64,000 bases of DNA from Fibrobacter sp. UWB2 (GCF_002210425.1 NZ_MWQK01000005.1:124001-188000); one strand, 5' to 3'. Positions 1-64,000 are shown, numbered from the stretch's first letter. Numbers and translations: made by a program. The notes: generated by a model not told the origin, from the sequence alone.

Positions 1-1548
1 AGGCGCATCCGTCCCTGGTTCCATCAATTCCACCGTCACGGGGATTTCCTTGTCAAGCCAGTAATTGGCGCCGTAATGAGGTTCCTTGCTCTGCGCATAC
101 GGGCCTTCCACATAAATACCTGTATCCGGGTCAAAAAGCGAATTCGGGTCAGCCGCAAGGAACACCGCAGGCACAGCAGGCGCACTTTCGAAAACGTAAG
201 TGCGAGTCACCACATCGCTCGGGAGGCTTTGCGGAGCGATTTTTGCACAGCGTATTACCGTCGTCTTGTCGATTAAAATACTCTTCTGAAATACAGTCTC
301 TTCCGAAGGCAATTTGCCACCTGTTTCGCACACGGCATTATTCGTACTTTCAAGATTTAGAACAAAAGGTTCTGTATAAAATCCCGAAGGCGGGAACAGC
401 AAGGTGTCGATACTCTCTTCACGAGTAAAAGTCAACGTACTTTCCGTATAGCCATACGGCGAAGGATCTGCATAGCCCCAGCCATTTGCATAGCTCCAAG
501 TTTTCCCTAGAGGCAATTCCGGGTAAGATACAGAATCCACAATCGCCGTATCAGCATTCACCAAGTAAAGCGAGCCGCCTTTTTTTGAAAGCTTGAAACC
601 CGCATGCGGTTCATGGCCGCGATTGCGAGTAATGTAGCTGAAAACCTTAAGAGTCACTTCTTGCGATTCATTCGCATCGGGGCTAAACCGCGTCCCGTAA
701 ATATTCGCCAAATCAGGGAATGTCGTTCCCGTAGGGAGAGCCATGCGGTAAACCGTCGAAGAATCCCCCGTCCCTTCAAGGACCATTTCGTAACCTTTCC
801 AATCGTCAATGTCGGGTTGTGCCAAGCGCACAGAAACTTTGCGACCTTTTGTAATGTACGCCTGCATCAAGATTTCATTGGCAGCCGAAATATCAAGCAC
901 ATCCGAGGGGTCGGTGTTCCCCGTCCCAACAAAAAGCGAAATGGACGCCCATCCAAGTTCCTCGTTTTCGCCCAATTGCATCACCGAGCCTATGCGACGC
1001 TTTCCATTTTCACTAAAGCAATTTTTCTTGTATCCCGGCAACGGATCGGCATAGCTGTAACCCGGTGGGTCGCTTTCTGCATCCGTCCATGTCCAGCAAC
1101 CTGGCCCAATCATATCGATAGAATCATGCGGCATCACGTAATCGGGATAGTTCTTCCCCGACAAGAAAACGACCAAAAATGAGTTCGGCGCGATTTTCAC
1201 ATCGCCAAGTTTCCACTTGAAAGGTTCATCTTGCGAGTCCGTCAAGTACATCCCAGACAAATTCACCGTATCTGCAGAAGTATTGAAAAGTTCTACCCAG
1301 CCCGCGTCATCGCCTTCGTGATCTTTATAATCAATGTTAACCGGATCGACCTCCGTGAAAATCACAGGGCCACCCGCAAAAGGGAGGTTCGCGCCATCTG
1401 CATGACCATTTGCAGAAGAACTACTTCCCAAATCAAAATTCAGCGAACTTGGATTATCGTCTGAGCACGCAGACCAAAACAGAGCAACAATAAAAAGAGG
1501 ACCAAAAGTCCTACAGATCTGAGACGAAAGATCATTCCAACACACCAT
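1..1548 (-). CDS. CotH/lamin-tail-domain lipoprotein (C-terminus beyond window)
   Basis: The reading frame starts at an ATG at 1548 and stays open to base 1, giving 516 residues before the window ends. The N-terminus is a lipoprotein signal with the lipobox FWSAC, followed by a Ser/Gly linker. Residues about 60-300 look like a lamin-tail domain (EVDPVNIDYKDHEGDDAGWVE, then NTSADTVNLSGMYLTD). A chitobiase-type C-terminal module follows (PPSGFYTEPFVLNLES, then IDKTTVIRCAKI). The last visible part, DPDTGIYVEGPYAQSKEP, resembles the start of CotH-kinase-like proteins. Such proteins are secreted or surface exposed; CotH homologues can be atypical protein kinases, but the kinase motifs are not visible here. 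The family call is by eye and the substrate is unknown. Confidence 0.7.
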   Translation of the reverse strand, partial: MVCWNDLSSQICRTFGPLFIVALFWSACSDDNPSSLNFDLGSSSSANGHADGANLPFAGGPVIFTEVDPVNIDYKDHEGDDAGWVELFNTSADTVNLSGMYLTDSQDEPFKWKLGDVKIAPNSFLVVFLSGKNYPDYVMPHDSIDMIGPGCWTWTDAESDPPGYSYADPLPGYKKNCFSENGKRRIGSVMQLGENEELGWASISLFVGTGNTDPSDVLDISAANEILMQAYITKGRKVSVRLAQPDIDDWKGYEMVLEGTGDSSTVYRMALPTGTTFPDLANIYGTRFSPDANESQEVTLKVFSYITRNRGHEPHAGFKLSKKGGSLYLVNADTAIVDSVSYPELPLGKTWSYANGWGYADPSPYGYTESTLTFTREESIDTLLFPPSGFYTEPFVLNLESTNNAVCETGGKLPSEETVFQKSILIDKTTVIRCAKIAPQSLPSDVVTRTYVFESAPAVPAVFLAADPNSLFDPDTGIYVEGPYAQSKEPHYGANYWLDKEIPVTVELMEPGTDAP

Positions 1549-1610
1549 AATGTGGAATATATATTATACTTGAGTATTTGGAATGCCGGGCTCGGAATAT
1601 AAGAAAAAAA

Positions 1611-2474
1611 CTACTTCTTATTTTCGAGTTCCGAAGCAACCACTTTCTTTCGGCGCGGTCTGCGAACAATAAAAAGACAGGCGCCAATCAGCACGAGCGA
1701 CACAGAAATCACCTTGCCCATCGGGAACGCTTCGTAAAAAACGAGAGCCCCCGCAAGCGTAGGTACTGCGGCACCGACCGCCGCGCTGAACGGGATGATG
1801 AACAGCGCACGTCCACGCGAGAACGACACCTGCGAATACAAAAAGGCAATGCCGTATGTCGCCACATAGCCAAGCGTTCTAAAGTCCATGAGCAAATTTG
1901 CCACTGACGAGAACTCGATATGGTCCAAATCAAAATCCATTGCGAGACTCTTGTAGAATGCCGCCGAGAGTCCAAAGCCAACCCCCATGATGAGCGAGTC
2001 GACCATTTCGCGGTCTTTCACCCAGAGGTGTGCAATGAGCGTTGCAAAGCAAAGCCCGCCTGCATACAGCCAAAGCGTACCAATGTTCTGCACGGCAGTC
2101 GATTCACCGAGATTCTCGACGGAATACAAAAGGCCTGCCACGACAAAGCAAATGGCTACAACAATGCGCTTGGTCAAGACTTCCTTCAAAATGCAGAATC
2201 CCATGAGTGCCGTCAGCACCGGATTCAGGACCATCATCGGTTGCACTTGCGAAAGGTCATACTGCGCCATCGCAATGTAATAGCCGACAGTCGCTAGCCC
2301 GGAGCATGCAATGCCAAGCCACCAAAATTTATTCGTGATAACGCCCTTGAAAAATTCCCAAGGTCTAGAAGTACCGCCCGTGCGCTTGCCAACAGTGGAC
2401 ACCCCGGACTTTTCCAGGATGTTTCCACAGGCAAATAAAAACGCAGGACCAATTGTTAAGAGTAAGAACAACAT
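1611..2474 (-). CDS. EamA/DMT-family inner-membrane transporter
   Basis: This 287-residue protein is almost entirely hydrophobic, with about ten membrane segments arranged as two EamA repeats. Typical features are the N-terminal LLLTIGPAFLFACGNILEK and, in the middle, GYYIAMAQYDLSQVQPMMVL and NPVLTALMGFCILKE. It ends in a basic tail (RRPRRKKVVASELENKK). DMT-family proteins export or import small metabolites and the substrate cannot be told from sequence. It lies 16 bases after the lytic transglycosylase gene on the same strand and is probably the last gene of that transcript. Confidence 0.8.
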   Translation of the reverse strand: MLFLLLTIGPAFLFACGNILEKSGVSTVGKRTGGTSRPWEFFKGVITNKFWWLGIACSGLATVGYYIAMAQYDLSQVQPMMVLNPVLTALMGFCILKEVLTKRIVVAICFVVAGLLYSVENLGESTAVQNIGTLWLYAGGLCFATLIAHLWVKDREMVDSLIMGVGFGLSAAFYKSLAMDFDLDHIEFSSVANLLMDFRTLGYVATYGIAFLYSQVSFSRGRALFIIPFSAAVGAAVPTLAGALVFYEAFPMGKVISVSLVLIGACLFIVRRPRRKKVVASELENKK

Positions 2475-2490
2475 AGGAAATTACAAGCAA

Positions 2491-4770
2491 CTACTTCTCA
2501 GGATATATTTCCTGATAGATCCAATAATTTCCCATGACGCGCTTGACGTAGTCGCGGGTTTCCCAGTAGCTGATTTCTTCGACGCGCAAATCCCACGGGA
2601 GGCCTTCGCTTTCGGACTGCCAGCGCTTCGTCGGTTTCGGGCCCGCATTGTAGTTGCAAAGCACATACATGTAGTCGTTCTTGTATTCGTCCTTGAGGTC
2701 GATCAAGTAGCGGATCCCCAAGCGGATGTTCATGTAAGCATTGTAGAGGCGCTTCGGATTAAAGCCCGAAATCTCTTCCTTGTCCGCAAGCATCTTGCCC
2801 GTCGCAGGCATAATCTGCAAAAGGCCACAGGCGCCCGCAGGTGATGTAATCTGGAAATCGAAAATGGATTCTTGACGCATCACGCTATACACAAAGAACG
2901 GATCGATGCTCGTGCCCGAGTAGTAAACCACCGGGTCTGCATACGGGACCGGGAAGAGGTAATGCAGCACATCAAGCGGCGGAGACATAAACAAGCGTCT
3001 GTCCATCTTTGCCTGGAACTGGCGTGCAAGCCTATAACCGGCAGCCGTTTCGCCAACATCGTAGAACAGCTTTCCATATTCGTACAGGAAATCCATACGC
3101 TTGAAATTCTTCTTCTTGATTTCTTCATAGAGCCTAAAGGCTTCTTCTTCAAAACCGTAAAGGAAGAGTTTCTTGATGCGTTCAAAGCGTTCCTTGGTAT
3201 AGGAACCATCCGGCTTTCCAAGCTTGTTTACAGAGCGAATCCATTCAACAGTCGCCGCATGGGACATCGGCACGCCATGAGCGTACGGAATCTTTTCAGC
3301 CGGGAGCAAGTGTTTTTCCAAGAGCTTGGTACGGCTGCGGTGTGCATAGTACGAAAGCGGAAAATCCTTGATACAGTCAAGATAAGCGGCACGGGCAAGC
3401 GAATCCTCGCCCATTTTCATATACGTATCGCCCAGGAACATTCTCGAGGCGCTTCCGCTCCAGAGGAACGGATCCTTCGTTGCATCACGGAAGTAAGCGG
3501 CGGCCTCTACCCACATGCCACGCTTAAAGTAGCAGTAGCCTATGCGGAATCTCGCCCACTGGCGCTTGAGATTGCTCTTGAAACGCTTATGGATGAGTTT
3601 CTTGTAGCAGTCAATCGCCTTGTCGTACATCAGCTTTTGTTCAAATTCAAAACCGCGCAACCAGAGGTTGTTCGCATTTTCGTTACTGAACTGGCTCACA
3701 TCCTGCAAGAGGGAATCATACATGTGGATTTCTTCGTCAAAAACGCCTGCGGCTTCCTTGCGGTAAAGCTTGAGGATGGCCTGGATCCAGGACGGACGCG
3801 GTTCCACATTTTCAATCAAATAGCGGTACTGTTCAATCGCATTTTCGTTACGGTTCAGCGAACGGAGTGCAGCAGCACGCTTTTCCCACAGCATAATGCG
3901 GGTGTTCAAATCCAGCGTGCTCTTCTTTAGGCGGGCATAAGCCGGATCGTCAAGCACCACGACAGAGGCCGGATTTTTTTGCGCCTGCTGAGAGTCCATA
4001 ATCTGGATGGAATCGAGCAAATCAAGACAGCTCTTCATTTCGTCTTTCGTGCAGGCCATCTTTGCATAGGCAACCTTTTCGGCCAGCGACTCCGGAGCGC
4101 CAATCACCTCTCTCAAGCGGCGGACAGAAGCGTAAGCAGAATCCTTGTACGATGTACGGCTCGTCAAAAGCTTCATGTACATGCGCTTTGCCTGCTTCAA
4201 CTGGTAAGAATCTTCCAGGTAGCGGGCGTAACGGTACTTCAATGGATCGATATCATCGCTATCTGGGTTTCCGTTAAGGTAAGCCATTAATGAATCAGCA
4301 CGGGCCACATCATTCAGCGAATAGTCCGCCATGGTGGCTTCAATTCTCAAACGGTCGGCAGCATCACGCCAAGCCCTATCATTTTCAAGGCTCTTTTCGA
4401 GGCGCAATGTTTCGCGCATCTTGGCATAGTTTTCTTGCTTGAAGTTTGCCTTTGCCATACGGAGCACAACCGTTCCCAAAAGTTCCGGTTCACGCTTGCG
4501 CAACGAATTATAGGCGGCATAGGCACTATCCCACTGTCCACTGTAATAGTAATAGGCTGCGCGGGCAAAGTCGCGAGAGTTCTGCGAAACAGCAACATCA
4601 TTCATTGTCTTCTTTGCACGGGCGGCACGGATAACGGCATCCTGGAACTGGTCCGGAGCAATCATTTCCTGATCCGCAAACGGGGACTTGTACGTAGAAT
4701 ATACAGAGCCGTCCACCTGAGCATACAAGGCGGCCGAACAAGCCAACAACAATGAATAAAATAATTTCAT
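2491..4770 (-). CDS. slt: Soluble lytic murein transglycosylase, Slt70-like
   Basis: The 759-residue exported protein starts at the ATG at 4770, which gives a clean signal peptide (MKLFYSLLLACSAALYAQ); an upstream TTG would add two residues. The long middle is rich in TPR-like helical repeats (for example FEFEQKLMYDKAIDCYKKLI), as in the ring-shaped U domain of Slt70. The C-terminal SLT domain has the catalytic glutamate in SVMRQESIF, followed by SPAGACGLLQIMPATGK and YNAGP. The family cleaves the MurNAc-GlcNAc bond of peptidoglycan in the periplasm, forming 1,6-anhydro products. It follows ptsI by 17 bases and is probably co-transcribed with it. Confidence 0.9.
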   Translation of the reverse strand: MKLFYSLLLACSAALYAQVDGSVYSTYKSPFADQEMIAPDQFQDAVIRAARAKKTMNDVAVSQNSRDFARAAYYYYSGQWDSAYAAYNSLRKREPELLGTVVLRMAKANFKQENYAKMRETLRLEKSLENDRAWRDAADRLRIEATMADYSLNDVARADSLMAYLNGNPDSDDIDPLKYRYARYLEDSYQLKQAKRMYMKLLTSRTSYKDSAYASVRRLREVIGAPESLAEKVAYAKMACTKDEMKSCLDLLDSIQIMDSQQAQKNPASVVVLDDPAYARLKKSTLDLNTRIMLWEKRAAALRSLNRNENAIEQYRYLIENVEPRPSWIQAILKLYRKEAAGVFDEEIHMYDSLLQDVSQFSNENANNLWLRGFEFEQKLMYDKAIDCYKKLIHKRFKSNLKRQWARFRIGYCYFKRGMWVEAAAYFRDATKDPFLWSGSASRMFLGDTYMKMGEDSLARAAYLDCIKDFPLSYYAHRSRTKLLEKHLLPAEKIPYAHGVPMSHAATVEWIRSVNKLGKPDGSYTKERFERIKKLFLYGFEEEAFRLYEEIKKKNFKRMDFLYEYGKLFYDVGETAAGYRLARQFQAKMDRRLFMSPPLDVLHYLFPVPYADPVVYYSGTSIDPFFVYSVMRQESIFDFQITSPAGACGLLQIMPATGKMLADKEEISGFNPKRLYNAYMNIRLGIRYLIDLKDEYKNDYMYVLCNYNAGPKPTKRWQSESEGLPWDLRVEEISYWETRDYVKRVMGNYWIYQEIYPEK

Positions 4771-4787
4771 CAGCAAACCAACTGTTT

Positions 4788-6620
4788 TTATTTTTCAACC
4801 TGTCCCACAAAGCCAGATATACCAAGTTCCATAATGGTCTGTGCATACTTTTTATGCAAAAACGCATTAACGCTCTCGGCATCTTCCATTTGCAGGACTG
4901 TCAACGCAGCATCACGAACATCTTCAAAGTTGATAGAACGAATAATCTTCTTCGTGGTCATCACGCTCCACGGAGTCATCGAAAGTTCATCAACACCAAG
5001 TCCAACCAGCAAAAGCACGCTCATCGGGTCCGTACACATTTCACCGCAAACAGCCACGGGGATTCCTTCACGGTGTGCCGCTACCACAGTCTGGTAAATC
5101 ATGCTAAGCACAGCCGGATGGTGCGGTTGGAACATATCGGTAATAAGTTCGTTTGTACGGTCAACGGCAAGCGTAAACTGAATCAAGTCGTTTGTACCCA
5201 AGCTAAAGAAATCCACTTCCTTAGCAAGTTTGTCCACAATCATCACGGCCGCAGGGACTTCGATCATCGAGCCAATTTTCACGACCGGGAGCTTATGGCC
5301 TTCATCCTCAAGCTGCTTGCGGGCCTTGGCAATGCAGGCTTTTGCACGTCTGAGTTCCGTCATGCTAGAAATCATCGGCAAGAGGATGCGCAGGTTGCCC
5401 TTTGTATTTGCAAGCAACAGAGCTCGCAACTGCGTAATGAAAATGTCTTCGCGATCCAGGCACACGCGGATAGAACGCCAACCCATAAACGGGTTCGATT
5501 CGTTCACCGCAGAGACTCCCGAAACAAGCTTGTCGCCACCCGCATCAAGCGTACGGATAACCACCGGATACGGGTCCATCTTTTCGAGGATATGCCTATA
5601 GGCGCTTTCCTGTTCCTTTTCGGTCGGGGTATCCTTCCTGAAGAACAGGAATTCCGAACGGTAAAGGCCAATGCCCGTCGCACCAAAGTCAGTTACTTTA
5701 TCTGCTTCGGTCGGGATTTCGATGTTAGCGTGCAGCACAATGTACTTGCCGTCACGAGTCATCGGTTCCAGCTGGCGCATCGTGAAAAGTTCACGGCGCT
5801 GGCGTTCGAACATTTCCTGGCGTTCGTGGAACTTGCGGATATCCTCTTCGTTCGGGTTGATGATAACCTTACCATCAGCACCGTCGACGATAATCGTATC
5901 GCCGCTCTTGACGAGGGCCGCCACATTTCTAAGGCCGGACACTGCCGGAATCTGCAACGCTCTCGACAAGATGGCCACGTGGCTTGTACGGCCACCGGTA
6001 TCCATCACGATTGCGTTTACCTGCCCTGGCTTCAAAGTCATCAAGAAGCTTGGGACAAACTCATGGGCCACAAGGACAATGCCTTCTTCGTCAGACACAT
6101 CCTCCAATACCGGTCCGGAGTCGTCCATCGCAGACATCAGGCGGTTGTACAGGTCCCTAAGGTCTGTCGCCTTGTCGCGCATGGCAGGAGAATCAATTTT
6201 CTCAAACTTTTCGATGTAGGCGTTAAATACAACGTGCACCGCCCACTTCGCATTCTTGTGCTTTTTCTTGATCTTGTCGAGGACTCCATTCACGAGTCCC
6301 GGATCCTGCAAAATCATCAGGTGCGTTGCAAAAATCAGGCTGTCCTTGACGCCAGCTCTGCTTTCCGAAATTTCCTTAATATGGGCGATTTCCTTGGAGG
6401 TCTTGCTGATGGCCTTCAGGAACATCTGCTCTTCTGCAGCAAGACGGCTCTCCGGGAGAGTCTCGTCGACCACGGAAAATTCACGGTTTGCAACAGGGAA
6501 AACCGTACCCATGGCAAAGCCAGGGGACGACGGCACGCCAACGAGTTCAATCCTCTGGGACTTCACTTCATTGGCGGTCTTTGCCACAAAATCAGCAGGG
6601 TTCTTCGTTGAAGTGGTCAT
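4788..6620 (-). CDS. ptsI: Phosphoenolpyruvate-protein phosphotransferase (PTS enzyme I)
   Basis: This cytoplasmic enzyme moves phosphate from PEP to HPr. I chose the ATG at 6620 (MTTSTKNPADF), giving 610 residues, because a longer frame runs back into ptsH without family similarity. The phospho-histidine site is in GGRTSHVAILSRAL. The PEP-binding barrel shows ATGIGLYRSEFLFF, GGDKLV, SNPFMGWRSIRVCLD and the cysteine motif PVAVCGEMCTDP. The start lies inside the 3' end of ptsH (29-base overlap), implying coupled translation. No sugar-specific EII gene is present in the window. Confidence 0.93.
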   Translation of the reverse strand: MTTSTKNPADFVAKTANEVKSQRIELVGVPSSPGFAMGTVFPVANREFSVVDETLPESRLAAEEQMFLKAISKTSKEIAHIKEISESRAGVKDSLIFATHLMILQDPGLVNGVLDKIKKKHKNAKWAVHVVFNAYIEKFEKIDSPAMRDKATDLRDLYNRLMSAMDDSGPVLEDVSDEEGIVLVAHEFVPSFLMTLKPGQVNAIVMDTGGRTSHVAILSRALQIPAVSGLRNVAALVKSGDTIIVDGADGKVIINPNEEDIRKFHERQEMFERQRRELFTMRQLEPMTRDGKYIVLHANIEIPTEADKVTDFGATGIGLYRSEFLFFRKDTPTEKEQESAYRHILEKMDPYPVVIRTLDAGGDKLVSGVSAVNESNPFMGWRSIRVCLDREDIFITQLRALLLANTKGNLRILLPMISSMTELRRAKACIAKARKQLEDEGHKLPVVKIGSMIEVPAAVMIVDKLAKEVDFFSLGTNDLIQFTLAVDRTNELITDMFQPHHPAVLSMIYQTVVAAHREGIPVAVCGEMCTDPMSVLLLVGLGVDELSMTPWSVMTTKKIIRSINFEDVRDAALTVLQMEDAESVNAFLHKKYAQTIMELGISGFVGQVEK

Positions 6621-6864
6621 CAAAAAGCTTTTCCAACTGCTGAACGACGAGCTCTTCATCCTCGCCATCGATTTCGAACTTGACTTCGGAACCGGCAGGG
6701 ATGGCAAGCATCATCACATTAAGGATGCTCTTCGCATTGGCCTTGGAACCATCAAACACGATGGATACATCGCTCTTGGCCTGACCCGTGATATCGACTA
6801 TCATTCCGGCCGGACGGGCGTGAATACCCAGTTTGTTGGAAACGGTAAGTAACTTTGTAATCAT
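6592..6864 (-). CDS. ptsH: Phosphocarrier protein HPr
   Basis: The 90-residue protein starts at the ATG at 6864, preceded by a good ribosome site (GAGGAATTG). It carries the active-site histidine at position 15 (NKLGIHARPAG) and a serine at position 46 (KANAKSILNVM), the residue HPr kinase/phosphorylase modifies in other bacteria. The length matches the family. It sits 7 bases after the MCE gene and overlaps ptsI by 29 bases. HPr and EI form the general arm of the PTS; with no EII seen here, a regulatory role is as likely as sugar transport. Confidence 0.93.
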   Translation of the reverse strand: MITKLLTVSNKLGIHARPAGMIVDITGQAKSDVSIVFDGSKANAKSILNVMMLAIPAGSEVKFEIDGEDEELVVQQLEKLFDDHFNEEPC

Positions 6865-6871
6865 CAATTCC

Positions 6872-7792
6872 TCAGAAGAAATCCACATTAATGTCAAGGC
6901 CATCCTGCAGGATGATCTTGAACAGGCTGTCAGCAGAGTGCACCGTCTTGACAAGGTCGTCATGAAGCTGTCTATCGTTCAGCAAGATACCGACGGTATT
7001 GTCCTTTGAATCCATCTTGGCCTGCACCTTGGCAATCAGCCCATCCAAATGCTTTGTCACGCCTTCCAGGTCAGATATGAGCTGGTTTGCGTTCCCCATA
7101 ACCTTGTCCGTCCCGGCAAAGAGGCCGTTGATCGGTTCCTTGACGCCATCGACAAGCTCGTTCACCTTGACGGTCACCTTGTTCAGGTTGGCAAGGCTCT
7201 TCTTGAGCTGCGGATCGGTCGTCGTCACAAGAGACATCAGGCGGTCTTCAAGATTCTCGGCCTTCACGAGGAGAGTCTTGAAGCGGTCCTGGAATTCCGG
7301 GTTTGCAATCGTTCCGTTCAAGGCCGTCTTTACAGCCTCGAGCAAGACCTTCGTGGAATCGCAAACTTCACCGGCAAGGCCTAAAGCTTCAGCAATGCCC
7401 GCATCGAACTGGCCCGAGATGGTATCGCCCGGCACGTAGTATTCTTCGGAGTCACCGAGAATCATGCCGATTTGGCGTTCGCCCATGATGCCGATGTTCT
7501 GCACGCGGATTTCGGAATCCTTCGGGATTTTCACGTTGGACTTGAGTCTCACCGTCACCACCACGCGGTGCCCAGCAAGCTCAATGGACTCCACACGACC
7601 AAGCTTCACGCCGTTGATCTTCACGGGGTCATCCAAAACAAGCGTACTCACCTGCGTAAAGCGCAAGTGGTAAACATCAAAAGTTTCACGCAGATCCTTC
7701 TCGTTCAAGAAAATCATGCCAAATATCAAGATGAAAATGGCTAAAAGAACGACTAGTCCGACGGAGAAATATAAAGCGGTATTCTTTTTCAT
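6872..7792 (-). CDS. MCE/MlaD-family lipid-transport protein
   Basis: This 306-residue protein has one N-terminal membrane anchor (SVGLVVLLAIFILIFGMIF) and then an MCE domain: FTQVSTLVLDDPVKINGVKLG, RVESIEL, IPKDSEIRVQNIGIMGERQ and IGMILGD. The C-terminal half is helical and probably coiled coil (LKKSLANLNKVTVKVNELVD and similar). MCE proteins form rings or tubes that carry phospholipids between inner and outer membrane, usually with an MlaE permease and MlaF ATPase. Those partners are not adjacent. It lies between trmH (64-base gap) and ptsH (7-base gap). Confidence 0.85.
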   Translation of the reverse strand: MKKNTALYFSVGLVVLLAIFILIFGMIFLNEKDLRETFDVYHLRFTQVSTLVLDDPVKINGVKLGRVESIELAGHRVVVTVRLKSNVKIPKDSEIRVQNIGIMGERQIGMILGDSEEYYVPGDTISGQFDAGIAEALGLAGEVCDSTKVLLEAVKTALNGTIANPEFQDRFKTLLVKAENLEDRLMSLVTTTDPQLKKSLANLNKVTVKVNELVDGVKEPINGLFAGTDKVMGNANQLISDLEGVTKHLDGLIAKVQAKMDSKDNTVGILLNDRQLHDDLVKTVHSADSLFKIILQDGLDINVDFF

Positions 7793-7856
7793 TCTAAAAA
7801 CAATCTAGCATATTTTGCGATTGGCATTGGATAGCGGGGGCAAAAAGCCCCCAAAA

Positions 7857-8513
7857 CTACTCCCCGATTCTCACGATGGGGCTGTTCGTCTCGATGCCGT
7901 TCACATGACGGTCCAACCAGTCGAGCAAGAGGGCGTCACGTTCTGCCTGCGGGAGCGCAAACTTTTCACGGCCCTGCTTCTGCATGAACACGTCGAGGTA
8001 GGTCATAAGCACACCACCGGCAACGGAGACGTTCATCGATTCCGTGATGCCATACTGCGGGAGCTTAAATTCATAGTCCGCATGGGCAAGCGTGTCCGGG
8101 TGATTCCCGTGGAATTCACTGCCCAGATAGAAAGCCATCGGCTGGCTCAAATCGAGGTCGAGCACGGAATTCGTGGTGTTCGTGCTGGCGACAGCAATCT
8201 TGTAGCCCTTTTCGCGAAGCTTTTCCATGCAGAGCATGCGCTTCTTGTACAGATAAAGGCTCATCCACTTGTAAGAACCTTTCAAGATGGACTTGTTCAC
8301 GCTATAGGCATTGTCTTCTTCGATGATATGAACATCCTGGAGACCAAAGACTTCGGCAGTGCGGATAACGGCGGAAATGTTGTGCGGGTCAAACAGGTCT
8401 TCGAGCACCATGCAAAAGTGGCGCGTGCGGCGGTTCACGACAGAAGTCAAGAGCTCGCGACGGCGTTCCGTGACACGTGCAAGCAAAGTTTCCAAGTCCT
8501 TAGGTTCACTCAT
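7857..8513 (-). CDS. trmH: SPOUT tRNA/rRNA 2'-O-methyltransferase, TrmH-like
   Basis: The 218-residue protein shows the three SpoU/TrmH motifs in order: DPHNISAVIRTAEVFG, MAFYLGSEFHG and ESMNVSVAGGVLM. These form the trefoil knot that binds S-adenosylmethionine. Length and the N-terminal RRELLTSVVNRRTRHFCMVL match TrmH, which methylates the 2'-O of G18 in tRNA. Another TrmH-family target cannot be excluded by eye. The start codon lies 3 bases after the upstream stop, with AAAGGA as ribosome site, so it is cotranslated with the exported unknown upstream. Confidence 0.87.
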   Translation of the reverse strand: MSEPKDLETLLARVTERRRELLTSVVNRRTRHFCMVLEDLFDPHNISAVIRTAEVFGLQDVHIIEEDNAYSVNKSILKGSYKWMSLYLYKKRMLCMEKLREKGYKIAVASTNTTNSVLDLDLSQPMAFYLGSEFHGNHPDTLAHADYEFKLPQYGITESMNVSVAGGVLMTYLDVFMQKQGREKFALPQAERDALLLDWLDRHVNGIETNSPIVRIGE

Positions 8514-8516
8514 TTT

Positions 8517-9599
8517 TTATTCCTTTATTATAAAAGTATTTGCCTTGAAGTCAGGCGATTCAATAGACTCTTTTTTCTCTTTCGGTTCAGCCGGCTTCAC
8601 CACCGGCTTTGGCTTAGAAAGTTCCATCTGGGAACGTTCAAGGCGTTCGGCATCACCAAGTTTCCAGGAGCCACCGGCAACCACCTTGTCATATTCTGCG
8701 ATATGGCGCTTGTTTTCGGGAGTGCGCAACTTGGCGTTTTCCGTAAGCGGGCGTCTGTTTCCGCCATAGTACATCGATGCCGCCTTCTTGATATCGTTCA
8801 CGACATCGTCGATTTTTGAGTTCACGACGCTCTTGAAGACGCGCAGCTGCATAATGGAATTCAGCACGGAGTTTGCCGGGAAGACAACTGCAGTAAGCTT
8901 GTACTTGAGCTTGCGCGGCGCGACGAGGTCCATATCCAAGAATGCGACAGCTGTTCCCTTGAGGGACCATTTCAAAATCTGCGCATAGCCGTATCCAAAG
9001 AACATGTTACGCAACATCGTCTTTGTGCCTGCACTATCCTGCAAGGCCCAGTAAAAGTCACCGGAAAGGCCATGACCGTTACTGCCCGAGAAATAGCGGC
9101 GGTTAAGGCTATTGTATTCCAACGTATATTCAGATTCAAGATAAGCGTTAATCAAGTCTGCCGTAAAGGGCATGTTGTCGAACAGGTACGAAATTTCGTT
9201 GACCTCGAGCGGGAGCGTTCCTTCGCTTGAGTAAATAGCCCTGTACTGGCGGCCGAGGCGCAAAAACACGTCCGTCATCATCGGGGCCTTGATATCCAGC
9301 GGGAACCCGCGCTTGACGATTTCCTTGTACGGGCCACAGAATTCCTCGTCATAGCTGATTTTCGGCCACGGTTTCAAATCCGCTTCCGTGCAGGCTTCGT
9401 ACTTGATGTCAAGGCACTTGTGCATGCCCGAACAGAACGAACGCATGTCGTCGTCCTTGTTCTTCATTTTCATCAAGAGCTGCCTACGGGAGACCTCCGA
9501 CGAAGAGACTGTCTTGGCGGCAAAAGACAGAGAAGAGCCTAGCGCAAGCCAAAAGCAGACGCACATCAATAACGAAAAACGCAAATTTCTTCCCTGCAT
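8517..9599 (-). CDS. Exported protein of unknown function
   Basis: I do not recognise this 360-residue protein. It begins with a signal peptide (LLMCVCFWLALGSSLSFAAK). A cysteine-containing segment follows (SFCSGMHKCLDIKYEACTE, then DEEFCGPY) that may form disulfides in the periplasm. The C-terminus is Lys/Pro rich (KPKPVVKPAEPKEKKES), as in proteins that span or contact peptidoglycan. No enzyme motif was seen. It lies 21 bases after the M16-like gene and 3 bases before trmH, so it belongs to that operon. Confidence 0.75.
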   Translation of the reverse strand: MQGRNLRFSLLMCVCFWLALGSSLSFAAKTVSSSEVSRRQLLMKMKNKDDDMRSFCSGMHKCLDIKYEACTEADLKPWPKISYDEEFCGPYKEIVKRGFPLDIKAPMMTDVFLRLGRQYRAIYSSEGTLPLEVNEISYLFDNMPFTADLINAYLESEYTLEYNSLNRRYFSGSNGHGLSGDFYWALQDSAGTKTMLRNMFFGYGYAQILKWSLKGTAVAFLDMDLVAPRKLKYKLTAVVFPANSVLNSIMQLRVFKSVVNSKIDDVVNDIKKAASMYYGGNRRPLTENAKLRTPENKRHIAEYDKVVAGGSWKLGDAERLERSQMELSKPKPVVKPAEPKEKKESIESPDFKANTFIIKE

Positions 9600-9620
9600 A
9601 TTAAACCTCGCTCCTAAAGG

Positions 9621-11141
9621 TTATCTGAATTCAAGACTATCTAGCGGAATCACCGTGAACGGTTTCAGTGAATCGAACATGGCGACAGGACCGACGATCG
9701 AAATAGTCATTTTCTCCTTATCAAAATACTTAGCGATCATCGCCTTGACCTGCTCTGCCGTCACTGCATTGATTTCCGTCACATAATCTATATAATGATT
9801 GTCCGATTTGCCAAGTAATTCACCCTTTGCAAAGATAGATGCCGTTGACGCCGGGGAATCAAACAGGCTCGGGAGGCTCTCGACCAGGGACTTTTTAGCC
9901 TGGGAAAGTTCTTCGGGAGTCGGGCCATCCTTTGCAAGCTTTTCCACTTCCTCAAAAATGAGCTTCATGGCAAAGTCCACCGTCTCGACCTTCGTCTGGA
10001 GGGCAATCGTCGTCATCGCGGTATCGCGGTAGTCGTTTCCGACCGTGCTGTAGACGCTATAGGCAAGGCCTTCGTCACTGCGGACGCGGTTCATAAGCCT
10101 CGAGCTGAAGCTTCCACCGCCCAAAATGAAGCTTGCGACGGCCGTCGGGTAATAATCCGGGTGCGGGCGCTGCACAAACGGCTGGTTCATGGTGATGTTC
10201 GCCTGCGTGATGTCCTTGTCGACCACATAAACGCCAGGCTTACGGGCAAAGGCAAGCGGAGTCGGCTTCGGCTTTTCAGCCTTCGAAGGTTCCACATTCC
10301 AGTCCGCAAAGAACTTCTTGAGCTGAACGACTGCAGAATCCTTATTGACATCGCCAGCAAGAGCAAAGACGATGCGCTTCGAAGAGAACACACCCTTGGC
10401 AAGGCGCTTCACGTCGGCGGCGGTCACGGCCTTGTACTCGGCAGAATTGGCATCCCAGAGTCTCGGGTTCGGCGCATAGTTCACCTTGGCCTTAAGTGCA
10501 GAAAGCACCTTGGCGGGCGTTTCAAAACGACGTTCATAAGCCGTAACGTAATTCGCCTTCACGACTTCGAGCTGGTTTTTATCGAATGCAGGCGCCGTGA
10601 GCACCTTTTTTGCGAGTTCAAGCATCGACGGGAAGTCTTTCGAAAGGCTATTGATATCAAAAGCGGAGAGGTACGTTCCAACACTAGTCGAGATCGAGGC
10701 GCTCACGAATTCCAGGGAATCTTCGAGCACATGCGGGGTGATTCCGCCACCTGCACCACGACGGATCATGGTACCGACCATTTCAAAAGCGGCCTCGTCT
10801 TTCAGCACCTGCGGCAAGTTGCTTTCTTCGAAATAGACGGTAAAGTCCACCAGCGGGAGCGTGCTATCGCTTACGATATAGCCCGTAATGCCCTCTGCGA
10901 TTTCTACACGGAAATCCTTCGGATACGGGGCAACATACTTGTATTCCGGGAACTGGATCTTGCTATAGTGTTCCGGCAAGTCACTTGCAGATACATTCGA
11001 GGAGCTAGAGCCCCCCACTGCAGTAGCGTACATATCCGGAGTATGCTTAATATGGGAGGACTTTTTAGGCATCAGGGAACATGATGTCAAAGCCAACAAA
11101 GCCGCAAAAGCAGCGGCAGGGATCAAATAATTCGTTTTCAT
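9621..11141 (-). CDS. M16 (pitrilysin)-family lipoprotein lacking the zinc motif
   Basis: The 506-residue protein starts at the ATG at 11141 and carries a lipobox (LALTSC). Two M16 halves are visible: SLPLVDFTVYFEES with DEAAFEMVGTMIRRGAGGG, and FILGGGSFSSRLMNRVRSD with EGLAYSVYS, the latter being the R/Y signature of M16 C-terminal halves. The HxxEH zinc motif expected in the first half is absent; the equivalent region reads DEAAFEMVGTM. It therefore resembles the non-catalytic partner subunits of M16B peptidases. No catalytic partner gene is adjacent. It is probably the first gene of the 11141-1611 operon. Confidence 0.85.
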   Translation of the reverse strand: MKTNYLIPAAAFAALLALTSCSLMPKKSSHIKHTPDMYATAVGGSSSSNVSASDLPEHYSKIQFPEYKYVAPYPKDFRVEIAEGITGYIVSDSTLPLVDFTVYFEESNLPQVLKDEAAFEMVGTMIRRGAGGGITPHVLEDSLEFVSASISTSVGTYLSAFDINSLSKDFPSMLELAKKVLTAPAFDKNQLEVVKANYVTAYERRFETPAKVLSALKAKVNYAPNPRLWDANSAEYKAVTAADVKRLAKGVFSSKRIVFALAGDVNKDSAVVQLKKFFADWNVEPSKAEKPKPTPLAFARKPGVYVVDKDITQANITMNQPFVQRPHPDYYPTAVASFILGGGSFSSRLMNRVRSDEGLAYSVYSTVGNDYRDTAMTTIALQTKVETVDFAMKLIFEEVEKLAKDGPTPEELSQAKKSLVESLPSLFDSPASTASIFAKGELLGKSDNHYIDYVTEINAVTAEQVKAMIAKYFDKEKMTISIVGPVAMFDSLKPFTVIPLDSLEFR

Positions 11142-11351
11142 CAAGTAGAAAATAGTAAACTAATTAGGAACATTCCAAAATAGACCAACCATTTTAAGGT
11201 TTATCGCTCCCCTTTCTGGAAATAGACATATATTAATACTTGAGCCTTCCTAGTGGCCACAACACGCGTAGTAAGCCAACCTCCGGCTTCCGCACAGTTC
11301 TCCAGTCGAGACACAAGCCCCACCAGGAAGGCTTCTTCAATCCCTCCTATG

Positions 11352-11390
11352 AAAAAGACCCGACGCGAGCGCGCCGGGCCTTTTTTCATT
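11352..11390 (-). terminator. Rho-independent terminator after batB
   Basis: A GC-rich hairpin (CCCG-A-CGC, loop GAGC, GCG-C-CGGG) is flanked by A-runs on one side and T-runs on the other, so it can end transcription on both strands. It lies about 45 bases past the batB stop. Confidence 0.75.
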
Positions 11391-11395
11391 GCATT

Positions 11396-11426
11396 GTCAC
11401 CCCGGCCCTGTGCCGGGGTCTGCATA
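11396..11426. repeat. REP-like palindrome
   Basis: The sequence holds GTCACCCCGGC and GCCGGGGTC around a short loop. It is the inverted form of the 'cgggatgacaa' repeat family found throughout the window. Confidence 0.6.
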
Positions 11427-11433
11427 CACATTT

Positions 11434-12462
11434 TTAGCTAAATCTTCCGTTAAGCTGTTTGCGGCGGCGGCCTCGTTCCGAGATAACGGCTTCGATCAGG
11501 AACAGGAGGGCAGCAAGCCCGAGGAAAATCTGGTAGCGGTCCTGGTAATTTTCCATGCGGTCGCTGCTCTGGTCCTTCTTTTCAAGCGTTGCAATCTCGG
11601 TCAAGACCTTTTGCAGCTGGAACTCGCCCGGACTTGCATAAAAGTAAAGCGCACCCGTCACACTAGCGATTTCCTGGAGCGTTCCTTCTTCAAGGCGGGT
11701 CGTCACGATGTTCCCTTGCATATCCTTCTTGTAGACGCTACCGCCATTTTTGTCCTTGAGCGGTATAGGCACGCCTTCGCGGGAACCAATGCCGATTGTA
11801 TAAATCTTGATGCCGAGTTCAGCCGCTTCCTTTGCCGCATTGACCGCGGCTGCTTCGAGTTCTTCGCCATCGCTCATGAGAATCATCACGGAATGCTGAC
11901 TTGCACCACCGGAGTTTTTGAACAAAGTCATACCCTTGCGGATAGCGCTTTCGAGGTTCGTGCCCGGCATGAGCCAGCCCGGATTGAGTTCGCGAAGCAC
12001 CATCTGCACTGTACCGTAATCAAGCGTCAAAGGCACCATTACCTGGGCTTCACCACTGAACGCCACAAGGCCCACACGGTCCCCCGTCAGCGATTCAAGG
12101 AAGGCCGAAATCTCGTGACGGCTACGGACCAAACGGTTCGGCTTCACATCTTCGGCAAGCATCGAAAGCGAGATATCCTGCAACAGCACAAGGTCCTGAC
12201 CGCGGCGTTCCACATGTTCCATCTTGCGGCCCCACTGCGGGCGGGCTAGCGCCACGAACAAGAACGCAATAGCGAGGAGCAAAAGCAAGACCTTCGTGAG
12301 GCGTCTCCACGGAGAAACGCTCGTCGAAAGTTTCGAGAGCATAGGGAGCGAAACAAAGCGTGCCGCCAATTTTTTACGGCGATGGTAAGCATACACAAAC
12401 AGAAGCGCAAATAGAGGCAGAGTAAAAAGGCCCCACAAAAAATTCGGTTCGGCAAATCTCAT
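11434..12462 (-). CDS. batB: von Willebrand factor A protein BatB
   Basis: This 342-residue protein has two N-terminal membrane segments (LFTLPLFALLFVYAYHRR and LLLLLAIAFLFVALARPQWG), a periplasmic VWA domain with the metal site DISLSM (DxSxS), and a C-terminal membrane segment. ARPQWG before the VWA domain is typical of Bat proteins. Bat proteins, named from the Bacteroides aerotolerance operon, are thought to help envelope maintenance under stress, usually with a MoxR ATPase. A possible -10 (TATATT, 12504-12509) lies before the gene. It is separated from batA by a gene on the opposite strand. Confidence 0.87.
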   Translation of the reverse strand: MRFAEPNFLWGLFTLPLFALLFVYAYHRRKKLAARFVSLPMLSKLSTSVSPWRRLTKVLLLLLAIAFLFVALARPQWGRKMEHVERRGQDLVLLQDISLSMLAEDVKPNRLVRSRHEISAFLESLTGDRVGLVAFSGEAQVMVPLTLDYGTVQMVLRELNPGWLMPGTNLESAIRKGMTLFKNSGGASQHSVMILMSDGEELEAAAVNAAKEAAELGIKIYTIGIGSREGVPIPLKDKNGGSVYKKDMQGNIVTTRLEEGTLQEIASVTGALYFYASPGEFQLQKVLTEIATLEKKDQSSDRMENYQDRYQIFLGLAALLFLIEAVISERGRRRKQLNGRFS

Positions 12463-12614
12463 TATCTACTCCGATAAAAAATCTTGCATCAACAAGCACC
12501 AAGAATATACAAAAGTCTACGAGAAAAAACTTTTGAAAAGGTTTTGATTTCTTTTCATAAAGTCTTCTTACCAAAAGCGTGCAAATAGTTATATTTCCAA
12601 CAAGGGTTGCGAGA

Positions 12615-13784
12615 ATGTCTTATATAGGCTTAATAGAAATCAACGTCATTTGCATAGCAGTGCTAATCATTACACTGCTACAGTTCAAGGATAGTATTCT
12701 TAGGCACCTCGAAGAGCGCATCCTCGGCTTTACCATCATCGATACAATCATCTACATCGTCTTGAGCACGGTGACCAAGATGCTGTACTCTGTCCATGTG
12801 CAAAGCGATCTTTACTCGAGCAACCAGAAGATTTGTGTCATCTACGCCATCATGTATGCGCTGAGCCTGAGCTCCTCGCTCCTGCTCGCCCAGCTGTGGT
12901 TCTCATTCATCTTCCTCCGAATCCGCAAGAGCGTCTACTCGTACAAGCACCTGTTCCCGCTGTTTTCGACCCCGAGCATCATCGGCATTTTCATTTGCAT
13001 CGGCATCAGCATTTACGGATTCACAAACAATTGCCATACGACGTCCTTGCAGTTCAGGCGCCTGTTGCCGTTCCTTATCGGTTTGAACTTCATCTACATC
13101 CTCGCGACGATGGTCCTCGGCATCCAGCACGCCATCTCGCAAAAGAACTCCACGAACCGCAAAGAAGCGTTTTACCTTTCGTTTATCGCCCTTGTCCCAA
13201 GCGGTTCCTGCATTCTCCAGTATTTCATTCCTGAAGTCCCGCTCACGGACCCGATTTTTGCGCTCACGCTCCTGCACGTTTACGTTACCCTCCTGAAGTA
13301 CAGAATCACCTCGGACCCGCTCACGGGCGTAAACAACAAGATCCGACTGATCGAGTACCTCCAGTACATCACACAACACCAGGACGCAAGCAAGCGCCTG
13401 TTCATTCTCGTGATGGAAGTAGACTTTTTCAAGGACATCGTCCGCAACTTCGGCTACGAGATGTCTGACCGCGTCATTGCAGACCTAGCCTCATTCTTCA
13501 AGCGCCAGTGCAGAGGCCAGAATGCGTTCCTCGCAAGGACGCGCGAAAACCAGTTTGCCATCATCATGGAACGCGACGAAGTTTCTGAAATCGAATCTTT
13601 CTGCCAAAAGCTTGTACGCGAATGCGACCGCGACAGCATGCAATCCGACATGACCACATGGAAGATTTCGTTCAGTCTGCATTACGCCGAAATTTCGAAC
13701 ATTTCGACAAGCAATATTTCGCAGATATTTGCCGAAGCCAAGAAGAACTGCTACAAGCCTGAAACTCCGGCACCGAGAGAGTAA
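12615..13784 (+). CDS. Membrane protein with degenerate GGDEF domain
   Basis: The 389-residue protein has about six to seven N-terminal membrane segments and a C-terminal GGDEF-fold domain starting near TSDPLTGVNNKIRLIEYL. The signature GG[D/E]EF loop reads RENQF (residues about 310-314 of ARTRENQFAIIM). The usual first metal aspartate is a glutamate in VMEVDFFKDI. It is therefore probably not a diguanylate cyclase and may sense c-di-GMP or GTP, or only signal by contact. I chose the ATG at 12615 because an upstream GTG at 12579 would put the likely -10 (TATATT, 12590-12595) inside the coding region. It lies between batB and batA on the opposite strand. Confidence 0.8.
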   Translation: MSYIGLIEINVICIAVLIITLLQFKDSILRHLEERILGFTIIDTIIYIVLSTVTKMLYSVHVQSDLYSSNQKICVIYAIMYALSLSSSLLLAQLWFSFIFLRIRKSVYSYKHLFPLFSTPSIIGIFICIGISIYGFTNNCHTTSLQFRRLLPFLIGLNFIYILATMVLGIQHAISQKNSTNRKEAFYLSFIALVPSGSCILQYFIPEVPLTDPIFALTLLHVYVTLLKYRITSDPLTGVNNKIRLIEYLQYITQHQDASKRLFILVMEVDFFKDIVRNFGYEMSDRVIADLASFFKRQCRGQNAFLARTRENQFAIIMERDEVSEIESFCQKLVRECDRDSMQSDMTTWKISFSLHYAEISNISTSNISQIFAEAKKNCYKPETPAPRE

Positions 13785-13797
13785 TTGATAGAACAAC

Positions 13798-13966
13798 GTC
13801 ATTCTGAGTCCGACAGGACGAAGAATCCAGTTAAGTTCCGATTTAAGCAAACAAGAAATCACTGGATGGGGGCAAGCCCCAACCTCTTTGGCTCGGTTAT
13901 AGCCATGCAAGCATGGCTGCAACGCTCGCCTTTCGAGGTTGTCTTCACTACGTTCAGGATGACGAG
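13798..13966. repeat. Inverted pair of REP-like elements
   Basis: A REP-like copy in one orientation (GTCATTCTGAGTCC followed by GGACGAAGAATCC, 13798-13829) faces one in the other orientation (TTCACTACGTTCAGGATGACG, about 13944-13964). About 110 bases separate them. They sit between the convergent ends of the GGDEF-like gene and batA and could form a large stem in RNA. No gene was seen between them. Confidence 0.55.
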
Positions 13967-13973
13967 CTATCCC

Positions 13974-15077
13974 TTACGGGATTCTCACGAATCGGGTGTT
14001 TGCAAGGACGAGTTCAAGCAAAATGAGGAGCGCCCCGACCAAAAGCCACGGGTAGAATTTTTCGGCGTAGCGGGCGTAAGCAATCGTCTCGATTTCCGTC
14101 TTTTCGAGTTCATCGATTTCAGAGTAAATCTTTTCGAGTTCGGCCTTGTTTTCGGCACGGTAGAAACGTCCACCCGTCTTCGAAGCAATCGCCTTGAGCA
14201 CGTCCTCGTCAATGCCTTCTTCAGGCGTAATATCGCGTTCGCCCCAAGAGATATCACCCGTCCACGGGTTCTGCTGGAACGCCAGAATCTTGCCGCTCTT
14301 TTTACCGACGCCAACGGTGTAAACCTTCACGCCCAGGGACTTCGCCACTTCGGCGGCACGTACCGGCGGGACGACGCTAGCGTTGTCGCGGCCATCGGTC
14401 AAGAGAATCACCACGCGGGACTTGGCATCGGACATCTTGAGCCTTGCAAGTGCATTCATAAGTCCATCACCAATAGCGGTCCTGTTATTCACAAGCGTAT
14501 CGCGGGCAAGGTCGTCGCTTGCCTTCAAGATTTCGAGCAGGGAGCCATAATCCATCGTAAGCGGGCACTGCGTAAACGAGCGGGCGCCAAATGCCGAAAG
14601 TCCAATGCGGTCACTATGGCGTTTGCCAATGAATTCGGCAATCACGTCCTGAGCGTAACCCAGGCGGCTAAACTTCCAGTATTCACCACGCTTCAAGAAT
14701 TTTTCGGCATTCATCGTACCAAGCTTTGCCTGTTCACTACGGGTGAGCATGTCGAGCGTGCCCATCGAGCCCGAAACGTCAAGCGCAAGCATGATATCGA
14801 CGCCATCGGTCGAAGTGTATTCGACTTCCATCGCATTCTGCGGGCGGGCAAGCGCCACCACAAAGCAAACAAGGGCGGCCAAACGGAGAGCCGGGACGAT
14901 ATGCCTAAACTTTACACGACGGCTCGGCACCGCCTTCTTTGCAATGGCAAGCGCCGGGAACTTGATTGTACTCTTGCGACGCTGCTGGCGATAAACATAA
15001 AGCGCAATCAACAGCGGGACAAACAACAACAGCCAAAAGGCTTCGGGATTTTGAAAATGAAGGGCTCCAATATCCAT
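13974..15077 (-). CDS. batA: von Willebrand factor A protein BatA
   Basis: This 367-residue protein is built like BatB: two N-terminal membrane segments, ALARPQNAMEVEY, a VWA domain with an intact metal site (ALDVSGSM), then RVVILLTDGRDNASVVPP and a C-terminal membrane helix (WLLVGALLILLELVLANTRF). BatA and BatB normally form a membrane complex and lie side by side. Here about 1.5 kb with an antisense gene separates them. It has its own promoter (15119-15147). Confidence 0.87.
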   Translation of the reverse strand: MDIGALHFQNPEAFWLLLFVPLLIALYVYRQQRRKSTIKFPALAIAKKAVPSRRVKFRHIVPALRLAALVCFVVALARPQNAMEVEYTSTDGVDIMLALDVSGSMGTLDMLTRSEQAKLGTMNAEKFLKRGEYWKFSRLGYAQDVIAEFIGKRHSDRIGLSAFGARSFTQCPLTMDYGSLLEILKASDDLARDTLVNNRTAIGDGLMNALARLKMSDAKSRVVILLTDGRDNASVVPPVRAAEVAKSLGVKVYTVGVGKKSGKILAFQQNPWTGDISWGERDITPEEGIDEDVLKAIASKTGGRFYRAENKAELEKIYSEIDELEKTEIETIAYARYAEKFYPWLLVGALLILLELVLANTRFVRIP

Positions 15078-15118
15078 TTCAGCTCCAAAATAACGAAAAA
15101 CGACAAATTACATGCAAG

Positions 15119-15147
15119 AATATACAATTTAGTCGTCGCGGAGACAA
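15119..15147 (-). promoter_or_regulatory. batA promoter
   Basis: TTGTCT (15142-15147) and TATATT (15119-15124) are separated by exactly 17 bases. The -10 box is about 40 bases before the batA start codon. Confidence 0.6.
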
Positions 15148-15163
15148 TTCCGAAAACCGAATT

Positions 15164-15484
15164 CTACAACAGCATGAGTCCGTCGACACCGAGCACGGTG
15201 AGACACGATACAACAGCGACTGTCACAAGGCCACCGCCAAAGAGAGACGCGACCACGGCGGCAAGGAGCGCACAGGCGCCCGTCAGGCGGCTATCCGTCG
15301 CAAAGAATATTGCAGGGACGGTCATCGCGCTGAGCACGGTATAGGGCACATAAGCGAGGAACGAGCTCCAAAACACGCTCTTGAGCTTCTTGCGCAGCAA
15401 AATGAACGGCACCGCACGCAAGAACAGCGTCACGCTAGCCATCACAAACAGGTAAATCAGATAAGTCTGCATGTCGATATTCAT
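15164..15484 (-). CDS. azlD: AzlD-type branched-chain amino acid export subunit
   Basis: This 106-residue protein has about four membrane segments. Its size and its position after azlC (4-base overlap) match AzlD, the small subunit of AzlCD exporters for branched-chain amino acids and analogues. FLRAVPFILLRKKLKS is typical of the family. The substrate in this organism is inferred only. Confidence 0.85.
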   Translation of the reverse strand: MNIDMQTYLIYLFVMASVTLFLRAVPFILLRKKLKSVFWSSFLAYVPYTVLSAMTVPAIFFATDSRLTGACALLAAVVASLFGGGLVTVAVVSCLTVLGVDGLMLL

Positions 15485-16191
15485 TTGGCCTCCTCGTCAT
15501 CTGCATTGGCATTTTCCATCGGGAAGAGCCAAGCCGCAATAAAAGACGCCACAAGAGCGCAAATGATAATCGCAAAACCGACAGACACGCCGCTTAACGG
15601 CGGGAAGAACTTGAATGCGCAACTGAGCGCAACGGCAATCACGACCGCAAAAACCGTCGGGCCATGCACCTTCATCTGCGGAACGACAATTGCCACAAAC
15701 ATGCCATAAAGCGCAACGCCAAGGGCGTTCGTCACCATCGCCGGGAGAATTTCACCGCAAATGGCACCGACTAGCGTTCCAAGCGACCAGCCAATGTACG
15801 GGAGCGTCGAAAGCCCAAGAAAATATATCGGCGTCACGCGCTTCTGTGACATGGCAACCGCAAAAATCTCATCCGTGATGCCCGTCGCAAGCAAAAGGCG
15901 CTTCACCGTACCAAAGTCCGGAGAAACCTTCTGGGACAAGGAAATCGCCATCAGCGAATAGCGGAGGTTGATAAAGAACGTCGCAAGCGCCATCTCGATA
16001 AACGTGCCGGCGGCATCTGCCATAATCTGAAGCCCTGCAAACTGGCCTGCCGAGGTCAAGTTCGTCATGGATATAAGCGTCACAAGCGGCCACGAAAAGA
16101 TCTTCGAGCCAGCAATACCGAAAGAGAACGAGACGGCAAAGTAGCCAAGCCCAATCGGCGAACCGTCCTTTAAGCCCTTCAAATAACTCAT
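15481..16191 (-). CDS. azlC: AzlC-type branched-chain amino acid exporter
   Basis: The 236-residue membrane protein begins with YLKGLKDGSPIGLGYFAVSF and contains TSAGQFAGLQIMADAAG and FINLRYSLMAISLSQKV, all typical of AzlC permeases. It overlaps azlD by 4 bases, so the two form one coupled transcription unit. The family exports leucine, isoleucine, valine and some analogues. No regulator gene is adjacent. Confidence 0.88.
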   Translation of the reverse strand: MSYLKGLKDGSPIGLGYFAVSFSFGIAGSKIFSWPLVTLISMTNLTSAGQFAGLQIMADAAGTFIEMALATFFINLRYSLMAISLSQKVSPDFGTVKRLLLATGITDEIFAVAMSQKRVTPIYFLGLSTLPYIGWSLGTLVGAICGEILPAMVTNALGVALYGMFVAIVVPQMKVHGPTVFAVVIAVALSCAFKFFPPLSGVSVGFAIIICALVASFIAAWLFPMENANADDEEAK

Positions 16192-16283
16192 GGGCGCAAA
16201 GATAGCATTTTTAAGAGACTTTTGGGGAATTTATGCAAATATTTAAATACATGCAAAAATTGTAGGGAGTGGGCTAAAGGCAT

Positions 16284-16314
16284 AAAAAAAGCCCGCAGCG
16301 TTAGCCACGGGTTA
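16284..16314 (-). terminator. Rho-independent terminator
   Basis: On the minus strand CCCGTGGC pairs with GCTGCGGG (two wobble pairs), followed by seven T. It lies 24 bases beyond the stop of the small exported protein at 16338. Confidence 0.8.
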
Positions 16315-16337
16315 AAACATTCGAGAATGCTCAGCAA

Positions 16338-16781
16338 CTAGTTTTCGCCGTTGCGCATTTCCATAGTTTCACGGTCCATCGTGTGCTGCAAGTATTCCTT
16401 GAAGTCACGGTCGATGTTCACACCGTCGAAGTCGATGTCGTCGTTTTCCAACACGAACACGGCGCTCGGGTTATCGAGCCAGCCCACAATGTCCACGTCT
16501 TCCAACTTCATGGACTTGTCGCCAGCCTTCTGGGCAACGTATTCAATCTTGGACTTCGGAACCCAGCCCTGACCGCAGGCGCCCTTCACGAGGACTTCGG
16601 TATCGCCTTCTTTCAAGACGGTCATTTCGTCGTTAAAGCTAGCCGTGCAGACTACGGAGCCACCATCTTTTTCTTTGGTGAGTTCCACGTCGCCAATCTT
16701 AGACTTGACCTTCTTGGCTGCAAAGGAAGAGGCAACCAACAAAGCGAAGGCGACAAACATAATTTTTTTCATCATTTTCAT
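16338..16781 (-). CDS. Small exported protein, possible SH3-like fold
   Basis: This 147-residue protein has a signal peptide (MFVAFALLVASSFAAKK). The middle, TVLKEGDTEVLVKGACGQG then WVPKSKIEYV, resembles bacterial SH3 repeats, which often bind peptidoglycan or metals; this is an inference from a short motif. The C-terminus is acidic. The start is supported by GAGGATTCGCT before the ATG. It is transcribed divergently from mltG and ends at its own terminator. Confidence 0.72.
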   Translation of the reverse strand: MKMMKKIMFVAFALLVASSFAAKKVKSKIGDVELTKEKDGGSVVCTASFNDEMTVLKEGDTEVLVKGACGQGWVPKSKIEYVAQKAGDKSMKLEDVDIVGWLDNPSAVFVLENDDIDFDGVNIDRDFKEYLQHTMDRETMEMRNGEN

Positions 16782-16839
16782 AGCGAATCCTCAAAACAAG
16801 GGAAATATTCAACAATGCTATACGAATATACCTTTTATT

Positions 16840-16869
16840 TTGCCAATCCGTTGCATTTTCTTTTAAATT
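16840..16869 (+). promoter_or_regulatory. mltG promoter (leaderless type)
   Basis: TTGCCA (16840-16845), an 18-base spacer and TAAATT (16864-16869) end only 8 bases before the mltG ATG, with no Shine-Dalgarno sequence between. Confidence 0.5.
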
Positions 16870-16877
16870 TTTACGCA

Positions 16878-17891
16878 ATGAAGAAGATTTTTTCAATTAC
16901 CGCCATTATCCTCCTCTTAATCGCTGTTTTTGCGTATTTCCACGTAAATCAACGGTTGAGCGCCGTTTCACTCAACGAAAAAACTGTCATTTTGGAGATT
17001 CCAAAGGGCAGTTCCCCCACAAAAGTTTTACAAATTTTACACGAAAAAGGGGTCTGGACAGACGACCTAGCGTTCAATTTATGGTGCAAATTGAACAAAC
17101 CGGCCCTCAAGGCAGGGTGGTACGAGGTCCCCGCCCACCAGACGCTCGATGAGCTCACCGAACTGTTCGAGAGCGGCAAAAACGCCGTCCGCAAGGTGAC
17201 CATCCCCGAAGGTCGCGCCTCCTGGGAAATCCCCGCCTACCTCCAAAAGAGCTTCCCGAACCTCGACACGGCCCGTTGGAACAAACTAGTCCAGGACCCG
17301 AAGTTCGCCCGCTCGCTCGGCATCGAAGGCAACTCTCTCGAAGGGTACCTGTTGCCGGACACGTACCCGTTCGCCATCAACTCCGACGAAGAGTCCATAC
17401 TGAGACAGATGGTCGCCGCCAACTTCAAGGTCCGCGACGAGATGAAGCAGCGTAAAGGTTCCAAGTGGGAAGCGCTTGGCAACTGGCACCGAGTGCTCAC
17501 GCTTGCAAGCGTGGTCGAAGAAGAAACCGGCATCCCAGATGAACGCCCCCTCATTGCAGGAGTGTTCCACAACAGACTCAAAATCGGCATGCCGCTCGGG
17601 GCAGACCCGACCGTGCGGTTCATTTTCAAGAACTTGACAGGTCCAATCTACAAGAGCCAGCTGAACAGCGATAGCCCGTACAACACCCGCAAGTTCCCGG
17701 GACTCATGCCCGGCCCGATTTCAAATCCGGGTCGCAAGGCCATCGAAGCTACACTTTTCCCCGACAAGACCGAAGCACTTTACTTTGTTGCAAAGGATGA
17801 TGGTTCGCACACACACTTCTTCAGCACGAACCTTGCCGACCACAACAAGTATAAAGATGTCGCCGCCAAGAACCGCGGCGAAAAGAAATAA
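16878..17891 (+). CDS. mltG: Endolytic murein transglycosylase MltG
   Basis: This 337-residue protein has one N-terminal membrane helix (IFSITAIILLLIAVFAYF) followed by a LysM-like segment (VILEIPKGSSPTKVLQIL) and the YceG/MltG catalytic domain. The catalytic glutamate is in LASVVEEETGIPDERP, followed by VFHNRLKIGMPLGADPTV, and PGPISNPGRKAIEA is near the end. MltG cuts nascent glycan strands at the inner membrane and sets strand length. I chose the ATG at 16878 because it starts the anchor helix; longer frames upstream lack family similarity. Confidence 0.92.
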   Translation: MKKIFSITAIILLLIAVFAYFHVNQRLSAVSLNEKTVILEIPKGSSPTKVLQILHEKGVWTDDLAFNLWCKLNKPALKAGWYEVPAHQTLDELTELFESGKNAVRKVTIPEGRASWEIPAYLQKSFPNLDTARWNKLVQDPKFARSLGIEGNSLEGYLLPDTYPFAINSDEESILRQMVAANFKVRDEMKQRKGSKWEALGNWHRVLTLASVVEEETGIPDERPLIAGVFHNRLKIGMPLGADPTVRFIFKNLTGPIYKSQLNSDSPYNTRKFPGLMPGPISNPGRKAIEATLFPDKTEALYFVAKDDGSHTHFFSTNLADHNKYKDVAAKNRGEKK

Positions 17892-17893
17892 CG

Positions 17894-20152
17894 CTAGAAC
17901 AAGCTGTAGTCACCGATACGGATAAAGTATCGGTAATTTTTAAAGTCATTCAAATCGCCAAACGTTTCCGTATCGACAACGCGGTTTAGGCCTGCGTAAA
18001 CAGTAAACGAACGGTACTTATAGCGAAGCGCCGGTTCAAAAACAAACTTATTTGAGTTCAGCCGGGCTGTAGACTTGTCTTCGAAATCATGGACATACGC
18101 AAACGAGAGCCAGGCGCCAAAACCATTGCGGTGCACGCCTCCGTTCAAGCGAATCATGGCATAACCATGCGTCGAAAGTTCCGGATCTAGCCAGTCCCCA
18201 GACCACGGCGTTGCCGCCACATGCAGACGGTAGCGATCTTCCATCGCCGTATTGTCAAAATTCCTGGGATACATGAAATGTCCATCGCGGTAAGCATCAA
18301 AGCCTAGAGCCGTTCCCATAGTTACCGTCGTATTGCGGGTCGGCGAGTAAGTGAGTCTTCCATCGAGCGTATAAATGCCGTAAATCGGGCCACGCTGGTG
18401 GAATCCGTAACCAATCAAGTTCAAGCCGACAGATGCATTTGCAGCATAGCCCTTCGAGGCAAACCAGGGGTCGTCTTCGCCGTTCAATAAAGAATAATGA
18501 ACACTTTGCGTTACAGGGCTCGTTTCATATTTACTGCTCGTATTCACGATATAATCATCAAAGAAATCCACCTCGGGAATAGCGCTCGGATTAAGTTCGA
18601 AATCACGACTGCCAAACAGGAACTTGACCTCGACGGACTGCATTTTATCAATCGCATACTTTGCCGACAAGAAAAGATCATTGCGTTTTTCGTATGCAAA
18701 ACGGTTCTCGTTCGGGATGTAGTCGTTTTCAAAAGTCTTTAGGTAGCGGAGCTTCATCATGTCATAGCCAAAGCCAAATTTCCATCGACGGCTAATCAAG
18801 TTCGAAAGTTCCAGACGCGGGCGGAATCCGTAAGACGACATCCCGTAAAAACCGGCAAGCCTGAAAGTAATTTCCATCTGGTTCACGTAACTGAGAGTCA
18901 ACTCCCCATACGCATTTGCGCCAATCACGTTAGAGCCAAATCCACCAGCGGCGACATCAATAGTCGGGTGCACGCCCACATCAATCAAGAGTCCGCCATC
19001 GGGCTGCATGCTCAACGAGACTGTATCGTAAGGAGCCTTGGCCGAAATGGCGTAGGCAAAATTTCGAGGGGCGACAAAGCCCGTATCGTCAGGATTCCAG
19101 TAAGACAACACAGAGGAATGGTGCTCCGCCGAAAGGCTATCGAACACCGGATTGAATTCAAACCACGGGTCCGAAGTTTGCTTACTGGTGTATTCCCTGC
19201 GTCCATCGACCACCGGAATAATCTCGCGCAAGCGGCTTTCCACGGCCGAAAAACCCGCCTGGATCATGGACTTGCGAGACGTATCGCGAATGGAATGTGC
19301 CCTCACAAAGATTCCCTGGTCGGAGAGTTTGGACAACATATTCTTCTTCAGGGTTTTCATTTCCGGCTTTCCGCCAAGTTCATAGCGGATGGGGTCTGCA
19401 ACAACAATCAACGAGGCCTCTTGCTGATTTTTAGACAGCGGGAGCGCCAAGTACGGACAAAGTTCACCAGACTTATCGTTACCCGCAAGCGGGAGAGAAT
19501 TCACAATATCAGCATACGACGGATTTTCGATAACGCCATCGCACGTCTGGAGCGTAAAGGGGATACGGTAGGAGCCACGTTGGCGGTAAAGCGATTCTTC
19601 AAAGCGGAGCCGCGAAAGCGAGCGTTCAATGGAAGCGGTATCCGGGACAAGCGCATGCATACTGCGATAGACGTTTCCCGCAGAATCCGCATAGAACGAG
19701 AACCTCTGGCGAAGCGACGGAAGTCCATCCACCGAAACAGGCAAACGGAAGGCATCGTGTTCCGTCTTAGCGTCAATTTCGTTGACTCCCAAATAGTCAG
19801 CGACATGCGGATCCATCATCAAGCGCTGGATATCGTCAATCGAGACGCCGAGCGACCAAAGTGCACCCATCCAGGCACCCCACGAAGTTGCAACAATGGA
19901 ATCCACGGGAATCTTGTATTCTTCCAGTGCATACAAGGCGCCCAAATGGAACCAGGGAGAACGATCGCCGCCACCAATGTAAAGCACGGACTTGGTCTTT
20001 TTGGCCTGTAGCGAATCGGGCACCAACTGCATGGCGCTCAAAAGAGTTTCATCAGCGGAATGTGCCGCCTGGGCAGGCGCCACATAAACAGCAGCAATCG
20101 CCACTGCCCAAAGGAGCGTTTTTTTAAGCCAGCCGTGCGGGGTTGGAAACAT
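17894..20152 (-). CDS. Patatin-like outer-membrane protein with altered active site
   Basis: The 752-residue protein has a signal peptide (LLWAVAIAAVYVAPAQA), a patatin-like domain and a C-terminal half of alternating strands ending in aromatic residues (RIGDYSLF), as in outer-membrane barrels. The oxyanion loop is present (YIGGGDRSPWFHLGALYALE). The nucleophile elbow reads ATSWG (serine 90) instead of GxSxG. The usual DGG/DGA motif with the catalytic aspartate is not where expected. The layout resembles type Vd (PlpD-like) patatin-barrel proteins, but lipase activity is doubtful. It overlaps the upstream PilT-like gene by 29 bases and is the last gene of the operon. Confidence 0.75.
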   Translation of the reverse strand: MFPTPHGWLKKTLLWAVAIAAVYVAPAQAAHSADETLLSAMQLVPDSLQAKKTKSVLYIGGGDRSPWFHLGALYALEEYKIPVDSIVATSWGAWMGALWSLGVSIDDIQRLMMDPHVADYLGVNEIDAKTEHDAFRLPVSVDGLPSLRQRFSFYADSAGNVYRSMHALVPDTASIERSLSRLRFEESLYRQRGSYRIPFTLQTCDGVIENPSYADIVNSLPLAGNDKSGELCPYLALPLSKNQQEASLIVVADPIRYELGGKPEMKTLKKNMLSKLSDQGIFVRAHSIRDTSRKSMIQAGFSAVESRLREIIPVVDGRREYTSKQTSDPWFEFNPVFDSLSAEHHSSVLSYWNPDDTGFVAPRNFAYAISAKAPYDTVSLSMQPDGGLLIDVGVHPTIDVAAGGFGSNVIGANAYGELTLSYVNQMEITFRLAGFYGMSSYGFRPRLELSNLISRRWKFGFGYDMMKLRYLKTFENDYIPNENRFAYEKRNDLFLSAKYAIDKMQSVEVKFLFGSRDFELNPSAIPEVDFFDDYIVNTSSKYETSPVTQSVHYSLLNGEDDPWFASKGYAANASVGLNLIGYGFHQRGPIYGIYTLDGRLTYSPTRNTTVTMGTALGFDAYRDGHFMYPRNFDNTAMEDRYRLHVAATPWSGDWLDPELSTHGYAMIRLNGGVHRNGFGAWLSFAYVHDFEDKSTARLNSNKFVFEPALRYKYRSFTVYAGLNRVVDTETFGDLNDFKNYRYFIRIGDYSLF

Positions 20153-21131
20153 ACCTACCTGCCTCTTCGGCAGTCACATAGTTAGAGCGAACAAGTTCTG
20201 CCAAGCAATCGTCCATCAAGAGCATGCCTTCAGATGAAGAGGAAGCCATCACGGACGTGAGCTTGAACTGTTCGCCGCTGCGAATGTGAGCAGCCACGTT
20301 TTGCGTGTTAAAAAGGATTTCCCAGGCCGAAACGGCGCCACCGCCTTCAGCTGCAGCGGGCAAGAGTCTCTGCACGACAACAGCCTTGAGAGATGCCGCA
20401 AGCATGGTACGGACAAGGTCACGGTTTTCAGGAGAAACACCAGAAAGGAGCGCATCGATAACGCCAACGGCGTTACCCGCCGTCACGTTCAAGACAACCA
20501 AGGCGCCAGACTCTGCGGCACGCAAAATGGAAATCAACGACGAGCCGTCAAAATCGCCAAGCCAGAAAAGGTCTGTACCGCTGCGGAGGCCCTGTTCCAG
20601 TTTTTCGGAGGTCGAGCCGACCGTATTCACAAGCTTTAAGCTTTCGCCGGTTTTCACAGGCAATTCATGGCCTTCGTCCAAATCGCAGAATCGCAAAATG
20701 CCAAAACTGCACATTGCAGAGACGTAAGATGTTGCCGTTACCGTTTTCCCAGAGCACGCAGGACCTGCAAAAATCACGAGACCGGAACTGAGACCGAGCA
20801 AGCTATCAAGCGAGGCGGGCGCGCCAAGAGATGTAAAATCCGGACATTCCGCCATAAGCGGGCGGAAAATTGCCGCATTGCCAAGCGCTTCGCGGAAGTA
20901 CTTCACGCGCCACTTGGTGTTTACCCAAGGGCCACCGACAAACGTACCCGACTCGCCATCGAGCGCGCCTAAAAACTCAAGCAGAGAACCAAACGGGAGT
21001 GCTGTAGATTCGGGGACCGCACAGACGCGGCCAGCAAAGCGGACCGCCGAAGGAGCGCCCTCGGTCACAATCAATTCGCTTGCCCCGATGTTCAAGGCGT
21101 ATTCCAAAAGAGATTCAATTTCTGATGCCAT
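20124..21131 (-). CDS. PilT-like ATPase paralogue, diverged
   Basis: The 335-residue protein starts at the ATG at 21131 after an AGCGAGGTTC ribosome site. It follows the PilT plan: an N-terminal domain (LLEYALNIGASELIVTEGAP) and a RecA-like domain with Walker A FAGPACSGKTVT (lysine 129). Walker B reads DLFWLGDFDG where PilT has DVVLIGEMRD, so the catalytic glutamate is an aspartate. The C-terminus keeps the PilT-like MDDCLAELVRSNYVTAEEA. It lies 11 bases after a second PilT-like gene. A canonical pilT is at 56709-57776, so these are paralogues with another role. Confidence 0.78.
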   Translation of the reverse strand: MASEIESLLEYALNIGASELIVTEGAPSAVRFAGRVCAVPESTALPFGSLLEFLGALDGESGTFVGGPWVNTKWRVKYFREALGNAAIFRPLMAECPDFTSLGAPASLDSLLGLSSGLVIFAGPACSGKTVTATSYVSAMCSFGILRFCDLDEGHELPVKTGESLKLVNTVGSTSEKLEQGLRSGTDLFWLGDFDGSSLISILRAAESGALVVLNVTAGNAVGVIDALLSGVSPENRDLVRTMLAASLKAVVVQRLLPAAAEGGGAVSAWEILFNTQNVAAHIRSGEQFKLTSVMASSSSEGMLLMDDCLAELVRSNYVTAEEAGRYVSNPARLA

Positions 21132-21142
21132 GATGAACCTCG

Positions 21143-22801
21143 CTAAACCTTGCGGTAAGACGCAAAACGGCGGCTGTCGTTTGCACGTTTCCAGGCTTCG
21201 CTGCCTTCGATGTAACCGGATTCTACGCACATCTGCAAAGAATCGTCGAGCGTAATGCCTTGATCTTTTTGGTTGCTAATCGCAGAGAGGATCTGCGACA
21301 CATCGCACTTGCGGATCATGCCCGCAATCGTCGACGTGACTTTCATCGCTTCGGTTGCAAGCACAAGACCCTGGTTTTGCACAGCAGGAATCAAGTGCTG
21401 CACGATGACGCCCTTGAGTTGTTCAGCAAGTGAGCATGCAAAGGCACTGCGGTTCTCGCTCGGCACGGACATGAGGAGGCGCGAAAGAAGCGCGTTGATA
21501 TTGTTACCGCTCGCGACCGCAAACACGAGAGCGCCCGCGTTCGAAGCCTGCATGAGCAGGGAAAGTTCTTCCATCGTTTCGAGATGGTCAAAGAGAATCA
21601 CGTCAGCGCCGGTGCGGATGGCGAGTTCGATGCCAGCGGCACCGGAGCGCACATGCAAGCCGACTTCGCGCTGGGCAATGGAGCCGTTCGGATTCTGGAG
21701 CAAGCGTTCAATCGGCTTTTCGACCGTCTGGATGAACACCTGGCGATTCGCGGCGATGCACTCGGCAAAGGCGTTCATCGTCGTGGAGCGGCCGCTCGAC
21801 GACGGGCCCGCAATGAGCACAAGCCCGCTATTGAGCGTTGCAAACTGCATGCTGAATTCGGGCAAGTAAAGATTCTCGAGTGCCACCGATTCCATCGGAA
21901 TGATGCGAATGGAAATGCTCGGCGTGACGTCGTTCCACGTCACGGAAATACGGGCACGGCCAACACCCGGGAGACCCATAGTCTTACTGAAATTGCGGCC
22001 GACCACAATCTTGTAGCCGTCTGCAAAACCTTCGGCCGCTTCGGTCAGGCGGTCCATCAAATGCGTTTTTTCGAGCACCTTTTCGGACGCGATAAAAAGC
22101 GTGCCGGACTGGCGCATAGTAATCTGGCGGTCGGCGTAAAGATAAACGTCCGTGACGTTAAACTTGCGGGCGTAAGCGATGATTTTTGCAAGCGGTGTAA
22201 TCGGGTGCAAAACATCAGGAGCTTCAACGGCTTCGCCTTCGCCGGTAGCAACGGCGAACTGCGACGGAAGTTCTTCGGTCGCAGTTTCTTCGGCGGGCGT
22301 TTCGCTTTCGACCGGAACTTGCACGCTCGCCATGCTCGTCGTTTCGAGGCCTTCGACCTTTTCGATGACAACCGTCGAAGAAGAGGCTTCGCCGTAAAGG
22401 CTGCTATTGCCTTCAATCTTTATAGCGGGTTCTTCCGCCGGCTGCGGAGCAGGCGCGGCAGAAACTGCTGGAGCGGTAGGCGCAGGTTGCGCGGGAGGCA
22501 CAGGATGTGCCGGAGATGAGGGCTGTGCTGGCGTTGATGCGGCGGAATGCGCGGGAGCGGCAGCAGACGGGGTTGCCGCGGTCTTTTCTGCAGGTTTTGC
22601 AGCGGGTTTTGCGTTTTTCGCTTCGAGGTTCTTCACAAACGCAAGAACCTTATCGTACATGGACTGTTTCAAGATTCCCGCACGAACAAGAACCTGACCG
22701 ATATCCATCGAGTCGGAGATTTCGCCCCAGTGGGCCTTGACCTGGTCCTCGGACACAACCTTGTTGTGCACAAGGACCTTTGCCATGTACTGATTTCTCA
22801 T
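21143..22801 (-). CDS. PilT-like protein with degenerate P-loop and N-terminal domain
   Basis: This 552-residue protein has an N-terminal domain like those of GspE/PilB ATPases (VLVHNKVVSEDQVKAHW, IGQVLVRAGILKQSMYDKVL). A low-complexity Ala/Pro linker follows (about residues 60-125), then a PilT-like ATPase domain. Walker A reads AGPSSSGRST (331-340), with the invariant lysine replaced by arginine 338. Walker B reads DVILFDHLET, with histidine where PilT has glutamate. It probably does not hydrolyse ATP and may pair with the next gene product. It overlaps the ABC permease gene by 4 bases. Confidence 0.8.
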   Translation of the reverse strand: MRNQYMAKVLVHNKVVSEDQVKAHWGEISDSMDIGQVLVRAGILKQSMYDKVLAFVKNLEAKNAKPAAKPAEKTAATPSAAAPAHSAASTPAQPSSPAHPVPPAQPAPTAPAVSAAPAPQPAEEPAIKIEGNSSLYGEASSSTVVIEKVEGLETTSMASVQVPVESETPAEETATEELPSQFAVATGEGEAVEAPDVLHPITPLAKIIAYARKFNVTDVYLYADRQITMRQSGTLFIASEKVLEKTHLMDRLTEAAEGFADGYKIVVGRNFSKTMGLPGVGRARISVTWNDVTPSISIRIIPMESVALENLYLPEFSMQFATLNSGLVLIAGPSSSGRSTTMNAFAECIAANRQVFIQTVEKPIERLLQNPNGSIAQREVGLHVRSGAAGIELAIRTGADVILFDHLETMEELSLLMQASNAGALVFAVASGNNINALLSRLLMSVPSENRSAFACSLAEQLKGVIVQHLIPAVQNQGLVLATEAMKVTSTIAGMIRKCDVSQILSAISNQKDQGITLDDSLQMCVESGYIEGSEAWKRANDSRRFASYRKV

Positions 22802-23607
22802 AGGAAATCCCTCCGGCTAAACCACCAACTTGCGATGGCCAAGAACACGCCGATATAACCAAGTGCATAGACGCTGTTCCAGAACACGTACATGTCCGGG
22901 AGCGCAACCCCATGCACCACATAGTTCGTCACGTTAAAGCGATAAAGTCCAGGGAATACGGCATGAATCACGACCGCAGCCTTCTCAAGAATGGCTGAAG
23001 ACGTTCCCTGCAGTTCGCCCATACGGCTTGCGAACTTGACCTGTTCCAAGAGCTGGTCGCTCAAGTGGCCCGCAAAGTAAACGCCAAGCGTAAAGAGCGC
23101 AGAAAGCACCGTGCTGCTGAAGCTACTGAACAAAAGTGCCACTGCAATCACGACCGCCATTTCACAGAAGATGAGGTAAATTGCAGTCAGGAGGCTCACC
23201 GTCGGACTAGAATTTGTAATCCACAGAATCGCATAATAGATTCCCGTAAGAAGCACGAGATGCACAGCGACAACCGCCAAAAGCCCAAAATACTTGCCCA
23301 CGATAAACGCAGCACGGCTAATGGGTTTTGACAAAAGCGTGAGCACCGTGCGCCGCTGGATTTCCTTTTGCACAAGGCTAATGCCCACAAAGATGGAAAT
23401 CAGAAGGCCCGAAAGGCTCATCACAGAAAGCGTCGTAGACTTGATGACGTAGGCGCGGTCAAACACCGACCACTCGCCAAGCACAATGCTAAAAAGCGTA
23501 AGCGCAATCGCCAAAAAGCCAATGTTATAAAGAATCTTGTCGCGAATAGATTCGCGGAACGTATTGAGGGCAATAATGCCGATATGCTTAAGCGTCTGCA
23601 CGGGCAA
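22798..23607 (-). CDS. ABC-2 type transporter permease
   Basis: The 269-residue protein has about six membrane segments and an N-terminal cytoplasmic part (TLKHIGIIALNTFRESIRDK) typical of ABC-2 permeases. ISLVQKEIQRRTVLTLLSKP then ISRAAFIVGKYFG matches the coupling region of the family. With the ATPase encoded just upstream (20-base overlap) it forms an exporter. Single permease/ATPase pairs of this type include GldA/GldF of gliding bacteria, but no gliding-specific feature was seen. The substrate is unknown. Confidence 0.85.
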   Translation of the reverse strand: MPVQTLKHIGIIALNTFRESIRDKILYNIGFLAIALTLFSIVLGEWSVFDRAYVIKSTTLSVMSLSGLLISIFVGISLVQKEIQRRTVLTLLSKPISRAAFIVGKYFGLLAVVAVHLVLLTGIYYAILWITNSSPTVSLLTAIYLIFCEMAVVIAVALLFSSFSSTVLSALFTLGVYFAGHLSDQLLEQVKFASRMGELQGTSSAILEKAAVVIHAVFPGLYRFNVTNYVVHGVALPDMYVFWNSVYALGYIGVFLAIASWWFSRRDFL

Positions 23608-24511
23608 TTTCCTCCGTCAAAATATCTTCGAGACTCGGACGCTTGTGGTCCATCTTTTCTACGGCAATCCCGTTTGAGAGGCAGAAGCCGAGCAAACGGT
23701 CGCGGGCAACATCGTCGGCGCAGATGTATTCTTGCGGATGGCCCGTTGCAGAAACGCCTCGCGGCAGGTCGGCACCGAGAATCGCTTCGCGCGTGCGGAT
23801 ATGGTATTCGACACCACAGGATTCCGTAATGTCATCGACAGTCCCTTCGCGGACAATCTTGCCATCGACAATCATCGCCACGCGGTGGCTGATGCTTTCC
23901 ACGTCGCTCAGCAAATGGCTCGAATAGAAAATCGTCACGCCATCGCGGTTGAGCTGCTGGATGGCCTCGCGCACGTCGCGACGACCCATCGGGTCGAGGC
24001 CACTCATCGGTTCATCGAGAATCAAAAGCTTCGGCTTTCCAAGAATCGCCTGGGCAATGCCCACGCGCTGCATCATGCCCTTGGAATACGAACGCAAGCG
24101 GCGGTCGATCCAGTCCTTGTTCGCGTGCAAAAGTTCAAGCGCCCAGCCAATGCGGGATTCGAGTTCCGCGCCCTTGAGGCCCACAAGCTTTCCGTAAAAA
24201 CGCAAAAGTTCACGGCCCGAGAGGTAATCGTAAAAATACGGCTGTTCCGGAGAATAACCGATGTACTGGCGACTCTTCACATCGCGCGGGCTGATGCCGT
24301 TCACAAGCACCTTGCCCGAATCAAAATTCAAAAGTCCCGTCAGGACCTTAATCGTGGTGGACTTGCCCGCCCCGTTAGGTCCAATAAATCCATACACCTT
24401 GCCCGCTTCGACATTGAAGCTCACGTCCTTGAGCGCAAGCTTCGGCTTCATGGTAAAGCCACTGCGATACGTCTTGTGCAGGTGCTCAATTTCAATCATC
24501 AAATCACTCAT
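23588..24511 (-). CDS. ABC transporter ATP-binding protein
   Basis: The 307-residue protein carries Walker A (GFIGPNGAGKSTTIKV), Q-loop region (IGYSPEQPYFYD), signature (LRSYSKGMMQRVGIAQA) and Walker B (KLLILDEPMSGLDP). The C-terminal 90 residues are extra and may be regulatory, as in CcmA/GldA-like exporters. I used the ATG at 24511; a GTG at 24523 overlapping the upstream TGA is also possible. It energises the permease at 22798-23607. Confidence 0.88.
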   Translation of the reverse strand: MSDLMIEIEHLHKTYRSGFTMKPKLALKDVSFNVEAGKVYGFIGPNGAGKSTTIKVLTGLLNFDSGKVLVNGISPRDVKSRQYIGYSPEQPYFYDYLSGRELLRFYGKLVGLKGAELESRIGWALELLHANKDWIDRRLRSYSKGMMQRVGIAQAILGKPKLLILDEPMSGLDPMGRRDVREAIQQLNRDGVTIFYSSHLLSDVESISHRVAMIVDGKIVREGTVDDITESCGVEYHIRTREAILGADLPRGVSATGHPQEYICADDVARDRLLGFCLSNGIAVEKMDHKRPSLEDILTEEIARADA

Positions 24512-24519
24512 ACACGCAA

Positions 24520-24837
24520 TCACTTGTTAGAATTTTCTTCAGAATCGCTAGCCGCATCTTCGCTAGACACATCATCAGAATCGCCGAGACCAGCCGCCTT
24601 ATAGGATTCTTCAATTTCACGACGGCGGCGATCCGCCTTTTCCTTTTTGTTGATGAAAAAGTAAACGACGGCACCGATCAAATACACGATAATGCCCGAA
24701 TAGAAAATCGGGTTGATAGACCTGCCTTCAAGACCAGGGAAAACGTTCAAGATAATTTCGTGGCCAAAAAGCGAAAGCAGCACCAAGATAAAACCGAGCG
24801 CCCTGAGCACATGAGTGACAATCACAATTTTCTGCAT
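24520..24837 (-). CDS. Small two-helix membrane protein, unknown function
   Basis: This 105-residue protein has two membrane helices (LGFILVLLSLFGHEIILNVF and FYSGIIVYLIGAVVYFFI). A charged, serine/acid-rich cytoplasmic tail follows (NKKEKADRRRREIEESYK, then SDDVSSEDAASDSEE). No family was recognised. It is the first gene of the six-gene operon ending at 17894. Its 5' leader contains a 7-bp perfect inverted repeat (24854-24876). Confidence 0.72.
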   Translation of the reverse strand: MQKIVIVTHVLRALGFILVLLSLFGHEIILNVFPGLEGRSINPIFYSGIIVYLIGAVVYFFINKKEKADRRRREIEESYKAAGLGDSDDVSSEDAASDSEENSNK

Positions 24838-24956
24838 CGTAAACCTCTAAACGATGCCGTACAACCCGCACGGCATTCACATTTTGAATATATGTATTTA
24901 TAGATGAAAAAGGCGAGCTAAATCGCGAATATCGTGCGTTTTTCGCGAAATACACG

Positions 24957-24995
24957 CAAAAAAGGCCTTGCGGCGGGATGCCACAGGGCCTTCTT
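24957..24995 (-). terminator. Rho-independent terminator
   Basis: On the minus strand GGCCCTGTGGC pairs imperfectly with GCCGCAAGGCC, followed by six T. It ends the FISUMP gene at 25030. Confidence 0.75.
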
Positions 24996-25029
24996 GTTAT
25001 GATTCAGCTAAGAGGATTGTGTTTTAGCG

Positions 25030-25554
25030 CTATTTTACTTTGACGCAGCGGACGGAGGCAGCGATGGTCTTGTTGTAATGTTCGTACGTTACTTTGTCCT
25101 GTACGCGGACCATCACGGCGCGGGATTCGTCGAATTCATCAGCAGTCCAGAAGCTTGCGCTCACGTTTTCGTCGGCGAACTTGCCATCGTAATAGCGGAA
25201 GCCATCCTTACCGATGTTGAGAGCCTTAAGGTCGGCCTTTTCGAAGTCAGCCTGTTTCGGGAGTTCCCAACCTGTGGGGCATGCGTCCTTGGCGGATTTC
25301 CAGTCATAGAGGCGGCCATACTTTTTGCAGTTGTCGAGATTATTGCCGTAGCAGTAGCTGGAATCGAAATTCACAAGGTTAGTGTTTTCGGCCATCCACA
25401 CGCGGTCACCTGTTTCGACGGTGGAGTAGGTCTGGCCTTGGCATTTGAGCGTCTTGGCGGATTCATCGTAATGGCAGTTTTCAACTTTTTCGCATGCAGT
25501 AATTGCAATTGCGGTTACAAAAAGAGCCAATACGGCAACGAACTTGAACTTCAT
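25030..25554 (-). CDS. Small FISUMP-domain lipoprotein (TIGR02145)
   Basis: The 174-residue protein starts at the ATG at 25554, preceded by AAGGAG. The lipobox is AITACEK. Almost all the rest is one FISUMP domain: TVETGDRVWMAENTNLVNF, then CKKYGRLYDWKSAKDACPTG and WELP, then SASFWTADEFDESRAVMV, and the terminal ASVRCVKVK. This Fibrobacter-enriched surface domain has no established activity; the fold is probably C-type-lectin or FGE-like (inference). It is the minimal version of the domain found in five larger proteins in the window. Confidence 0.85.
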   Translation of the reverse strand: MKFKFVAVLALFVTAIAITACEKVENCHYDESAKTLKCQGQTYSTVETGDRVWMAENTNLVNFDSSYCYGNNLDNCKKYGRLYDWKSAKDACPTGWELPKQADFEKADLKALNIGKDGFRYYDGKFADENVSASFWTADEFDESRAVMVRVQDKVTYEHYNKTIAASVRCVKVK

Positions 25555-25707
25555 ATGTTCAATCTCCTTAAGATTGTTTTTTTTTGAATTTTTCAAGAGC
25601 TCTTTTTTTCGGGCACAAATGTAGATGGAATTAGCCGTTTTGACTAATACTTTCTTTCGATTAGATTCATAATTAAAAATTATGAATTAGGGTTTTTCTA
25701 TAAGGAG

Positions 25708-26463
25708 CTACCCCTTTACATGTATTGCGGCGGCGAATTCTTTGAGAAGTGCAGGATCGTTGACTTTTTCCCAAAGGGTGCCTGTGACGATGATCTGGGC
25801 GCCTGCGGCAACTCGGACGGCCGCAGTCTGCGGGTCCTTGATTCCACCACCGGTGATAATCGTCATTTCAGTTGCCTTGCGAGTGTAGGCAATGTGTTCG
25901 ACCGGCACAGGTTCTTCTGCACCACTGCCTGCTTCGAGGTAAACGTAGCGCATGCCCATGAGTTCTGCGGCGATGGAGTTCACCATGCTAAGTTTCGGCT
26001 TGTTGGCCGGCACCGGCATCGTGTTGCTGATGTATTCGACCGTCGTGCGCTTGCCACTGTTGATGAGCTGGTAAGCCGTCGGGATTGCTTCCATGTTGAG
26101 TGCACGCACGAGAGCGCCACCACGCACCTGTTCGTCAATGAGGTAGTTCGGATTGCGACCACTCACGAGCGTCATGAAGAGCATGGCATCAAAGCCAGGA
26201 ACAACCTGAGAAGCGCCACCCGGGAAAAGAATCACCGGCAAGTCGACAGCGGCCTTGAGGGCTGCGACCTGTTTCGGGAGCGTAAAATTGCCGAGGTAAG
26301 AACCGCCGACCAAAAGCAAGTCCGCACCATTTTCTGCAGCCATCGTACCTGCCTTGACAAAGGCGGCCTCGTCCGAAGTATCCGGATCCAAGAGCACAGC
26401 AAAAAGTGCACCGCGCTTTTCGATATCAGCATTCAAACGGAGTTCAGTCTTACCAGGTTTCAT
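25708..26463 (-). CDS. Geranylgeranylglyceryl phosphate synthase
   Basis: The 251-residue TIM-barrel protein matches the GGGPS family: FAVLLDPDTSDEAAF, then GADLLLVGGSYLGN, then VILFPGGASQVVPGFDAMLF, then YVYLEAGSGAEEPV and IITGGGIKDPQTA for phosphate binding. The family joins glycerol-1-phosphate to geranylgeranyl diphosphate in archaea, and related enzymes occur in some Bacteroidetes and other bacteria. The product here is inferred. A good ribosome site (AAAAGGAATTG) precedes the start. It appears monocistronic. Confidence 0.88.
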   Translation of the reverse strand: MKPGKTELRLNADIEKRGALFAVLLDPDTSDEAAFVKAGTMAAENGADLLLVGGSYLGNFTLPKQVAALKAAVDLPVILFPGGASQVVPGFDAMLFMTLVSGRNPNYLIDEQVRGGALVRALNMEAIPTAYQLINSGKRTTVEYISNTMPVPANKPKLSMVNSIAAELMGMRYVYLEAGSGAEEPVPVEHIAYTRKATEMTIITGGGIKDPQTAAVRVAAGAQIIVTGTLWEKVNDPALLKEFAAAIHVKG

Positions 26464-26524
26464 AACAATTCCTTTTAACGCACCATGTGCAATACAGAGT
26501 AAAGATACAATATTTCCTCAAGAA

Positions 26525-26600
26525 GATTCCCGGTCAAGCCGGGAATGACGATACAAAAGCGAGTGCGTATGCCGACCCCGGAATAAATCCGGGGTGACTA
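26525..26600. repeat. Two REP-like palindromes in tandem
   Basis: Copies are ATTCCCGGTCAAGCCGGGAA followed by TGACGA, and GACCCCGGAATAAATCCGGGG followed by TGAC. Both belong to the window-wide family. Confidence 0.6.
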
Positions 26601-26603
26601 TTC

Positions 26604-26636
26604 AAAAAAAAGGAGACGGACCGAAGTCCGCCTCCC
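26604..26636 (-). terminator. Terminator of module 1
   Basis: On the minus strand GGAGGCGGAC-TTCG-GTCCGTCTCC is followed by eight T. An AGGAGGAAA sequence sits just before it with no gene behind. Confidence 0.85.
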
Positions 26637-26648
26637 CTCTTTTCCTCC

Positions 26649-26693
26649 TCACATAGTAAGGGTATTAGAATCATCTGTAGTAACGCCCGTCAT
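26649..26693 (-). CDS. Possible 14-residue mini-ORF after module 1
   Basis: The peptide MTGVTTDDSNTLTM starts 16 bases after the FISUMP gene stop, with a strong ribosome site (CAGGAGG) 6 bases before its ATG. Its TGA stop runs straight into another AGGAGGAAA and then the terminator. Module 3 has a similar arrangement. It could be a real small peptide, a translational buffer before the hairpin, or a decayed gene end. Confidence 0.3.
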   Translation of the reverse strand: MTGVTTDDSNTLTM

Positions 26694-26709
26694 AATTGCC
26701 TCCTGCCCG

Positions 26710-28458
26710 TTAGTTTTTGACGCAGCGAACACTTATGCGTACATCCGGATCATCAGACACATTGTAATCAATCGGCTTCCAGTTATCCATTGTAAGTACC
26801 CATACCGACCACGCACCTTTGTATTCCTGATCTAAAAATGTCATATACTCCACCGTAATATCGCCAAATCCAATCTGGTGCAAATACTGTGAGGCGTACC
26901 ATCCAAAGCCCTCATAAACCTCAAATTGTTCCCTGCAATCCTGAGAATAACATTCACCACTTTCTTTTTCGGCAAAGTAAAATACTCGAGACCATTCCTT
27001 ACGAGTCGGGATATGCCACCCATCCGGGCAAATACCCTGGAAATGCCCATTATCCATTACAATCGAATCGCCACCAATGACGTCAGAAACAGCGTATCCC
27101 GCATAAGTTTCCCAATACGAGGAATCACGCGAATTGATGTATTCTTTAAATTCACCATCGCGGCCCTGATTTTTAACAAAGAAAGCCGAATCAATTCCCA
27201 AAACAGGCTGAACAAGCGAATCGCTATACCTCAGGTTTTCAGCAAGCCAGGTATAAGTTGAATCCTCGAAACTGTACGTCACCGTATTATAGACTTTTCC
27301 ATCGCGAGCATCCGTCATCGTCCCTTTCGTAACAGAGAAAGCCTCTTCAATTTCTTCCGGGGTATTCTTATCCAAAATAGTCCACGCGCCCGAAACACAC
27401 GTAATATCCTTAAACAGCTTTGACTCGCACGGAAGTTCTACAGTACGCCCTTCCGATTTCGCAGTACACGCCCCAAGTTCATAAAGGGTTGCCAAGAAAC
27501 CATCCAAGAATGCGGGATTTCCAGAGCCGGATTTCATACGGACTCGGAACGAATACGCTCTCGCTGCGAAAAAGTCCCTTATCGAATCTACAGACGTAAA
27601 CGTTCCCGACGCCCCAAACACATCAGCAAGTTCAACCGGTGAATTTGTCCGTCTCCAATAAGACGTAAACGCATTCATATAAAGCATCGCAGTTTCATAT
27701 TTAGAATATGCGGGATACCTTCCTTTATCGAAATAAAAACTACCATTAGGCAAGCCAAAAGCACTGAGAATTTCACGATCGGCCTGTTGTTTTGCAGCCG
27801 CGAAGTCCATTCCTTGACGGACAAGATAACGCAAGCGAGCGGCCTCCAAATAAGTCATGATGTTGATATCAACGCCACCAGAATCCCGCACATCAACGAT
27901 TATGCTATACGTTATCGGATACTCTCCCCAAATTTCATCATAGGCATCAAAAGACCATGTTCCGTCCCACGTCCAAGAACCATCTTCAACGTAAGGCGCG
28001 ATTTCAAGCATGACATACGGGCTGTTCAGCGAAACGCTGTCAAAACGGAATTCGCCGTCATAACCGTTGCACTTGGCAAAATAAAACACGCCTGTCGTAT
28101 CCAAAGTCACCGAATCCAATTCAGCCATTCTTATAATCGTACCTTCTTTCGCGGCTACACTCCACGTGTTCATGGCAGAACTATCAACGACTTCAGTACT
28201 TTCAACATTACGAGCTAGCATTTTTGCACCACCCGTCACGTTTATATTCGGAAGCAAAGCCTCAACAGCGGGTTCCTCGGAAGAGCCTCCTAAATAGCTC
28301 GTTTCTTCAGTGGAACCGCCCATAGAGCAGCCTACAACCATCACAGCGAAGAACGTAGCGATAGCAAAGTTCAAGATTATACTCAAGCCCGCAATCAGGA
28401 ACAATCGCAAGTTCGTCTTTTTACAGACAAGTTGTCCGCAATTTTTTGAGTAATTCAT
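26710..28458 (-). CDS. Module 1 FISUMP surface lipoprotein
   Basis: This 582-residue protein starts MNYSKNCGQLVCKK, like two other copies, then a long hydrophobic signal with lipobox VVGCS (cysteine 44). The N-terminal domain contains IRMAELDSVTLDTTGVFYF and LNSPYVMLEIAPYV, a beta-rich region shared by the four copies. The C-terminal third is a FISUMP domain: TMTDARDGKVYNTVTYSFE, YTWLAENLRYSD, GICPDGWHIPTRKEW, ending SVRCVKN. It is translationally coupled to its regulator: a TAG stop lies inside its TAGGAGG ribosome site, 9 bases upstream. It is the most diverged copy. Ligand unknown. Confidence 0.85.
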   Translation of the reverse strand: MNYSKNCGQLVCKKTNLRLFLIAGLSIILNFAIATFFAVMVVGCSMGGSTEETSYLGGSSEEPAVEALLPNINVTGGAKMLARNVESTEVVDSSAMNTWSVAAKEGTIIRMAELDSVTLDTTGVFYFAKCNGYDGEFRFDSVSLNSPYVMLEIAPYVEDGSWTWDGTWSFDAYDEIWGEYPITYSIIVDVRDSGGVDINIMTYLEAARLRYLVRQGMDFAAAKQQADREILSAFGLPNGSFYFDKGRYPAYSKYETAMLYMNAFTSYWRRTNSPVELADVFGASGTFTSVDSIRDFFAARAYSFRVRMKSGSGNPAFLDGFLATLYELGACTAKSEGRTVELPCESKLFKDITCVSGAWTILDKNTPEEIEEAFSVTKGTMTDARDGKVYNTVTYSFEDSTYTWLAENLRYSDSLVQPVLGIDSAFFVKNQGRDGEFKEYINSRDSSYWETYAGYAVSDVIGGDSIVMDNGHFQGICPDGWHIPTRKEWSRVFYFAEKESGECYSQDCREQFEVYEGFGWYASQYLHQIGFGDITVEYMTFLDQEYKGAWSVWVLTMDNWKPIDYNVSDDPDVRISVRCVKN

Positions 28459-28467
28459 GATATCCTC

Positions 28468-29298
28468 CTAACCCTTTTTAACACTCTTTTTTGTCAACGG
28501 GAAAAACTGAACGTTTAGTCGGTAGACCTCGTCCGTTTCGTCATCGCGCGTGGCAATCGCAATGATGCGCTTGCGGAATGCAGCGATTTCCTCAACAATT
28601 TCATCGTAAGCAGATTGCGTGATACCGAGCGTGAGGCCAGAAAAATGGCGTTGATCTTGCGGCACACCTTCAATAGTTTCAAGTGCGAACTCGCCCATCT
28701 GGCGATGCATCCCGCGGACAGCCACAGGAGTCACATCCATAGGTCCTGTCGTTACGGATTTTTCAGTTTGGACATAATTGCCGTTTTCGTCTTTTTGCAA
28801 CAAGTTCGCCTTGATCAAGAAACTCAGCGATTCAGAGACTTCGGCGGCAGTGATTTCCGGGCGGCAGGCTTTGGCAAGCGCAAGCGGTTTTGCGCCAGGC
28901 ATGGCAGGGGCTAGTTCACGGAGTACCGGATTTTTCCAGCTATCAAAATAACGGAAGGAATCTCCCTCAAGAACTCTTACTTTATGGATGTCAGCGATAG
29001 CGAGCATTTTGTTGAAAATGGACTTTTTCTCTTCGTCCGTTTTCGCATGGTCGAACCTGACCATTTCGCAAAAGTAATCCAGTTCGTAATTTGCAAGGCC
29101 CATCGCAGATGCCACTTGACCTGCAGTTTCTTCGCTCAAGTTAGAGCGGCCTTCACTCACGTATTTTAGGAACACCGGCGACGAAAACCCTGCCGCCCGC
29201 GTAAAAGTTTGCCAAGTAAACGCGGATTTTGCCTTTTTCTCGGCGTAATAATCCGCGATGTACTGGTGATAGTTCGTGTACTCTAGTACATCCTTCAT
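28468..29298 (-). CDS. Module 1 TIGR02147-family regulator
   Basis: The 276-residue protein belongs to the Fibrobacter paralogous family TIGR02147 (C-terminal DUF4423). Residues about 25-70 look like an HTH: FTWQTFTRAAGFSSPVFLKY, then VSEGRSNLSEETAG. The central WKNPVLRELAPAMPG and C-terminal GLTLGITQSAYDEIVEEIAAF are near identical in all four copies. Proteins of this type are probably transcription regulators; the signal is unknown. The start at 29298 is supported by GGGAGGATACG before the ATG. Confidence 0.85.
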   Translation of the reverse strand: MKDVLEYTNYHQYIADYYAEKKAKSAFTWQTFTRAAGFSSPVFLKYVSEGRSNLSEETAGQVASAMGLANYELDYFCEMVRFDHAKTDEEKKSIFNKMLAIADIHKVRVLEGDSFRYFDSWKNPVLRELAPAMPGAKPLALAKACRPEITAAEVSESLSFLIKANLLQKDENGNYVQTEKSVTTGPMDVTPVAVRGMHRQMGEFALETIEGVPQDQRHFSGLTLGITQSAYDEIVEEIAAFRKRIIAIATRDDETDEVYRLNVQFFPLTKKSVKKG

Positions 29299-29356
29299 CG
29301 TATCCTCCCAACAAAACAACCTCTTGATCCGAAGACCCGTGTCGTTTCTAATTTGA

Positions 29357-29385
29357 AATATAGCCTACAAAATCTAAAAAGTCAA
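29357..29385 (-). promoter_or_regulatory. Module 1 promoter
   Basis: TTGACT (29380-29385), a 17-base spacer and TATATT (29357-29362). The sequence AAAACTATTG overlapping the -35 is shared by all four modules and may be an operator. Confidence 0.75.
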
Positions 29386-29504
29386 TAGTTTTGTGATAAA
29401 TAATTCACGTTTTTAAAGAAATTTAAGCATTATTATCATTTTTTATAAAAATTAAGCAATTTTAAGGATATAAATAAAATAACTTAACATTCATAAAACA
29501 AGAA

Positions 29505-29534
29505 GGTGATCCCGGCACAAGGCCGGGATGACAG
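29505..29534. repeat. REP-like palindrome
   Basis: ATCCCGGCACAAGGCCGGGAT followed by GACAG, next to the module 2 terminator. The rest of the gap 29299-29610 holds the module 1 promoter and AT-rich DNA; no gene was seen. Confidence 0.65.
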
Positions 29535-29539
29535 AGCAC

Positions 29540-29568
29540 AAAAAGAAGGCGGGGCGAACCCCGTCTTC
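29540..29568 (-). terminator. Terminator of module 2
   Basis: On the minus strand GAAGACGGGG-TTCG-CCCCGCCTTC is followed by a short T run. TTAGGAGGAAAGG precedes it, as in module 3. Confidence 0.85.
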
Positions 29569-29610
29569 CCTTTCCTCCTAACAAATAATTTTTATGCAGT
29601 TTTAAATGGT

Positions 29611-31446
29611 TTAGTTTTTGATGCAGCGGACAGCGGCAGAAGTATTCGGTGCATAAGGGCTATAATTATACCCCTCACTTTCTATTCTTTTCACAAAGGC
29701 ATGCATATCCGCCAACCCTAAACTAAAACCATCAGGTTTCCAATTGAAAATTTCCAATTCATACAAAGGCACATCCGCTAAAACAAACTCGTTAGTGTAC
29801 CCAAAGGTTATGAAATACACAAGACGAAGTTCTTCCTCAATGCTAGCCTGAACCCAGCCTTTCAAATCAAATCCCGTCGCAACAGCATCATAAAGCGCCG
29901 GCAAAACGTCATTTTGATCAACACCATATCGTTCACCCATATTCCGCAACAACGTTTGCCAATCTTCAAATGTCGGGATTCTCCACCCATCCGGGCAAAC
30001 GCCCTGATACGCATTATGATTTGACGGCGTGATATAATCTGTATAATTCCAAGTCCAAGCATTTTGAGAATAATCTCCAAATGGATCTGACTCCGACTTC
30101 GCAAAATACGTTGTATCCCCAAGAGAATCAACAGAATATACCTTCACTTCATCGTCTCCAATATTCATTGCGGCTTTCCACTGATACGCATGTCCATACA
30201 CCCCGCAATCCGCCATTCTATAATCTTCCTGATGGTAGTAGCAGTCGATGCTCCCAGACAAATTCGCTCTTAACGAACTATCAACACTCAAAGATGTGGT
30301 ATCCACAAAATCAAGATTTTCCGCCATCCAAGTTTGCGAGACATCGCCCCAATTATACGTCACCGTCTTATAAGTTTTTCCATCTCGATTATCCGTCATA
30401 GAACCCATGGTATGTTCAATCGTTTTAAATCCCAAAGTCCACTTAGCGGAGCGGCAAACTACAGACACCTTACCTTCAAGGGCATTGATTTCAGCGGCTG
30501 CATTTTCGCGAGCATCCGTACACTGGCCAAGGTCATTCAATCGAGCCATATAGCCAACCTTATAGTCTATCATTTTTTTCGAATTCAAATAATATTGTTC
30601 TCGAATTTCGCCTCGCCCAACAAATAATTTCGGCGGCACCGCATAAACAAGCATAGGATCCATCCCACGAAGATCTTTAAGCATACTAGATTCGCTCATT
30701 CGAACCAGCTCATTCACAAAAGCCAACTCAGAATTTCCGTCGTTTAAATTTTCAAATCCGCCGAAATATTCATATATGCCAAGATTTTCAAGGATTTCAT
30801 GTTCAGCCATTTTACCCGCTTCTGCAAAGGATTTTCCTTCAGCGAAATACTTTTGCAACAACGGCATCTTGGAAGTAGTGAGAGAGCTTACACTTACTTT
30901 TTTCACATCTCTCAAATCCACAACAGCCTTCAACTCCTGCGAAAACATACGACGGTCACGCGAACTATCCACCATGCTTGCCGGCCTAGACGCATTACGC
31001 CCATAGAAAGCTCCACGTTCTCGACAATTTTCTACATAGCACGAATCCAAGGTTTCAATCAGCACATACGGGCTATTTAGAGCTAGCGACTCAAATGCAA
31101 AACGACCACTATCATTATCAACGGTATCCACAAAAGAACGGCCCGTTTTTTCAAGCGTCAACGAATCCAATTCATAAACAGAAACAACCGTTCCCTTAGC
31201 AGCAAACACAGAACCATCGTTCTTCAAAGAATCCTCCGATCCGTTCTCGTCCGCTGTCGACATCAGCAACGCAGGATACACATCGCCCACGCGACCCACC
31301 AAAGCATAGACACCTTGTTCTTCCGTGTAGCCGCCGTCTTGCGCAAGCGGAGAAACGCTAGGTTCATCTGAGCACGCCGCAAACATAAAGGCCAGCAGCA
31401 TAGCCATTTTGCAGGCAACCAGCCCGCTAAACTTAGAGTAATTCAT
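29611..31446 (-). CDS. Module 2 FISUMP surface lipoprotein
   Basis: The 611-residue protein starts MNYSKFSGLVACKMAMLLAF with lipobox FAAC (cysteine 25). Next come GVYALVGRVGDVYPALL, VVSVYELDSLTLEKTGRSF and LNSPYVLIETLDSC, a probable Ig-like or carboxypeptidase-regulatory-like beta domain. A helical segment with KYFAEGKSFAEAGKMAEHEI follows. The FISUMP domain shows TMTDNRDGKTYKTVTYNWGD, QTWMAENLDF, GVCPDGWRIPTFEDW and terminal AAVRCIKN. It follows its regulator by 8 bases with a TAG stop inside TAGGAGG. It is the closest relative of module 4. Confidence 0.87.
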   Translation of the reverse strand: MNYSKFSGLVACKMAMLLAFMFAACSDEPSVSPLAQDGGYTEEQGVYALVGRVGDVYPALLMSTADENGSEDSLKNDGSVFAAKGTVVSVYELDSLTLEKTGRSFVDTVDNDSGRFAFESLALNSPYVLIETLDSCYVENCRERGAFYGRNASRPASMVDSSRDRRMFSQELKAVVDLRDVKKVSVSSLTTSKMPLLQKYFAEGKSFAEAGKMAEHEILENLGIYEYFGGFENLNDGNSELAFVNELVRMSESSMLKDLRGMDPMLVYAVPPKLFVGRGEIREQYYLNSKKMIDYKVGYMARLNDLGQCTDARENAAAEINALEGKVSVVCRSAKWTLGFKTIEHTMGSMTDNRDGKTYKTVTYNWGDVSQTWMAENLDFVDTTSLSVDSSLRANLSGSIDCYYHQEDYRMADCGVYGHAYQWKAAMNIGDDEVKVYSVDSLGDTTYFAKSESDPFGDYSQNAWTWNYTDYITPSNHNAYQGVCPDGWRIPTFEDWQTLLRNMGERYGVDQNDVLPALYDAVATGFDLKGWVQASIEEELRLVYFITFGYTNEFVLADVPLYELEIFNWKPDGFSLGLADMHAFVKRIESEGYNYSPYAPNTSAAVRCIKN

Positions 31447-31454
31447 GTTTCCTC

Positions 31455-32288
31455 CTAACCTTTTTTATTAATACTTTTGTTTGTCATCGGAAAGAGCTGC
31501 ACATTTAAACGGTAGACATCGTCCATACCGTCATCTTGCGTCGCAATCGTAATAATCCTCTTGCGGAATTCAGCTATTTCCTGAACAATTTTTTCGTAGG
31601 CATCGCGCGTGATACCGAGCGTAAGGCCTGAGAAATGGCGTTCATCTTGAGCAACGCCTTCAATGGCTTCCAAAGCAAACTCACCCATCTGGCGATGCAT
31701 TTCGCGAACCGCAATCGGAGTCACCTCCATCGGCCCTGTCGTCACGCCTCTTTCGGTCTGCTTGTAATTTCCGTCTTTATCTTTTTGGAGCAAGCCCGCC
31801 TTGACGAGAAAATTCAACGTTTCCGTCACCTCGGCGGCTGTAATTTCTGGGCGGCAGGCACGGGCAAGCGCAAGCGGCCTTGCACCGGGCATCGCTGGGG
31901 CAAGTTCACGGAGTACCGGATTTTTCCAGCTTTCAAAATAGCGGAATGAATCGCCTTCGATGATTTTCGCCTTGACAGAATCTGCAATTGAAAGCATTTT
32001 GCCAAAAGCGGCCTTTTTCTCGGCATCCGTTTTTGCGTTGTCAAACTTGACCATTTCGCAAAAGTAATCTTGTTCGTAGCCAGCAAGATGCATGGCCTGC
32101 GCCACGCGCAGTGCAGCCGCATCGCTCAAGTTAAGCTTACCTTCGCTAGCATACTTCAGATGAACTGGCGAAGAGAATCCCGCCGCACGCGTGAACTCCT
32201 GCCAAGTGAATGCGGATTTGGCCTTTTTGTCGGCGTAGTAATCCGCAATATACTGACGATAACTAGTGTATTCTAGTATATCTTTCAT
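31455..32288 (-). CDS. Module 2 TIGR02147-family regulator
   Basis: This 277-residue copy starts MKDILEYTSYRQYIADYYAD with a strong ribosome site (TTAGGAGGAAACA). HTH-like region: FTWQEFTRAAGFSSPVHLKY, then ASEGKLNLSDAAAL. It shares WKNPVLRELAPAMPG, ALARACRPEITAAEV and MHRQMGEFALEAIEG with the other copies. Variation is strongest in the HTH region and around residues 85-110, as expected if each copy reads a different site or signal. Confidence 0.85.
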   Translation of the reverse strand: MKDILEYTSYRQYIADYYADKKAKSAFTWQEFTRAAGFSSPVHLKYASEGKLNLSDAAALRVAQAMHLAGYEQDYFCEMVKFDNAKTDAEKKAAFGKMLSIADSVKAKIIEGDSFRYFESWKNPVLRELAPAMPGARPLALARACRPEITAAEVTETLNFLVKAGLLQKDKDGNYKQTERGVTTGPMEVTPIAVREMHRQMGEFALEAIEGVAQDERHFSGLTLGITRDAYEKIVQEIAEFRKRIITIATQDDGMDDVYRLNVQLFPMTNKSINKKG

Positions 32289-32347
32289 TGTTTCCTCCTA
32301 ACGTAAACAGCATCTCGACTTACAGGTCCGTGCCGTTTACAGAATCA

Positions 32348-32376
32348 AATATAAATCACAAATTTTAAAAAGTCAA
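32348..32376 (-). promoter_or_regulatory. Module 2 promoter
   Basis: TTGACT (32371-32376), 17-base spacer, TATATT (32348-32353), preceded by the shared AAAACTATTG. Confidence 0.75.
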
Positions 32377-32493
32377 TAGTTTTATCATAAATTTTTAGCG
32401 TTTTTAGTAAAATTTAAGCAATTTTTATCATTCATTAAAAATTTTAGTCATTTTTCACAATATAAACAAAATAACCATCATTTCTACAAAACG

Positions 32494-32526
32494 AGATGCC
32501 GATCCCGGCACAAGGCCGGGATAACA
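32494..32526. repeat. REP-like palindrome
   Basis: ATCCCGGCACAAGGCCGGGAT followed by AACAA. The gap 32289-32663 also holds the module 2 promoter, the module 3 terminator and a mini-ORF. Confidence 0.65.
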
Positions 32527-32530
32527 ACGC

Positions 32531-32562
32531 AAAAAAAAGAAGGCGGGCCGAAGCCCGTCTTC
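32531..32562 (-). terminator. Terminator of module 3
   Basis: On the minus strand GAAGACGGGC-TTCG-GCCCGCCTTC is followed by eight T. TTAGGAGGAAAAGG precedes it. Confidence 0.88.
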
Positions 32563-32588
32563 CCTTTTCCTCCTAACATAAATAGTCT

Positions 32589-32630
32589 TTATGAGTTCAT
32601 TGCATTTTCTTCCGAAGTACTTCCCATCAT
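32589..32630 (-). CDS. Possible 13-residue mini-ORF after module 3
   Basis: The peptide MMGSTSEENAMNS starts 33 bases after the FISUMP gene, with ribosome site GAGGAGGAACAAA. As after module 1, it is followed by an orphan AGGAGGAAA and the terminator. The two peptides share a small, Ser/Thr- and acid-rich composition but do not align. Confidence 0.3.
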   Translation of the reverse strand: MMGSTSEENAMNS

Positions 32631-32663
32631 TTTGTTCCTCCTCACAATTATTTACAATTCGCT

Positions 32664-34625
32664 TTATTTCTTTATGCAACGAACAAAAGCCGAATAAAAG
32701 TTGTCAACAGGCGTAAAGAACGTCGTCTCTGGACCAACACCAACACCAAGCATGTTCAACGGCATGCCCGCATTTTTTCCATAGAAAGTAAGCGAATAAA
32801 TGGGCGCATCTGCCACAATAAACTGAATCCACCAAGAACTGCTTATAGACATCCATCCAGTCTCTTCCTCGACAAAGATTTCCTCAACGACTTTTTCCAT
32901 TCCAAAACCGGTCGCCTCATCATCGTAAAGGACGACGCCCGATTCAAGAGAATCAACACCATAGGCATCTCCCATAATTTGCAACAACTTTTTCCAATCG
33001 TCCGCCGTGGGAATTCGCCACCCATCAGGGCATACACCTTGATAGTCATCCTTATTTTTATCCGCCATGTATTCGACATAACCATACGACCAATCAGGAC
33101 CCGGCAGATATCTACCACCATACATAGATTGACAAGTTTCTTTCACACTTTTTAGACACTCATCATCATGGTCGTCGCACTTCAACATTTTTTCTTCAAC
33201 ACAGTCCATTACGGAGTCATAATCGCCTGGAATTTTGCGAGACCAGGTATACAAGGTATCACAATGCTGTTGAATCCGATATTGTTCATTCGCGCAAACC
33301 ATATCTTCAGATGGGCACTCTTTTATTTGAGCATCGTAGCATTGCTGTTCCAAGAACAACGTATCGCCATTCGGTTCAACGGCATATACCCTAAAGTCTT
33401 TTTCGCCGATACCCATTGCGCCAATCCACGAATAATAACGGCCATACAATTTACACCACGGATCATAAACCTTACACAACGAATGTCCTGGCAAATTTGC
33501 CTTCAACGCGCTGTCAGCAATCAACGACGTATCCGCGAAATTCAAATTCTCGGCCATCCATGTCTGCGAAACGCCATTCGCATCATACGTCACCGTTTTA
33601 TAAACTGTTCCATCGCGAGGGTCCGTCATTGTGCCTTTTGTATAATCCATCTTTTTAAAGCCCAACGTCCACTTTCCAGAGCGGCAGACAATTGTAATAG
33701 GCGCACCATAATAATCTTCTATAGATTGCATTTCACCTTCACGCGCTTCCGCGCATCGTCCAAATCCATGTTCTTTCGCATAATAACCCACTCGATAATT
33801 GTTCATTTTTTCCGCATTTCGATAAAGGCGTTCAACAGCGCCGCCTCTCTTAGCAATTAATTTGGGCGAAATAAACAACAAGGATTTATAAAATTCATGA
33901 AGATCCATGTGAACTTTAAACGCAGAATAAGGCTGCAAATCACCGACCATTTCTTGTAAAAAAGGCAAATCCGAATTTTCATCGCCACCTTCTTCAAAGG
34001 CACCCAGGCTCTCGTAAACGCCATAACTTTCAAGGATTTCGCTTTCGGCTTTATCGCTTGCAGTAGCCGCATCCATCCCCTCGGCAACATATTTCAACCA
34101 AAGCGGAACTTTCTTGTTCGTCAACGAATTCACGCTGATCTCTTTGATTTTTCGCAAATCAACAATGGCTCTTGCCACTTCCATATATATAACATTATTC
34201 TCTGTTGCATACACGGAATCCCAATCCGCGCGTTGGCGACATGTCGGGCAGCTCAAGGAATCAAACGATCTTTGATTTTCAATCAACACATAAGGGCTTT
34301 GCAAAGAAACATCTTCGAACGAGAAACGACCATCTTTGTTCTTCAACGAATCAGTAAAACTACGGCCAGTTTTAGCAAGCGTCACAGAATCCAATTCAAA
34401 AACAACAACAATCGAGCCTTCTAGTGCAATCAAAGCTTGGCCCGAGACCGCCCCCGATTCCTTTGCACGAAGCATCATTGGAATAACATCGCCAATTCGC
34501 CCATTCAAAACATATGCGGTTTCTTCTTCGGCGCCACCCATCGAGCCAAGTGATTTGTTTTCGTCTGAGCAAGCCGCCAAAAGGAGCGCCATCAGCGCAG
34601 CCAAAGTAATCTTGTTGAAATTCAT
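32664..34625 (-). CDS. Module 3 FISUMP surface lipoprotein
   Basis: This 653-residue copy has a short signal with lipobox LLAAC (cysteine 19). It shares AYVLNGRIGDVIPMML, VVVFELDSVTLAKTGRSF and LQSPYVLIENQRSFD with modules 2 and 4. Its FISUMP domain (TMTDPRDGTVYKTVTYDANG, QTWMAENLNFAD, GVCPDGWRIPTADDW, terminal FVRCIKK) contains an insertion rich in paired cysteines (EKMLKCDDHDDECLKSVKET), as module 4 has at the same place. This is a likely variable ligand-facing loop. It follows its regulator by 9 bases. Confidence 0.86.
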   Translation of the reverse strand: MNFNKITLAALMALLLAACSDENKSLGSMGGAEEETAYVLNGRIGDVIPMMLRAKESGAVSGQALIALEGSIVVVFELDSVTLAKTGRSFTDSLKNKDGRFSFEDVSLQSPYVLIENQRSFDSLSCPTCRQRADWDSVYATENNVIYMEVARAIVDLRKIKEISVNSLTNKKVPLWLKYVAEGMDAATASDKAESEILESYGVYESLGAFEEGGDENSDLPFLQEMVGDLQPYSAFKVHMDLHEFYKSLLFISPKLIAKRGGAVERLYRNAEKMNNYRVGYYAKEHGFGRCAEAREGEMQSIEDYYGAPITIVCRSGKWTLGFKKMDYTKGTMTDPRDGTVYKTVTYDANGVSQTWMAENLNFADTSLIADSALKANLPGHSLCKVYDPWCKLYGRYYSWIGAMGIGEKDFRVYAVEPNGDTLFLEQQCYDAQIKECPSEDMVCANEQYRIQQHCDTLYTWSRKIPGDYDSVMDCVEEKMLKCDDHDDECLKSVKETCQSMYGGRYLPGPDWSYGYVEYMADKNKDDYQGVCPDGWRIPTADDWKKLLQIMGDAYGVDSLESGVVLYDDEATGFGMEKVVEEIFVEEETGWMSISSSWWIQFIVADAPIYSLTFYGKNAGMPLNMLGVGVGPETTFFTPVDNFYSAFVRCIKK

Positions 34626-34634
34626 AGTTTCCTC

Positions 34635-35465
34635 CTAGTCTTTATTAGCACTCTTTTTGGTCATCGGGAAGAACTGCACATTCAGACGGTAGACCTCTTC
34701 CGTTGCAGTTTCACTTGTCGCAATCGCAATGATGTCCTTACGAAATTCGGCAATTCTCTGCACGATTTTTTCGTACGCTTCGCGAGTGATACCAAGCGTA
34801 AGGCCCGAGAAATGACGTTCGTCCTGAGGGACGTTTTCAATGGCGTCGAGTGCAAACTCGCCCATTTGACGATGCAACCCGCGAACGGCGAGCGGTGTAA
34901 ATTCCATCGGGCCAGTGGTCACGACTTTATCGGTTTGAGCGTAGTTCCCATCTTTATCTTTTTGGAGCAAATTCGCCTTGACCAAGAAACTCAGCGATTC
35001 AGAGACTTCGGCAGCGGAAACTTCGGGGCGGCAGGCACGCGCCATCGCCAAAGGCTTTGCGCCAGGCATGGCAGGAGCGAGTTCACGGAGCACCGGATTT
35101 TTCCAGTCTTCAAAAAAGCGGAAGGACTCGCCATCGACGATTTTCGCCTTATGGGACTCTGCAATCGAGACCATCTTGCTGAAAGCAGCGCGCTTATCGG
35201 CATCGTTCTTCGCATGGTCAAACTTGACCATTTCAACAAAGAATTCGCATTCGTAATCGGTGAGATTTATGGAGCGGGCCAAGCGATCGGCCGCAGATTC
35301 GCTCAAGTTGAAGCGACCCTCGCTCACGTATTTAAGGTAGACCGGCGAAGAGAAACCTGTTGTTTTGGCGAACTCCTGCCAAGAAAACGCAGTCTTCGCC
35401 TTTCGATCGGCGTAGTAATCCGCGATATACCGGCGGTAGTCCGTATATTCTAGTATATCTTTCAT
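34635..35465 (-). CDS. Module 3 TIGR02147-family regulator
   Basis: The 276-residue copy starts at 35465 (MKDILEYTDYRRYIADYYAD) after CTAGGAGGAAAA. HTH-like region: FSWQEFAKTTGFSSPVYLKY, then VSEGRFNLSESAADRLA. It retains WKNPVLRELAPAMPG and MGEFALDAIENVPQDERHF. Its promoter is divergent from the GSCFA gene. Confidence 0.85.
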   Translation of the reverse strand: MKDILEYTDYRRYIADYYADRKAKTAFSWQEFAKTTGFSSPVYLKYVSEGRFNLSESAADRLARSINLTDYECEFFVEMVKFDHAKNDADKRAAFSKMVSIAESHKAKIVDGESFRFFEDWKNPVLRELAPAMPGAKPLAMARACRPEVSAAEVSESLSFLVKANLLQKDKDGNYAQTDKVVTTGPMEFTPLAVRGLHRQMGEFALDAIENVPQDERHFSGLTLGITREAYEKIVQRIAEFRKDIIAIATSETATEEVYRLNVQFFPMTKKSANKD

Positions 35466-35517
35466 TTTTCCTCCTAGCAAACAACCTCTTTGTGCCGGTT
35501 CGTTTGTTGTTAATCTA

Positions 35518-35546
35518 AATATAACTCATAAATTTCCAAAAATCAA
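35518..35546 (-). promoter_or_regulatory. Module 3 promoter
   Basis: TTGATT (35541-35546), 17-base spacer, TATATT (35518-35523), preceded by the shared GTAAAACTATTG. Confidence 0.72.
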
Positions 35547-35656
35547 TAGTTTTACAATATGTTTTGCTTATTTTTACAAGAATTTAAAGGATTTTTGATA
35601 CATATACAAAAATTATATAAATCAACAATACGCCAAATATTATAGAAATAACCTAC

Positions 35657-35662
35657 TATATT
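35657..35662 (+). promoter_or_regulatory. Possible leaderless -10 box of the GSCFA gene
   Basis: TATATT ends 6 bases before the ATG at 35669 and no Shine-Dalgarno sequence lies between. No good -35 was seen. Confidence 0.4.
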
Positions 35663-35668
35663 TACTTC

Positions 35669-36667
35669 ATGGACTTTTTCACGAAAATCGATATTCCGGT
35701 TGCCGATTGGCAAATCGACTATAATTCTAAGCTCGCTTTTTTCGGGTCATGCTTTGCAGACAATATTTCGGCGCAGTTTGCATCGCGAAAATTCAACGTT
35801 TTAGCAAATCCGTTCGGAACGGTTTACAATCCGCTTTCGGCGGCGATGCAGATCAAGGCTATTGCGAACGGGAAAAAATTTGGAGGTCCCGAAATTTTTC
35901 AGGACGCACGCGGTCCGTGGCACTGTTGGGATGCGCATAGTTCACTTTCTGCAGCAACACGTGAAGAGTGCATTGCAAAATTGGACGAAGCCACAGCTAA
36001 AGCACATGAGTTTTTGCAGAAAGCCGATACCGTATTTATTACGCTCGGAACTGCGTTTGTGTACTTTTTGAGAGAAAACGGGGTTGCCGTTTCGAATTGC
36101 CATCGGCAAGACCCGAGAATGTTCATCCGCAAAATGATTTCCGTGGACCATGCGGCAGAAGCGCTGAAAAGCATCGTGCATGATTTGCTGAAGTTAAAAA
36201 ATGACCGAATCGGCGAGAATCGCGAATTTCACATTGTCTTTACAGTTTCACCGTTACGGCATTTGAGCGACGGCGCTCACGAAAACACACTTTCAAAAGC
36301 GACATTGCAACTCGCAATAGAAAAGGTCACAAGAGAAATCGTCACAGAGCCCGCGACAACCATCAGTTATTTCCCGAGTTACGAGATTGTGATGGACGAA
36401 CTGCGCGACTACCGCTTTTACGATGACGACATGATTCATTTGTCAAAGACGGCAGAAGGCTACATCTTTGAGCGCATGGCAGAAACGTACTGCAACGAGA
36501 AAACGCGCGAAGATATCCGCAAAGTGGAAAAGTTCATGAAAATGGCAAACCACCGTGTCGTTGACTCGCAATCGCCCGCCTCACGAGAATTCGCACAAAA
36601 GATTATAGCACAAGCCGAAACGCTCGAGAAAGAAATCACTGGGTTACATCTCAATAACGAGAAATAA
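35669..36667 (+). CDS. GSCFA-domain protein
   Basis: The 332-residue protein carries the family signature in KLAFFGSCFADNISAQF, then NPFGTVYNPLSAA. Further on are DTVFITLGTAFVYFLREN and FTVSPLRHLSDGAHEN, with YFPSYEIVMDELRDYRFYDDD then MIHLSK near the end. GSCFA proteins are distant SGNH-hydrolase relatives, mostly of unknown substrate. There is no signal peptide. It is the only plus-strand gene inside the four-module array and has no known tie to it. Confidence 0.85.
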   Translation: MDFFTKIDIPVADWQIDYNSKLAFFGSCFADNISAQFASRKFNVLANPFGTVYNPLSAAMQIKAIANGKKFGGPEIFQDARGPWHCWDAHSSLSAATREECIAKLDEATAKAHEFLQKADTVFITLGTAFVYFLRENGVAVSNCHRQDPRMFIRKMISVDHAAEALKSIVHDLLKLKNDRIGENREFHIVFTVSPLRHLSDGAHENTLSKATLQLAIEKVTREIVTEPATTISYFPSYEIVMDELRDYRFYDDDMIHLSKTAEGYIFERMAETYCNEKTREDIRKVEKFMKMANHRVVDSQSPASREFAQKIIAQAETLEKEITGLHLNNEK

Positions 36668-36668
36668 T

Positions 36669-36698
36669 GGATTCCCTCCCTTACGGTCGAGGATGACG
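36669..36698. repeat. REP-like element (diverged)
   Basis: GGATTCCCTCCCTTACGGTC then GAGGATGACGAG, between the GSCFA gene and the module 4 terminator. Confidence 0.5.
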
Positions 36699-36704
36699 AG
36701 ATGA

Positions 36705-36731
36705 AAAGAAGGCGGGCCGAAGCTCGCCTTC
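36705..36731 (-). terminator. Terminator of module 4
   Basis: On the minus strand GAAGGCGAGC-TTCG-GCCCGCCTTC is followed by TTTTC. It may also end GSCFA transcripts. Confidence 0.8.
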
Positions 36732-36772
36732 CTCTTTCCTCCTAACAGTATTTCCGTTAAGTTTTCATTGGT

Positions 36773-38722
36773 TTAGTTTTTGATGCAGCGGACTGCGAAC
36801 AAGTCAGAGTTAAAAAAGTTGAATCGGACTTTCTTATGGGATGTAGCAGCCAAAAGAGGAGTTTGCTCGCTCTTGCCAACTCGGACAAAACTACCATCTT
36901 GATCCAGAACCGAGGCAAATTCATAGTAACCGTATATTATCATTTTCGGCTCAGGAACTCCCGAACCATAGGATTCCACAACTATTCCTTCAATATCCCC
37001 AAAGCCACTCGCATCAGCGTGCTTTAACAAGACACCTTGACTTGCCATGTTTTCAATCAAGAGATCCCAATCAGCTTTATTGGGGATTCGCCATCCATCT
37101 GGACACACGCCCTGATAAGTTGCAAGTTCCGATTCAGGGATAACACTCGAACTATCAAAATAGATTCCATTTCCATATTTATGGTTGCAATAATCCCACA
37201 ACGTTTCAGCAGTATCTAATTCATAACATTCATCCGCTTCAGTTCTAAAAAGGCAATATTCAATCCTATTACTTTCATCTTCATACGCACGCAAATCAAA
37301 CTCAACCGTCAAGCACCGATCTTCAACAGACTCCGTTTTTAGCATCATGTCCTTACCCAACACACGGTCGTAAACATCGGCATTCAACTTAAGAAAAGAT
37401 TCATCAATATTCATAAACGCAGTCCACTTGTAAAAACGGCCCAGTTTTTCACATGACGGATCGTATTCCCAGCAATTCGTTTTTCCAAGCAAATTCTTTT
37501 TCAAGGTACTATCAACACTTGAAGACACCGTATCCGCAAAATTCAGATTTTCGGCCATCCACGTTTGCGTGACATCACCCCAGTTATACGTAACGGTCTT
37601 ATATGTTTTTCCATCGCGATTGTCCACCATCGTTCCACTTGTGTATGAAGCCTTTTTGGAATCAACCACCCATTTTTTTGACCGGCAGGCGACTGCAAAC
37701 TTGGGCAATTCATAAAATTCACGAATTGCAATAGTATCTACATCGTTTTCACGCAATTCCGTACATTGTCCCAATCCAACCTTATGAGCCAAATAGCCAA
37801 CCTCATATTCGAACAACTTTATTGTATTCAAATAATATTGCTGCATTTCTTCTGACGCAGAGAATCGCGACAAAGGCGCAAAGTAAACTTCTTTATAGAT
37901 CCAGATAAAATCATAACCCAATAATTCATTTTTTATTTCATCTCCACCTCCACGTCCCAAATCGTCAAGTTCAGAAATTTTCAAGTACAATGCCATAACA
38001 TAATTCAATTCTTCATTTTCCAGGTCTTCAAAGCTTCCAAGATCTTCGTAAATGCCTATGTTTTCAAGAATGTCCTGTTCAGCCTTTTTGCTGGCCTCCG
38101 CAAACGACATTCCTTCGGCAAAGTACGCCCGCACTAGCGGGACCTTTTTATTGGACAACGTATTGACGCTTATCTTCTTATACTTTTTCAAGTCAACAAT
38201 AGCGCTCCTCAAAACCGGATATTTTTGCGATCCATATACACTCGCCGCTCCTGTTGAATCAAATTTCGTAGGAAGATAGGTCGTAAAGCCCCACGCACCA
38301 GCACGCTCAAGACAATTATTGGTGATGCAGGAATCAAGCGTTTCAATCAATACATACGGGCTATTCAAGGTAAGGTTTTCGAACGAAAAACGACCATCAT
38401 CATTATCAATCGTATCGACAAACGTACGACCTGTGGCCGCAAGAGATGACGAATTCAGTTCGTAAATAGTCACAACGGTTCCTTTCGCAGCATACAGGGA
38501 ACCTTCATCATTTTGGATATTTGCCGAGCTATTGCCTTCCTTCGCAAGCAACTTGGGATACACATCGCCCACGCGTCCAGACAAGGCATAAACGCCTGTT
38601 TCTTCAACGGTGCCACCGGCAACACCGTTTCCTGAATTTGTTTCCGAGCATGCCGCGAACACAAAGGCGAGCAGCATCGCCATTTTGCAGACAAACTGTC
38701 CGCTAATTTTTGAATAATTCAT
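36773..38722 (-). CDS. Module 4 FISUMP surface lipoprotein
   Basis: The 649-residue copy starts MNYSKISGQFVCKMAMLLAF with lipobox FAAC (cysteine 25), nearly identical to module 2. It contains GVYALSGRVGDVYPKLL, TVVTIYELNSSSLAATGRTF and LNSPYVLIETLDSC, then RAYFAEGMSFAEASKKAEQD. The FISUMP domain has TMVDNRDGKTYKTVTYNWGD, QTWMAENLNFAD, a cysteine-containing insert (RIEYCLFRTEADECYEL), GVCPDGWRIPNKADW and terminal FAVRCIKN. It follows its regulator by 14 bases. Confidence 0.87.
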   Translation of the reverse strand: MNYSKISGQFVCKMAMLLAFVFAACSETNSGNGVAGGTVEETGVYALSGRVGDVYPKLLAKEGNSSANIQNDEGSLYAAKGTVVTIYELNSSSLAATGRTFVDTIDNDDGRFSFENLTLNSPYVLIETLDSCITNNCLERAGAWGFTTYLPTKFDSTGAASVYGSQKYPVLRSAIVDLKKYKKISVNTLSNKKVPLVRAYFAEGMSFAEASKKAEQDILENIGIYEDLGSFEDLENEELNYVMALYLKISELDDLGRGGGDEIKNELLGYDFIWIYKEVYFAPLSRFSASEEMQQYYLNTIKLFEYEVGYLAHKVGLGQCTELRENDVDTIAIREFYELPKFAVACRSKKWVVDSKKASYTSGTMVDNRDGKTYKTVTYNWGDVTQTWMAENLNFADTVSSSVDSTLKKNLLGKTNCWEYDPSCEKLGRFYKWTAFMNIDESFLKLNADVYDRVLGKDMMLKTESVEDRCLTVEFDLRAYEDESNRIEYCLFRTEADECYELDTAETLWDYCNHKYGNGIYFDSSSVIPESELATYQGVCPDGWRIPNKADWDLLIENMASQGVLLKHADASGFGDIEGIVVESYGSGVPEPKMIIYGYYEFASVLDQDGSFVRVGKSEQTPLLAATSHKKVRFNFFNSDLFAVRCIKN

Positions 38723-38736
38723 GGTTTCCTCCTCGT

Positions 38737-39567
38737 TTATTTTTTCAAATCTTGTTTTTGCGTCAGCGGGAAAAGTTGCATATTCAGGCGATAGACTTCG
38801 TCTGTGGCGGCGTTTTTCCGAGCAATGGCGATAACTTTTTTACGGCAATCAGCAATTTCTTGCACGATTTCGTCGTAGCCGTCTTTGGTGATACCAAACG
38901 TGACACCGGAGAAATTTCGTTTATCCTGAGCCACACCCTCGATTGCTTCAAGCGCAAGCTCTCCCATTTGGCGGTGCATTGTACGGACGGCCAACGGAGT
39001 CACTTCCATGCGGCCCGTTGTCAAGGATTTATCAGTTTGTACGTAATTGCCTTCGTCATTTTTTTCAAGGAATCCGCCCTTGACGAGGAAGTTCAGCACA
39101 TCGCTGACTTCGGCGGCGGTAATTTCTGGGCGGCAGGCATGGGCAAGTGCAAGCGGCTTTGCACCAGGCATTGATGGCGCAAGTTCTCGAATGACAGGAT
39201 TTTTCCAACTTTCGAAAAAGCGGAACGAATCGCCTTCCAAGATTTTAGCCTTGTGGGAGTCCGCAATTGCAAGCATTTTGTTGAATGCTGCCTTCTTTTC
39301 GGCATCCGTTTTGGCATGGTCAAACTTGACCATTTCAGTGAAATATTCGCGTTCGTAATCGACCAAGCGCATGGCATCAGCTACGCGGGCTGTCGCCGTT
39401 TCGCTCAAGTTAAAGCGGCCTTCGCTCACGTATTTCAGATAAACACGCGAAGAAAAACCAGCTTCGGTAGCGAACGTCTGCCAGGTAAACGCAGAACTCG
39501 CCTTTTTGTCGGCGTAGTAGTCCGCAATATACTGGCGATAGCTCGTATATTCTAGTATTTCTTTCAT
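38737..39567 (-). CDS. Module 4 TIGR02147-family regulator
   Basis: The 276-residue copy starts MKEILEYTSYRQYIADYYAD after TAAGGAGGAAAA. HTH-like region: FTWQTFATEAGFSSRVYLKY, then VSEGRFNLSETATAR. It differs from the others in the C-terminal half (LNFLVKGGFLEKNDEGNYVQ), fitting an independent signal. It ends with a TAA rather than the TAG-in-ribosome-site junction seen in modules 1-3. Confidence 0.85.
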   Translation of the reverse strand: MKEILEYTSYRQYIADYYADKKASSAFTWQTFATEAGFSSRVYLKYVSEGRFNLSETATARVADAMRLVDYEREYFTEMVKFDHAKTDAEKKAAFNKMLAIADSHKAKILEGDSFRFFESWKNPVIRELAPSMPGAKPLALAHACRPEITAAEVSDVLNFLVKGGFLEKNDEGNYVQTDKSLTTGRMEVTPLAVRTMHRQMGELALEAIEGVAQDKRNFSGVTFGITKDGYDEIVQEIADCRKKVIAIARKNAATDEVYRLNMQLFPLTQKQDLKK

Positions 39568-39655
39568 TTTTCCTCCTTACGACAATCCCTGAATTCTTCA
39601 GGATCCGTAAAAAAAACGAATTGCGGTTCTTTTGTCCGTTTCGTTTCTGAAATCA

Positions 39656-39684
39656 AATATACAACATATTTTTCAAAAACACAA
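39656..39684 (-). promoter_or_regulatory. Module 4 promoter
   Basis: TTGTGT (39679-39684), 17-base spacer, TATATT (39656-39661), preceded by the shared GTAAAACTATTG. Confidence 0.68.
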
Positions 39685-39805
39685 TAGTTTTACAACACAA
39701 AATATTGATTTTTACAAAATTTTTAAAGATTTTATAAAATATTGCAAAATTTTAAGCATTTTCCACAATACAAATGTATTGTAGAAATGATTTATTGATA
39801 TAGAA

Positions 39806-40018
39806 AATGCCGACCCCGGAATAAATCCGGGGTGACAATGTAAAGGGAGATGCCTGCTCGGAGGCGGGCATGACAATACGATGGAATGGCGATCCCGGAA
39901 CGGAGTCCGGGATGACAATGCAAAAGGAGATGCCCGCTTACTTCGACTGCACTCAGCACAGGCTCCGGCGGGCATGACAAGATAACGAGATGCGCGGGTA
40001 TTGCGCCCGCGAGCGAGA
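39806..40018. repeat. Cluster of five REP-like palindromes
   Basis: Five palindromes lie head to tail: GACCCCGG/CCGGGGTGACA, GCCTGCTC/GGCGGGCATGACA, GATCCCGG/CCGGGATGACA, GCCCGC...GGCGGGCATGACA (interrupted by about 25 bases) and a final ATGCGCGGGTATTGCGCCCGC. Spacers such as 'atgcaaaaggagatg' recur. Units differ in length and stem, so this is not a CRISPR array. With the module 4 promoter and AT-rich DNA it fills the 39568-40020 gap; no gene was seen. Confidence 0.75.
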
Positions 40019-40020
40019 TT

Positions 40021-41460
40021 TTACTGTTGTTGGGATTGCGATTCGCGCATGCGGCGGCGAGCACGGGAACCTGGGCGGTTACGGCGATGACGGCGACCGC
40101 CGTTTTGCGGATTCGGGGTGTTGTCAGCCGGAGCATTTTGTACGGTCACATTCTCGCGATTTTCATTGCGATTGTCCTTGCGACCGCGAGGACCGCGATT
40201 ATCCTTATGCGAACCTTGTTTATTGCGAGTTTCCGCAGCGCGGGCCTGAGCTTCTTCGCGCGACATGCGACCGCGAGAATTGCGCATCATGCTTTCGGCA
40301 GTTTCTTTTTGCGGAGGCGGGAGCTTCTCGTAAATGCTCTGATCGCCTTCCGGGATTTTCACACGAGTAAGCTTTTCAATCCCGCGCAAATCGGATTCTT
40401 CGTCCGGAGAGCAGAACGAAATGGCAACGCCTTCCTTGCCCGCACGAGCCGTACGGCCAATGCGATGCACGAACGTTTCATGTTCATTCGGCAAGTCGTA
40501 ATTGAACACATGGCTCACATCATCCACGTCAATGCCACGTGCTGCAATATCTGTAGCCACGAGCACTCGAATTTGTTCACACTTGAAATTTCCGAGAGCT
40601 TCTTGACGGCGGTTCTGGCTTTTGTTTCCGTGAATGGCGGCACACTTGATGCCAGCCTTTTCAAGCACGCGCACAATTTTATCTGCACCATGCTTTGTAC
40701 GACAGAAGACAAGCACCTTTTTCATTTCAGGATGTTCTGCCAAAAGTTCCTTGAGGAGAGCTCCCTTGCGGCGCTTGTCAATGCGATAAAGTTCCTGACG
40801 AATGCGTTCAATCGGAGTGCTCTGCGGAGCAACTTCGACACGCACCGGATTCGGGCGCAAAATCGTCGCTGCAAGTTTCGAAATCTCTTCCGGCATCGTA
40901 GCGCTAAAGAACAAATTCTGTCGGTCTTGCGGGAGCATCGAGACAACCTTGCGGATATCATGGATAAAGCCCATATCGAGCATGCGGTCAGCTTCATCGA
41001 GCACAAAGAATTCAAGTTTCTTGAGCGATACAGCCTTTTGACCAATCAAGTCCAGCAAACGTCCCGGAGTCGCGACAAGCACATCGACACCGCGAATAAG
41101 CTTTTGCTTTTGCGGATTGTCGTTCACGCCACCAAAAATGCACGCCGTCGAAATTGCCGTGAACTGAGCATATTCCTTGAAGCAGTCTTCCACCTGAATC
41201 GCAAGCTCACGCGTCGGCAACAAAATCAAAGCACGGCAAGTTTTGGGAGAACGGAACTTCCCGGAATCCAAAAGTCGCTGCAAAATCGGGAGAGCAAAAG
41301 CAGCCGTCTTACCGGTTCCCGTCTGAGCAATTCCCAAGAGATCCTTGCCTTCGAGAAGGCTCGGGATGGAACGTTCTTGAATCGGGGTCGGGGTTTCGTA
41401 ACCAACAGCGCGGACAGCCCGCTGCAACGGATTTGCCAAAGGAAGTTCTTCAAATTTCAT
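40021..41460 (-). CDS. DEAD-box RNA helicase, RhlE-like
   Basis: The 479-residue protein starts at 41460 (MKFEELPLANPLQRAV). It shows the Q motif (YETPTPIQERSIP), motif I (AQTGTGKTAAF), motif II (VLDEADRMLDMGF), motif III (SATMP) and motif VI (HRIGRTARAG). A basic, Arg/Asn/Gln-rich tail of about 100 residues (for example RRHRRNRPGSRARRRMRES) probably binds RNA. RhlE-type helicases act in ribosome maturation and cold adaptation. Confidence 0.92.
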   Translation of the reverse strand: MKFEELPLANPLQRAVRAVGYETPTPIQERSIPSLLEGKDLLGIAQTGTGKTAAFALPILQRLLDSGKFRSPKTCRALILLPTRELAIQVEDCFKEYAQFTAISTACIFGGVNDNPQKQKLIRGVDVLVATPGRLLDLIGQKAVSLKKLEFFVLDEADRMLDMGFIHDIRKVVSMLPQDRQNLFFSATMPEEISKLAATILRPNPVRVEVAPQSTPIERIRQELYRIDKRRKGALLKELLAEHPEMKKVLVFCRTKHGADKIVRVLEKAGIKCAAIHGNKSQNRRQEALGNFKCEQIRVLVATDIAARGIDVDDVSHVFNYDLPNEHETFVHRIGRTARAGKEGVAISFCSPDEESDLRGIEKLTRVKIPEGDQSIYEKLPPPQKETAESMMRNSRGRMSREEAQARAAETRNKQGSHKDNRGPRGRKDNRNENRENVTVQNAPADNTPNPQNGGRRHRRNRPGSRARRRMRESQSQQQ

Positions 41461-41504
41461 ACTGCGCAAAGATAGAAAAAGAGAGGCTCACGCCTCTCGA
41501 AAAG

Positions 41505-42662
41505 TTAACGCTTACGGCGATTCATTTCGGCATGAGCGGCATAGAACGCTTCTTTATCCTCGTACATGCGCTCATCAACAGCGTTAATAAAGGCATCCGC
41601 ACTTTCGTTCTTCATGTCGAACTTGTGGAAGCCAACAGAAATAAAAAGTTTGTAGGGTTTGTCAGTTTCTTTATTGAATTTATCAAAAGAGTGGCGGATT
41701 CGAGCAAGGCAATTTTCTATTGCAACGTCATCTTGAGTATTCAACAAAATAATAAATTCATCGCCCGCATAGCGAACTACGCTACCTGCGTTACCCACCG
41801 CCGATTTCAGGATTCGGGCCGTTATCACCAACGCATCGTCACCCACCGCATGGCCTAATTCATCGTTGATACGCTTGAACCCATTCAAGTCAATCATGAT
41901 ACCCGTAATGTTCAACTTCGTCCGGTCCGTAAGTTTGTCCAACAGGTAATTCAAATAGGAACGGTTAAAAAGACCTGTCAGTTGGTCATGGTAAATCATC
42001 TCGTTCTGGAGGCTCGCAAGCACGCCCGCAATCGAGACGGCGATACTCGTCGGAATCACAGAAATGCCATAATAAAGCGACTGCACCACGCCACCGATGA
42101 GAATCGGCGCGAGATAAACCCAAATCGGGAAAAACTTGAGAATGCCGCCTTTCGCGCGCGCCTTGATATAAACCACAACGCTATAAACGACAAACAAGTA
42201 ATCTACCACTAAGAAGAAAGCGTACAGATCAGTTCTCGAATAAAGGTTGTTCTCGTCGATAGAAAATACAATCGGCGTAAAGATATTTATCAAGAGCAAA
42301 GTAATGCCAACGGCAACAATTGAGTCGAGCACAATTCTAGAACGGCGCGGGATTCCACCATTCAAATGGAACGAAAGGAATCGCACCCAGAAAAAGCTTG
42401 CAAGCATATTCGCCGCAAAAAGCCACGTACTCGTCGCATAAACGGCAATCTTTGGAACAAGGCCGGGCACGCCCTTCATCGAATAAGAAATCGGATCGGC
42501 TATGCAGCTCGTGAGAGCAAGGAACATCATCAATAGCAAATTCTGGTCCGCACGGCTGCGCGTCTGGAAACGCCATAAATTACAAACAATCATGACAGCA
42601 ATCAGAACTATCCCGATTACGTTTGTAACATAAATGCTTTCTAGATTAAATAACGGCTCCAT
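41505..42662 (-). CDS. Membrane diguanylate cyclase (GGDEF domain)
   Basis: The 385-residue protein has about six to seven N-terminal membrane segments and a C-terminal GGDEF domain with intact catalytic motifs: MIDLNGFKRINDELGHAVGD and the signature RYAGDEF (AGDEF, a tolerated variant). It should make c-di-GMP from GTP. The signal sensed by the membrane part is unknown. It contrasts with the degenerate GGDEF protein at 12615. A perfect palindrome lies 15 bases before the start (42678-42700). Confidence 0.87.
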   Translation of the reverse strand: MEPLFNLESIYVTNVIGIVLIAVMIVCNLWRFQTRSRADQNLLLMMFLALTSCIADPISYSMKGVPGLVPKIAVYATSTWLFAANMLASFFWVRFLSFHLNGGIPRRSRIVLDSIVAVGITLLLINIFTPIVFSIDENNLYSRTDLYAFFLVVDYLFVVYSVVVYIKARAKGGILKFFPIWVYLAPILIGGVVQSLYYGISVIPTSIAVSIAGVLASLQNEMIYHDQLTGLFNRSYLNYLLDKLTDRTKLNITGIMIDLNGFKRINDELGHAVGDDALVITARILKSAVGNAGSVVRYAGDEFIILLNTQDDVAIENCLARIRHSFDKFNKETDKPYKLFISVGFHKFDMKNESADAFINAVDERMYEDKEAFYAAHAEMNRRKR

Positions 42663-42677
42663 ATTTCCAACCTGCTC

Positions 42678-42700
42678 CCTAATTATACATTATAATTAGG
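42678..42700. promoter_or_regulatory. Perfect palindrome before the diguanylate cyclase gene
   Basis: CCTAATTATA-CAT-TATAATTAGG is a 10-bp perfect inverted repeat with a 3-base centre. On the minus strand it contains TATAAT, so a bound repressor would cover a possible -10 box. No T run follows, so it is not a typical terminator. Confidence 0.55.
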
Positions 42701-42767
42701 CAATCTTGGCAATAAGGGTTCCGCAGAAAAACGCTTTTTGCAACAAAAAAAAAGAAGTTTCAAGAAA

Positions 42768-43454
42768 TTATTTAGGACTTTTCTGGCGTCCAAAACTCCC
42801 GATAGGGTATTTCACCACCAAAGTTGCCGCCTTGTTGCCGAGGAACTGGATAACCTCCACCATCGCAATGATGATAACGACCGATTCGATCATTACGTCA
42901 GTACGGAAACGCTGGTAGCCATAACGGATGGCTAGATCACCAAGACCACCCCCGCCGATTGCCCCCGCCATCGCCGAATAGCCAATCAGCGTGATTATAG
43001 TCAAAGTAACACCAGAAATAATCGATGGAAGCGCTTCGGGAATCAACACTTTTCGCACCACCTGACGTTTGGATGCGCCCATGGCAACAGCCGCCTGAAT
43101 GACACCCTTGTCCACCTCGTTCAACGCCGTTTCGGTCAAGCGCGCAATAAAAGGGGCCGCCGCAATGGATAGCGGAATAATCGTTGCCTCAGTTCCAATC
43201 GCCGTACCCAACACCACACGGGAAAGCGGGAACAGCACAATCATCAAAATCACGAACGGGAACGAACGCAGCACATTCACGATACGGCTAATTAATTGAT
43301 ACGGAATAATTTTGGGAGCGATACCGCGCGGGGATGTGACAAATAAGAAAATTCCAAGAGGAAATCCGAGAAGAATCGCGAACAACGTCGAAAAGAAAAC
43401 CATGACGACAGTTTCCCAAGTCGATTGCAAAACCAATTCTGTTATAGGACTCAT
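42768..43454 (-). CDS. metI: Methionine ABC transporter permease MetI
   Basis: The 228-residue protein has five to six membrane segments and the permease motif VAMGASKRQVVRKVLIPEA. GYSAMAGAIGGGGLGDLAIR is typical of MetI. It overlaps metN by 4 bases. With MetN and MetQ it forms an importer for methionine. Confidence 0.9.
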   Translation of the reverse strand: MSPITELVLQSTWETVVMVFFSTLFAILLGFPLGIFLFVTSPRGIAPKIIPYQLISRIVNVLRSFPFVILMIVLFPLSRVVLGTAIGTEATIIPLSIAAAPFIARLTETALNEVDKGVIQAAVAMGASKRQVVRKVLIPEALPSIISGVTLTIITLIGYSAMAGAIGGGGLGDLAIRYGYQRFRTDVMIESVVIIIAMVEVIQFLGNKAATLVVKYPIGSFGRQKSPK

Positions 43455-44260
43455 CTTTTGTTCACCTCGTAACCTTGAGCCTGCAAATAAGCGATAGCGG
43501 AATCCACTGTGATTTCTTCGCGACGGATGTTCGACAAAAATTCACGAGTGATTTCGTGCCTGGGCGAACGGAAAACATCCGACACCGCACCCGTCTCGAT
43601 AACATAACCTTTGTCTACAACAGCGACATATTGGCAAGCATCGCGCACCACTTCCATCTGGTGCGTAATCATCACCACTGTGAGATTCATTCCTGCGTGG
43701 ATTTTCTTAATCAAGTCCAGAATTTCGTGAGTCGTCTGCGGGTCGAGCGCACTCGTCGCTTCGTCGCAAAAAAGAATGTTCGGCCGCGGTGCCAAGGCAC
43801 GTGCAATCGCCACGCGCTGTTTTTGACCGCCCGAAAGTGTTGTAATCGGCGACTTCTCGCGGTCTTCAAGGCCCACAAGCGCAAGCATCTCTTTGACGCG
43901 AGCGTCGATATCGCGGCGGTTCCAACCTGCAAGTTCCAGCGGGAACGCCACATTCTTGCCTGCCGTGCGAGAACTGAACAAATTAAAATTCTGGAAAATC
44001 ATTCCGATTTCGAGCCTACGGCGGTTCAGCTCTTTTTTTGGCAAATGGTCCACACGAACGCCATCGTAATAGACCTCGCCCCTATCGGGAGTTTCTAACA
44101 AACTCGCAAGCCGCAACAGCGAAGATTTGCCAGCCCCGCTCTTGCCGATAATGCCGATGATGGAATTATCAGGAAAATCAAGGGAAACATCCTTGACTGC
44201 CGTGACGCTTGCGCGTTTTGTCGTGTATGTTTTATTGAGATGTTCGAGCCTAAGCTGCAT
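43451..44260 (-). CDS. metN: Methionine ABC transporter ATPase MetN (short form)
   Basis: The 269-residue protein has Walker A (GIIGKSGAGKSSLLR), signature (LSGGQKQRVAIARAL) and Walker B (NILFCDEATSALDP). E. coli MetN is about 343 residues, with a C-terminal NIL domain that binds methionine and shuts down transport. Here the protein ends shortly after SAIAYLQAQGYEVNKR, so that domain appears absent. It is 9 bases after metQ. Confidence 0.9.
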   Translation of the reverse strand: MQLRLEHLNKTYTTKRASVTAVKDVSLDFPDNSIIGIIGKSGAGKSSLLRLASLLETPDRGEVYYDGVRVDHLPKKELNRRRLEIGMIFQNFNLFSSRTAGKNVAFPLELAGWNRRDIDARVKEMLALVGLEDREKSPITTLSGGQKQRVAIARALAPRPNILFCDEATSALDPQTTHEILDLIKKIHAGMNLTVVMITHQMEVVRDACQYVAVVDKGYVIETGAVSDVFRSPRHEITREFLSNIRREEITVDSAIAYLQAQGYEVNKR

Positions 44261-44269
44261 TGACGCAAT

Positions 44270-45064
44270 CTAAAAAACGGGAACCACTTCGCCCTTGGTG
44301 TACTTGCCCTTAATCCAATTCTTGACCTTTTCGCTCTTGAGGGCGTTCACCAAGGCCTGAATCTTTGCAGACTTCTCGTTACCCGCCTTGACCGCAATAA
44401 CATTCACGTAAGGCGAACTCGCATTTTCAACAAACAAACCATGAGACGATGCATTAAGACCTGCCGGAATCGCATAGTTGCCGTTGATGGCTGCCGCATC
44501 CACATCCTGCAAAACGCGCGGGAGCGAAGCAGCCTCCAGTTCCTTGAACTTCAGCTTTTTCGGATTCTCGGTAATATCAATGGGAGTTGCAGTGATGCCA
44601 GACTTTGGATCAAGCTTAATAAGACCAGCAGCCTGCAACAAAAGCAAGGAGCGCCCTTCGTTGGTCGGGTCGTTCGGAATCGCAATCGTTGCACCTTTCT
44701 TCAAATCCGCAAGCGATTTGACCTTTTTCTTGGAATTCTTCGACGGATAAAGTGCGAAAGGTTCCACATGAATGCCGCCCGCATTCACAAGATGCGTCCC
44801 CTTTTCTTTATTGAAACTTTCGAGGTAAGGCAAATGCTGGAAGTAATTGGCATCTAATTCGCCAGATTCCAGCGCCTCGTTCGGAGTCACGTAATCTGTG
44901 AACTCAACAACCTTGAGTTCATAACCCGCCTTGGCAAGGTCATCCTTAACCAAGTTCAAGATGGAAGCATGCGGCTCCGGAGTCGCACCAACCTTGATGA
45001 CATCGGCAGAAAACGCAGCAATAGCGGCAAAAGCAACAGACAAAATAATCTTACTGATATTCAT
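44270..45064 (-). CDS. metQ: Methionine-binding protein MetQ/NlpA
   Basis: The 264-residue protein starts at 45064 after AGGAGAGTAAAA. The signal peptide (IILSVAFAAIAAFSADVIKV) has no lipobox cysteine, so it is probably a free periplasmic protein rather than the usual lipoprotein. NlpA-family motifs: VGATPEPHASILNLVKDDL, LDANYFQHLPYLESFN, TIAIPNDPTNEGRSLLLLQ and AAINGNYAIPAGL. It is the first gene of metQNI. Confidence 0.9.
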   Translation of the reverse strand: MNISKIILSVAFAAIAAFSADVIKVGATPEPHASILNLVKDDLAKAGYELKVVEFTDYVTPNEALESGELDANYFQHLPYLESFNKEKGTHLVNAGGIHVEPFALYPSKNSKKKVKSLADLKKGATIAIPNDPTNEGRSLLLLQAAGLIKLDPKSGITATPIDITENPKKLKFKELEAASLPRVLQDVDAAAINGNYAIPAGLNASSHGLFVENASSPYVNVIAVKAGNEKSAKIQALVNALKSEKVKNWIKGKYTKGEVVPVF

Positions 45065-45092
45065 TTTTACTCTCCTATTTTTTTTCGCACAA

Positions 45093-45121
45093 AAGATAGG
45101 ATTAGCAAGAGTTATCAGCAA
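45093..45121 (-). promoter_or_regulatory. metQNI promoter
   Basis: TTGCTG (45116-45121), 17-base spacer, TATCTT (45093-45098), about 29 bases before the metQ ATG. No SAM riboswitch was seen in the short leader. Confidence 0.5.
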
Positions 45122-45180
45122 GATATATTTAACTATAGCGTTTTATAAGATTTTTCTATACGTATTTTATGCAAAACGCT

Positions 45181-45630
45181 TTACGCTTGTTTCCAATGCT
45201 TTAGTTGCGAGAGGTGTTTGTCGAAAAAGGCGCGGCGTTCTGCGTCGGGAGTATTGTCGGGATTGGGCATGTGCGAAAGCAGAAAATCGAGGAGGACCGA
45301 CTTGTCGTTGTAAACAAACTTACCGTCGGTATAGCACCACTTGCAATAATCTTCGTTGAATTCGCCGTTCAGTTCACGGCTGATCATGGAATCTTCGCTG
45401 AGAGGCATTCCACAGCATTGGCAGAAGAGTTGGCGCGGAGCGCCGAGCAACGTGTTGATGGACACGTCGAATTCACGGGAGATGACTTTGAGCATTTCGG
45501 TATTCGGCTGGGTTTCGCCAGTTTCCCAGCGGCTCACAGCTTGGCGCGTTACATGCAAGCGTTCGGCCATCTGGTCCTGGGTCAGGTTTTGATTCGAGCG
45601 CAACTTAAGCAAGACTTCTCGTACTTCCAT
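45181..45630 (-). CDS. XRE-family regulator with C-terminal zinc ribbon
   Basis: The 149-residue protein starts at 45630. The HTH is LTQDQMAERLHVTRQAVSRW. The C-terminal half matches a putative zinc-ribbon domain (FCQCCGMPLSED, EDYCKWCYTDGKFVY) with two CxxC-type pairs. Such fusions occur as stand-alone regulators; the ligand is unknown. It lies upstream of and parallel to metQ but has its own promoter. Confidence 0.82.
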   Translation of the reverse strand: MEVREVLLKLRSNQNLTQDQMAERLHVTRQAVSRWETGETQPNTEMLKVISREFDVSINTLLGAPRQLFCQCCGMPLSEDSMISRELNGEFNEDYCKWCYTDGKFVYNDKSVLLDFLLSHMPNPDNTPDAERRAFFDKHLSQLKHWKQA

Positions 45631-45690
45631 AATATTCTCCTTTTGCAAATAAAATATTTTTAATCGTTTATCATTTCTTTTGACGAGTAT

Positions 45691-45719
45691 AATATAGAAC
45701 CAAGCTATAGCAAAAGCAA
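45691..45719 (-). promoter_or_regulatory. Promoter of the XRE/zinc-ribbon gene
   Basis: TTGCTT (45714-45719), 17-base spacer, TATATT (45691-45696), about 60 bases before the start codon. Confidence 0.55.
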
Positions 45720-45785
45720 GCAACAGGCTGTTGCTTTTTTACGAGAGACGCGCAACCGAGAAGCGCGCGGCCCCCCGGTCCACAA

Positions 45786-45817
45786 ACAAAAAAAGGCGAC
45801 CCTAAGGCCGCCTGAAA
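45786..45817 (-). terminator. alaS terminator
   Basis: On the minus strand GGCGGCC-TTAG-GGTCGCC is followed by seven T, 23 bases past the alaS stop. Confidence 0.85.
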
Positions 45818-45839
45818 AATTTGAGATTCTTTCGTCTAA

Positions 45840-48488
45840 CTAAGCACCCAACTTGGCGCGAATCCAGTTGTTAGCGTTAGCGATAGCTTCGGCAATCTTT
45901 TCCGGTTCGCGGGTACCAGCCTGAGCACGGTCCGGACGGCCACCGCCCTTACCGTTGCAAGCCTTAGCGAGATCCTTGACGATGTCGCCAGCCTTGATGC
46001 CCTTGGCCTGAACATTCTTGCCAACCATCACGGCGATGCTACCAGAACCGTTGTCCTTGTTCGCAATCACAGCAATGCTATCGACGTCAAGCTTGTTCTG
46101 AACGCCGTCGAGCAAGTTCTTGTACTTTTCATCCGGCAAGGAGAGTTCGCGAACGTAGAGGTTCACGCCCATCACGTTGATGCCACCGTTCAAGAGTTCG
46201 GCAGCGGCGAGCGTTGCGAGTTCGAGCTTCACGGACTGGAGGCTCTTTTCGAGGTTCTGCGTCTTGGCAAACGTCTGCTGGATGCGGTCGAGAACTTCGG
46301 CATCCTTGCAGCGGAGCTGTTCACGGAGAGCGTTGAGGATCTGCGTACCAGCGCGGAGGAGGCTCAAGGCGCCACGGCCAGAAACGGCTTCGATACGGCG
46401 CACGCCTGCGGACACGCTAGATTCAGAAACGATCTTCACCATGCCGATGTTACCAGTGTTCTGCACATGCAAGCCACCGCAAAGTTCGCGGGAGAATTCG
46501 ACGCCAGCGTCACCCATCTTCACAACGCGGACCTTGTCGCCATACTTTTCGCCGAACAGAGCCATAGCACCGCTAGCCTTAGCTTCATCGACGTCCATCA
46601 CGTCGGTGTGGACCGGCAAGCATTCCATGATCTTGGCATTCACGATGTCTTCGACCTTCTGGATTTCTTCTGCGGTCATGGCGTTGAAGTGGCTGAAGTC
46701 GAAGCGGAGGAGTTCGTTCGAAACGAAGCTACCCTGCTGTTGCACGTGAGTGCCAAGCACTTCGCGGAGAGCGGCCTGGAGCAAGTGTGTTGCGGAGTGG
46801 TTCTTGCGGATGTCAGCGCGACGATCGTTATCGACGGTTGCCATGAACACGGCGCCCATCGTCTTTTCATTAGCTTCGCCCTTCACAACCTTACCACGGC
46901 AAAGGGCCGTATCGTTCACCTTCACGGTGTCGAACACCTGGATTTCGAGGTCGGCGGAAACGAGCGTTCCCTTATCACCAACCTGGCCACCCATTTCGGC
47001 GTAGAACGGAGAGGTTTCGAGAACGATGCTCAAAACGCCCTTGTCTTCACGCCAGCGGACAACCTTCGTTTCGCAAGCGGAGAGTTCATAACCGACAAAG
47101 TTCGTGCTAGCTTCGCTGTACTGCGTCCAGCCTTCGGTACCCATCGTGTTGATGCCCTGCTTCATGTTGGCACGGGCACGTTCCTTCTGTTCATTCATGC
47201 ACTTTTCATAGCCTTCTTCATCGATAAGGAGGCCCTTTTCTTCGGCGAGAATGCCAGTGAGGTCCGGCGGGAATCCATAAGTATCATAGAGGAGGAACAC
47301 CTTGTCGCCCGGAATCTTGTCGCCCTTCTTGAGTTCGGCAGAGATAGCGGCGAAGCGTTCGAGACCAGCGTCGAGCGTACGGATAAAGCTTTCTTCTTCG
47401 CTCTTAATCACGCTAGCAACAAATTCCTTGCGTTCACGGATTTCCGGGAAGGCATCGCCCATCGTGTCGGCAAGCACCTGAACGAGCTGGCAAATGAACG
47501 GCTTCTTCTGACCGAGCAAGCGAGCAAAGCGGCTAGCACGGCGGAGGATGCGGCGGAGCACGTAGCCACGGCCTTCGTTAGACGGAAGAGCACCATCAGC
47601 AATAGCAAACGAAATAGCGCGGATGTGGTCGGCAATCACGCGGTGCGGGGTGCCGGCTTCGCCATCGTTGTACGGAACGCCAGAGAGTTCAGCAATCTTT
47701 GCGATAATCGGAGTGAACACGTCGGTATCGTAGTTGCTGGTCTTGCCCTGAAGAATAGCGCAGATACGCTCGAAGCCCATACCGGTATCGACGTTCTTGG
47801 CCTTGAGCGGAATGAGGGAGCCGTCGCTCACGCGTTCGTACTGCATGAACACGTTATTCCAAATTTCAATGTAGCGGTCGTTTTCGCCGTTCACGCCCTT
47901 GATCGGGTCCTTGAACGTTTCGGCCTGCGTAGCGAGGTCGCCACGGTCGTAATGGATTTCGGAGCAAGGACCGCACGGACCGGTGTCGCCCATTTCCCAG
48001 AAGTTGGAGTGAGCGTCAAAGCGCATGATGCGGTCATCCGGAAGACCGGACACGTCCTTCCAAATCTGCCAAGCTTCGTCATCATCCTGATAGACGGTTG
48101 CAAAGAGGCGTTCCTTCGGGAGCTTCCAAACTTCAGTGAGGAGTTCCCAAGCCCAGGAAATAGCTTCCTTCTTATAATAGTCACCGAAGCTCCAGTTACC
48201 GAGCATTTCGAAGAAGGTGTGGTGGTAGTTGTCGCGGCCCACGACGTCGAGGTCGTTGTGCTTACCAGACACGCGGAGGCACTTCTGGCTGTTGCATGCG
48301 CGCTTCCAGCCCTTCGGATTGTCGCCAAGGAAGATGGCCTTGAACTGGTTCATGCCCGCGTTCGTGAACATGAGCGTCGGGTCGTCATGCGGAACCACCG
48401 GCGAAGAACGCACGAAGAGGTGGCCCTTGGATTCGAAGAACTTGATAAAGGATTCGCGCACTTGCGCAGAAGTCATTTTTTCGGACAT
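45840..48488 (-). CDS. alaS: Alanyl-tRNA synthetase
   Basis: This 882-residue enzyme charges tRNA-Ala. The length matches the family (about 875). The aminoacylation domain has FFESKGHLFVRSSPVVPHDD and FTNAGMNQFK. The editing domain, which removes mischarged serine and glycine, has its zinc ligands in KNHSATHLLQAALRE and SRELCGGLHV. The C-Ala domain ends in GNGKGGGRPDRAQAGT (canonical GGGGRPxxAQAGG). It appears monocistronic, with its own promoter and terminator. Confidence 0.96.
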   Translation of the reverse strand: MSEKMTSAQVRESFIKFFESKGHLFVRSSPVVPHDDPTLMFTNAGMNQFKAIFLGDNPKGWKRACNSQKCLRVSGKHNDLDVVGRDNYHHTFFEMLGNWSFGDYYKKEAISWAWELLTEVWKLPKERLFATVYQDDDEAWQIWKDVSGLPDDRIMRFDAHSNFWEMGDTGPCGPCSEIHYDRGDLATQAETFKDPIKGVNGENDRYIEIWNNVFMQYERVSDGSLIPLKAKNVDTGMGFERICAILQGKTSNYDTDVFTPIIAKIAELSGVPYNDGEAGTPHRVIADHIRAISFAIADGALPSNEGRGYVLRRILRRASRFARLLGQKKPFICQLVQVLADTMGDAFPEIRERKEFVASVIKSEEESFIRTLDAGLERFAAISAELKKGDKIPGDKVFLLYDTYGFPPDLTGILAEEKGLLIDEEGYEKCMNEQKERARANMKQGINTMGTEGWTQYSEASTNFVGYELSACETKVVRWREDKGVLSIVLETSPFYAEMGGQVGDKGTLVSADLEIQVFDTVKVNDTALCRGKVVKGEANEKTMGAVFMATVDNDRRADIRKNHSATHLLQAALREVLGTHVQQQGSFVSNELLRFDFSHFNAMTAEEIQKVEDIVNAKIMECLPVHTDVMDVDEAKASGAMALFGEKYGDKVRVVKMGDAGVEFSRELCGGLHVQNTGNIGMVKIVSESSVSAGVRRIEAVSGRGALSLLRAGTQILNALREQLRCKDAEVLDRIQQTFAKTQNLEKSLQSVKLELATLAAAELLNGGINVMGVNLYVRELSLPDEKYKNLLDGVQNKLDVDSIAVIANKDNGSGSIAVMVGKNVQAKGIKAGDIVKDLAKACNGKGGGRPDRAQAGTREPEKIAEAIANANNWIRAKLGA

Positions 48489-48517
48489 AGCTATTCCTTT
48501 GATTTTTTACGAGCCCA

Positions 48518-48546
48518 AATTTAGCAAAAGGCGAACGCAGCGGCAA
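48518..48546 (-). promoter_or_regulatory. alaS promoter
   Basis: TTGCCG (48541-48546), 17-base spacer, TAAATT (48518-48523), 29 bases before the start codon. Confidence 0.5.
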
Positions 48547-48617
48547 AGCAACTTGTTGCTTTGACATTGCTGAGCCGAGCTAAATGAGCTCCGAAGGAGC
48601 TCAAATTAGAAAAAAAA

Positions 48618-48687
48618 GGAGATGCCCGCACGGAGGCGGGCATGACAATGTACCAATAACTATTGACTAATGACTACTGACCAACAA
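48618..48687. repeat. REP-like palindrome plus short tandem repeat
   Basis: GATGCCCGCACGGAGGCGGG then CATGACAA (48618-48650) is followed by a degenerate tandem of 'tgactaa' units (ATTGACTAATGACTACTGAC). Confidence 0.6.
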
Positions 48688-49173
48688 CTAATAAATCTTT
48701 TTCATGTCGGTGAGGTGGCCTTCTTTTTCGTGGAAGAGCGTGAGCGAGCCACCCTGGATTTTCTGGAAAATCTTGGTGAGCTTTTCAACGGCGATAGCCT
48801 CTTCAAAGCCAACTTCGTTATAAGCGGTTTCGCCAATCACGATGCCCACGTTCATCATGTCCGGAGCCTTGCGGCGCAGATAGCTCAAGAATTCTTCATC
48901 GCTGTTAATGACATCCGTCGGCGTCAACTTTTCGAATTCCGACGGATCGCGCGTACTCGCTTCTAGCGGGAACATTTCGTCGGCAACGATCTGCCTAGAG
49001 TTCAGATAAAAAACGTTACCAACATACAAACTAATAGAATCATTCAGCACCTGACGCACTTCGATCAGGACATCGCTCATAGACGATGCTTCCTGAATTT
49101 CAATTTTAGAAGGAGCGCAAGCCATAAAGGCAAGCGAGATTGCGGCTAGAGCCGTAAGGAAAAGTTTTTTCAT
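48688..49173 (-). CDS. Lipoprotein of unknown function
   Basis: The 161-residue protein has a signal peptide with lipobox AFMAC. No known domain was recognised; the rest is mixed alpha/beta with no cysteines. TRDPSEFEKLTPTDVINSDE and GIVIGETAYNEVGFEEAIAV are the most distinctive stretches. It is a single gene between alaS and the GH16 gene. A possible -10 (TATATT) lies about 17 bases before the ATG. Confidence 0.72.
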   Translation of the reverse strand: MKKLFLTALAAISLAFMACAPSKIEIQEASSMSDVLIEVRQVLNDSISLYVGNVFYLNSRQIVADEMFPLEASTRDPSEFEKLTPTDVINSDEEFLSYLRRKAPDMMNVGIVIGETAYNEVGFEEAIAVEKLTKIFQKIQGGSLTLFHEKEGHLTDMKKIY

Positions 49174-49237
49174 GATTACCTCTTTTTAGACCAATATACA
49201 ATCATTTACGTTTTGAGAAAAGCAAAAAAATGTTTTA

Positions 49238-49272
49238 TAAAAAAAGCCCCCCAGATTTCTCCGGGAGGCTTA
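49238..49272 (-). terminator. GH16 gene terminator
   Basis: On the minus strand GCCTCCC pairs with GGGGGGC around GGAGAAATCT, followed by seven T. Confidence 0.8.
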
Positions 49273-49291
49273 CTTCTATACACCAAACTTG

Positions 49292-50299
49292 TTAGTTAGC
49301 TTCGTAGTCCAAGATGAGGCGGCAAACACCGTTTTCGACGAGGACATTGTCCGGGCGGAGGTTCACGCGTTCCATTTCCCAGTTGCCACGGTCCCAATGT
49401 TCTGGATCCAAGTCTTCACCATTGAAGTCATCCTGCCAGAGCATCGTGAAACCCTTCGTTGCAGCATCGTAAGAGTAAACGCGGACGTAGTCAATCTGCT
49501 GTTCAACCGGAAGACCGATACCGCCTGCCCACTTGCCAGTCCATGCGGCGCTCTTGGAGGCCCAGAGATTGAAGCGGAGAGACTGGTCTTCAGTCAAGAA
49601 TGCAACCTGGTCAGCATCGGCGTGAGTACCACGGCTGAGACCAATTTCATCACGACGGACTTCGACGCTGTCGATTTCCCAGGACACGTATTCCGGAGTC
49701 CAGACGATAGCGTAAAGGTGGAAATCCTGCGTGGCATCAAAGCCGAATTCATGAAGCGGCTTGCTTTCGGAAGAGGTGTTGGCCTTGATAGAGGGGTCAC
49801 CTTCGCGAGTGATGATGTTGGACTGCCACTTGTCTGCGGCCTTGCCCAAAACTTCAATATCAATTTCGTTCCACGGCTTTTCACCCTTTTCCCAGGAGTC
49901 ATCGTAGTAAACGAACATGGAGCTCACGGAACCAGAGATGGCAGCCATCTTCATGCGGGCTTCGAAACGGCCATACTTGAACTGATCCTTACCGGTAAGT
50001 TCAGCACCGTAGAAGGAGTATTCCTTCGTCGGGTCAAGTTCAGTAAGCGTCGGCACGGCATAAGTGAACTGAGCGGCGCCATTCGAGCTAGAAGAAACAG
50101 CCGGAAGAGCGTCAACCGAGCTAGAAGAAAGGTCTGTCGGCAAAAGCGTTGCATCAGAGCTCGACTGTCCTGCAACCGGAGTAGCCTCGGAGCTGGAAGA
50201 TGCACCCGCAACCGGAGCGGCCGGGAAAGCATTGTCGTTAGTATCGGAGCAAGCGGCGAAGAATGCCATTGCAACCATAGGGATGAGAATCTTTTTCAT
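49292..50299 (-). CDS. Circularly permuted GH16 beta-glucanase lipoprotein
   Basis: The 335-residue protein starts at 50299 with lipobox FAAC (cysteine 17) and a Ser-rich linker of about 55 residues. The catalytic GH16 motif is EIDIE (glutamates 145 and 149) in PWNEIDIEVLGK. FGRFEARMKMAA-like, SSMFVYYDD and LRFNLWASKSAAWTGKW closely resemble the F. succinogenes 1,3-1,4-beta-glucanase. The strand block usually found at the N-terminus of GH16 (DDFNGEDLDPEHWDRGNWE, NVLVENGVCRLIL) is at the C-terminus, the known circular permutation of that enzyme. It probably cuts mixed-linkage glucans at the cell surface. It lacks the long C-terminal tail of the secreted lichenase. Confidence 0.9.
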   Translation of the reverse strand: MKKILIPMVAMAFFAACSDTNDNAFPAAPVAGASSSSEATPVAGQSSSDATLLPTDLSSSSVDALPAVSSSSNGAAQFTYAVPTLTELDPTKEYSFYGAELTGKDQFKYGRFEARMKMAAISGSVSSMFVYYDDSWEKGEKPWNEIDIEVLGKAADKWQSNIITREGDPSIKANTSSESKPLHEFGFDATQDFHLYAIVWTPEYVSWEIDSVEVRRDEIGLSRGTHADADQVAFLTEDQSLRFNLWASKSAAWTGKWAGGIGLPVEQQIDYVRVYSYDAATKGFTMLWQDDFNGEDLDPEHWDRGNWEMERVNLRPDNVLVENGVCRLILDYEAN

Positions 50300-50512
50300 A
50301 ATAACCTCGTTCTTTCTGTTCATAAGATAGCTTCTGTTCGAGCATGAAGCACGCGTGTCGAGAGGCATTTTAAAACTAACTGTATCATCCGTATTTTACA
50401 CATTTTTGCAACAATTTTACATAAAAAACCGACTTTTTCAAAAATTGGTCATGTAAGCTTTGCGTAAGCATTTTGAGGAGTCACTTTTGATTAATTTGGT
50501 GCATTTTATACC

Positions 50513-50541
50513 TTGCCCGCCCCTTTTTTAATATGTATATT
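50513..50541 (+). promoter_or_regulatory. pflB promoter
   Basis: TTGCCC (50513-50518), 17-base spacer, TATATT (50536-50541), giving a leader of about 120 bases. The rest of the gap 50300-50664 is AT-rich and no gene or clear hairpin was seen. Confidence 0.55.
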
Positions 50542-50664
50542 GCGTTTTACAAAAAAATCGATAGAAAAAAGCACAAATTCGGGCCCACCTTTTTCTACAA
50601 CGCTTAAAAGTTAAACAACTTTTTAATTGTATTGACAGCAGGGTTCGAGACAAAAGAGGTTACT

Positions 50665-52920
50665 ATGCAGGAAGCATGGCTTGGCTTTAGAGGCGGTCGC
50701 TGGCAGGAAGAAATCAATGTCCGCGACTTCATCCAAAAGAACTATACTCCATACGATGGCGACAAATCGTTCTTACAAGGTCCGACCGAAGCTACGAACA
50801 AGCTCTGGGCAGAACTCCAGGACTTACAGAAGAGAGAAATTGCAAAGGGTGGCGTCCTCGACATGGACACAGACGTTGTCTCCACTCTCACAAGCCACCA
50901 GGCAGGCTACATTGCCGAAGAAACTAAGGATCTCGAAAAGATCGTAGGTCTCCAGACCGACAAGCCGCTCAAGCGCGCATTCATGCCGTTCGGCGGCATC
51001 AAGATGGCTGAAGAATCTTGCAAGAACTACGGTTACACGCCGAGCGAAGAACTTCACCGCATCTTCACGGAATTCCACAAGACTCACAACCAGGGCGTTT
51101 TTGATGCCTACACACCAGCAATGCGTATGGCCCGCAAGGCCCACATCATCACGGGTCTTCCGGACACCTACGGCCGTGGCCGTATCGTCGGCGACTACCG
51201 CCGCGTTGCTCTTTACGGTATCGACTACCTCATCGCCCAGAAGAAGGCCGACAAGGCTCTGACCGATGAAACGGATATGCGCGAACACGTTATCCGCGAA
51301 CGTGAAGAACTTGCCGAACAAATTAAGGCTCTCGAAGGCATGAAGGCCATGGCCAAGATTTACGGCTATGACATTTCTAAGCCGGCTATGAACGCCCGCG
51401 AAGCTGTGCAGTGGCTCTACTTCGGTTACCTCGCTGCCATCAAGACGCAGAACGGTGCCGCCATGAGCGTTGGCCGTGTTTCGACCTTCATCGATATTTA
51501 CATGACGCGTGACTTGCAGAACGGCACGCTCACCGAAGTCGAAGCTCAGGAAATCATCGACCACTTTGTGATGAAGCTTCGCATGGTGAAGTTTGCTCGT
51601 ATCACAAGCTACAACGAACTCTTCAGCGGTGACCCGGTGTGGGCTACGCTCGAAGTTGCTGGCCTTGGCCAGGACGGTCGCCATCAGGTGACCAAGAACG
51701 ACTACCGCTTCTTGCACACGCTCGTGAACATGGGACCGGCTCCGGAACCGAACCTCACGATTCTCTACAGCCCGCGCCTCCCGGCCAGCTTCAAGAAGTT
51801 CGCTGCAGAAATTTCCGTGAAGACCAGCGCCATCCAGTACGAAAACGATGACACGATGCGCCCGATTTGGGGTGACGACTATAGCATCTGCTGCTGCGTT
51901 TCTGCAACCCAGACCGGTAAGGAAATGCAGTTCTTCGGCGCCCGCGCAAACCTCGCCAAGACGCTTCTCTACGCCATCAACGGCGGTAAGGATGAATGCC
52001 TCGTGAAGGGTACGCAGGTTGGCCCGGAATATCCGCCTATCACTAGCGAATACCTCAACTACGATGAAGTCGTCCACAAATTTGAACTCTACATGGACTG
52101 GATCGCTCACTTGTACGTGAACACGCTCAACTTGATCCACTACATGCACGACAAGTACTACTACGAAGCTGCCGAAATGGCTCTCATCGATACCAACGTT
52201 CGCCGTACGTTTGCAACGGGTATCGCAGGCTTCAGCCACGTTGTCGACTCCCTTTCTGCAATCAAGTACGCTAAGGTCAAGGTCATCCGTGACCCGGCTA
52301 CGGGCCTTGCCGAAGACTTCCAGATCGAAGGCGATTTCCCGCGTTATGGAAACGACGACGACCGCGCAGACAGCATCGCTGTTTGGCTCCTCAAAACATT
52401 CATGGCTAAGATCAAGCACACGCCGACTTACCGTGACTCTGAACCGACCACTTCCATCCTTACCATCACGAGTAACGTTGTTTACGGTAAGGCCACGGGC
52501 GCACTCCCGGATGGTCGTAAGCAGGGTGAACCGTTCTCTCCGGGGGCAAGCCCGAGCTACGGTGCCGAAAAGAACGGCCTCTTGGCATCTCTCAACTCTG
52601 TCGCCAAGATTCCGTACGAATACGCTCTCGACGGTATCAGCAACACGCAGACGATCAACCCGGACGCTCTCGGTCACGACGACGAAGAACGTACCAACAA
52701 GCTCGTGCAGGTTCTCGATGGTTACTTCGGCCAGAGCAGCCACCACTTGAACGTGAACGTGTTCGGTGTCGAAAAGCTCAAGGACGCTATGGAACATCCG
52801 GAGAAGGAAGAATACCAGAACTTCACGATCCGCGTTTCTGGCTACGCCGTGCGCTTCATCAAGCTCACTCGCGAACAGCAGCTCGACGTGATTGCCCGCC
52901 AGGCACACGGCGTGCTCTAA
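50665..52920 (+). CDS. pflB: Pyruvate formate-lyase
   Basis: This 751-residue glycyl-radical enzyme converts pyruvate and CoA to acetyl-CoA and formate in anaerobic fermentation. The start at 50665 follows AAGAGGTTACT; upstream in-frame codons are leader. The catalytic cysteines are in [11 protein letters not shown], where most PFLs have ACC, so there is a third cysteine. The radical glycine is in RVSGYAVRF near the C-terminus. GADDRLQ-type regions are replaced by [20 protein letters not shown]. Codon use is strongly biased, fitting high expression. Its activase gene lies 1.5 kb downstream. Confidence 0.96.
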
Positions 52921-52937
52921 TCGCTTGGAAAAAGCTT

Positions 52938-52968
52938 AAAAAGGTTCCCGAAAGGGAACCTTTTTTGT
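52938..52968 (+). terminator. pflB terminator
   Basis: AAGGTTCCC-GAAA-GGGAACCTT is followed by TTTT, 20 bases past the stop. Confidence 0.92.
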
Positions 52969-53048
52969 TATTGGGGAATGCCGATTTATGAGGAAATGCG
53001 CGCGTTGAGATGCGGCGAAAAGCCGCGGAAAATGGGAAGGCGCCGGTT

Positions 53049-53747
53049 CTACGCCACGATGTAATTTTCGTTCTTCTGACGGCGAGCGTAAACAGATTCC
53101 AGGAACTGAATCACAGAAGTCTTATCGCGCACAAGTCCACGCTTATGGCTCAAGCAAAAACGCGTTGACGTGAGCGACTTCAAGATCTTTATCTGCTCGC
53201 CCAAAATCTGCACGTTATAGACGTCCGGCGAACCATGCCCCACCATCGGGTAAGTCGCATCGCCCAAGAAAACGTAATCGTCAACGATGAGCGCAAGTGA
53301 GCCTTTAGCATGGCTATTAGGCATCGGCAAAATTTGAATTTGCACACCATCGTCAAACGCAAACGGTTCCATCACGACGTTCTTCGCAACACCTTCAATT
53401 TCACCGAACGTTTTTGAAGTGTAGGCGCCCACGTAAAGCGCATTGATGTCTAGCGAAATCTCGCCACCGCACATGCGCTGGACATTCAGCAAATGGTCGC
53501 GATGGAAATGCGAAATGACAACGTTTTTTGCGAGATTAGCTCCATTGTCACGCTTTGCAAGATTCGCCGCATCGTCTACGAGAACGCGTGGCAGTTCATT
53601 GATAAACTGCGCCGCCTCATCGCACGCGCCCACGTCAAATATCCACCAAGCGCTATCGCCACGCACCGCCACAACGTCCGCACTCAGCGGCTCGTATGAA
53701 ACTTGCAAATATTGGATTCTATCCGTGAGCTTTACTATTTTCGGCAC
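53049..53747 (-). CDS. MBL-fold metallo-hydrolase
   Basis: The 232-residue protein has the metallo-beta-lactamase fold: VISHFHRDHLLN (HxHxDH metal site), MPNSHAKGSLALIVDD and VFLGDATYPM. These ligands suggest a dinuclear zinc hydrolase, with no signal peptide, so cytoplasmic. Substrates of this broad family range from thioesters to nucleotides, and nothing here narrows it. It is convergent with pflB. Confidence 0.83.
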   Translation of the reverse strand: MPKIVKLTDRIQYLQVSYEPLSADVVAVRGDSAWWIFDVGACDEAAQFINELPRVLVDDAANLAKRDNGANLAKNVVISHFHRDHLLNVQRMCGGEISLDINALYVGAYTSKTFGEIEGVAKNVVMEPFAFDDGVQIQILPMPNSHAKGSLALIVDDYVFLGDATYPMVGHGSPDVYNVQILGEQIKILKSLTSTRFCLSHKRGLVRDKTSVIQFLESVYARRQKNENYIVA

Positions 53748-53770
53748 GGTGCCAAAGATAGAAAATATCC

Positions 53771-54259
53771 TTATTCCTGTTCTTTATAAACAATATCGTA
53801 AACACCATTGAAATTTAGATATTTCACGCCAATATACTCCGCAGGAACTTTAATTCTATAATCAGCAAAACAGAGGCAATTATACTTAGGCACTTGCGGA
53901 TCGTCTGGATAATATTCGAAAAAATCATGAACAAATAAAGAGTCTTCCTTACGTTCCAATTTGACATCTGTTACATGCCCATATTCTCCACAAACCGATG
54001 TTGTATTAATCGTAAAGGTTGCAGAACCATCTTCGTTCATCACGAAATCAACAGATTCATCACCCCATTCAGCTCTTTTTTCCAAATGCCCGCCACCACA
54101 AGAGCCCACGCCCACCTCATAATCAGAGGATTTTTGAGATTCCGTGTTTAAGCCTGCAGAACCGCCAGCGCCATTATCCACGCCAGAATCATCTGAACAA
54201 GCGGCAAGCATCACAAAAGCAACAACTGCCGCAATCGAAACAAATAATGATTTCTTCAT
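53771..54259 (-). CDS. Lipoprotein of unknown function
   Basis: The 162-residue protein has a signal with lipobox MLAAC and an acidic, Gly/Ser-rich linker. The mature part has four cysteines (VGSCGGGHL, TSVCGEYG, YNCLCFADY), likely disulfide bonded. No domain was recognised. A strong ribosome site (GAGGAGGAAATC) precedes the start. It is divergent from pflA. Confidence 0.72.
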   Translation of the reverse strand: MKKSLFVSIAAVVAFVMLAACSDDSGVDNGAGGSAGLNTESQKSSDYEVGVGSCGGGHLEKRAEWGDESVDFVMNEDGSATFTINTTSVCGEYGHVTDVKLERKEDSLFVHDFFEYYPDDPQVPKYNCLCFADYRIKVPAEYIGVKYLNFNGVYDIVYKEQE

Positions 54260-54461
54260 AAAGATTTCCTCCTCATCTTTTCTTTAAATATAAGAACAGA
54301 TTACTCCAGGATTCTCTTATTTTATACAAATTTTCACCCTTTTTCACACCGTCAACACTGTTTTTTGCGTGGTTCGTATTATATAGAACCTTTTATAAAA
54401 AACATGCTATTCCAAATGGTAAGACCTCCGAAAAATGTGGTTCATTTTTTATTTTTACACC

Positions 54462-55241
54462 ATGACTCTCGGAAGAATCAATAAGCTTGAAACGTTCGGA
54501 TCGGTCGATGGACCGGGAATCCGCTTTGTCGTTTTTACGCAGGGTTGCCCCATGCGCTGCAAGTTCTGCCACAACCCGGAAACCTGGGACTTTGGCACCA
54601 AAAGCGCAAACGGAACTGCGAACGGATCGTTCGAAATTTCAGCAGAAGACCTACTGAAAAAAGCCTTGCGCTACAAGCCCTACTGGGGAACCGACGGAGG
54701 CATCACCGTGAGCGGTGGCGAACCTCTCGCACAAATTGACTTCATGATTGAATTCTTCGAAGCAGCAAAAGCGGCAGGAGTCCACACGTGTGTCGACACG
54801 AGCGGCGTCACATTCAGACCCACAGGCGAACCGTTTGCTAAAATCGAGCGCTTGATGAAATCCACCGACCTCTTACTCGTGGACATTAAGCACATCGACG
54901 CAGACGCACACAAGGAACTCACAGGACACGGCAACGAAAACATCATCGAATTTTTCCGTTACCTCGACCGCATCCAAAAGCCCATCTGGATCCGCCACGT
55001 GCTCGTCCCGGGAAACAGCGACAACGACGAAGCCCTCACACGCACCCGCGACTTCATCCGCACATTAAGCAACGTCAAGCGCGTCGAAGTGCTGCCCTAT
55101 CACGCATTTGCGCTGAGCAAGTACCAAGAACTCGAAATTGACTACGCGCTAAAGGACACGCAAACCCCGACCGCCGACCGTGTCAAGAACGCCAACGAAA
55201 TTCTTGAAACCGCGAAATACACGGGCTGGATGAAAAAGTAG
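54462..55241 (+). CDS. pflA: Pyruvate formate-lyase activating enzyme
   Basis: The 259-residue radical-SAM protein has the cluster motif CPMRCKFCHNPETW (CxxxCxxC), the N-terminal FGSVDGPGIRFVVFTQG and GGITVSGGEPLAQ. It installs the glycyl radical on PflB. I chose the ATG at 54462 because MTLGRINKLETFG aligns with E. coli PflA; a frame start at 54435 adds nine residues. No Shine-Dalgarno sequence precedes it. Unusually, two minus-strand genes separate it from pflB. Confidence 0.94.
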   Translation: MTLGRINKLETFGSVDGPGIRFVVFTQGCPMRCKFCHNPETWDFGTKSANGTANGSFEISAEDLLKKALRYKPYWGTDGGITVSGGEPLAQIDFMIEFFEAAKAAGVHTCVDTSGVTFRPTGEPFAKIERLMKSTDLLLVDIKHIDADAHKELTGHGNENIIEFFRYLDRIQKPIWIRHVLVPGNSDNDEALTRTRDFIRTLSNVKRVEVLPYHAFALSKYQELEIDYALKDTQTPTADRVKNANEILETAKYTGWMKK

Positions 55242-55354
55242 GCAGTAGGCGATAGGAAGTAGGAAAGGATTGTTATACGAGATGGCGATCCCAGCACAAG
55301 GCCGGGATGACAGCGCAAAAAAGGAGATGCCCGCTCAGCGGCGGGCATGACAAT
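55237..55354. repeat. GTAGG tandem and two REP-like palindromes
   Basis: A degenerate tandem of 'gtaggca' units (AAGTAGGCAGTAGGCGATAG) starts in the pflA stop codon. It is followed by GATCCCAGCACAAGGCCGGG then ATGACA (55280-55313), and ATGCCCGCTCAGCGGCGGGC then ATGACAA (55323-55354). The remainder to 55502 shows no gene. Confidence 0.6.
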
Positions 55355-55502
55355 GCAAAAAGACGAAGCGCGCAGCCCCGTCTTTAAATTTAAATCGAGA
55401 TTTTGCCTAAAGCCTAGCGAGAGCAGGAATCAGCTTCGCGTAGCGTATTGTTATACGTGAGCGAAGCTGTGACGAACTATCGCGACGGCTTTCGGCGAAA
55501 GA

Positions 55503-56705
55503 TCAGCCCTTGATGGCGTCGCCCATGCTGAACATCGGCATATACATTGCAATTAGGAGGAAGCCGACGGCGCCACCCAAGAACACGATGATCAACGGTT
55601 CAATCATACTCACGACGGCATCGACTGCGGCATCCACTTCTTCATCGTAGAAGTCCGCGAGTTTCAAAAGCATACCGCCGAGGTTACCGGTTTTTTCACC
55701 GACGCCCGTCATCTGGATCACCATGGGCGGGAAAATGCCAACTTCTTCCATCGGCTCGGCAATTGACTTACCACCTGCAATACCAATCGATATCTTATAA
55801 ATTGCCTTTTCAACAACTTTGTTACCTGCAGTTGTCGCCACGACCTTCAAGGCATCCATCACAGACACACCGGCATTCAGAAGCGTACCCAGCGTTCTCG
55901 AGAAGCCCGCCGTTGCAGACTTAATCTGCAAATCGCCTAACTTCGGCATTTTTAGCGTAAACTTATCCATCGCAAATTGCGCTTGCGGGATTCGCATGAT
56001 CATCTTATAGGCAAAGATGATTATGATTAGTCCGATAAACAAGAACGCACCATTATTACGTATAAAATCAGAAATATTCATCACGAATTGCGTCGGGGCC
56101 GGGAGCTCTGCATCAAGAGCGGCGAACTGTTCTGCAAACGTCGGCACCACGAACGTCATAAGCGCAATCACAACGAGAATACCCACAATGATAACCATGA
56201 TCGGGTATGTCAAAGCTTTTTTCACCTTGCGTTTGAGGCGCTGGTTATTTTCGAGAGTTTCGGCCAAACGAGCCAAGATGCCTTCGAGAATACCGCCCGC
56301 TTCACCGGCGGCCACCATGTTGCAATACAGGGAGTCAAAAACCTTCGGATGCTGCGCCAATGCATCAGCCAAAGAAGAACCGCCGTTAATCGACTGCGTA
56401 AGTTTATGCACAACGCTCTTCAGTTCCGGGTTTTCGCACTGCGCTTCGAGAATGTTCAAGCACTGAAGCATCGGAAGACCAGCCGAGCACATAGACGAGA
56501 ACATACGCGTAAAACGGGTAATGTCTTCGGTCTTGATGCCAGAACCAATCTTAATCTTGATTTCGGTCGGCTTCTTTTTGAGGCTTGTAATAATCAAGCG
56601 ACGGCGGAGCAAAAGGGCTTCGGCTTCGGCCTTGTCCTTTGCTTCGAGCGTACCTTCAAAGTTATTGCCCTGCGAATTTTGGGCTTTGTACAAAAATTCA
56701 GCCAT
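55503..56705 (-). CDS. pilC: Type IV pilus inner-membrane platform protein PilC
   Basis: The 400-residue GspF-family protein starts MAEFLYKAQNSQGNNFEGT. It has two GspF repeats, each with a helical cytoplasmic domain (FTRMFSSMCSAGLPMLQCL; FSRTLGTLLNAGVSVMDAL) and three membrane segments in total. PilC links the pilus motor ATPases to the pilin base. It lies 3 bases after pilT, so the two are co-expressed. Confidence 0.92.
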   Translation of the reverse strand: MAEFLYKAQNSQGNNFEGTLEAKDKAEAEALLLRRRLIITSLKKKPTEIKIKIGSGIKTEDITRFTRMFSSMCSAGLPMLQCLNILEAQCENPELKSVVHKLTQSINGGSSLADALAQHPKVFDSLYCNMVAAGEAGGILEGILARLAETLENNQRLKRKVKKALTYPIMVIIVGILVVIALMTFVVPTFAEQFAALDAELPAPTQFVMNISDFIRNNGAFLFIGLIIIIFAYKMIMRIPQAQFAMDKFTLKMPKLGDLQIKSATAGFSRTLGTLLNAGVSVMDALKVVATTAGNKVVEKAIYKISIGIAGGKSIAEPMEEVGIFPPMVIQMTGVGEKTGNLGGMLLKLADFYDEEVDAAVDAVVSMIEPLIIVFLGGAVGFLLIAMYMPMFSMGDAIKG

Positions 56706-56708
56706 CGA

Positions 56709-57776
56709 TTACACCCCTTCCTTCACAAACAACTGTTCCAACTGGTCCGGGCTCGACGAACGGGCAAGTGCATCAAAGCGGTCGACCTTGTGATTCTTGA
56801 CGAGGTCGCACAAGCACATATTCATCGTATTCATGCCGAACTTCTGACCAATTTCAATCATGGATTCAATCTGGTGCACCTTGTCATCGCGAATCAAAGC
56901 GCGGATACCCGGCGTCACGTTCATGACTTCGTACGCCATCACGCGGCCACCACCAATCTTTGGCAAAAGGGTCTGGCAGATAACGCCCTGGAGCACGAAC
57001 GAGAGCTGCGTACGCACGGTCTGCTGTTCGCCCTTCGGGAAGGCGTCGACCACACGGTTAATCGTCTGCACACAAGAGTTTGTATGAAGCGTTGCAAAAG
57101 TCAAGTGACCCGTTTCTGCAATCGTAAGTGCCGAGCGGATAGTTTCCAAGTCACGCATTTCGCCGATGAGCACCACGTCCGGGTCCTGACGGAGAGCCAT
57201 CTTGAGGGCCTGGGCAAAGCTGTGCGTATCGCTACCGACTTCGCGCTGGTTGATCATACAGCCCTGGTGCTTATGCAAAAATTCGATCGGGTCTTCGACC
57301 GTCAGAATGTGGTCGTGACGTTCCTTGTTAATCTTGTCGATCATGGCCGCCAAAGTCGTGGACTTACCAGAACCGGTAGCACCCGTCACAAGTACAAGGC
57401 CAGAAGGACGCGTCGTAAATTCGGCCATAATCTTCGGGAGGCCGAGGTCCTTGAACGTCTTGATATCAAGCGGAATAATACGGAGGGCAAGCGCCACGCA
57501 GCCACGCTGCAAGTAGGCGTTCGCACGGAAACGCGCAAGATTTGCAATACCGAATGAAAAGTCGCATTCCTTTTGCTGTTCAAAAGTCTTTTTCTGGGCT
57601 TCATTCATCAAGCTGTAAGTCATACGCATGGTTTCGTCGGGCTTGAGCCTGTTCTCCCCGATTGGGGTAAGCTTGCCGGAAAGACGAATAAGAGGGGGTG
57701 CACCGGCCGTAATATGCAAGTCGGACGCCCCACGTTTGACCATTTCTGCTAAAAGATCTTGAATGTTATATGCCAT
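56709..57776 (-). CDS. pilT: Pilus retraction ATPase PilT
   Basis: The 355-residue hexameric ATPase has intact motifs: GASDLHITAGAPPLIRLSG, Walker A (VTGATGSGKSTTLAA), Asp box (ILTVEDPIEF), Walker B (DVVLIGEMRDLETI) and His box (GHLTFATLHTNS). PilT drives pilus retraction and twitching. This canonical copy shows what is missing in the two paralogues at 20124-22801. A -10-like TATATT lies 7 bases before the ATG. Confidence 0.95.
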   Translation of the reverse strand: MAYNIQDLLAEMVKRGASDLHITAGAPPLIRLSGKLTPIGENRLKPDETMRMTYSLMNEAQKKTFEQQKECDFSFGIANLARFRANAYLQRGCVALALRIIPLDIKTFKDLGLPKIMAEFTTRPSGLVLVTGATGSGKSTTLAAMIDKINKERHDHILTVEDPIEFLHKHQGCMINQREVGSDTHSFAQALKMALRQDPDVVLIGEMRDLETIRSALTIAETGHLTFATLHTNSCVQTINRVVDAFPKGEQQTVRTQLSFVLQGVICQTLLPKIGGGRVMAYEVMNVTPGIRALIRDDKVHQIESMIEIGQKFGMNTMNMCLCDLVKNHKVDRFDALARSSSPDQLEQLFVKEGV

Positions 57777-57827
57777 GCTCTAGAATATAATTTAAAAAGC
57801 CCAAAAATTTCATAAATTCTTTATGCA

Positions 57828-58346
57828 ATGCGTTCATCCACTTATAAAATACTCGCATGGGTAGGGGCAATCATTTTCCTCGGCTTCGCGTTTTATGCGT
57901 TCGAGGCCAAGTCCCGCTACAACCTGAACTTCCCAGAGACCGTCGTGAACTTCGCAGCCGACGATGTAATGGGGGGCAAATCGGACTATGCCAGTGAAAA
58001 GGGGACCGCAACACTTATTGTTCTAACCGCATCCTGGTGCCCATCATGCAGGGCGGAACTTCCGATACTCAAGCAGTTCAACGAGGAATTCGGACCGAAG
58101 GGCCTCAAGATTCTGATGATTGACGAGGACGACTCCAAGAAGGTCGCCCGCAAGTACAAGAGGAGCATGGATATTCCGTGGACAATGCTCCACTGGAACT
58201 ACGACGCGCTTAAGGCGCTAGGGAACCCAGGAGTAATTCCCGTGAGTTTTGTGGTCGACAAGGACGACAAGATCCAGCACGTTGATGTCGGAGTGCTCAA
58301 CGAACTGAAAGTCCGCCACGAGCTAAAAAGACTGCTGGGATTGTAA
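57828..58346 (+). CDS. Membrane-anchored thioredoxin-like protein (TlpA/ResA type)
   Basis: The 172-residue protein has one N-terminal membrane helix and a thioredoxin domain with the active site ASWCPSCRAELP and the cis-proline loop NPGVIPVSFVVDKDD. Such proteins reduce or hold cysteines of envelope proteins, for example in cytochrome maturation, outside the inner membrane. The partner is unknown. It is divergent from pilT with a 51-base gap. Confidence 0.85.
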   Translation: MRSSTYKILAWVGAIIFLGFAFYAFEAKSRYNLNFPETVVNFAADDVMGGKSDYASEKGTATLIVLTASWCPSCRAELPILKQFNEEFGPKGLKILMIDEDDSKKVARKYKRSMDIPWTMLHWNYDALKALGNPGVIPVSFVVDKDDKIQHVDVGVLNELKVRHELKRLLGL

Positions 58347-58358
58347 TACGAAAAATAA

Positions 58359-58389
58359 TGGATCCCATCGCTACGCTCCAGGATGACGA
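58359..58389. repeat. REP-like element (diverged)
   Basis: GGATCCCATCGCTACGCTCC then AGGATGACGA, between convergent genes. Confidence 0.5.
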
Positions 58390-58397
58390 AGAGCGTA

Positions 58398-59369
58398 TTA
58401 AGCTATCGGACTTGGGAAGAGGATCACGTCAGCGATTTCTTCTTTACCGAGGGCGAGCATGAACAGGCGGTCGAGCCCGAGAGCCACACCAGAGCAAGCA
58501 GGCATTCCCGATTCAAGAGCTGCAAGGAACCGTTCGTCAATAGGCGGTAAGGGCTTGTTCATCCCCTTACGAATTTCCAAATCAGCATAGAAACGACGAC
58601 GTTGTTCCACCGGGTCCGTAAGTTCCGTGTAACCATTGCAAAGTTCCACCTGGTTCACGAAAAGCTCAAAGCGGCGAGCCCACGTGTAACCTTCATCATC
58701 CACGTACGTCTGTGCGAGAGCCGCCTGCGAGGGCGGGTAATCCAAGATGAACTCGGGGCCATTGCTTGCGAGCGCAGGTTCCACGAGGAAGACCATGAGA
58801 TAGTCCCACCAGTCTTCGCGCGTGAGCGTCTCGCTCTTTTCGGGCACGGGAATCTCGCGAGCGCGGCAAGCATCCGCAAAGTCTGTAAGCTTTTCGCAAA
58901 ACGGATTCACGCCAGCGTAATTCTTGAAAGCATCAATCCAGCGGGTGCGGCGGGCATTTAGTTTGGTTCCAATGATTTCACTCACGAGGTCTTCGACTTC
59001 GTCCATGAGTTTGTCCTGAGGCATACCCACGCGGTACCATTCCACCATCGAGAACTCGTTGTTGTGGTGGCCGCCAAATTCATCCTTGCGAAACGACTTT
59101 GTAATCTGGAAGATATCACCGAACTTTGCAGCAAGCAAACGCTTCATGTGAAATTCCGGGCTCGTCATCATGAACCGCTTCGGGTCTTCAATCTCAAAGT
59201 AATCGAGCTGCGGATCCGTTCCACCGTATGCAGAAAGCACAGGCGTCTCGACTTCGAGCGCATTACGACGAACAAAGAAATCTCGGACACGGGCCATCAG
59301 CGCCTGGCGCTTGACCCAAGTTTCACGCGTGCAAGTGGGCGCAAACGCGCCCGAGTTCAAATTTTCCAT
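58398..59369 (-). CDS. epmA: Elongation factor P lysyl ligase EpmA (GenX/PoxA)
   Basis: The 323-residue protein is a class II lysyl-tRNA synthetase catalytic domain without the tRNA-binding N-terminus, the size of E. coli EpmA (325). Motif 2: FGDIFQITKSFRKDEFGGHH then NNEFSMVEWY. Motif 3: ACSGVALGLDRLFMLALG. EpmA attaches beta-lysine to EF-P, which helps ribosomes through polyproline. Its partner EpmB is not in the window. The start overlaps the FISUMP stop by one base (TAATG), so translation is coupled. Confidence 0.9.
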   Translation of the reverse strand: MENLNSGAFAPTCTRETWVKRQALMARVRDFFVRRNALEVETPVLSAYGGTDPQLDYFEIEDPKRFMMTSPEFHMKRLLAAKFGDIFQITKSFRKDEFGGHHNNEFSMVEWYRVGMPQDKLMDEVEDLVSEIIGTKLNARRTRWIDAFKNYAGVNPFCEKLTDFADACRAREIPVPEKSETLTREDWWDYLMVFLVEPALASNGPEFILDYPPSQAALAQTYVDDEGYTWARRFELFVNQVELCNGYTELTDPVEQRRRFYADLEIRKGMNKPLPPIDERFLAALESGMPACSGVALGLDRLFMLALGKEEIADVILFPSPIA

Positions 59370-60745
59370 TACTCAGCTCCGGCTACACAACGGACCGCAA
59401 GATAGAAACTCGGGTCCACGGAGATGGAACCGACATCCTTATCGGAGCTAAACATTGTGCGAGCCTTGCCGCGAGAATCCTCTTCGGAATCAGCAGTCCA
59501 GAAGTAGGCGCCCTCGCCCATCGTCGTGCAGACGCCGGTCTTGTTAGCGTAACCACCGAACATGGCCGTGAATGCGTAATCGTCGCTGCCGTTGCTCTTG
59601 AGTTTGAGCGCTGCAGAGCGTGCGCCACCGGCGTATTCTTCAAGCTTTTTCCAATCCGCATCCGTGGCGAGATGGTAACCTGCCGGGCAAGCCTTCTTGG
59701 CGGATTCTTGCGTGTAGAGACGGCCGAACGTCTTGCAATTTGCATCGTCGCGGTCGTAGCAAATCGAGCCATCAGGATCATTGTAGTTCAAGTTTTCGAC
59801 GAACCAGTCTACGCCACCGATTTCCTTGACCTTGTAAACTTGTTTGTCACGTTTGTCCACAAAGTTCTTGAACACCGGGCAGCGAGTGCTGAAGCCTGCT
59901 TCAGAAAGAATCGGATCGACCTTGCCCTTCCAGGCCGTGCAGAAGCGGAACAACTGACCGCCCGGGAGCGAAGCTCCCTTATGCTTGGCGGCCCACGTCT
60001 TCACGTAATGGAGACCCGTCACAGCGGTATCGGGAATCGAAAGCACCTTGGCATACTTGCCAGAGAGTGCGGCATACGTACCGGCAACAGACATCGGAGC
60101 TTTCCAGAAGCCTTCGGAAAGACCTTCGCGCAAGCTTGCAAATACCGGAGACGGTTTGTAGACCTTAATCGTCTTGTCCACCATCTGTTCAGGTTTCGTC
60201 TTGCAATTCACATCATGGTCAATGGCCATCAAAGAATTCGCATCCACCTTGCACTGGGCAATGCACTTTGTTCGTGCAGCGCCTTTCTTGGGGCACGGTT
60301 TCCAGACCGTGGTATCGACACTCACGAGCGACTGTTTTCCAAAAGCCTTCGTCTTCGTTGCAGCCTTAGCTACCTCGTCAAGCGTCTTGAGAGCCTTTGC
60401 ACTCCCCTTTTCGCCATCGGCGAGCAAATACTTGATGACACCCGAGCAGGCATTCGCGGCATTCGCCATCGAGCACACCTTCGGACCAAAGCCATACGCA
60501 AACTGGGACGGGCAGGCAGCAAACGCTTCATCCGGCATCTGCTTAAAATGCTTGCCATAAATGTTCGTTGCATTCTTTGCCGACATCTTGCCGCAATAGA
60601 TTTCTTCGAGTTCGCCGGAATTGACAATCTTTTTCACCTTTTTCCAGTTATTGGAATCGACGGCCTTGCGGAGCGCTTCCTGGGCAAAACCACCCTGCGC
60701 CAAAATTGCAGAACAAATCAAACTTGCTATAAAAAGATTCTTCAT
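59369..60745 (-). CDS. Exported protein with C-terminal FISUMP domain
   Basis: The 458-residue protein has an ordinary signal peptide (LFIASLICSAILAQGGFAQ), not a lipobox. Residues about 20-300 are a separate cysteine-rich region (IYCGKMSAKNATNIYGKHF, AYGFGPKVCSMANAANACSG) of unknown type. The C-terminal FISUMP domain shows GGVDWFVENLNYND, CKTFGRLYTQESAKKACPAG, YFWTADSEEDSRGKARTMF and YLAVRCVAG. It differs from the four-module array in having no TIGR02147 partner. It is cotranscribed with epmA. Confidence 0.83.
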   Translation of the reverse strand: MKNLFIASLICSAILAQGGFAQEALRKAVDSNNWKKVKKIVNSGELEEIYCGKMSAKNATNIYGKHFKQMPDEAFAACPSQFAYGFGPKVCSMANAANACSGVIKYLLADGEKGSAKALKTLDEVAKAATKTKAFGKQSLVSVDTTVWKPCPKKGAARTKCIAQCKVDANSLMAIDHDVNCKTKPEQMVDKTIKVYKPSPVFASLREGLSEGFWKAPMSVAGTYAALSGKYAKVLSIPDTAVTGLHYVKTWAAKHKGASLPGGQLFRFCTAWKGKVDPILSEAGFSTRCPVFKNFVDKRDKQVYKVKEIGGVDWFVENLNYNDPDGSICYDRDDANCKTFGRLYTQESAKKACPAGYHLATDADWKKLEEYAGGARSAALKLKSNGSDDYAFTAMFGGYANKTGVCTTMGEGAYFWTADSEEDSRGKARTMFSSDKDVGSISVDPSFYLAVRCVAGAE

Positions 60746-60768
60746 CTAAACCTCTTTTAAAACTTAAC

Positions 60769-60797
60769 TGGATCCTTCGACTTCGCTCGGGATGACA
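60769..60797. repeat. REP-like element
   Basis: GGATCCTTCGACTTCGCTCG then GGATGACAA, with a partial copy (AGTCGGGATGATAC) just after it. Confidence 0.6.
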
Positions 60798-60842
60798 AAT
60801 CCTAAGTCGGGATGATACATGAATAGTTTTAATATATAACGA

Positions 60843-60871
60843 ATTATAAACAATCCCTAATGAATAATCAA
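60843..60871 (-). promoter_or_regulatory. Promoter of the FISUMP-epmA unit
   Basis: TTGATT (60866-60871), 17-base spacer, TATAAT (60843-60848), giving a leader of about 90 bases that includes the REP-like element. Confidence 0.5.
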
Positions 60872-60907
60872 AAAAAATCTTGAACCCTAATAATATTTTA
60901 CTTGAAT

Positions 60908-60937
60908 TTGACTCCGGCTATAGAGGATTTCTATCTT
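60908..60937 (+). promoter_or_regulatory. sufS promoter (leaderless type)
   Basis: TTGACT (60908-60913) then CTATCTT (60931-60937) after 17-18 bases. The -10 ends 7 bases before the ATG, with no Shine-Dalgarno sequence. Confidence 0.5.
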
Positions 60938-60944
60938 TTGGCGC

Positions 60945-62168
60945 ATGAACGCAGAAGTCTTACGCAATGAATTCCCGATGTTGGTCGCAGGCGACAAAGA
61001 AGCAAAGCCGCTCGCCTTTTTGGACAGCACCGCCACGACCCAGAAGCCCGCAAGCGTCATCGACGCCATGGACGATTTTTACCGCGAGCACTACAGCTCC
61101 GTGAAGCGCGGGGTTTACCGCCTCAGCGCACGCACCACAGAAGCCTTTGAAAAGACCCGCAAAGACGTTGCGAAGTTCATCAACGCAAAATCCGAAGACG
61201 AAATCGTCTTTACTCGCGGCACTACCGAAAGCATCAATCTCGTTGCCTGGAGCTACGGACGCAAGTTCTTCGAAGCGGGCGATGAAATTTTAATCAGCGG
61301 TTTGGAACACCACGCAAACATTGTGAGCTGGCAGCTCGTCGCCGAAATGAAGGGTGCAAAGATCAAGGTCATTCCCGTCCGCGATGATGGCGATTTGGAC
61401 TTGAGCAAGCTCCCCGAGCTCCTCACGCCACGCACCAAGATGGTCGCCGTTACCCACGTGAGCAACTCCGTCGGCACCGTGAACCCGATTGCAGAAATCA
61501 TTGCAACCGTTCGCAAGCTCGCCCCGCAAGCAAAAGTTTTGATAGACGCCGCCCAGAGCTCTAGCCACATCAAGATTGACGTGCAGAAGCTCGACTGCGA
61601 CTTCCTCGCGTTCAGCGGCCACAAGATGTACGGCCCGACTGGCATCGGCGTTCTTTACGGCAAGTACGACGTGCTCGACAGCATGCCGCCATGGCATGGC
61701 GGTGGCGAAATGATCAAGAACGTCACGTTCGAAAAAACGACTTATGCGGATGTTCCTGCACGCTTTGAAGCAGGCACGCCTGCCATTGCCGAAGTCATCG
61801 GTCTCGGAAAAGCTATCGAATGGCTGAACAACGTCGGCCTTGACGACATCCGCAAGCACGAAGAACAAATTACGCAGTACGCACTGCAACAACTCGCCGA
61901 AATCCCGCAAGTGAAAGTCCTCGGCAACCCGAAGGAACGCGGAGCGCTTATCAGCATTACGTTGGACGGAATTGCCGTCGGTGATGCCGCCATGATTCTC
62001 GACGAAGAAAACGTCGCAGTACGTAGCGGGCACCATTGCGCACAACCGGTGATGGACCGCTTTGGGCTAGATGCAACGCTCCGCCTGAGCTTTGGCGTTT
62101 ACACGCTCGAACGCGACATCGACCGCTTTGTTGCAGGCATCAAGCGCGTCGTCCGTCTGTTCGCCTAA
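60945..62168 (+). CDS. sufS: Cysteine desulfurase SufS
   Basis: The 407-residue PLP enzyme takes sulfur from cysteine for iron-sulfur cluster assembly. PLP lysine: FLAFSGHKMYGPTGIGVLYG. Active cysteine: RSGHHCAQPVMDRFG, the short SufS-type loop. HHANIVSWQ and IDAAQSSSH are also conserved. No other suf genes are adjacent. It is followed 25 bases later by tcdA. Confidence 0.94.
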   Translation: MNAEVLRNEFPMLVAGDKEAKPLAFLDSTATTQKPASVIDAMDDFYREHYSSVKRGVYRLSARTTEAFEKTRKDVAKFINAKSEDEIVFTRGTTESINLVAWSYGRKFFEAGDEILISGLEHHANIVSWQLVAEMKGAKIKVIPVRDDGDLDLSKLPELLTPRTKMVAVTHVSNSVGTVNPIAEIIATVRKLAPQAKVLIDAAQSSSHIKIDVQKLDCDFLAFSGHKMYGPTGIGVLYGKYDVLDSMPPWHGGGEMIKNVTFEKTTYADVPARFEAGTPAIAEVIGLGKAIEWLNNVGLDDIRKHEEQITQYALQQLAEIPQVKVLGNPKERGALISITLDGIAVGDAAMILDEENVAVRSGHHCAQPVMDRFGLDATLRLSFGVYTLERDIDRFVAGIKRVVRLFA

Positions 62169-62193
62169 ATTCCGCCAGTTTTGCAGGATTCTC

Positions 62194-63027
62194 ATGGGAA
62201 TTGAAAAAGGCATTTTCAACCGCACATCGCTCCTTCTCGGAGACGATGTTATGGACTGTATCTACCAAAAACGCGTCATCATTTTTGGACTCGGCGGAGT
62301 CGGCAGCTGGTGTGCCGAAAGCCTGGTGCGTTCCGGCATCAAGGAACTTGTGCTCGTCGATTCTGACCGCGTGTGCGTCACCAACGTAAACCGCCAGCTG
62401 ATGGCCACCACCAAAACCGTGGGCCAAGTCAAAGTCGAAGTGCTTAAAAACCGCTTGTTAGAAATCAATCCGCACGCAAACGTCGTCGCACTGCAAGACA
62501 TCTACGAAGAAGCGAATACGGACAAGTTCCAGCTAGACACATTCGATTACATCATCGACGCTATCGACAGCCTCGAAAACAAGATGCAGTTGCTTTGGCA
62601 CGCCACGCACACCAAGGCAACCGTATTCTCGTCGATGGGAGCCGCCCTCAAGATGGACCCCACGCGAATCAAGGTCGCTGAATTCTGGAAGGTTACAGGT
62701 TGCCCGCTCGCACGCGCACTTCGCGACAAGTTCAAGCGAAAAAAATTGTGGCTCAAGAAAAAAGTACTTTGCGTTTATAGCGACGAACTCTTAAAAAATC
62801 GCGGTCAAAATTCTTCTTGCGGAACCGACGCCTGCATGTGTCCTAAAGTCCGCCAAGAACGCAGCGAAGCGGAACTCAAGAACGCCGAACTTGTCGATCA
62901 CGAATGGTGTAGCAGCAAGGCTCAAATCAACGGCACCATGGCACATGCCACGGCCATTTTCGGCTTTATGATTGCAGGTCTTGTGATGAACGACATTTAT
63001 CAGAAAGCACTAACGCAAGCCGAGTGA
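62194..63027 (+). CDS. tcdA: tRNA threonylcarbamoyladenosine dehydratase TcdA
   Basis: The 277-residue E1-like protein starts at 62194 (MGIEKGIFNRTSLLLGDDVM). It has the nucleotide loop RVIIFGLGGVGSWCAESLVR, VNRQLMATTKTVGQ and a cysteine-rich stretch (SSCGTDACMCPKV). TcdA cyclises t6A to ct6A in ANN-reading tRNAs and in E. coli works with the CsdA/CsdE sulfur system, which fits its position behind sufS. Confidence 0.9.
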   Translation: MGIEKGIFNRTSLLLGDDVMDCIYQKRVIIFGLGGVGSWCAESLVRSGIKELVLVDSDRVCVTNVNRQLMATTKTVGQVKVEVLKNRLLEINPHANVVALQDIYEEANTDKFQLDTFDYIIDAIDSLENKMQLLWHATHTKATVFSSMGAALKMDPTRIKVAEFWKVTGCPLARALRDKFKRKKLWLKKKVLCVYSDELLKNRGQNSSCGTDACMCPKVRQERSEAELKNAELVDHEWCSSKAQINGTMAHATAIFGFMIAGLVMNDIYQKALTQAE

Positions 63028-63039
63028 TTTAACTTGCTC

Positions 63040-63077
63040 TTGACTTTTTTAACTTAATAAGTTAAATTAAAGTTAAA
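63040..63077 (+). promoter_or_regulatory. Promoter with palindromic operator
   Basis: TTGACT (63040-63045), 17-base spacer, TAAATT (63063-63068). A perfect palindrome TTTAACTT-AAT-AAGTTAAA (63048-63066) fills the space between -35 and -10. A third half-site AAGTTAAA (63070-63077) lies just after. Binding there would block RNA polymerase. Confidence 0.65.
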
Positions 63078-63087
63078 AGGAGAGAGC

Positions 63088-64000
63088 ATGAGCATCGGCG
63101 GAATTACATTTAAGACCATCAACGGCAAGCGTTACGCTTACTATCAATGGACCGAAAACGGCAAACAGCACAGTCGCCGTGTCAAGGATGATGAATTTGC
63201 GGAACTCGCTGCAAAAATTGCAACAGAAAAAGCGAAAAAGAACTCGTCAAAAAACATTCAGCAACTGATGGTCGCTGAAAATATAGCACCATATTCAGCA
63301 AAACCCGATTTCAAAACCGACATAAAAATCGGAGCACAACTCACCCGTTTTTTTGAACCCGTCATGAAATGGAAAAAGCGCGAATGTTTCGGCGCGCTCC
63401 ACGATTACATTTACGGAGAAAACAACGACCGAGTTCTCATCCTATACGGGCTACGTCGCACAGGCAAAACGACGCTCATCCGCCAACTAATTGGCGAAAT
63501 GTCTGCCGACATGCAACAGAAAACGGCGTTTATCCAGCTGAGCTCTAGACATTCGCTCGCCGACGTCAACCACGACCTGAAACAATTAGAATTGCTTGGT
63601 TTTCGTTACGTATTCATTGACGAAGTGACATTGCTAAACGATTTCATCGAAGGTGCCGCATTATTCTCCGATATTTTCGCCGCCGGCGGCATGAAAGTGG
63701 TCCTATCGGGAACCGATTCCTTGGGATTCGTTTTTTCCGAAGACGAGCAACTTTATGATCGTTGCATTTTATTGCACACGACATTCATTCCCTATCGCGA
63801 ATTTGAAAACGTTCTTGGAATTGCTGGCATCGATAAATTTATCGAGTTCGGTGGAACGATGAGCATGGGCGGGAGCAACTACAACACAGACAAGTTTACT
63901 TTTGCCACACAAAAAAGCGCAAACGATTACGTGGATTCCGCCATTGCACGCAACATCCAACATTCCCTCAAATGCTACCAGCACGAAGGGCATTTCCGCG
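63088..64000 (+). CDS. AAA-type ATPase (truncated by the window end)
   Basis: The frame starts at 63088 after AAAAGGAGAGAGC and is open at base 64000 (304 residues visible). The N-terminal 50 residues (TFKTINGKRYAYYQWTENGK) are basic. Then come Walker A (ILYGLRRTGKTTLIRQL), Walker B (FRYVFIDEVTLLNDF) and a sensor-like VVLSGTDSLGFVFSEDE. This matches AAA_14/archaeal-type ATPases, often with a C-terminal DUF4143 and common in accessory regions. The operator before it suggests tight self-regulation. Function unknown. Confidence 0.75.
   Translation, partial: MSIGGITFKTINGKRYAYYQWTENGKQHSRRVKDDEFAELAAKIATEKAKKNSSKNIQQLMVAENIAPYSAKPDFKTDIKIGAQLTRFFEPVMKWKKRECFGALHDYIYGENNDRVLILYGLRRTGKTTLIRQLIGEMSADMQQKTAFIQLSSRHSLADVNHDLKQLELLGFRYVFIDEVTLLNDFIEGAALFSDIFAAGGMKVVLSGTDSLGFVFSEDEQLYDRCILLHTTFIPYREFENVLGIAGIDKFIEFGGTMSMGGSNYNTDKFTFATQKSANDYVDSAIARNIQHSLKCYQHEGHFR

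Follow-up and report, generated by a model that had tools for sequence, protein, structure and literature searches.

Fibrobacter is a main degrader of cellulose in the rumen. In the Bacteroidota, polysaccharide-utilisation loci (PULs) place a local regulator beside genes for surface lipoproteins, possible glycan binders, and carry a SusC/SusD pair. In cassette-exchange surface antigens, for example variable lipoproteins, recombination puts new bodies into an unchanged expression site. Autoregulators of the lambda-cI type combine an XRE helix-turn-helix with a site abutting the -35 box of their own promoter.

FISUMP (TIGR02145) proteins have been proposed to be attachment proteins or cohesin analogues and are abundant in the Fibrobacteres, most of whose genomes encode 17 to 119 of them (PMC4704652). 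One such protein of F. succinogenes S85 was detected on cellulose and not on glucose (PMC4619616). Local regulators are scarce near Fibrobacter cellulase genes (PMC3079729). FISUMP-like domains elsewhere are targets of retroelement diversification (PMC4159848). Regulators of the type found beside the FISUMP genes in the present study belong to TIGR02147 (Fsuc_second) and PF14394 (DUF4423), which the databases name merely as a paralogous family. TIGR02147 was not mentioned in the open literature searched, nor did that open literature yield a description of the lipoprotein pairing, the private operators or the relation between recognition helix and operator word reported below. For DUF4423 genes of Bdellovibrio it yielded an entry in an expression table.

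In this work we focused on an array within a window, i.e. the whole stretch of 64,000 nucleotides that was analysed; it belongs to contig 5 of a 3.53-Mb Fibrobacter genome. As the initial annotation had described, the window contains four minus-strand pairs of a TIGR02147/DUF4423 regulator gene followed by a FISUMP lipoprotein gene, with gaps of 9, 8, 9 and 14 bp:

28471..29298, minus strand: module 1 regulator, helix GFSSPVFLKYVSEG
26713..28458, minus strand: module 1 FISUMP lipoprotein
31458..32288, minus strand: module 2 regulator, helix GFSSPVHLKYASEG
29614..31446, minus strand: module 2 FISUMP lipoprotein
34638..35465, minus strand: module 3 regulator, helix GFSSPVYLKYVSEG
32667..34625, minus strand: module 3 FISUMP lipoprotein
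38740..39567, minus strand: module 4 regulator (TIGR02147/DUF4423), helix GFSSRVYLKYVSEG
36776..38722, minus strand: module 4 FISUMP lipoprotein
35669..36667, plus strand: gene unrelated to the modules, inside the array; its DNA is kept at the same place in four relatives

The four modules are clustered, but they do not stand strictly in a row, as had been written, because this unrelated gene separates modules 3 and 4. The array regulators are 72-76% identical to M2, and for the regulator tested the assignment to TIGR02147 was far over the cut-off (full-length HMM match). The array lipoproteins are conserved at their ends and show only about 28-31% overall identity to the first one. All four in the window match FISUMP (TIGR02145) with 66.9-84.1 bits against a cut-off of 41.65, and carry a lipobox-like N-terminal signal with a cysteine, a sequence pattern by which they are predicted to be signal peptidase II substrates. 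The terminator hairpins, which had been called similar in each module, proved alike on comparison, those of modules 3 and 2 being located as follows:

32544..32557, minus strand: module 3 terminator hairpin, CGGGCTTCGGCCCG followed by a T-run
29550..29563, minus strand: module 2 terminator hairpin, CGGGGTTCGCCCCG followed by a T-run

Directly ahead of the terminators of modules 1-3 lie sequences resembling ribosome-binding sites, AGGAGGAAA(A)GGGAAG, with no gene after them (26628-26648, 29561-29578 and 32555-32573). REP-like palindromes GATCCCGGCACAAGGCCGGGATGAC are found between modules, at about 29508-29535 and 32497-32525 of the window, and are possible recombination points. The proposal that the set is expandable was supported by the same array in four related genomes, where it comprises 3, 4, 4 and 5 modules, and by another tandem array, made up of three TIGR02147-FISUMP modules (C5:363500-379000, locus L022, and loci L070-L077), whose regulators were found in matching regions of related genomes too. 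A contig filed as Treponema sp. UBA4326 (L121) also holds a Fibrobacter array module, probably through a binning error.

As in PULs, a regulator gene adjoins genes for putative surface lipoproteins; unlike in PULs, the unit consists of two genes, its regulator is of a one-component XRE-winged-helix kind, and neither a SusC/SusD pair nor an anti-sigma partner was noticed there among the open reading frames listed for the window. The array shares with cassette-exchange antigens the replacement of bodies while the expression site remains, but each Fibrobacter site comes with a dedicated regulator and operator word, and silent cassettes were not noticed. Like lambda-cI, the array regulators are of XRE type and a candidate site abuts the -35 box of their own promoter; in contrast to it, the sites lie 70-74 bp apart, a second, winged-helix domain is present, and dozens of paralogues with different words occur in one genome. 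With respect to the FISUMP (TIGR02145) proteins, the four lipoproteins of the window carry the domain together with a lipoprotein signal, FISUMP being one type of payload among several.

The genome holds 34 intact TIGR02147 genes plus one at a contig end, and all 34 regulators match both DUF4423 and TIGR02147 over the curated cut-offs. Downstream of 33 of the 34 lies a gene with a lipoprotein signal, nearly always within ~20 bp and often overlapping; the sole TIGR02147 gene without such a partner is located at C7:63247-64062 (L026). FISUMP was found in only 9 of the 33 pairs, the other partner domains being Laminin_G_3 (LamG), CBM_4_9, CIA30, DUF2341 and a carboxypeptidase-regulatory-like (transthyretin-like) domain, and the majority of the genome's FISUMP genes lack a TIGR02147 regulator as partner. 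With ~45 FISUMP genes among roughly 3,000 genes, we estimated that ~0.5 FISUMP neighbours would be expected by chance, so that the adjacency is real. The pairing of TIGR02147 with TIGR02145 that had been put forward initially therefore goes beyond chance, but it is a special case of a more general rule, that of a regulator with a lipoprotein.

Across the phylum, 111 of the 121 genomes sampled contained TIGR02147, one of them in as many as 85 scored copies. In eight genomes of distant Fibrobacterota, drawn from further genera, families and classes, we counted a lipoprotein partner at 28 of 29 assessable loci; several of these partners escaped the lipobox pattern and were recognised by eye. Most partners have in common a tether motif after the lipid cysteine, AGG..(S/E)ET(T)N-like. 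A rough pattern for it hit 16 of the 24 paired lipoproteins that were detected, against 4 of 29 unpaired ones, these four resembling chance hits. In 88 array lipoproteins, conservation reaches at least 90% in columns G38, G39, E42 and E43 of the tether. Judged by these sequence patterns, pairing of the regulator with a predicted lipoprotein is general, and the tether motif goes with it. At one contig end (C1:781674-787043, L009) a regulator C-terminus and the start of a lipoprotein are present again, almost unchanged from the first copy, which points to either recent tandem duplication or a break in the assembly.

An AlphaFold model of the module 2 regulator (m48d69a6d370e, pLDDT 86) shows an N-terminal XRE helix-turn-helix and a winged helix in the middle, and the fold search gave domain-level matches to HigA/XRE (Z 8.6) and to ArsR/MecI/MarR winged helices (Z 8.2). 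The C-terminal part is modelled as a winged helix and helices, ComR being a weak match with regard to RRNPP/TPR membership. For the lipoprotein, the N-terminal part matched the PgcA non-heme domain (Z 10.0) and transthyretin-like folds (Z ~6). No solved structure was found by sequence search. Among the 34 regulators, PADLOC defence models gave only single weak matches. Two candidate classes were rejected: a HigA-like toxin-antitoxin pair, since the partners bear lipobox signals and envelope-type domains and the likeness to HigA is limited to the N-terminal fold, and a target of a diversity-generating retroelement, since the 99.99% complete genome gave no match to an RVT_1 reverse transcriptase.

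The four modules had been assigned the same promoter type. Their -35 and -10 boxes and their layout are indeed shared, but the operator word differs module by module:

29357..29385, minus strand: module 1 promoter, TTGACT-17-TATATT
29389..29405, minus strand: module 1 candidate operator site B, TTTATCACAAAA
29461..29482, minus strand: module 1 candidate operator site A, TTATTTATATCC, 8/12 match to B
29299..29350, minus strand: leader ahead of the module 1 regulator; the hairpin before the ribosome-binding site is weakly supported in module 1
32348..32376, minus strand: module 2 promoter, TTGACT-17-TATATT
32380..32396, minus strand: module 2 candidate operator site B, TTTATGATAAAA
32452..32473, minus strand: expected position of module 2 site A, occupied by a module-3-type word, TATATTGTGAAAA, 6/12 against its own B
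35518..35546, minus strand: module 3 promoter, TTGATT-17-TATATT
35550..35566, minus strand: module 3 candidate operator site B, CATATTGTAAAA
35622..35643, minus strand: module 3 candidate operator site A, CGTATTGTTGA
39656..39684, minus strand: module 4 promoter, TTGTGT-17-TATATT
39688..39704, minus strand: module 4 candidate operator site B, GTGTTGTAAAA, abutting the -35 box
39760..39781, minus strand: module 4 candidate site A, TTTGTATTGTG within the palindrome CTACAATACATTTGTATTGTGG, 73 bp upstream of B

Array-type promoters carry the word next to their -35 box (site B) a second time, 71-73 bp further upstream (site A), and this word is specific to the module. Over 59 non-redundant promoters, site B matched its own site A at 7.83 of 12 and the site A of other modules at 7.02 (0/100,000 permutations). 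Direct repeats spaced by 70-74 bp were also enriched when the regions upstream of all 34 regulators of the genome were compared with AT-matched upstream regions (13/34 versus 1/28 with a score of at least 12, p = 0.002), and of the 14 spacing bins this one stood out most, with 40-44 bp (p = 0.03) in second place. Examples are ATTTTTGTTTTATA, present twice 72 bp apart, and GTGTTCCCAA, present twice 74 bp apart. Repeats at 20-50 bp are strong too, because of A/T tracts. An unconstrained search for repeats in single upstream sequences placed 5 of 34 above shuffles and was not informative, so the spacing-constrained test was used instead. Taken over the array-type promoters, the candidate sites are paired. 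Within the window, the match between A and B is good in module 4, moderate in modules 1 and 3 and absent in module 2; the mismatch in module 2 and the moderate matches in modules 1 and 3 are points against a two-site reading.

Site A as a general inverted repeat was rejected, array promoters scoring 5.64 and shuffles 5.66; individual palindromic cases are clear, e.g. TTGTATCCCAGGGATACAA. The sequence AAACTATTGANTTTT occurs 4 times in the 3.5 Mb genome, three times at array promoters, which points to few targets elsewhere. Its remaining exact occurrence (L171:5945-5959, C6) lies ahead of a glutathione-peroxidase-like gene and shows no clear site A. The 5' leaders of array-type modules tend to form a hairpin directly ahead of the ribosome-binding site (mean z -1.5), with 7 consensus pairs, 6 of which show at least one double change.

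In a set of 52 well-anchored promoters, every operator word is matched by a single recognition-helix sequence. The SPVY helix is found with TATTGT in 25/25 cases, SPVF with TATCA (7) or TATCC (1), SPVH with TATGAT (9, plus two variants), SSIF with ATGTC in 4/4 and SRVY with a GTTGT-like word in 4/4. Of all regulator positions, residues 43 and 52 are the most informative about the word. Given the rest of the protein, the helix was related to site B with a partial Mantel r of 0.43 (0/5,000 permutations) and weakly to site A (partial r = 0.13, 100/5,000 permutations), the compared module pairs not being mutually independent. Since helix types are partly clades, the covariation is not wholly independent of descent. 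Helix and word do covary in these alignments, which suggests private and mutually insulated autoregulation of the modules. The modules had been supposed to be individually switchable, and private words that covary with the recognition helix lend this indirect support.

The initial annotation had also noted that lipoprotein loops vary. The lipoproteins do vary, but in more than their loops, whole bodies being swapped between modules. In a best-match comparison of 84 array-type modules from many Fibrobacter genomes, the best match was of the same helix type for 75/81 helix-turn-helix regions, 70/81 regulator remainders and 63/81 lipoprotein N-termini, and for 38/81 lipoprotein middles and 43/81 FISUMP parts, where we estimated from the type frequencies that ~20/81 would be expected by chance. 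Body similarity was equal for modules of the same and of other types (33 vs 33%). When regulators were at least 88% identical, the bodies had diverged in 112 of 128 pairs; in such pairs identity holds through the signal peptide and the tether and drops from about residue +20.

Individual cases show the same discontinuity. The module 1 regulator is identical to its orthologue in the genome G042 (260 residues compared), and the 97% DNA identity between the two loci stops at the lipoprotein start codon, the lipoprotein being replaced in G042. The module 2 body shares 91% identity over 538 amino acids with a body in G034 that stands under a TATTGT promoter and an SPVY regulator, and the module 3 body has a 78% DNA match to a lipoprotein under another regulator in G049. 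At least 8 cases were found, the module 2/G034 pair included, in which bodies 75-96% identical to each other stand under different regulator types, and in many orthologous modules the bodies are just 25-45% identical. On the evidence of these alignments, payloads are exchanged while regulator, operator, signal peptide and tether are kept together between species.

We consider it probable that the modules are self-addressed expression units with interchangeable surface proteins. The first gene would encode a one-component regulator with an XRE-type helix-turn-helix and a winged-helix DUF4423 domain. This regulator probably binds its module-private word at two sites separated by 70-74 bp, or some seven turns of the DNA helix, possibly with a loop bridging them; the nearer site abuts the -35 box, and the regulator would control its own transcription and that of the outer-envelope lipoprotein co-transcribed with it. 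Since modules differ in both word and recognition helix, cross-regulation of neighbouring units is not expected. Operator, regulator, signal peptide and AGG..EE tether, being linked, would make up a stable address, and the remaining lipoprotein a payload that may be swapped between addresses and strains by recombination, so that the displayed repertoire could change without rewiring of control. The lipoprotein is presumably exposed at the surface and may bind plant polymers or other ligands. The only lead towards a possible part in choosing plant polymer targets, as had been suggested initially, comes from the carbohydrate-binding-type domains of some partners and from the S85 FISUMP protein detected on cellulose, which may or may not belong to such a pair. 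With respect to activation or repression, a near-consensus promoter speaks mildly for autorepression, and the position of site B beside the -35 box would equally allow autoactivation of the lambda-cI kind. A wider version, in which address and payload hold throughout the phylum, with dozens of paralogous regulators per genome, private words set by a few helix residues, independent and possibly bistable control, an address inherited as a block and a regulator that perhaps senses the leader of its own lipoprotein, appears unlikely.

Alternatively, the regulators may serve homeostatic autorepression or follow one global cue, the words reflecting drift of matched paralogous pairs and display not being selective. 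Near-consensus promoters and self-linked operators fit this possibility, and in S85 most quantified lipoproteins (40/49) shifted together, down on cellulose (PMC6851124). It leaves unexplained, however, the exchange of bodies under kept addresses and the presence of up to about 85 separate addresses per genome, and we give it an appreciable but minor chance.

The regulator could also sense the N-terminus of the lipoprotein that it is paired with, either the signal peptide or the tether, much as enterococcal pheromone regulators do, and in this way gauge export or kin. Signal peptide and tether do go with the regulator and not with the body (N-terminus 63/81 versus middle 38/81, with the drop at +20), and gene order and tether are conserved phylum-wide. 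Yet physical closeness to the regulator gene alone yields the same linkage, the modelled C-terminal part appears to consist of a winged helix and helices and not of a TPR-like fold, and the tether, being common to all modules, cannot alone give module specificity, which makes such sensing a distinctly improbable explanation. Diversifying selection, by which bodies would evolve very fast in place and merely appear replaced, could account for orthologous bodies that are often just 25-45% identical, but is most improbable in view of the 75-96% identical bodies found at least 8 times under different regulator types and of the abrupt change in DNA identity at the lipoprotein start codon.

Self-addressed units with exchangeable payloads would bear on the question of how Fibrobacter chooses and changes its surface attachment proteins, and point to a mechanism by which surface proteins may be changed and regulation kept. 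With them a large regulator family gains a testable role and ready specificity pairs of recognition helix and operator word, and such natural, mutually insulated regulator-operator sets may be useful for building genetic circuits.
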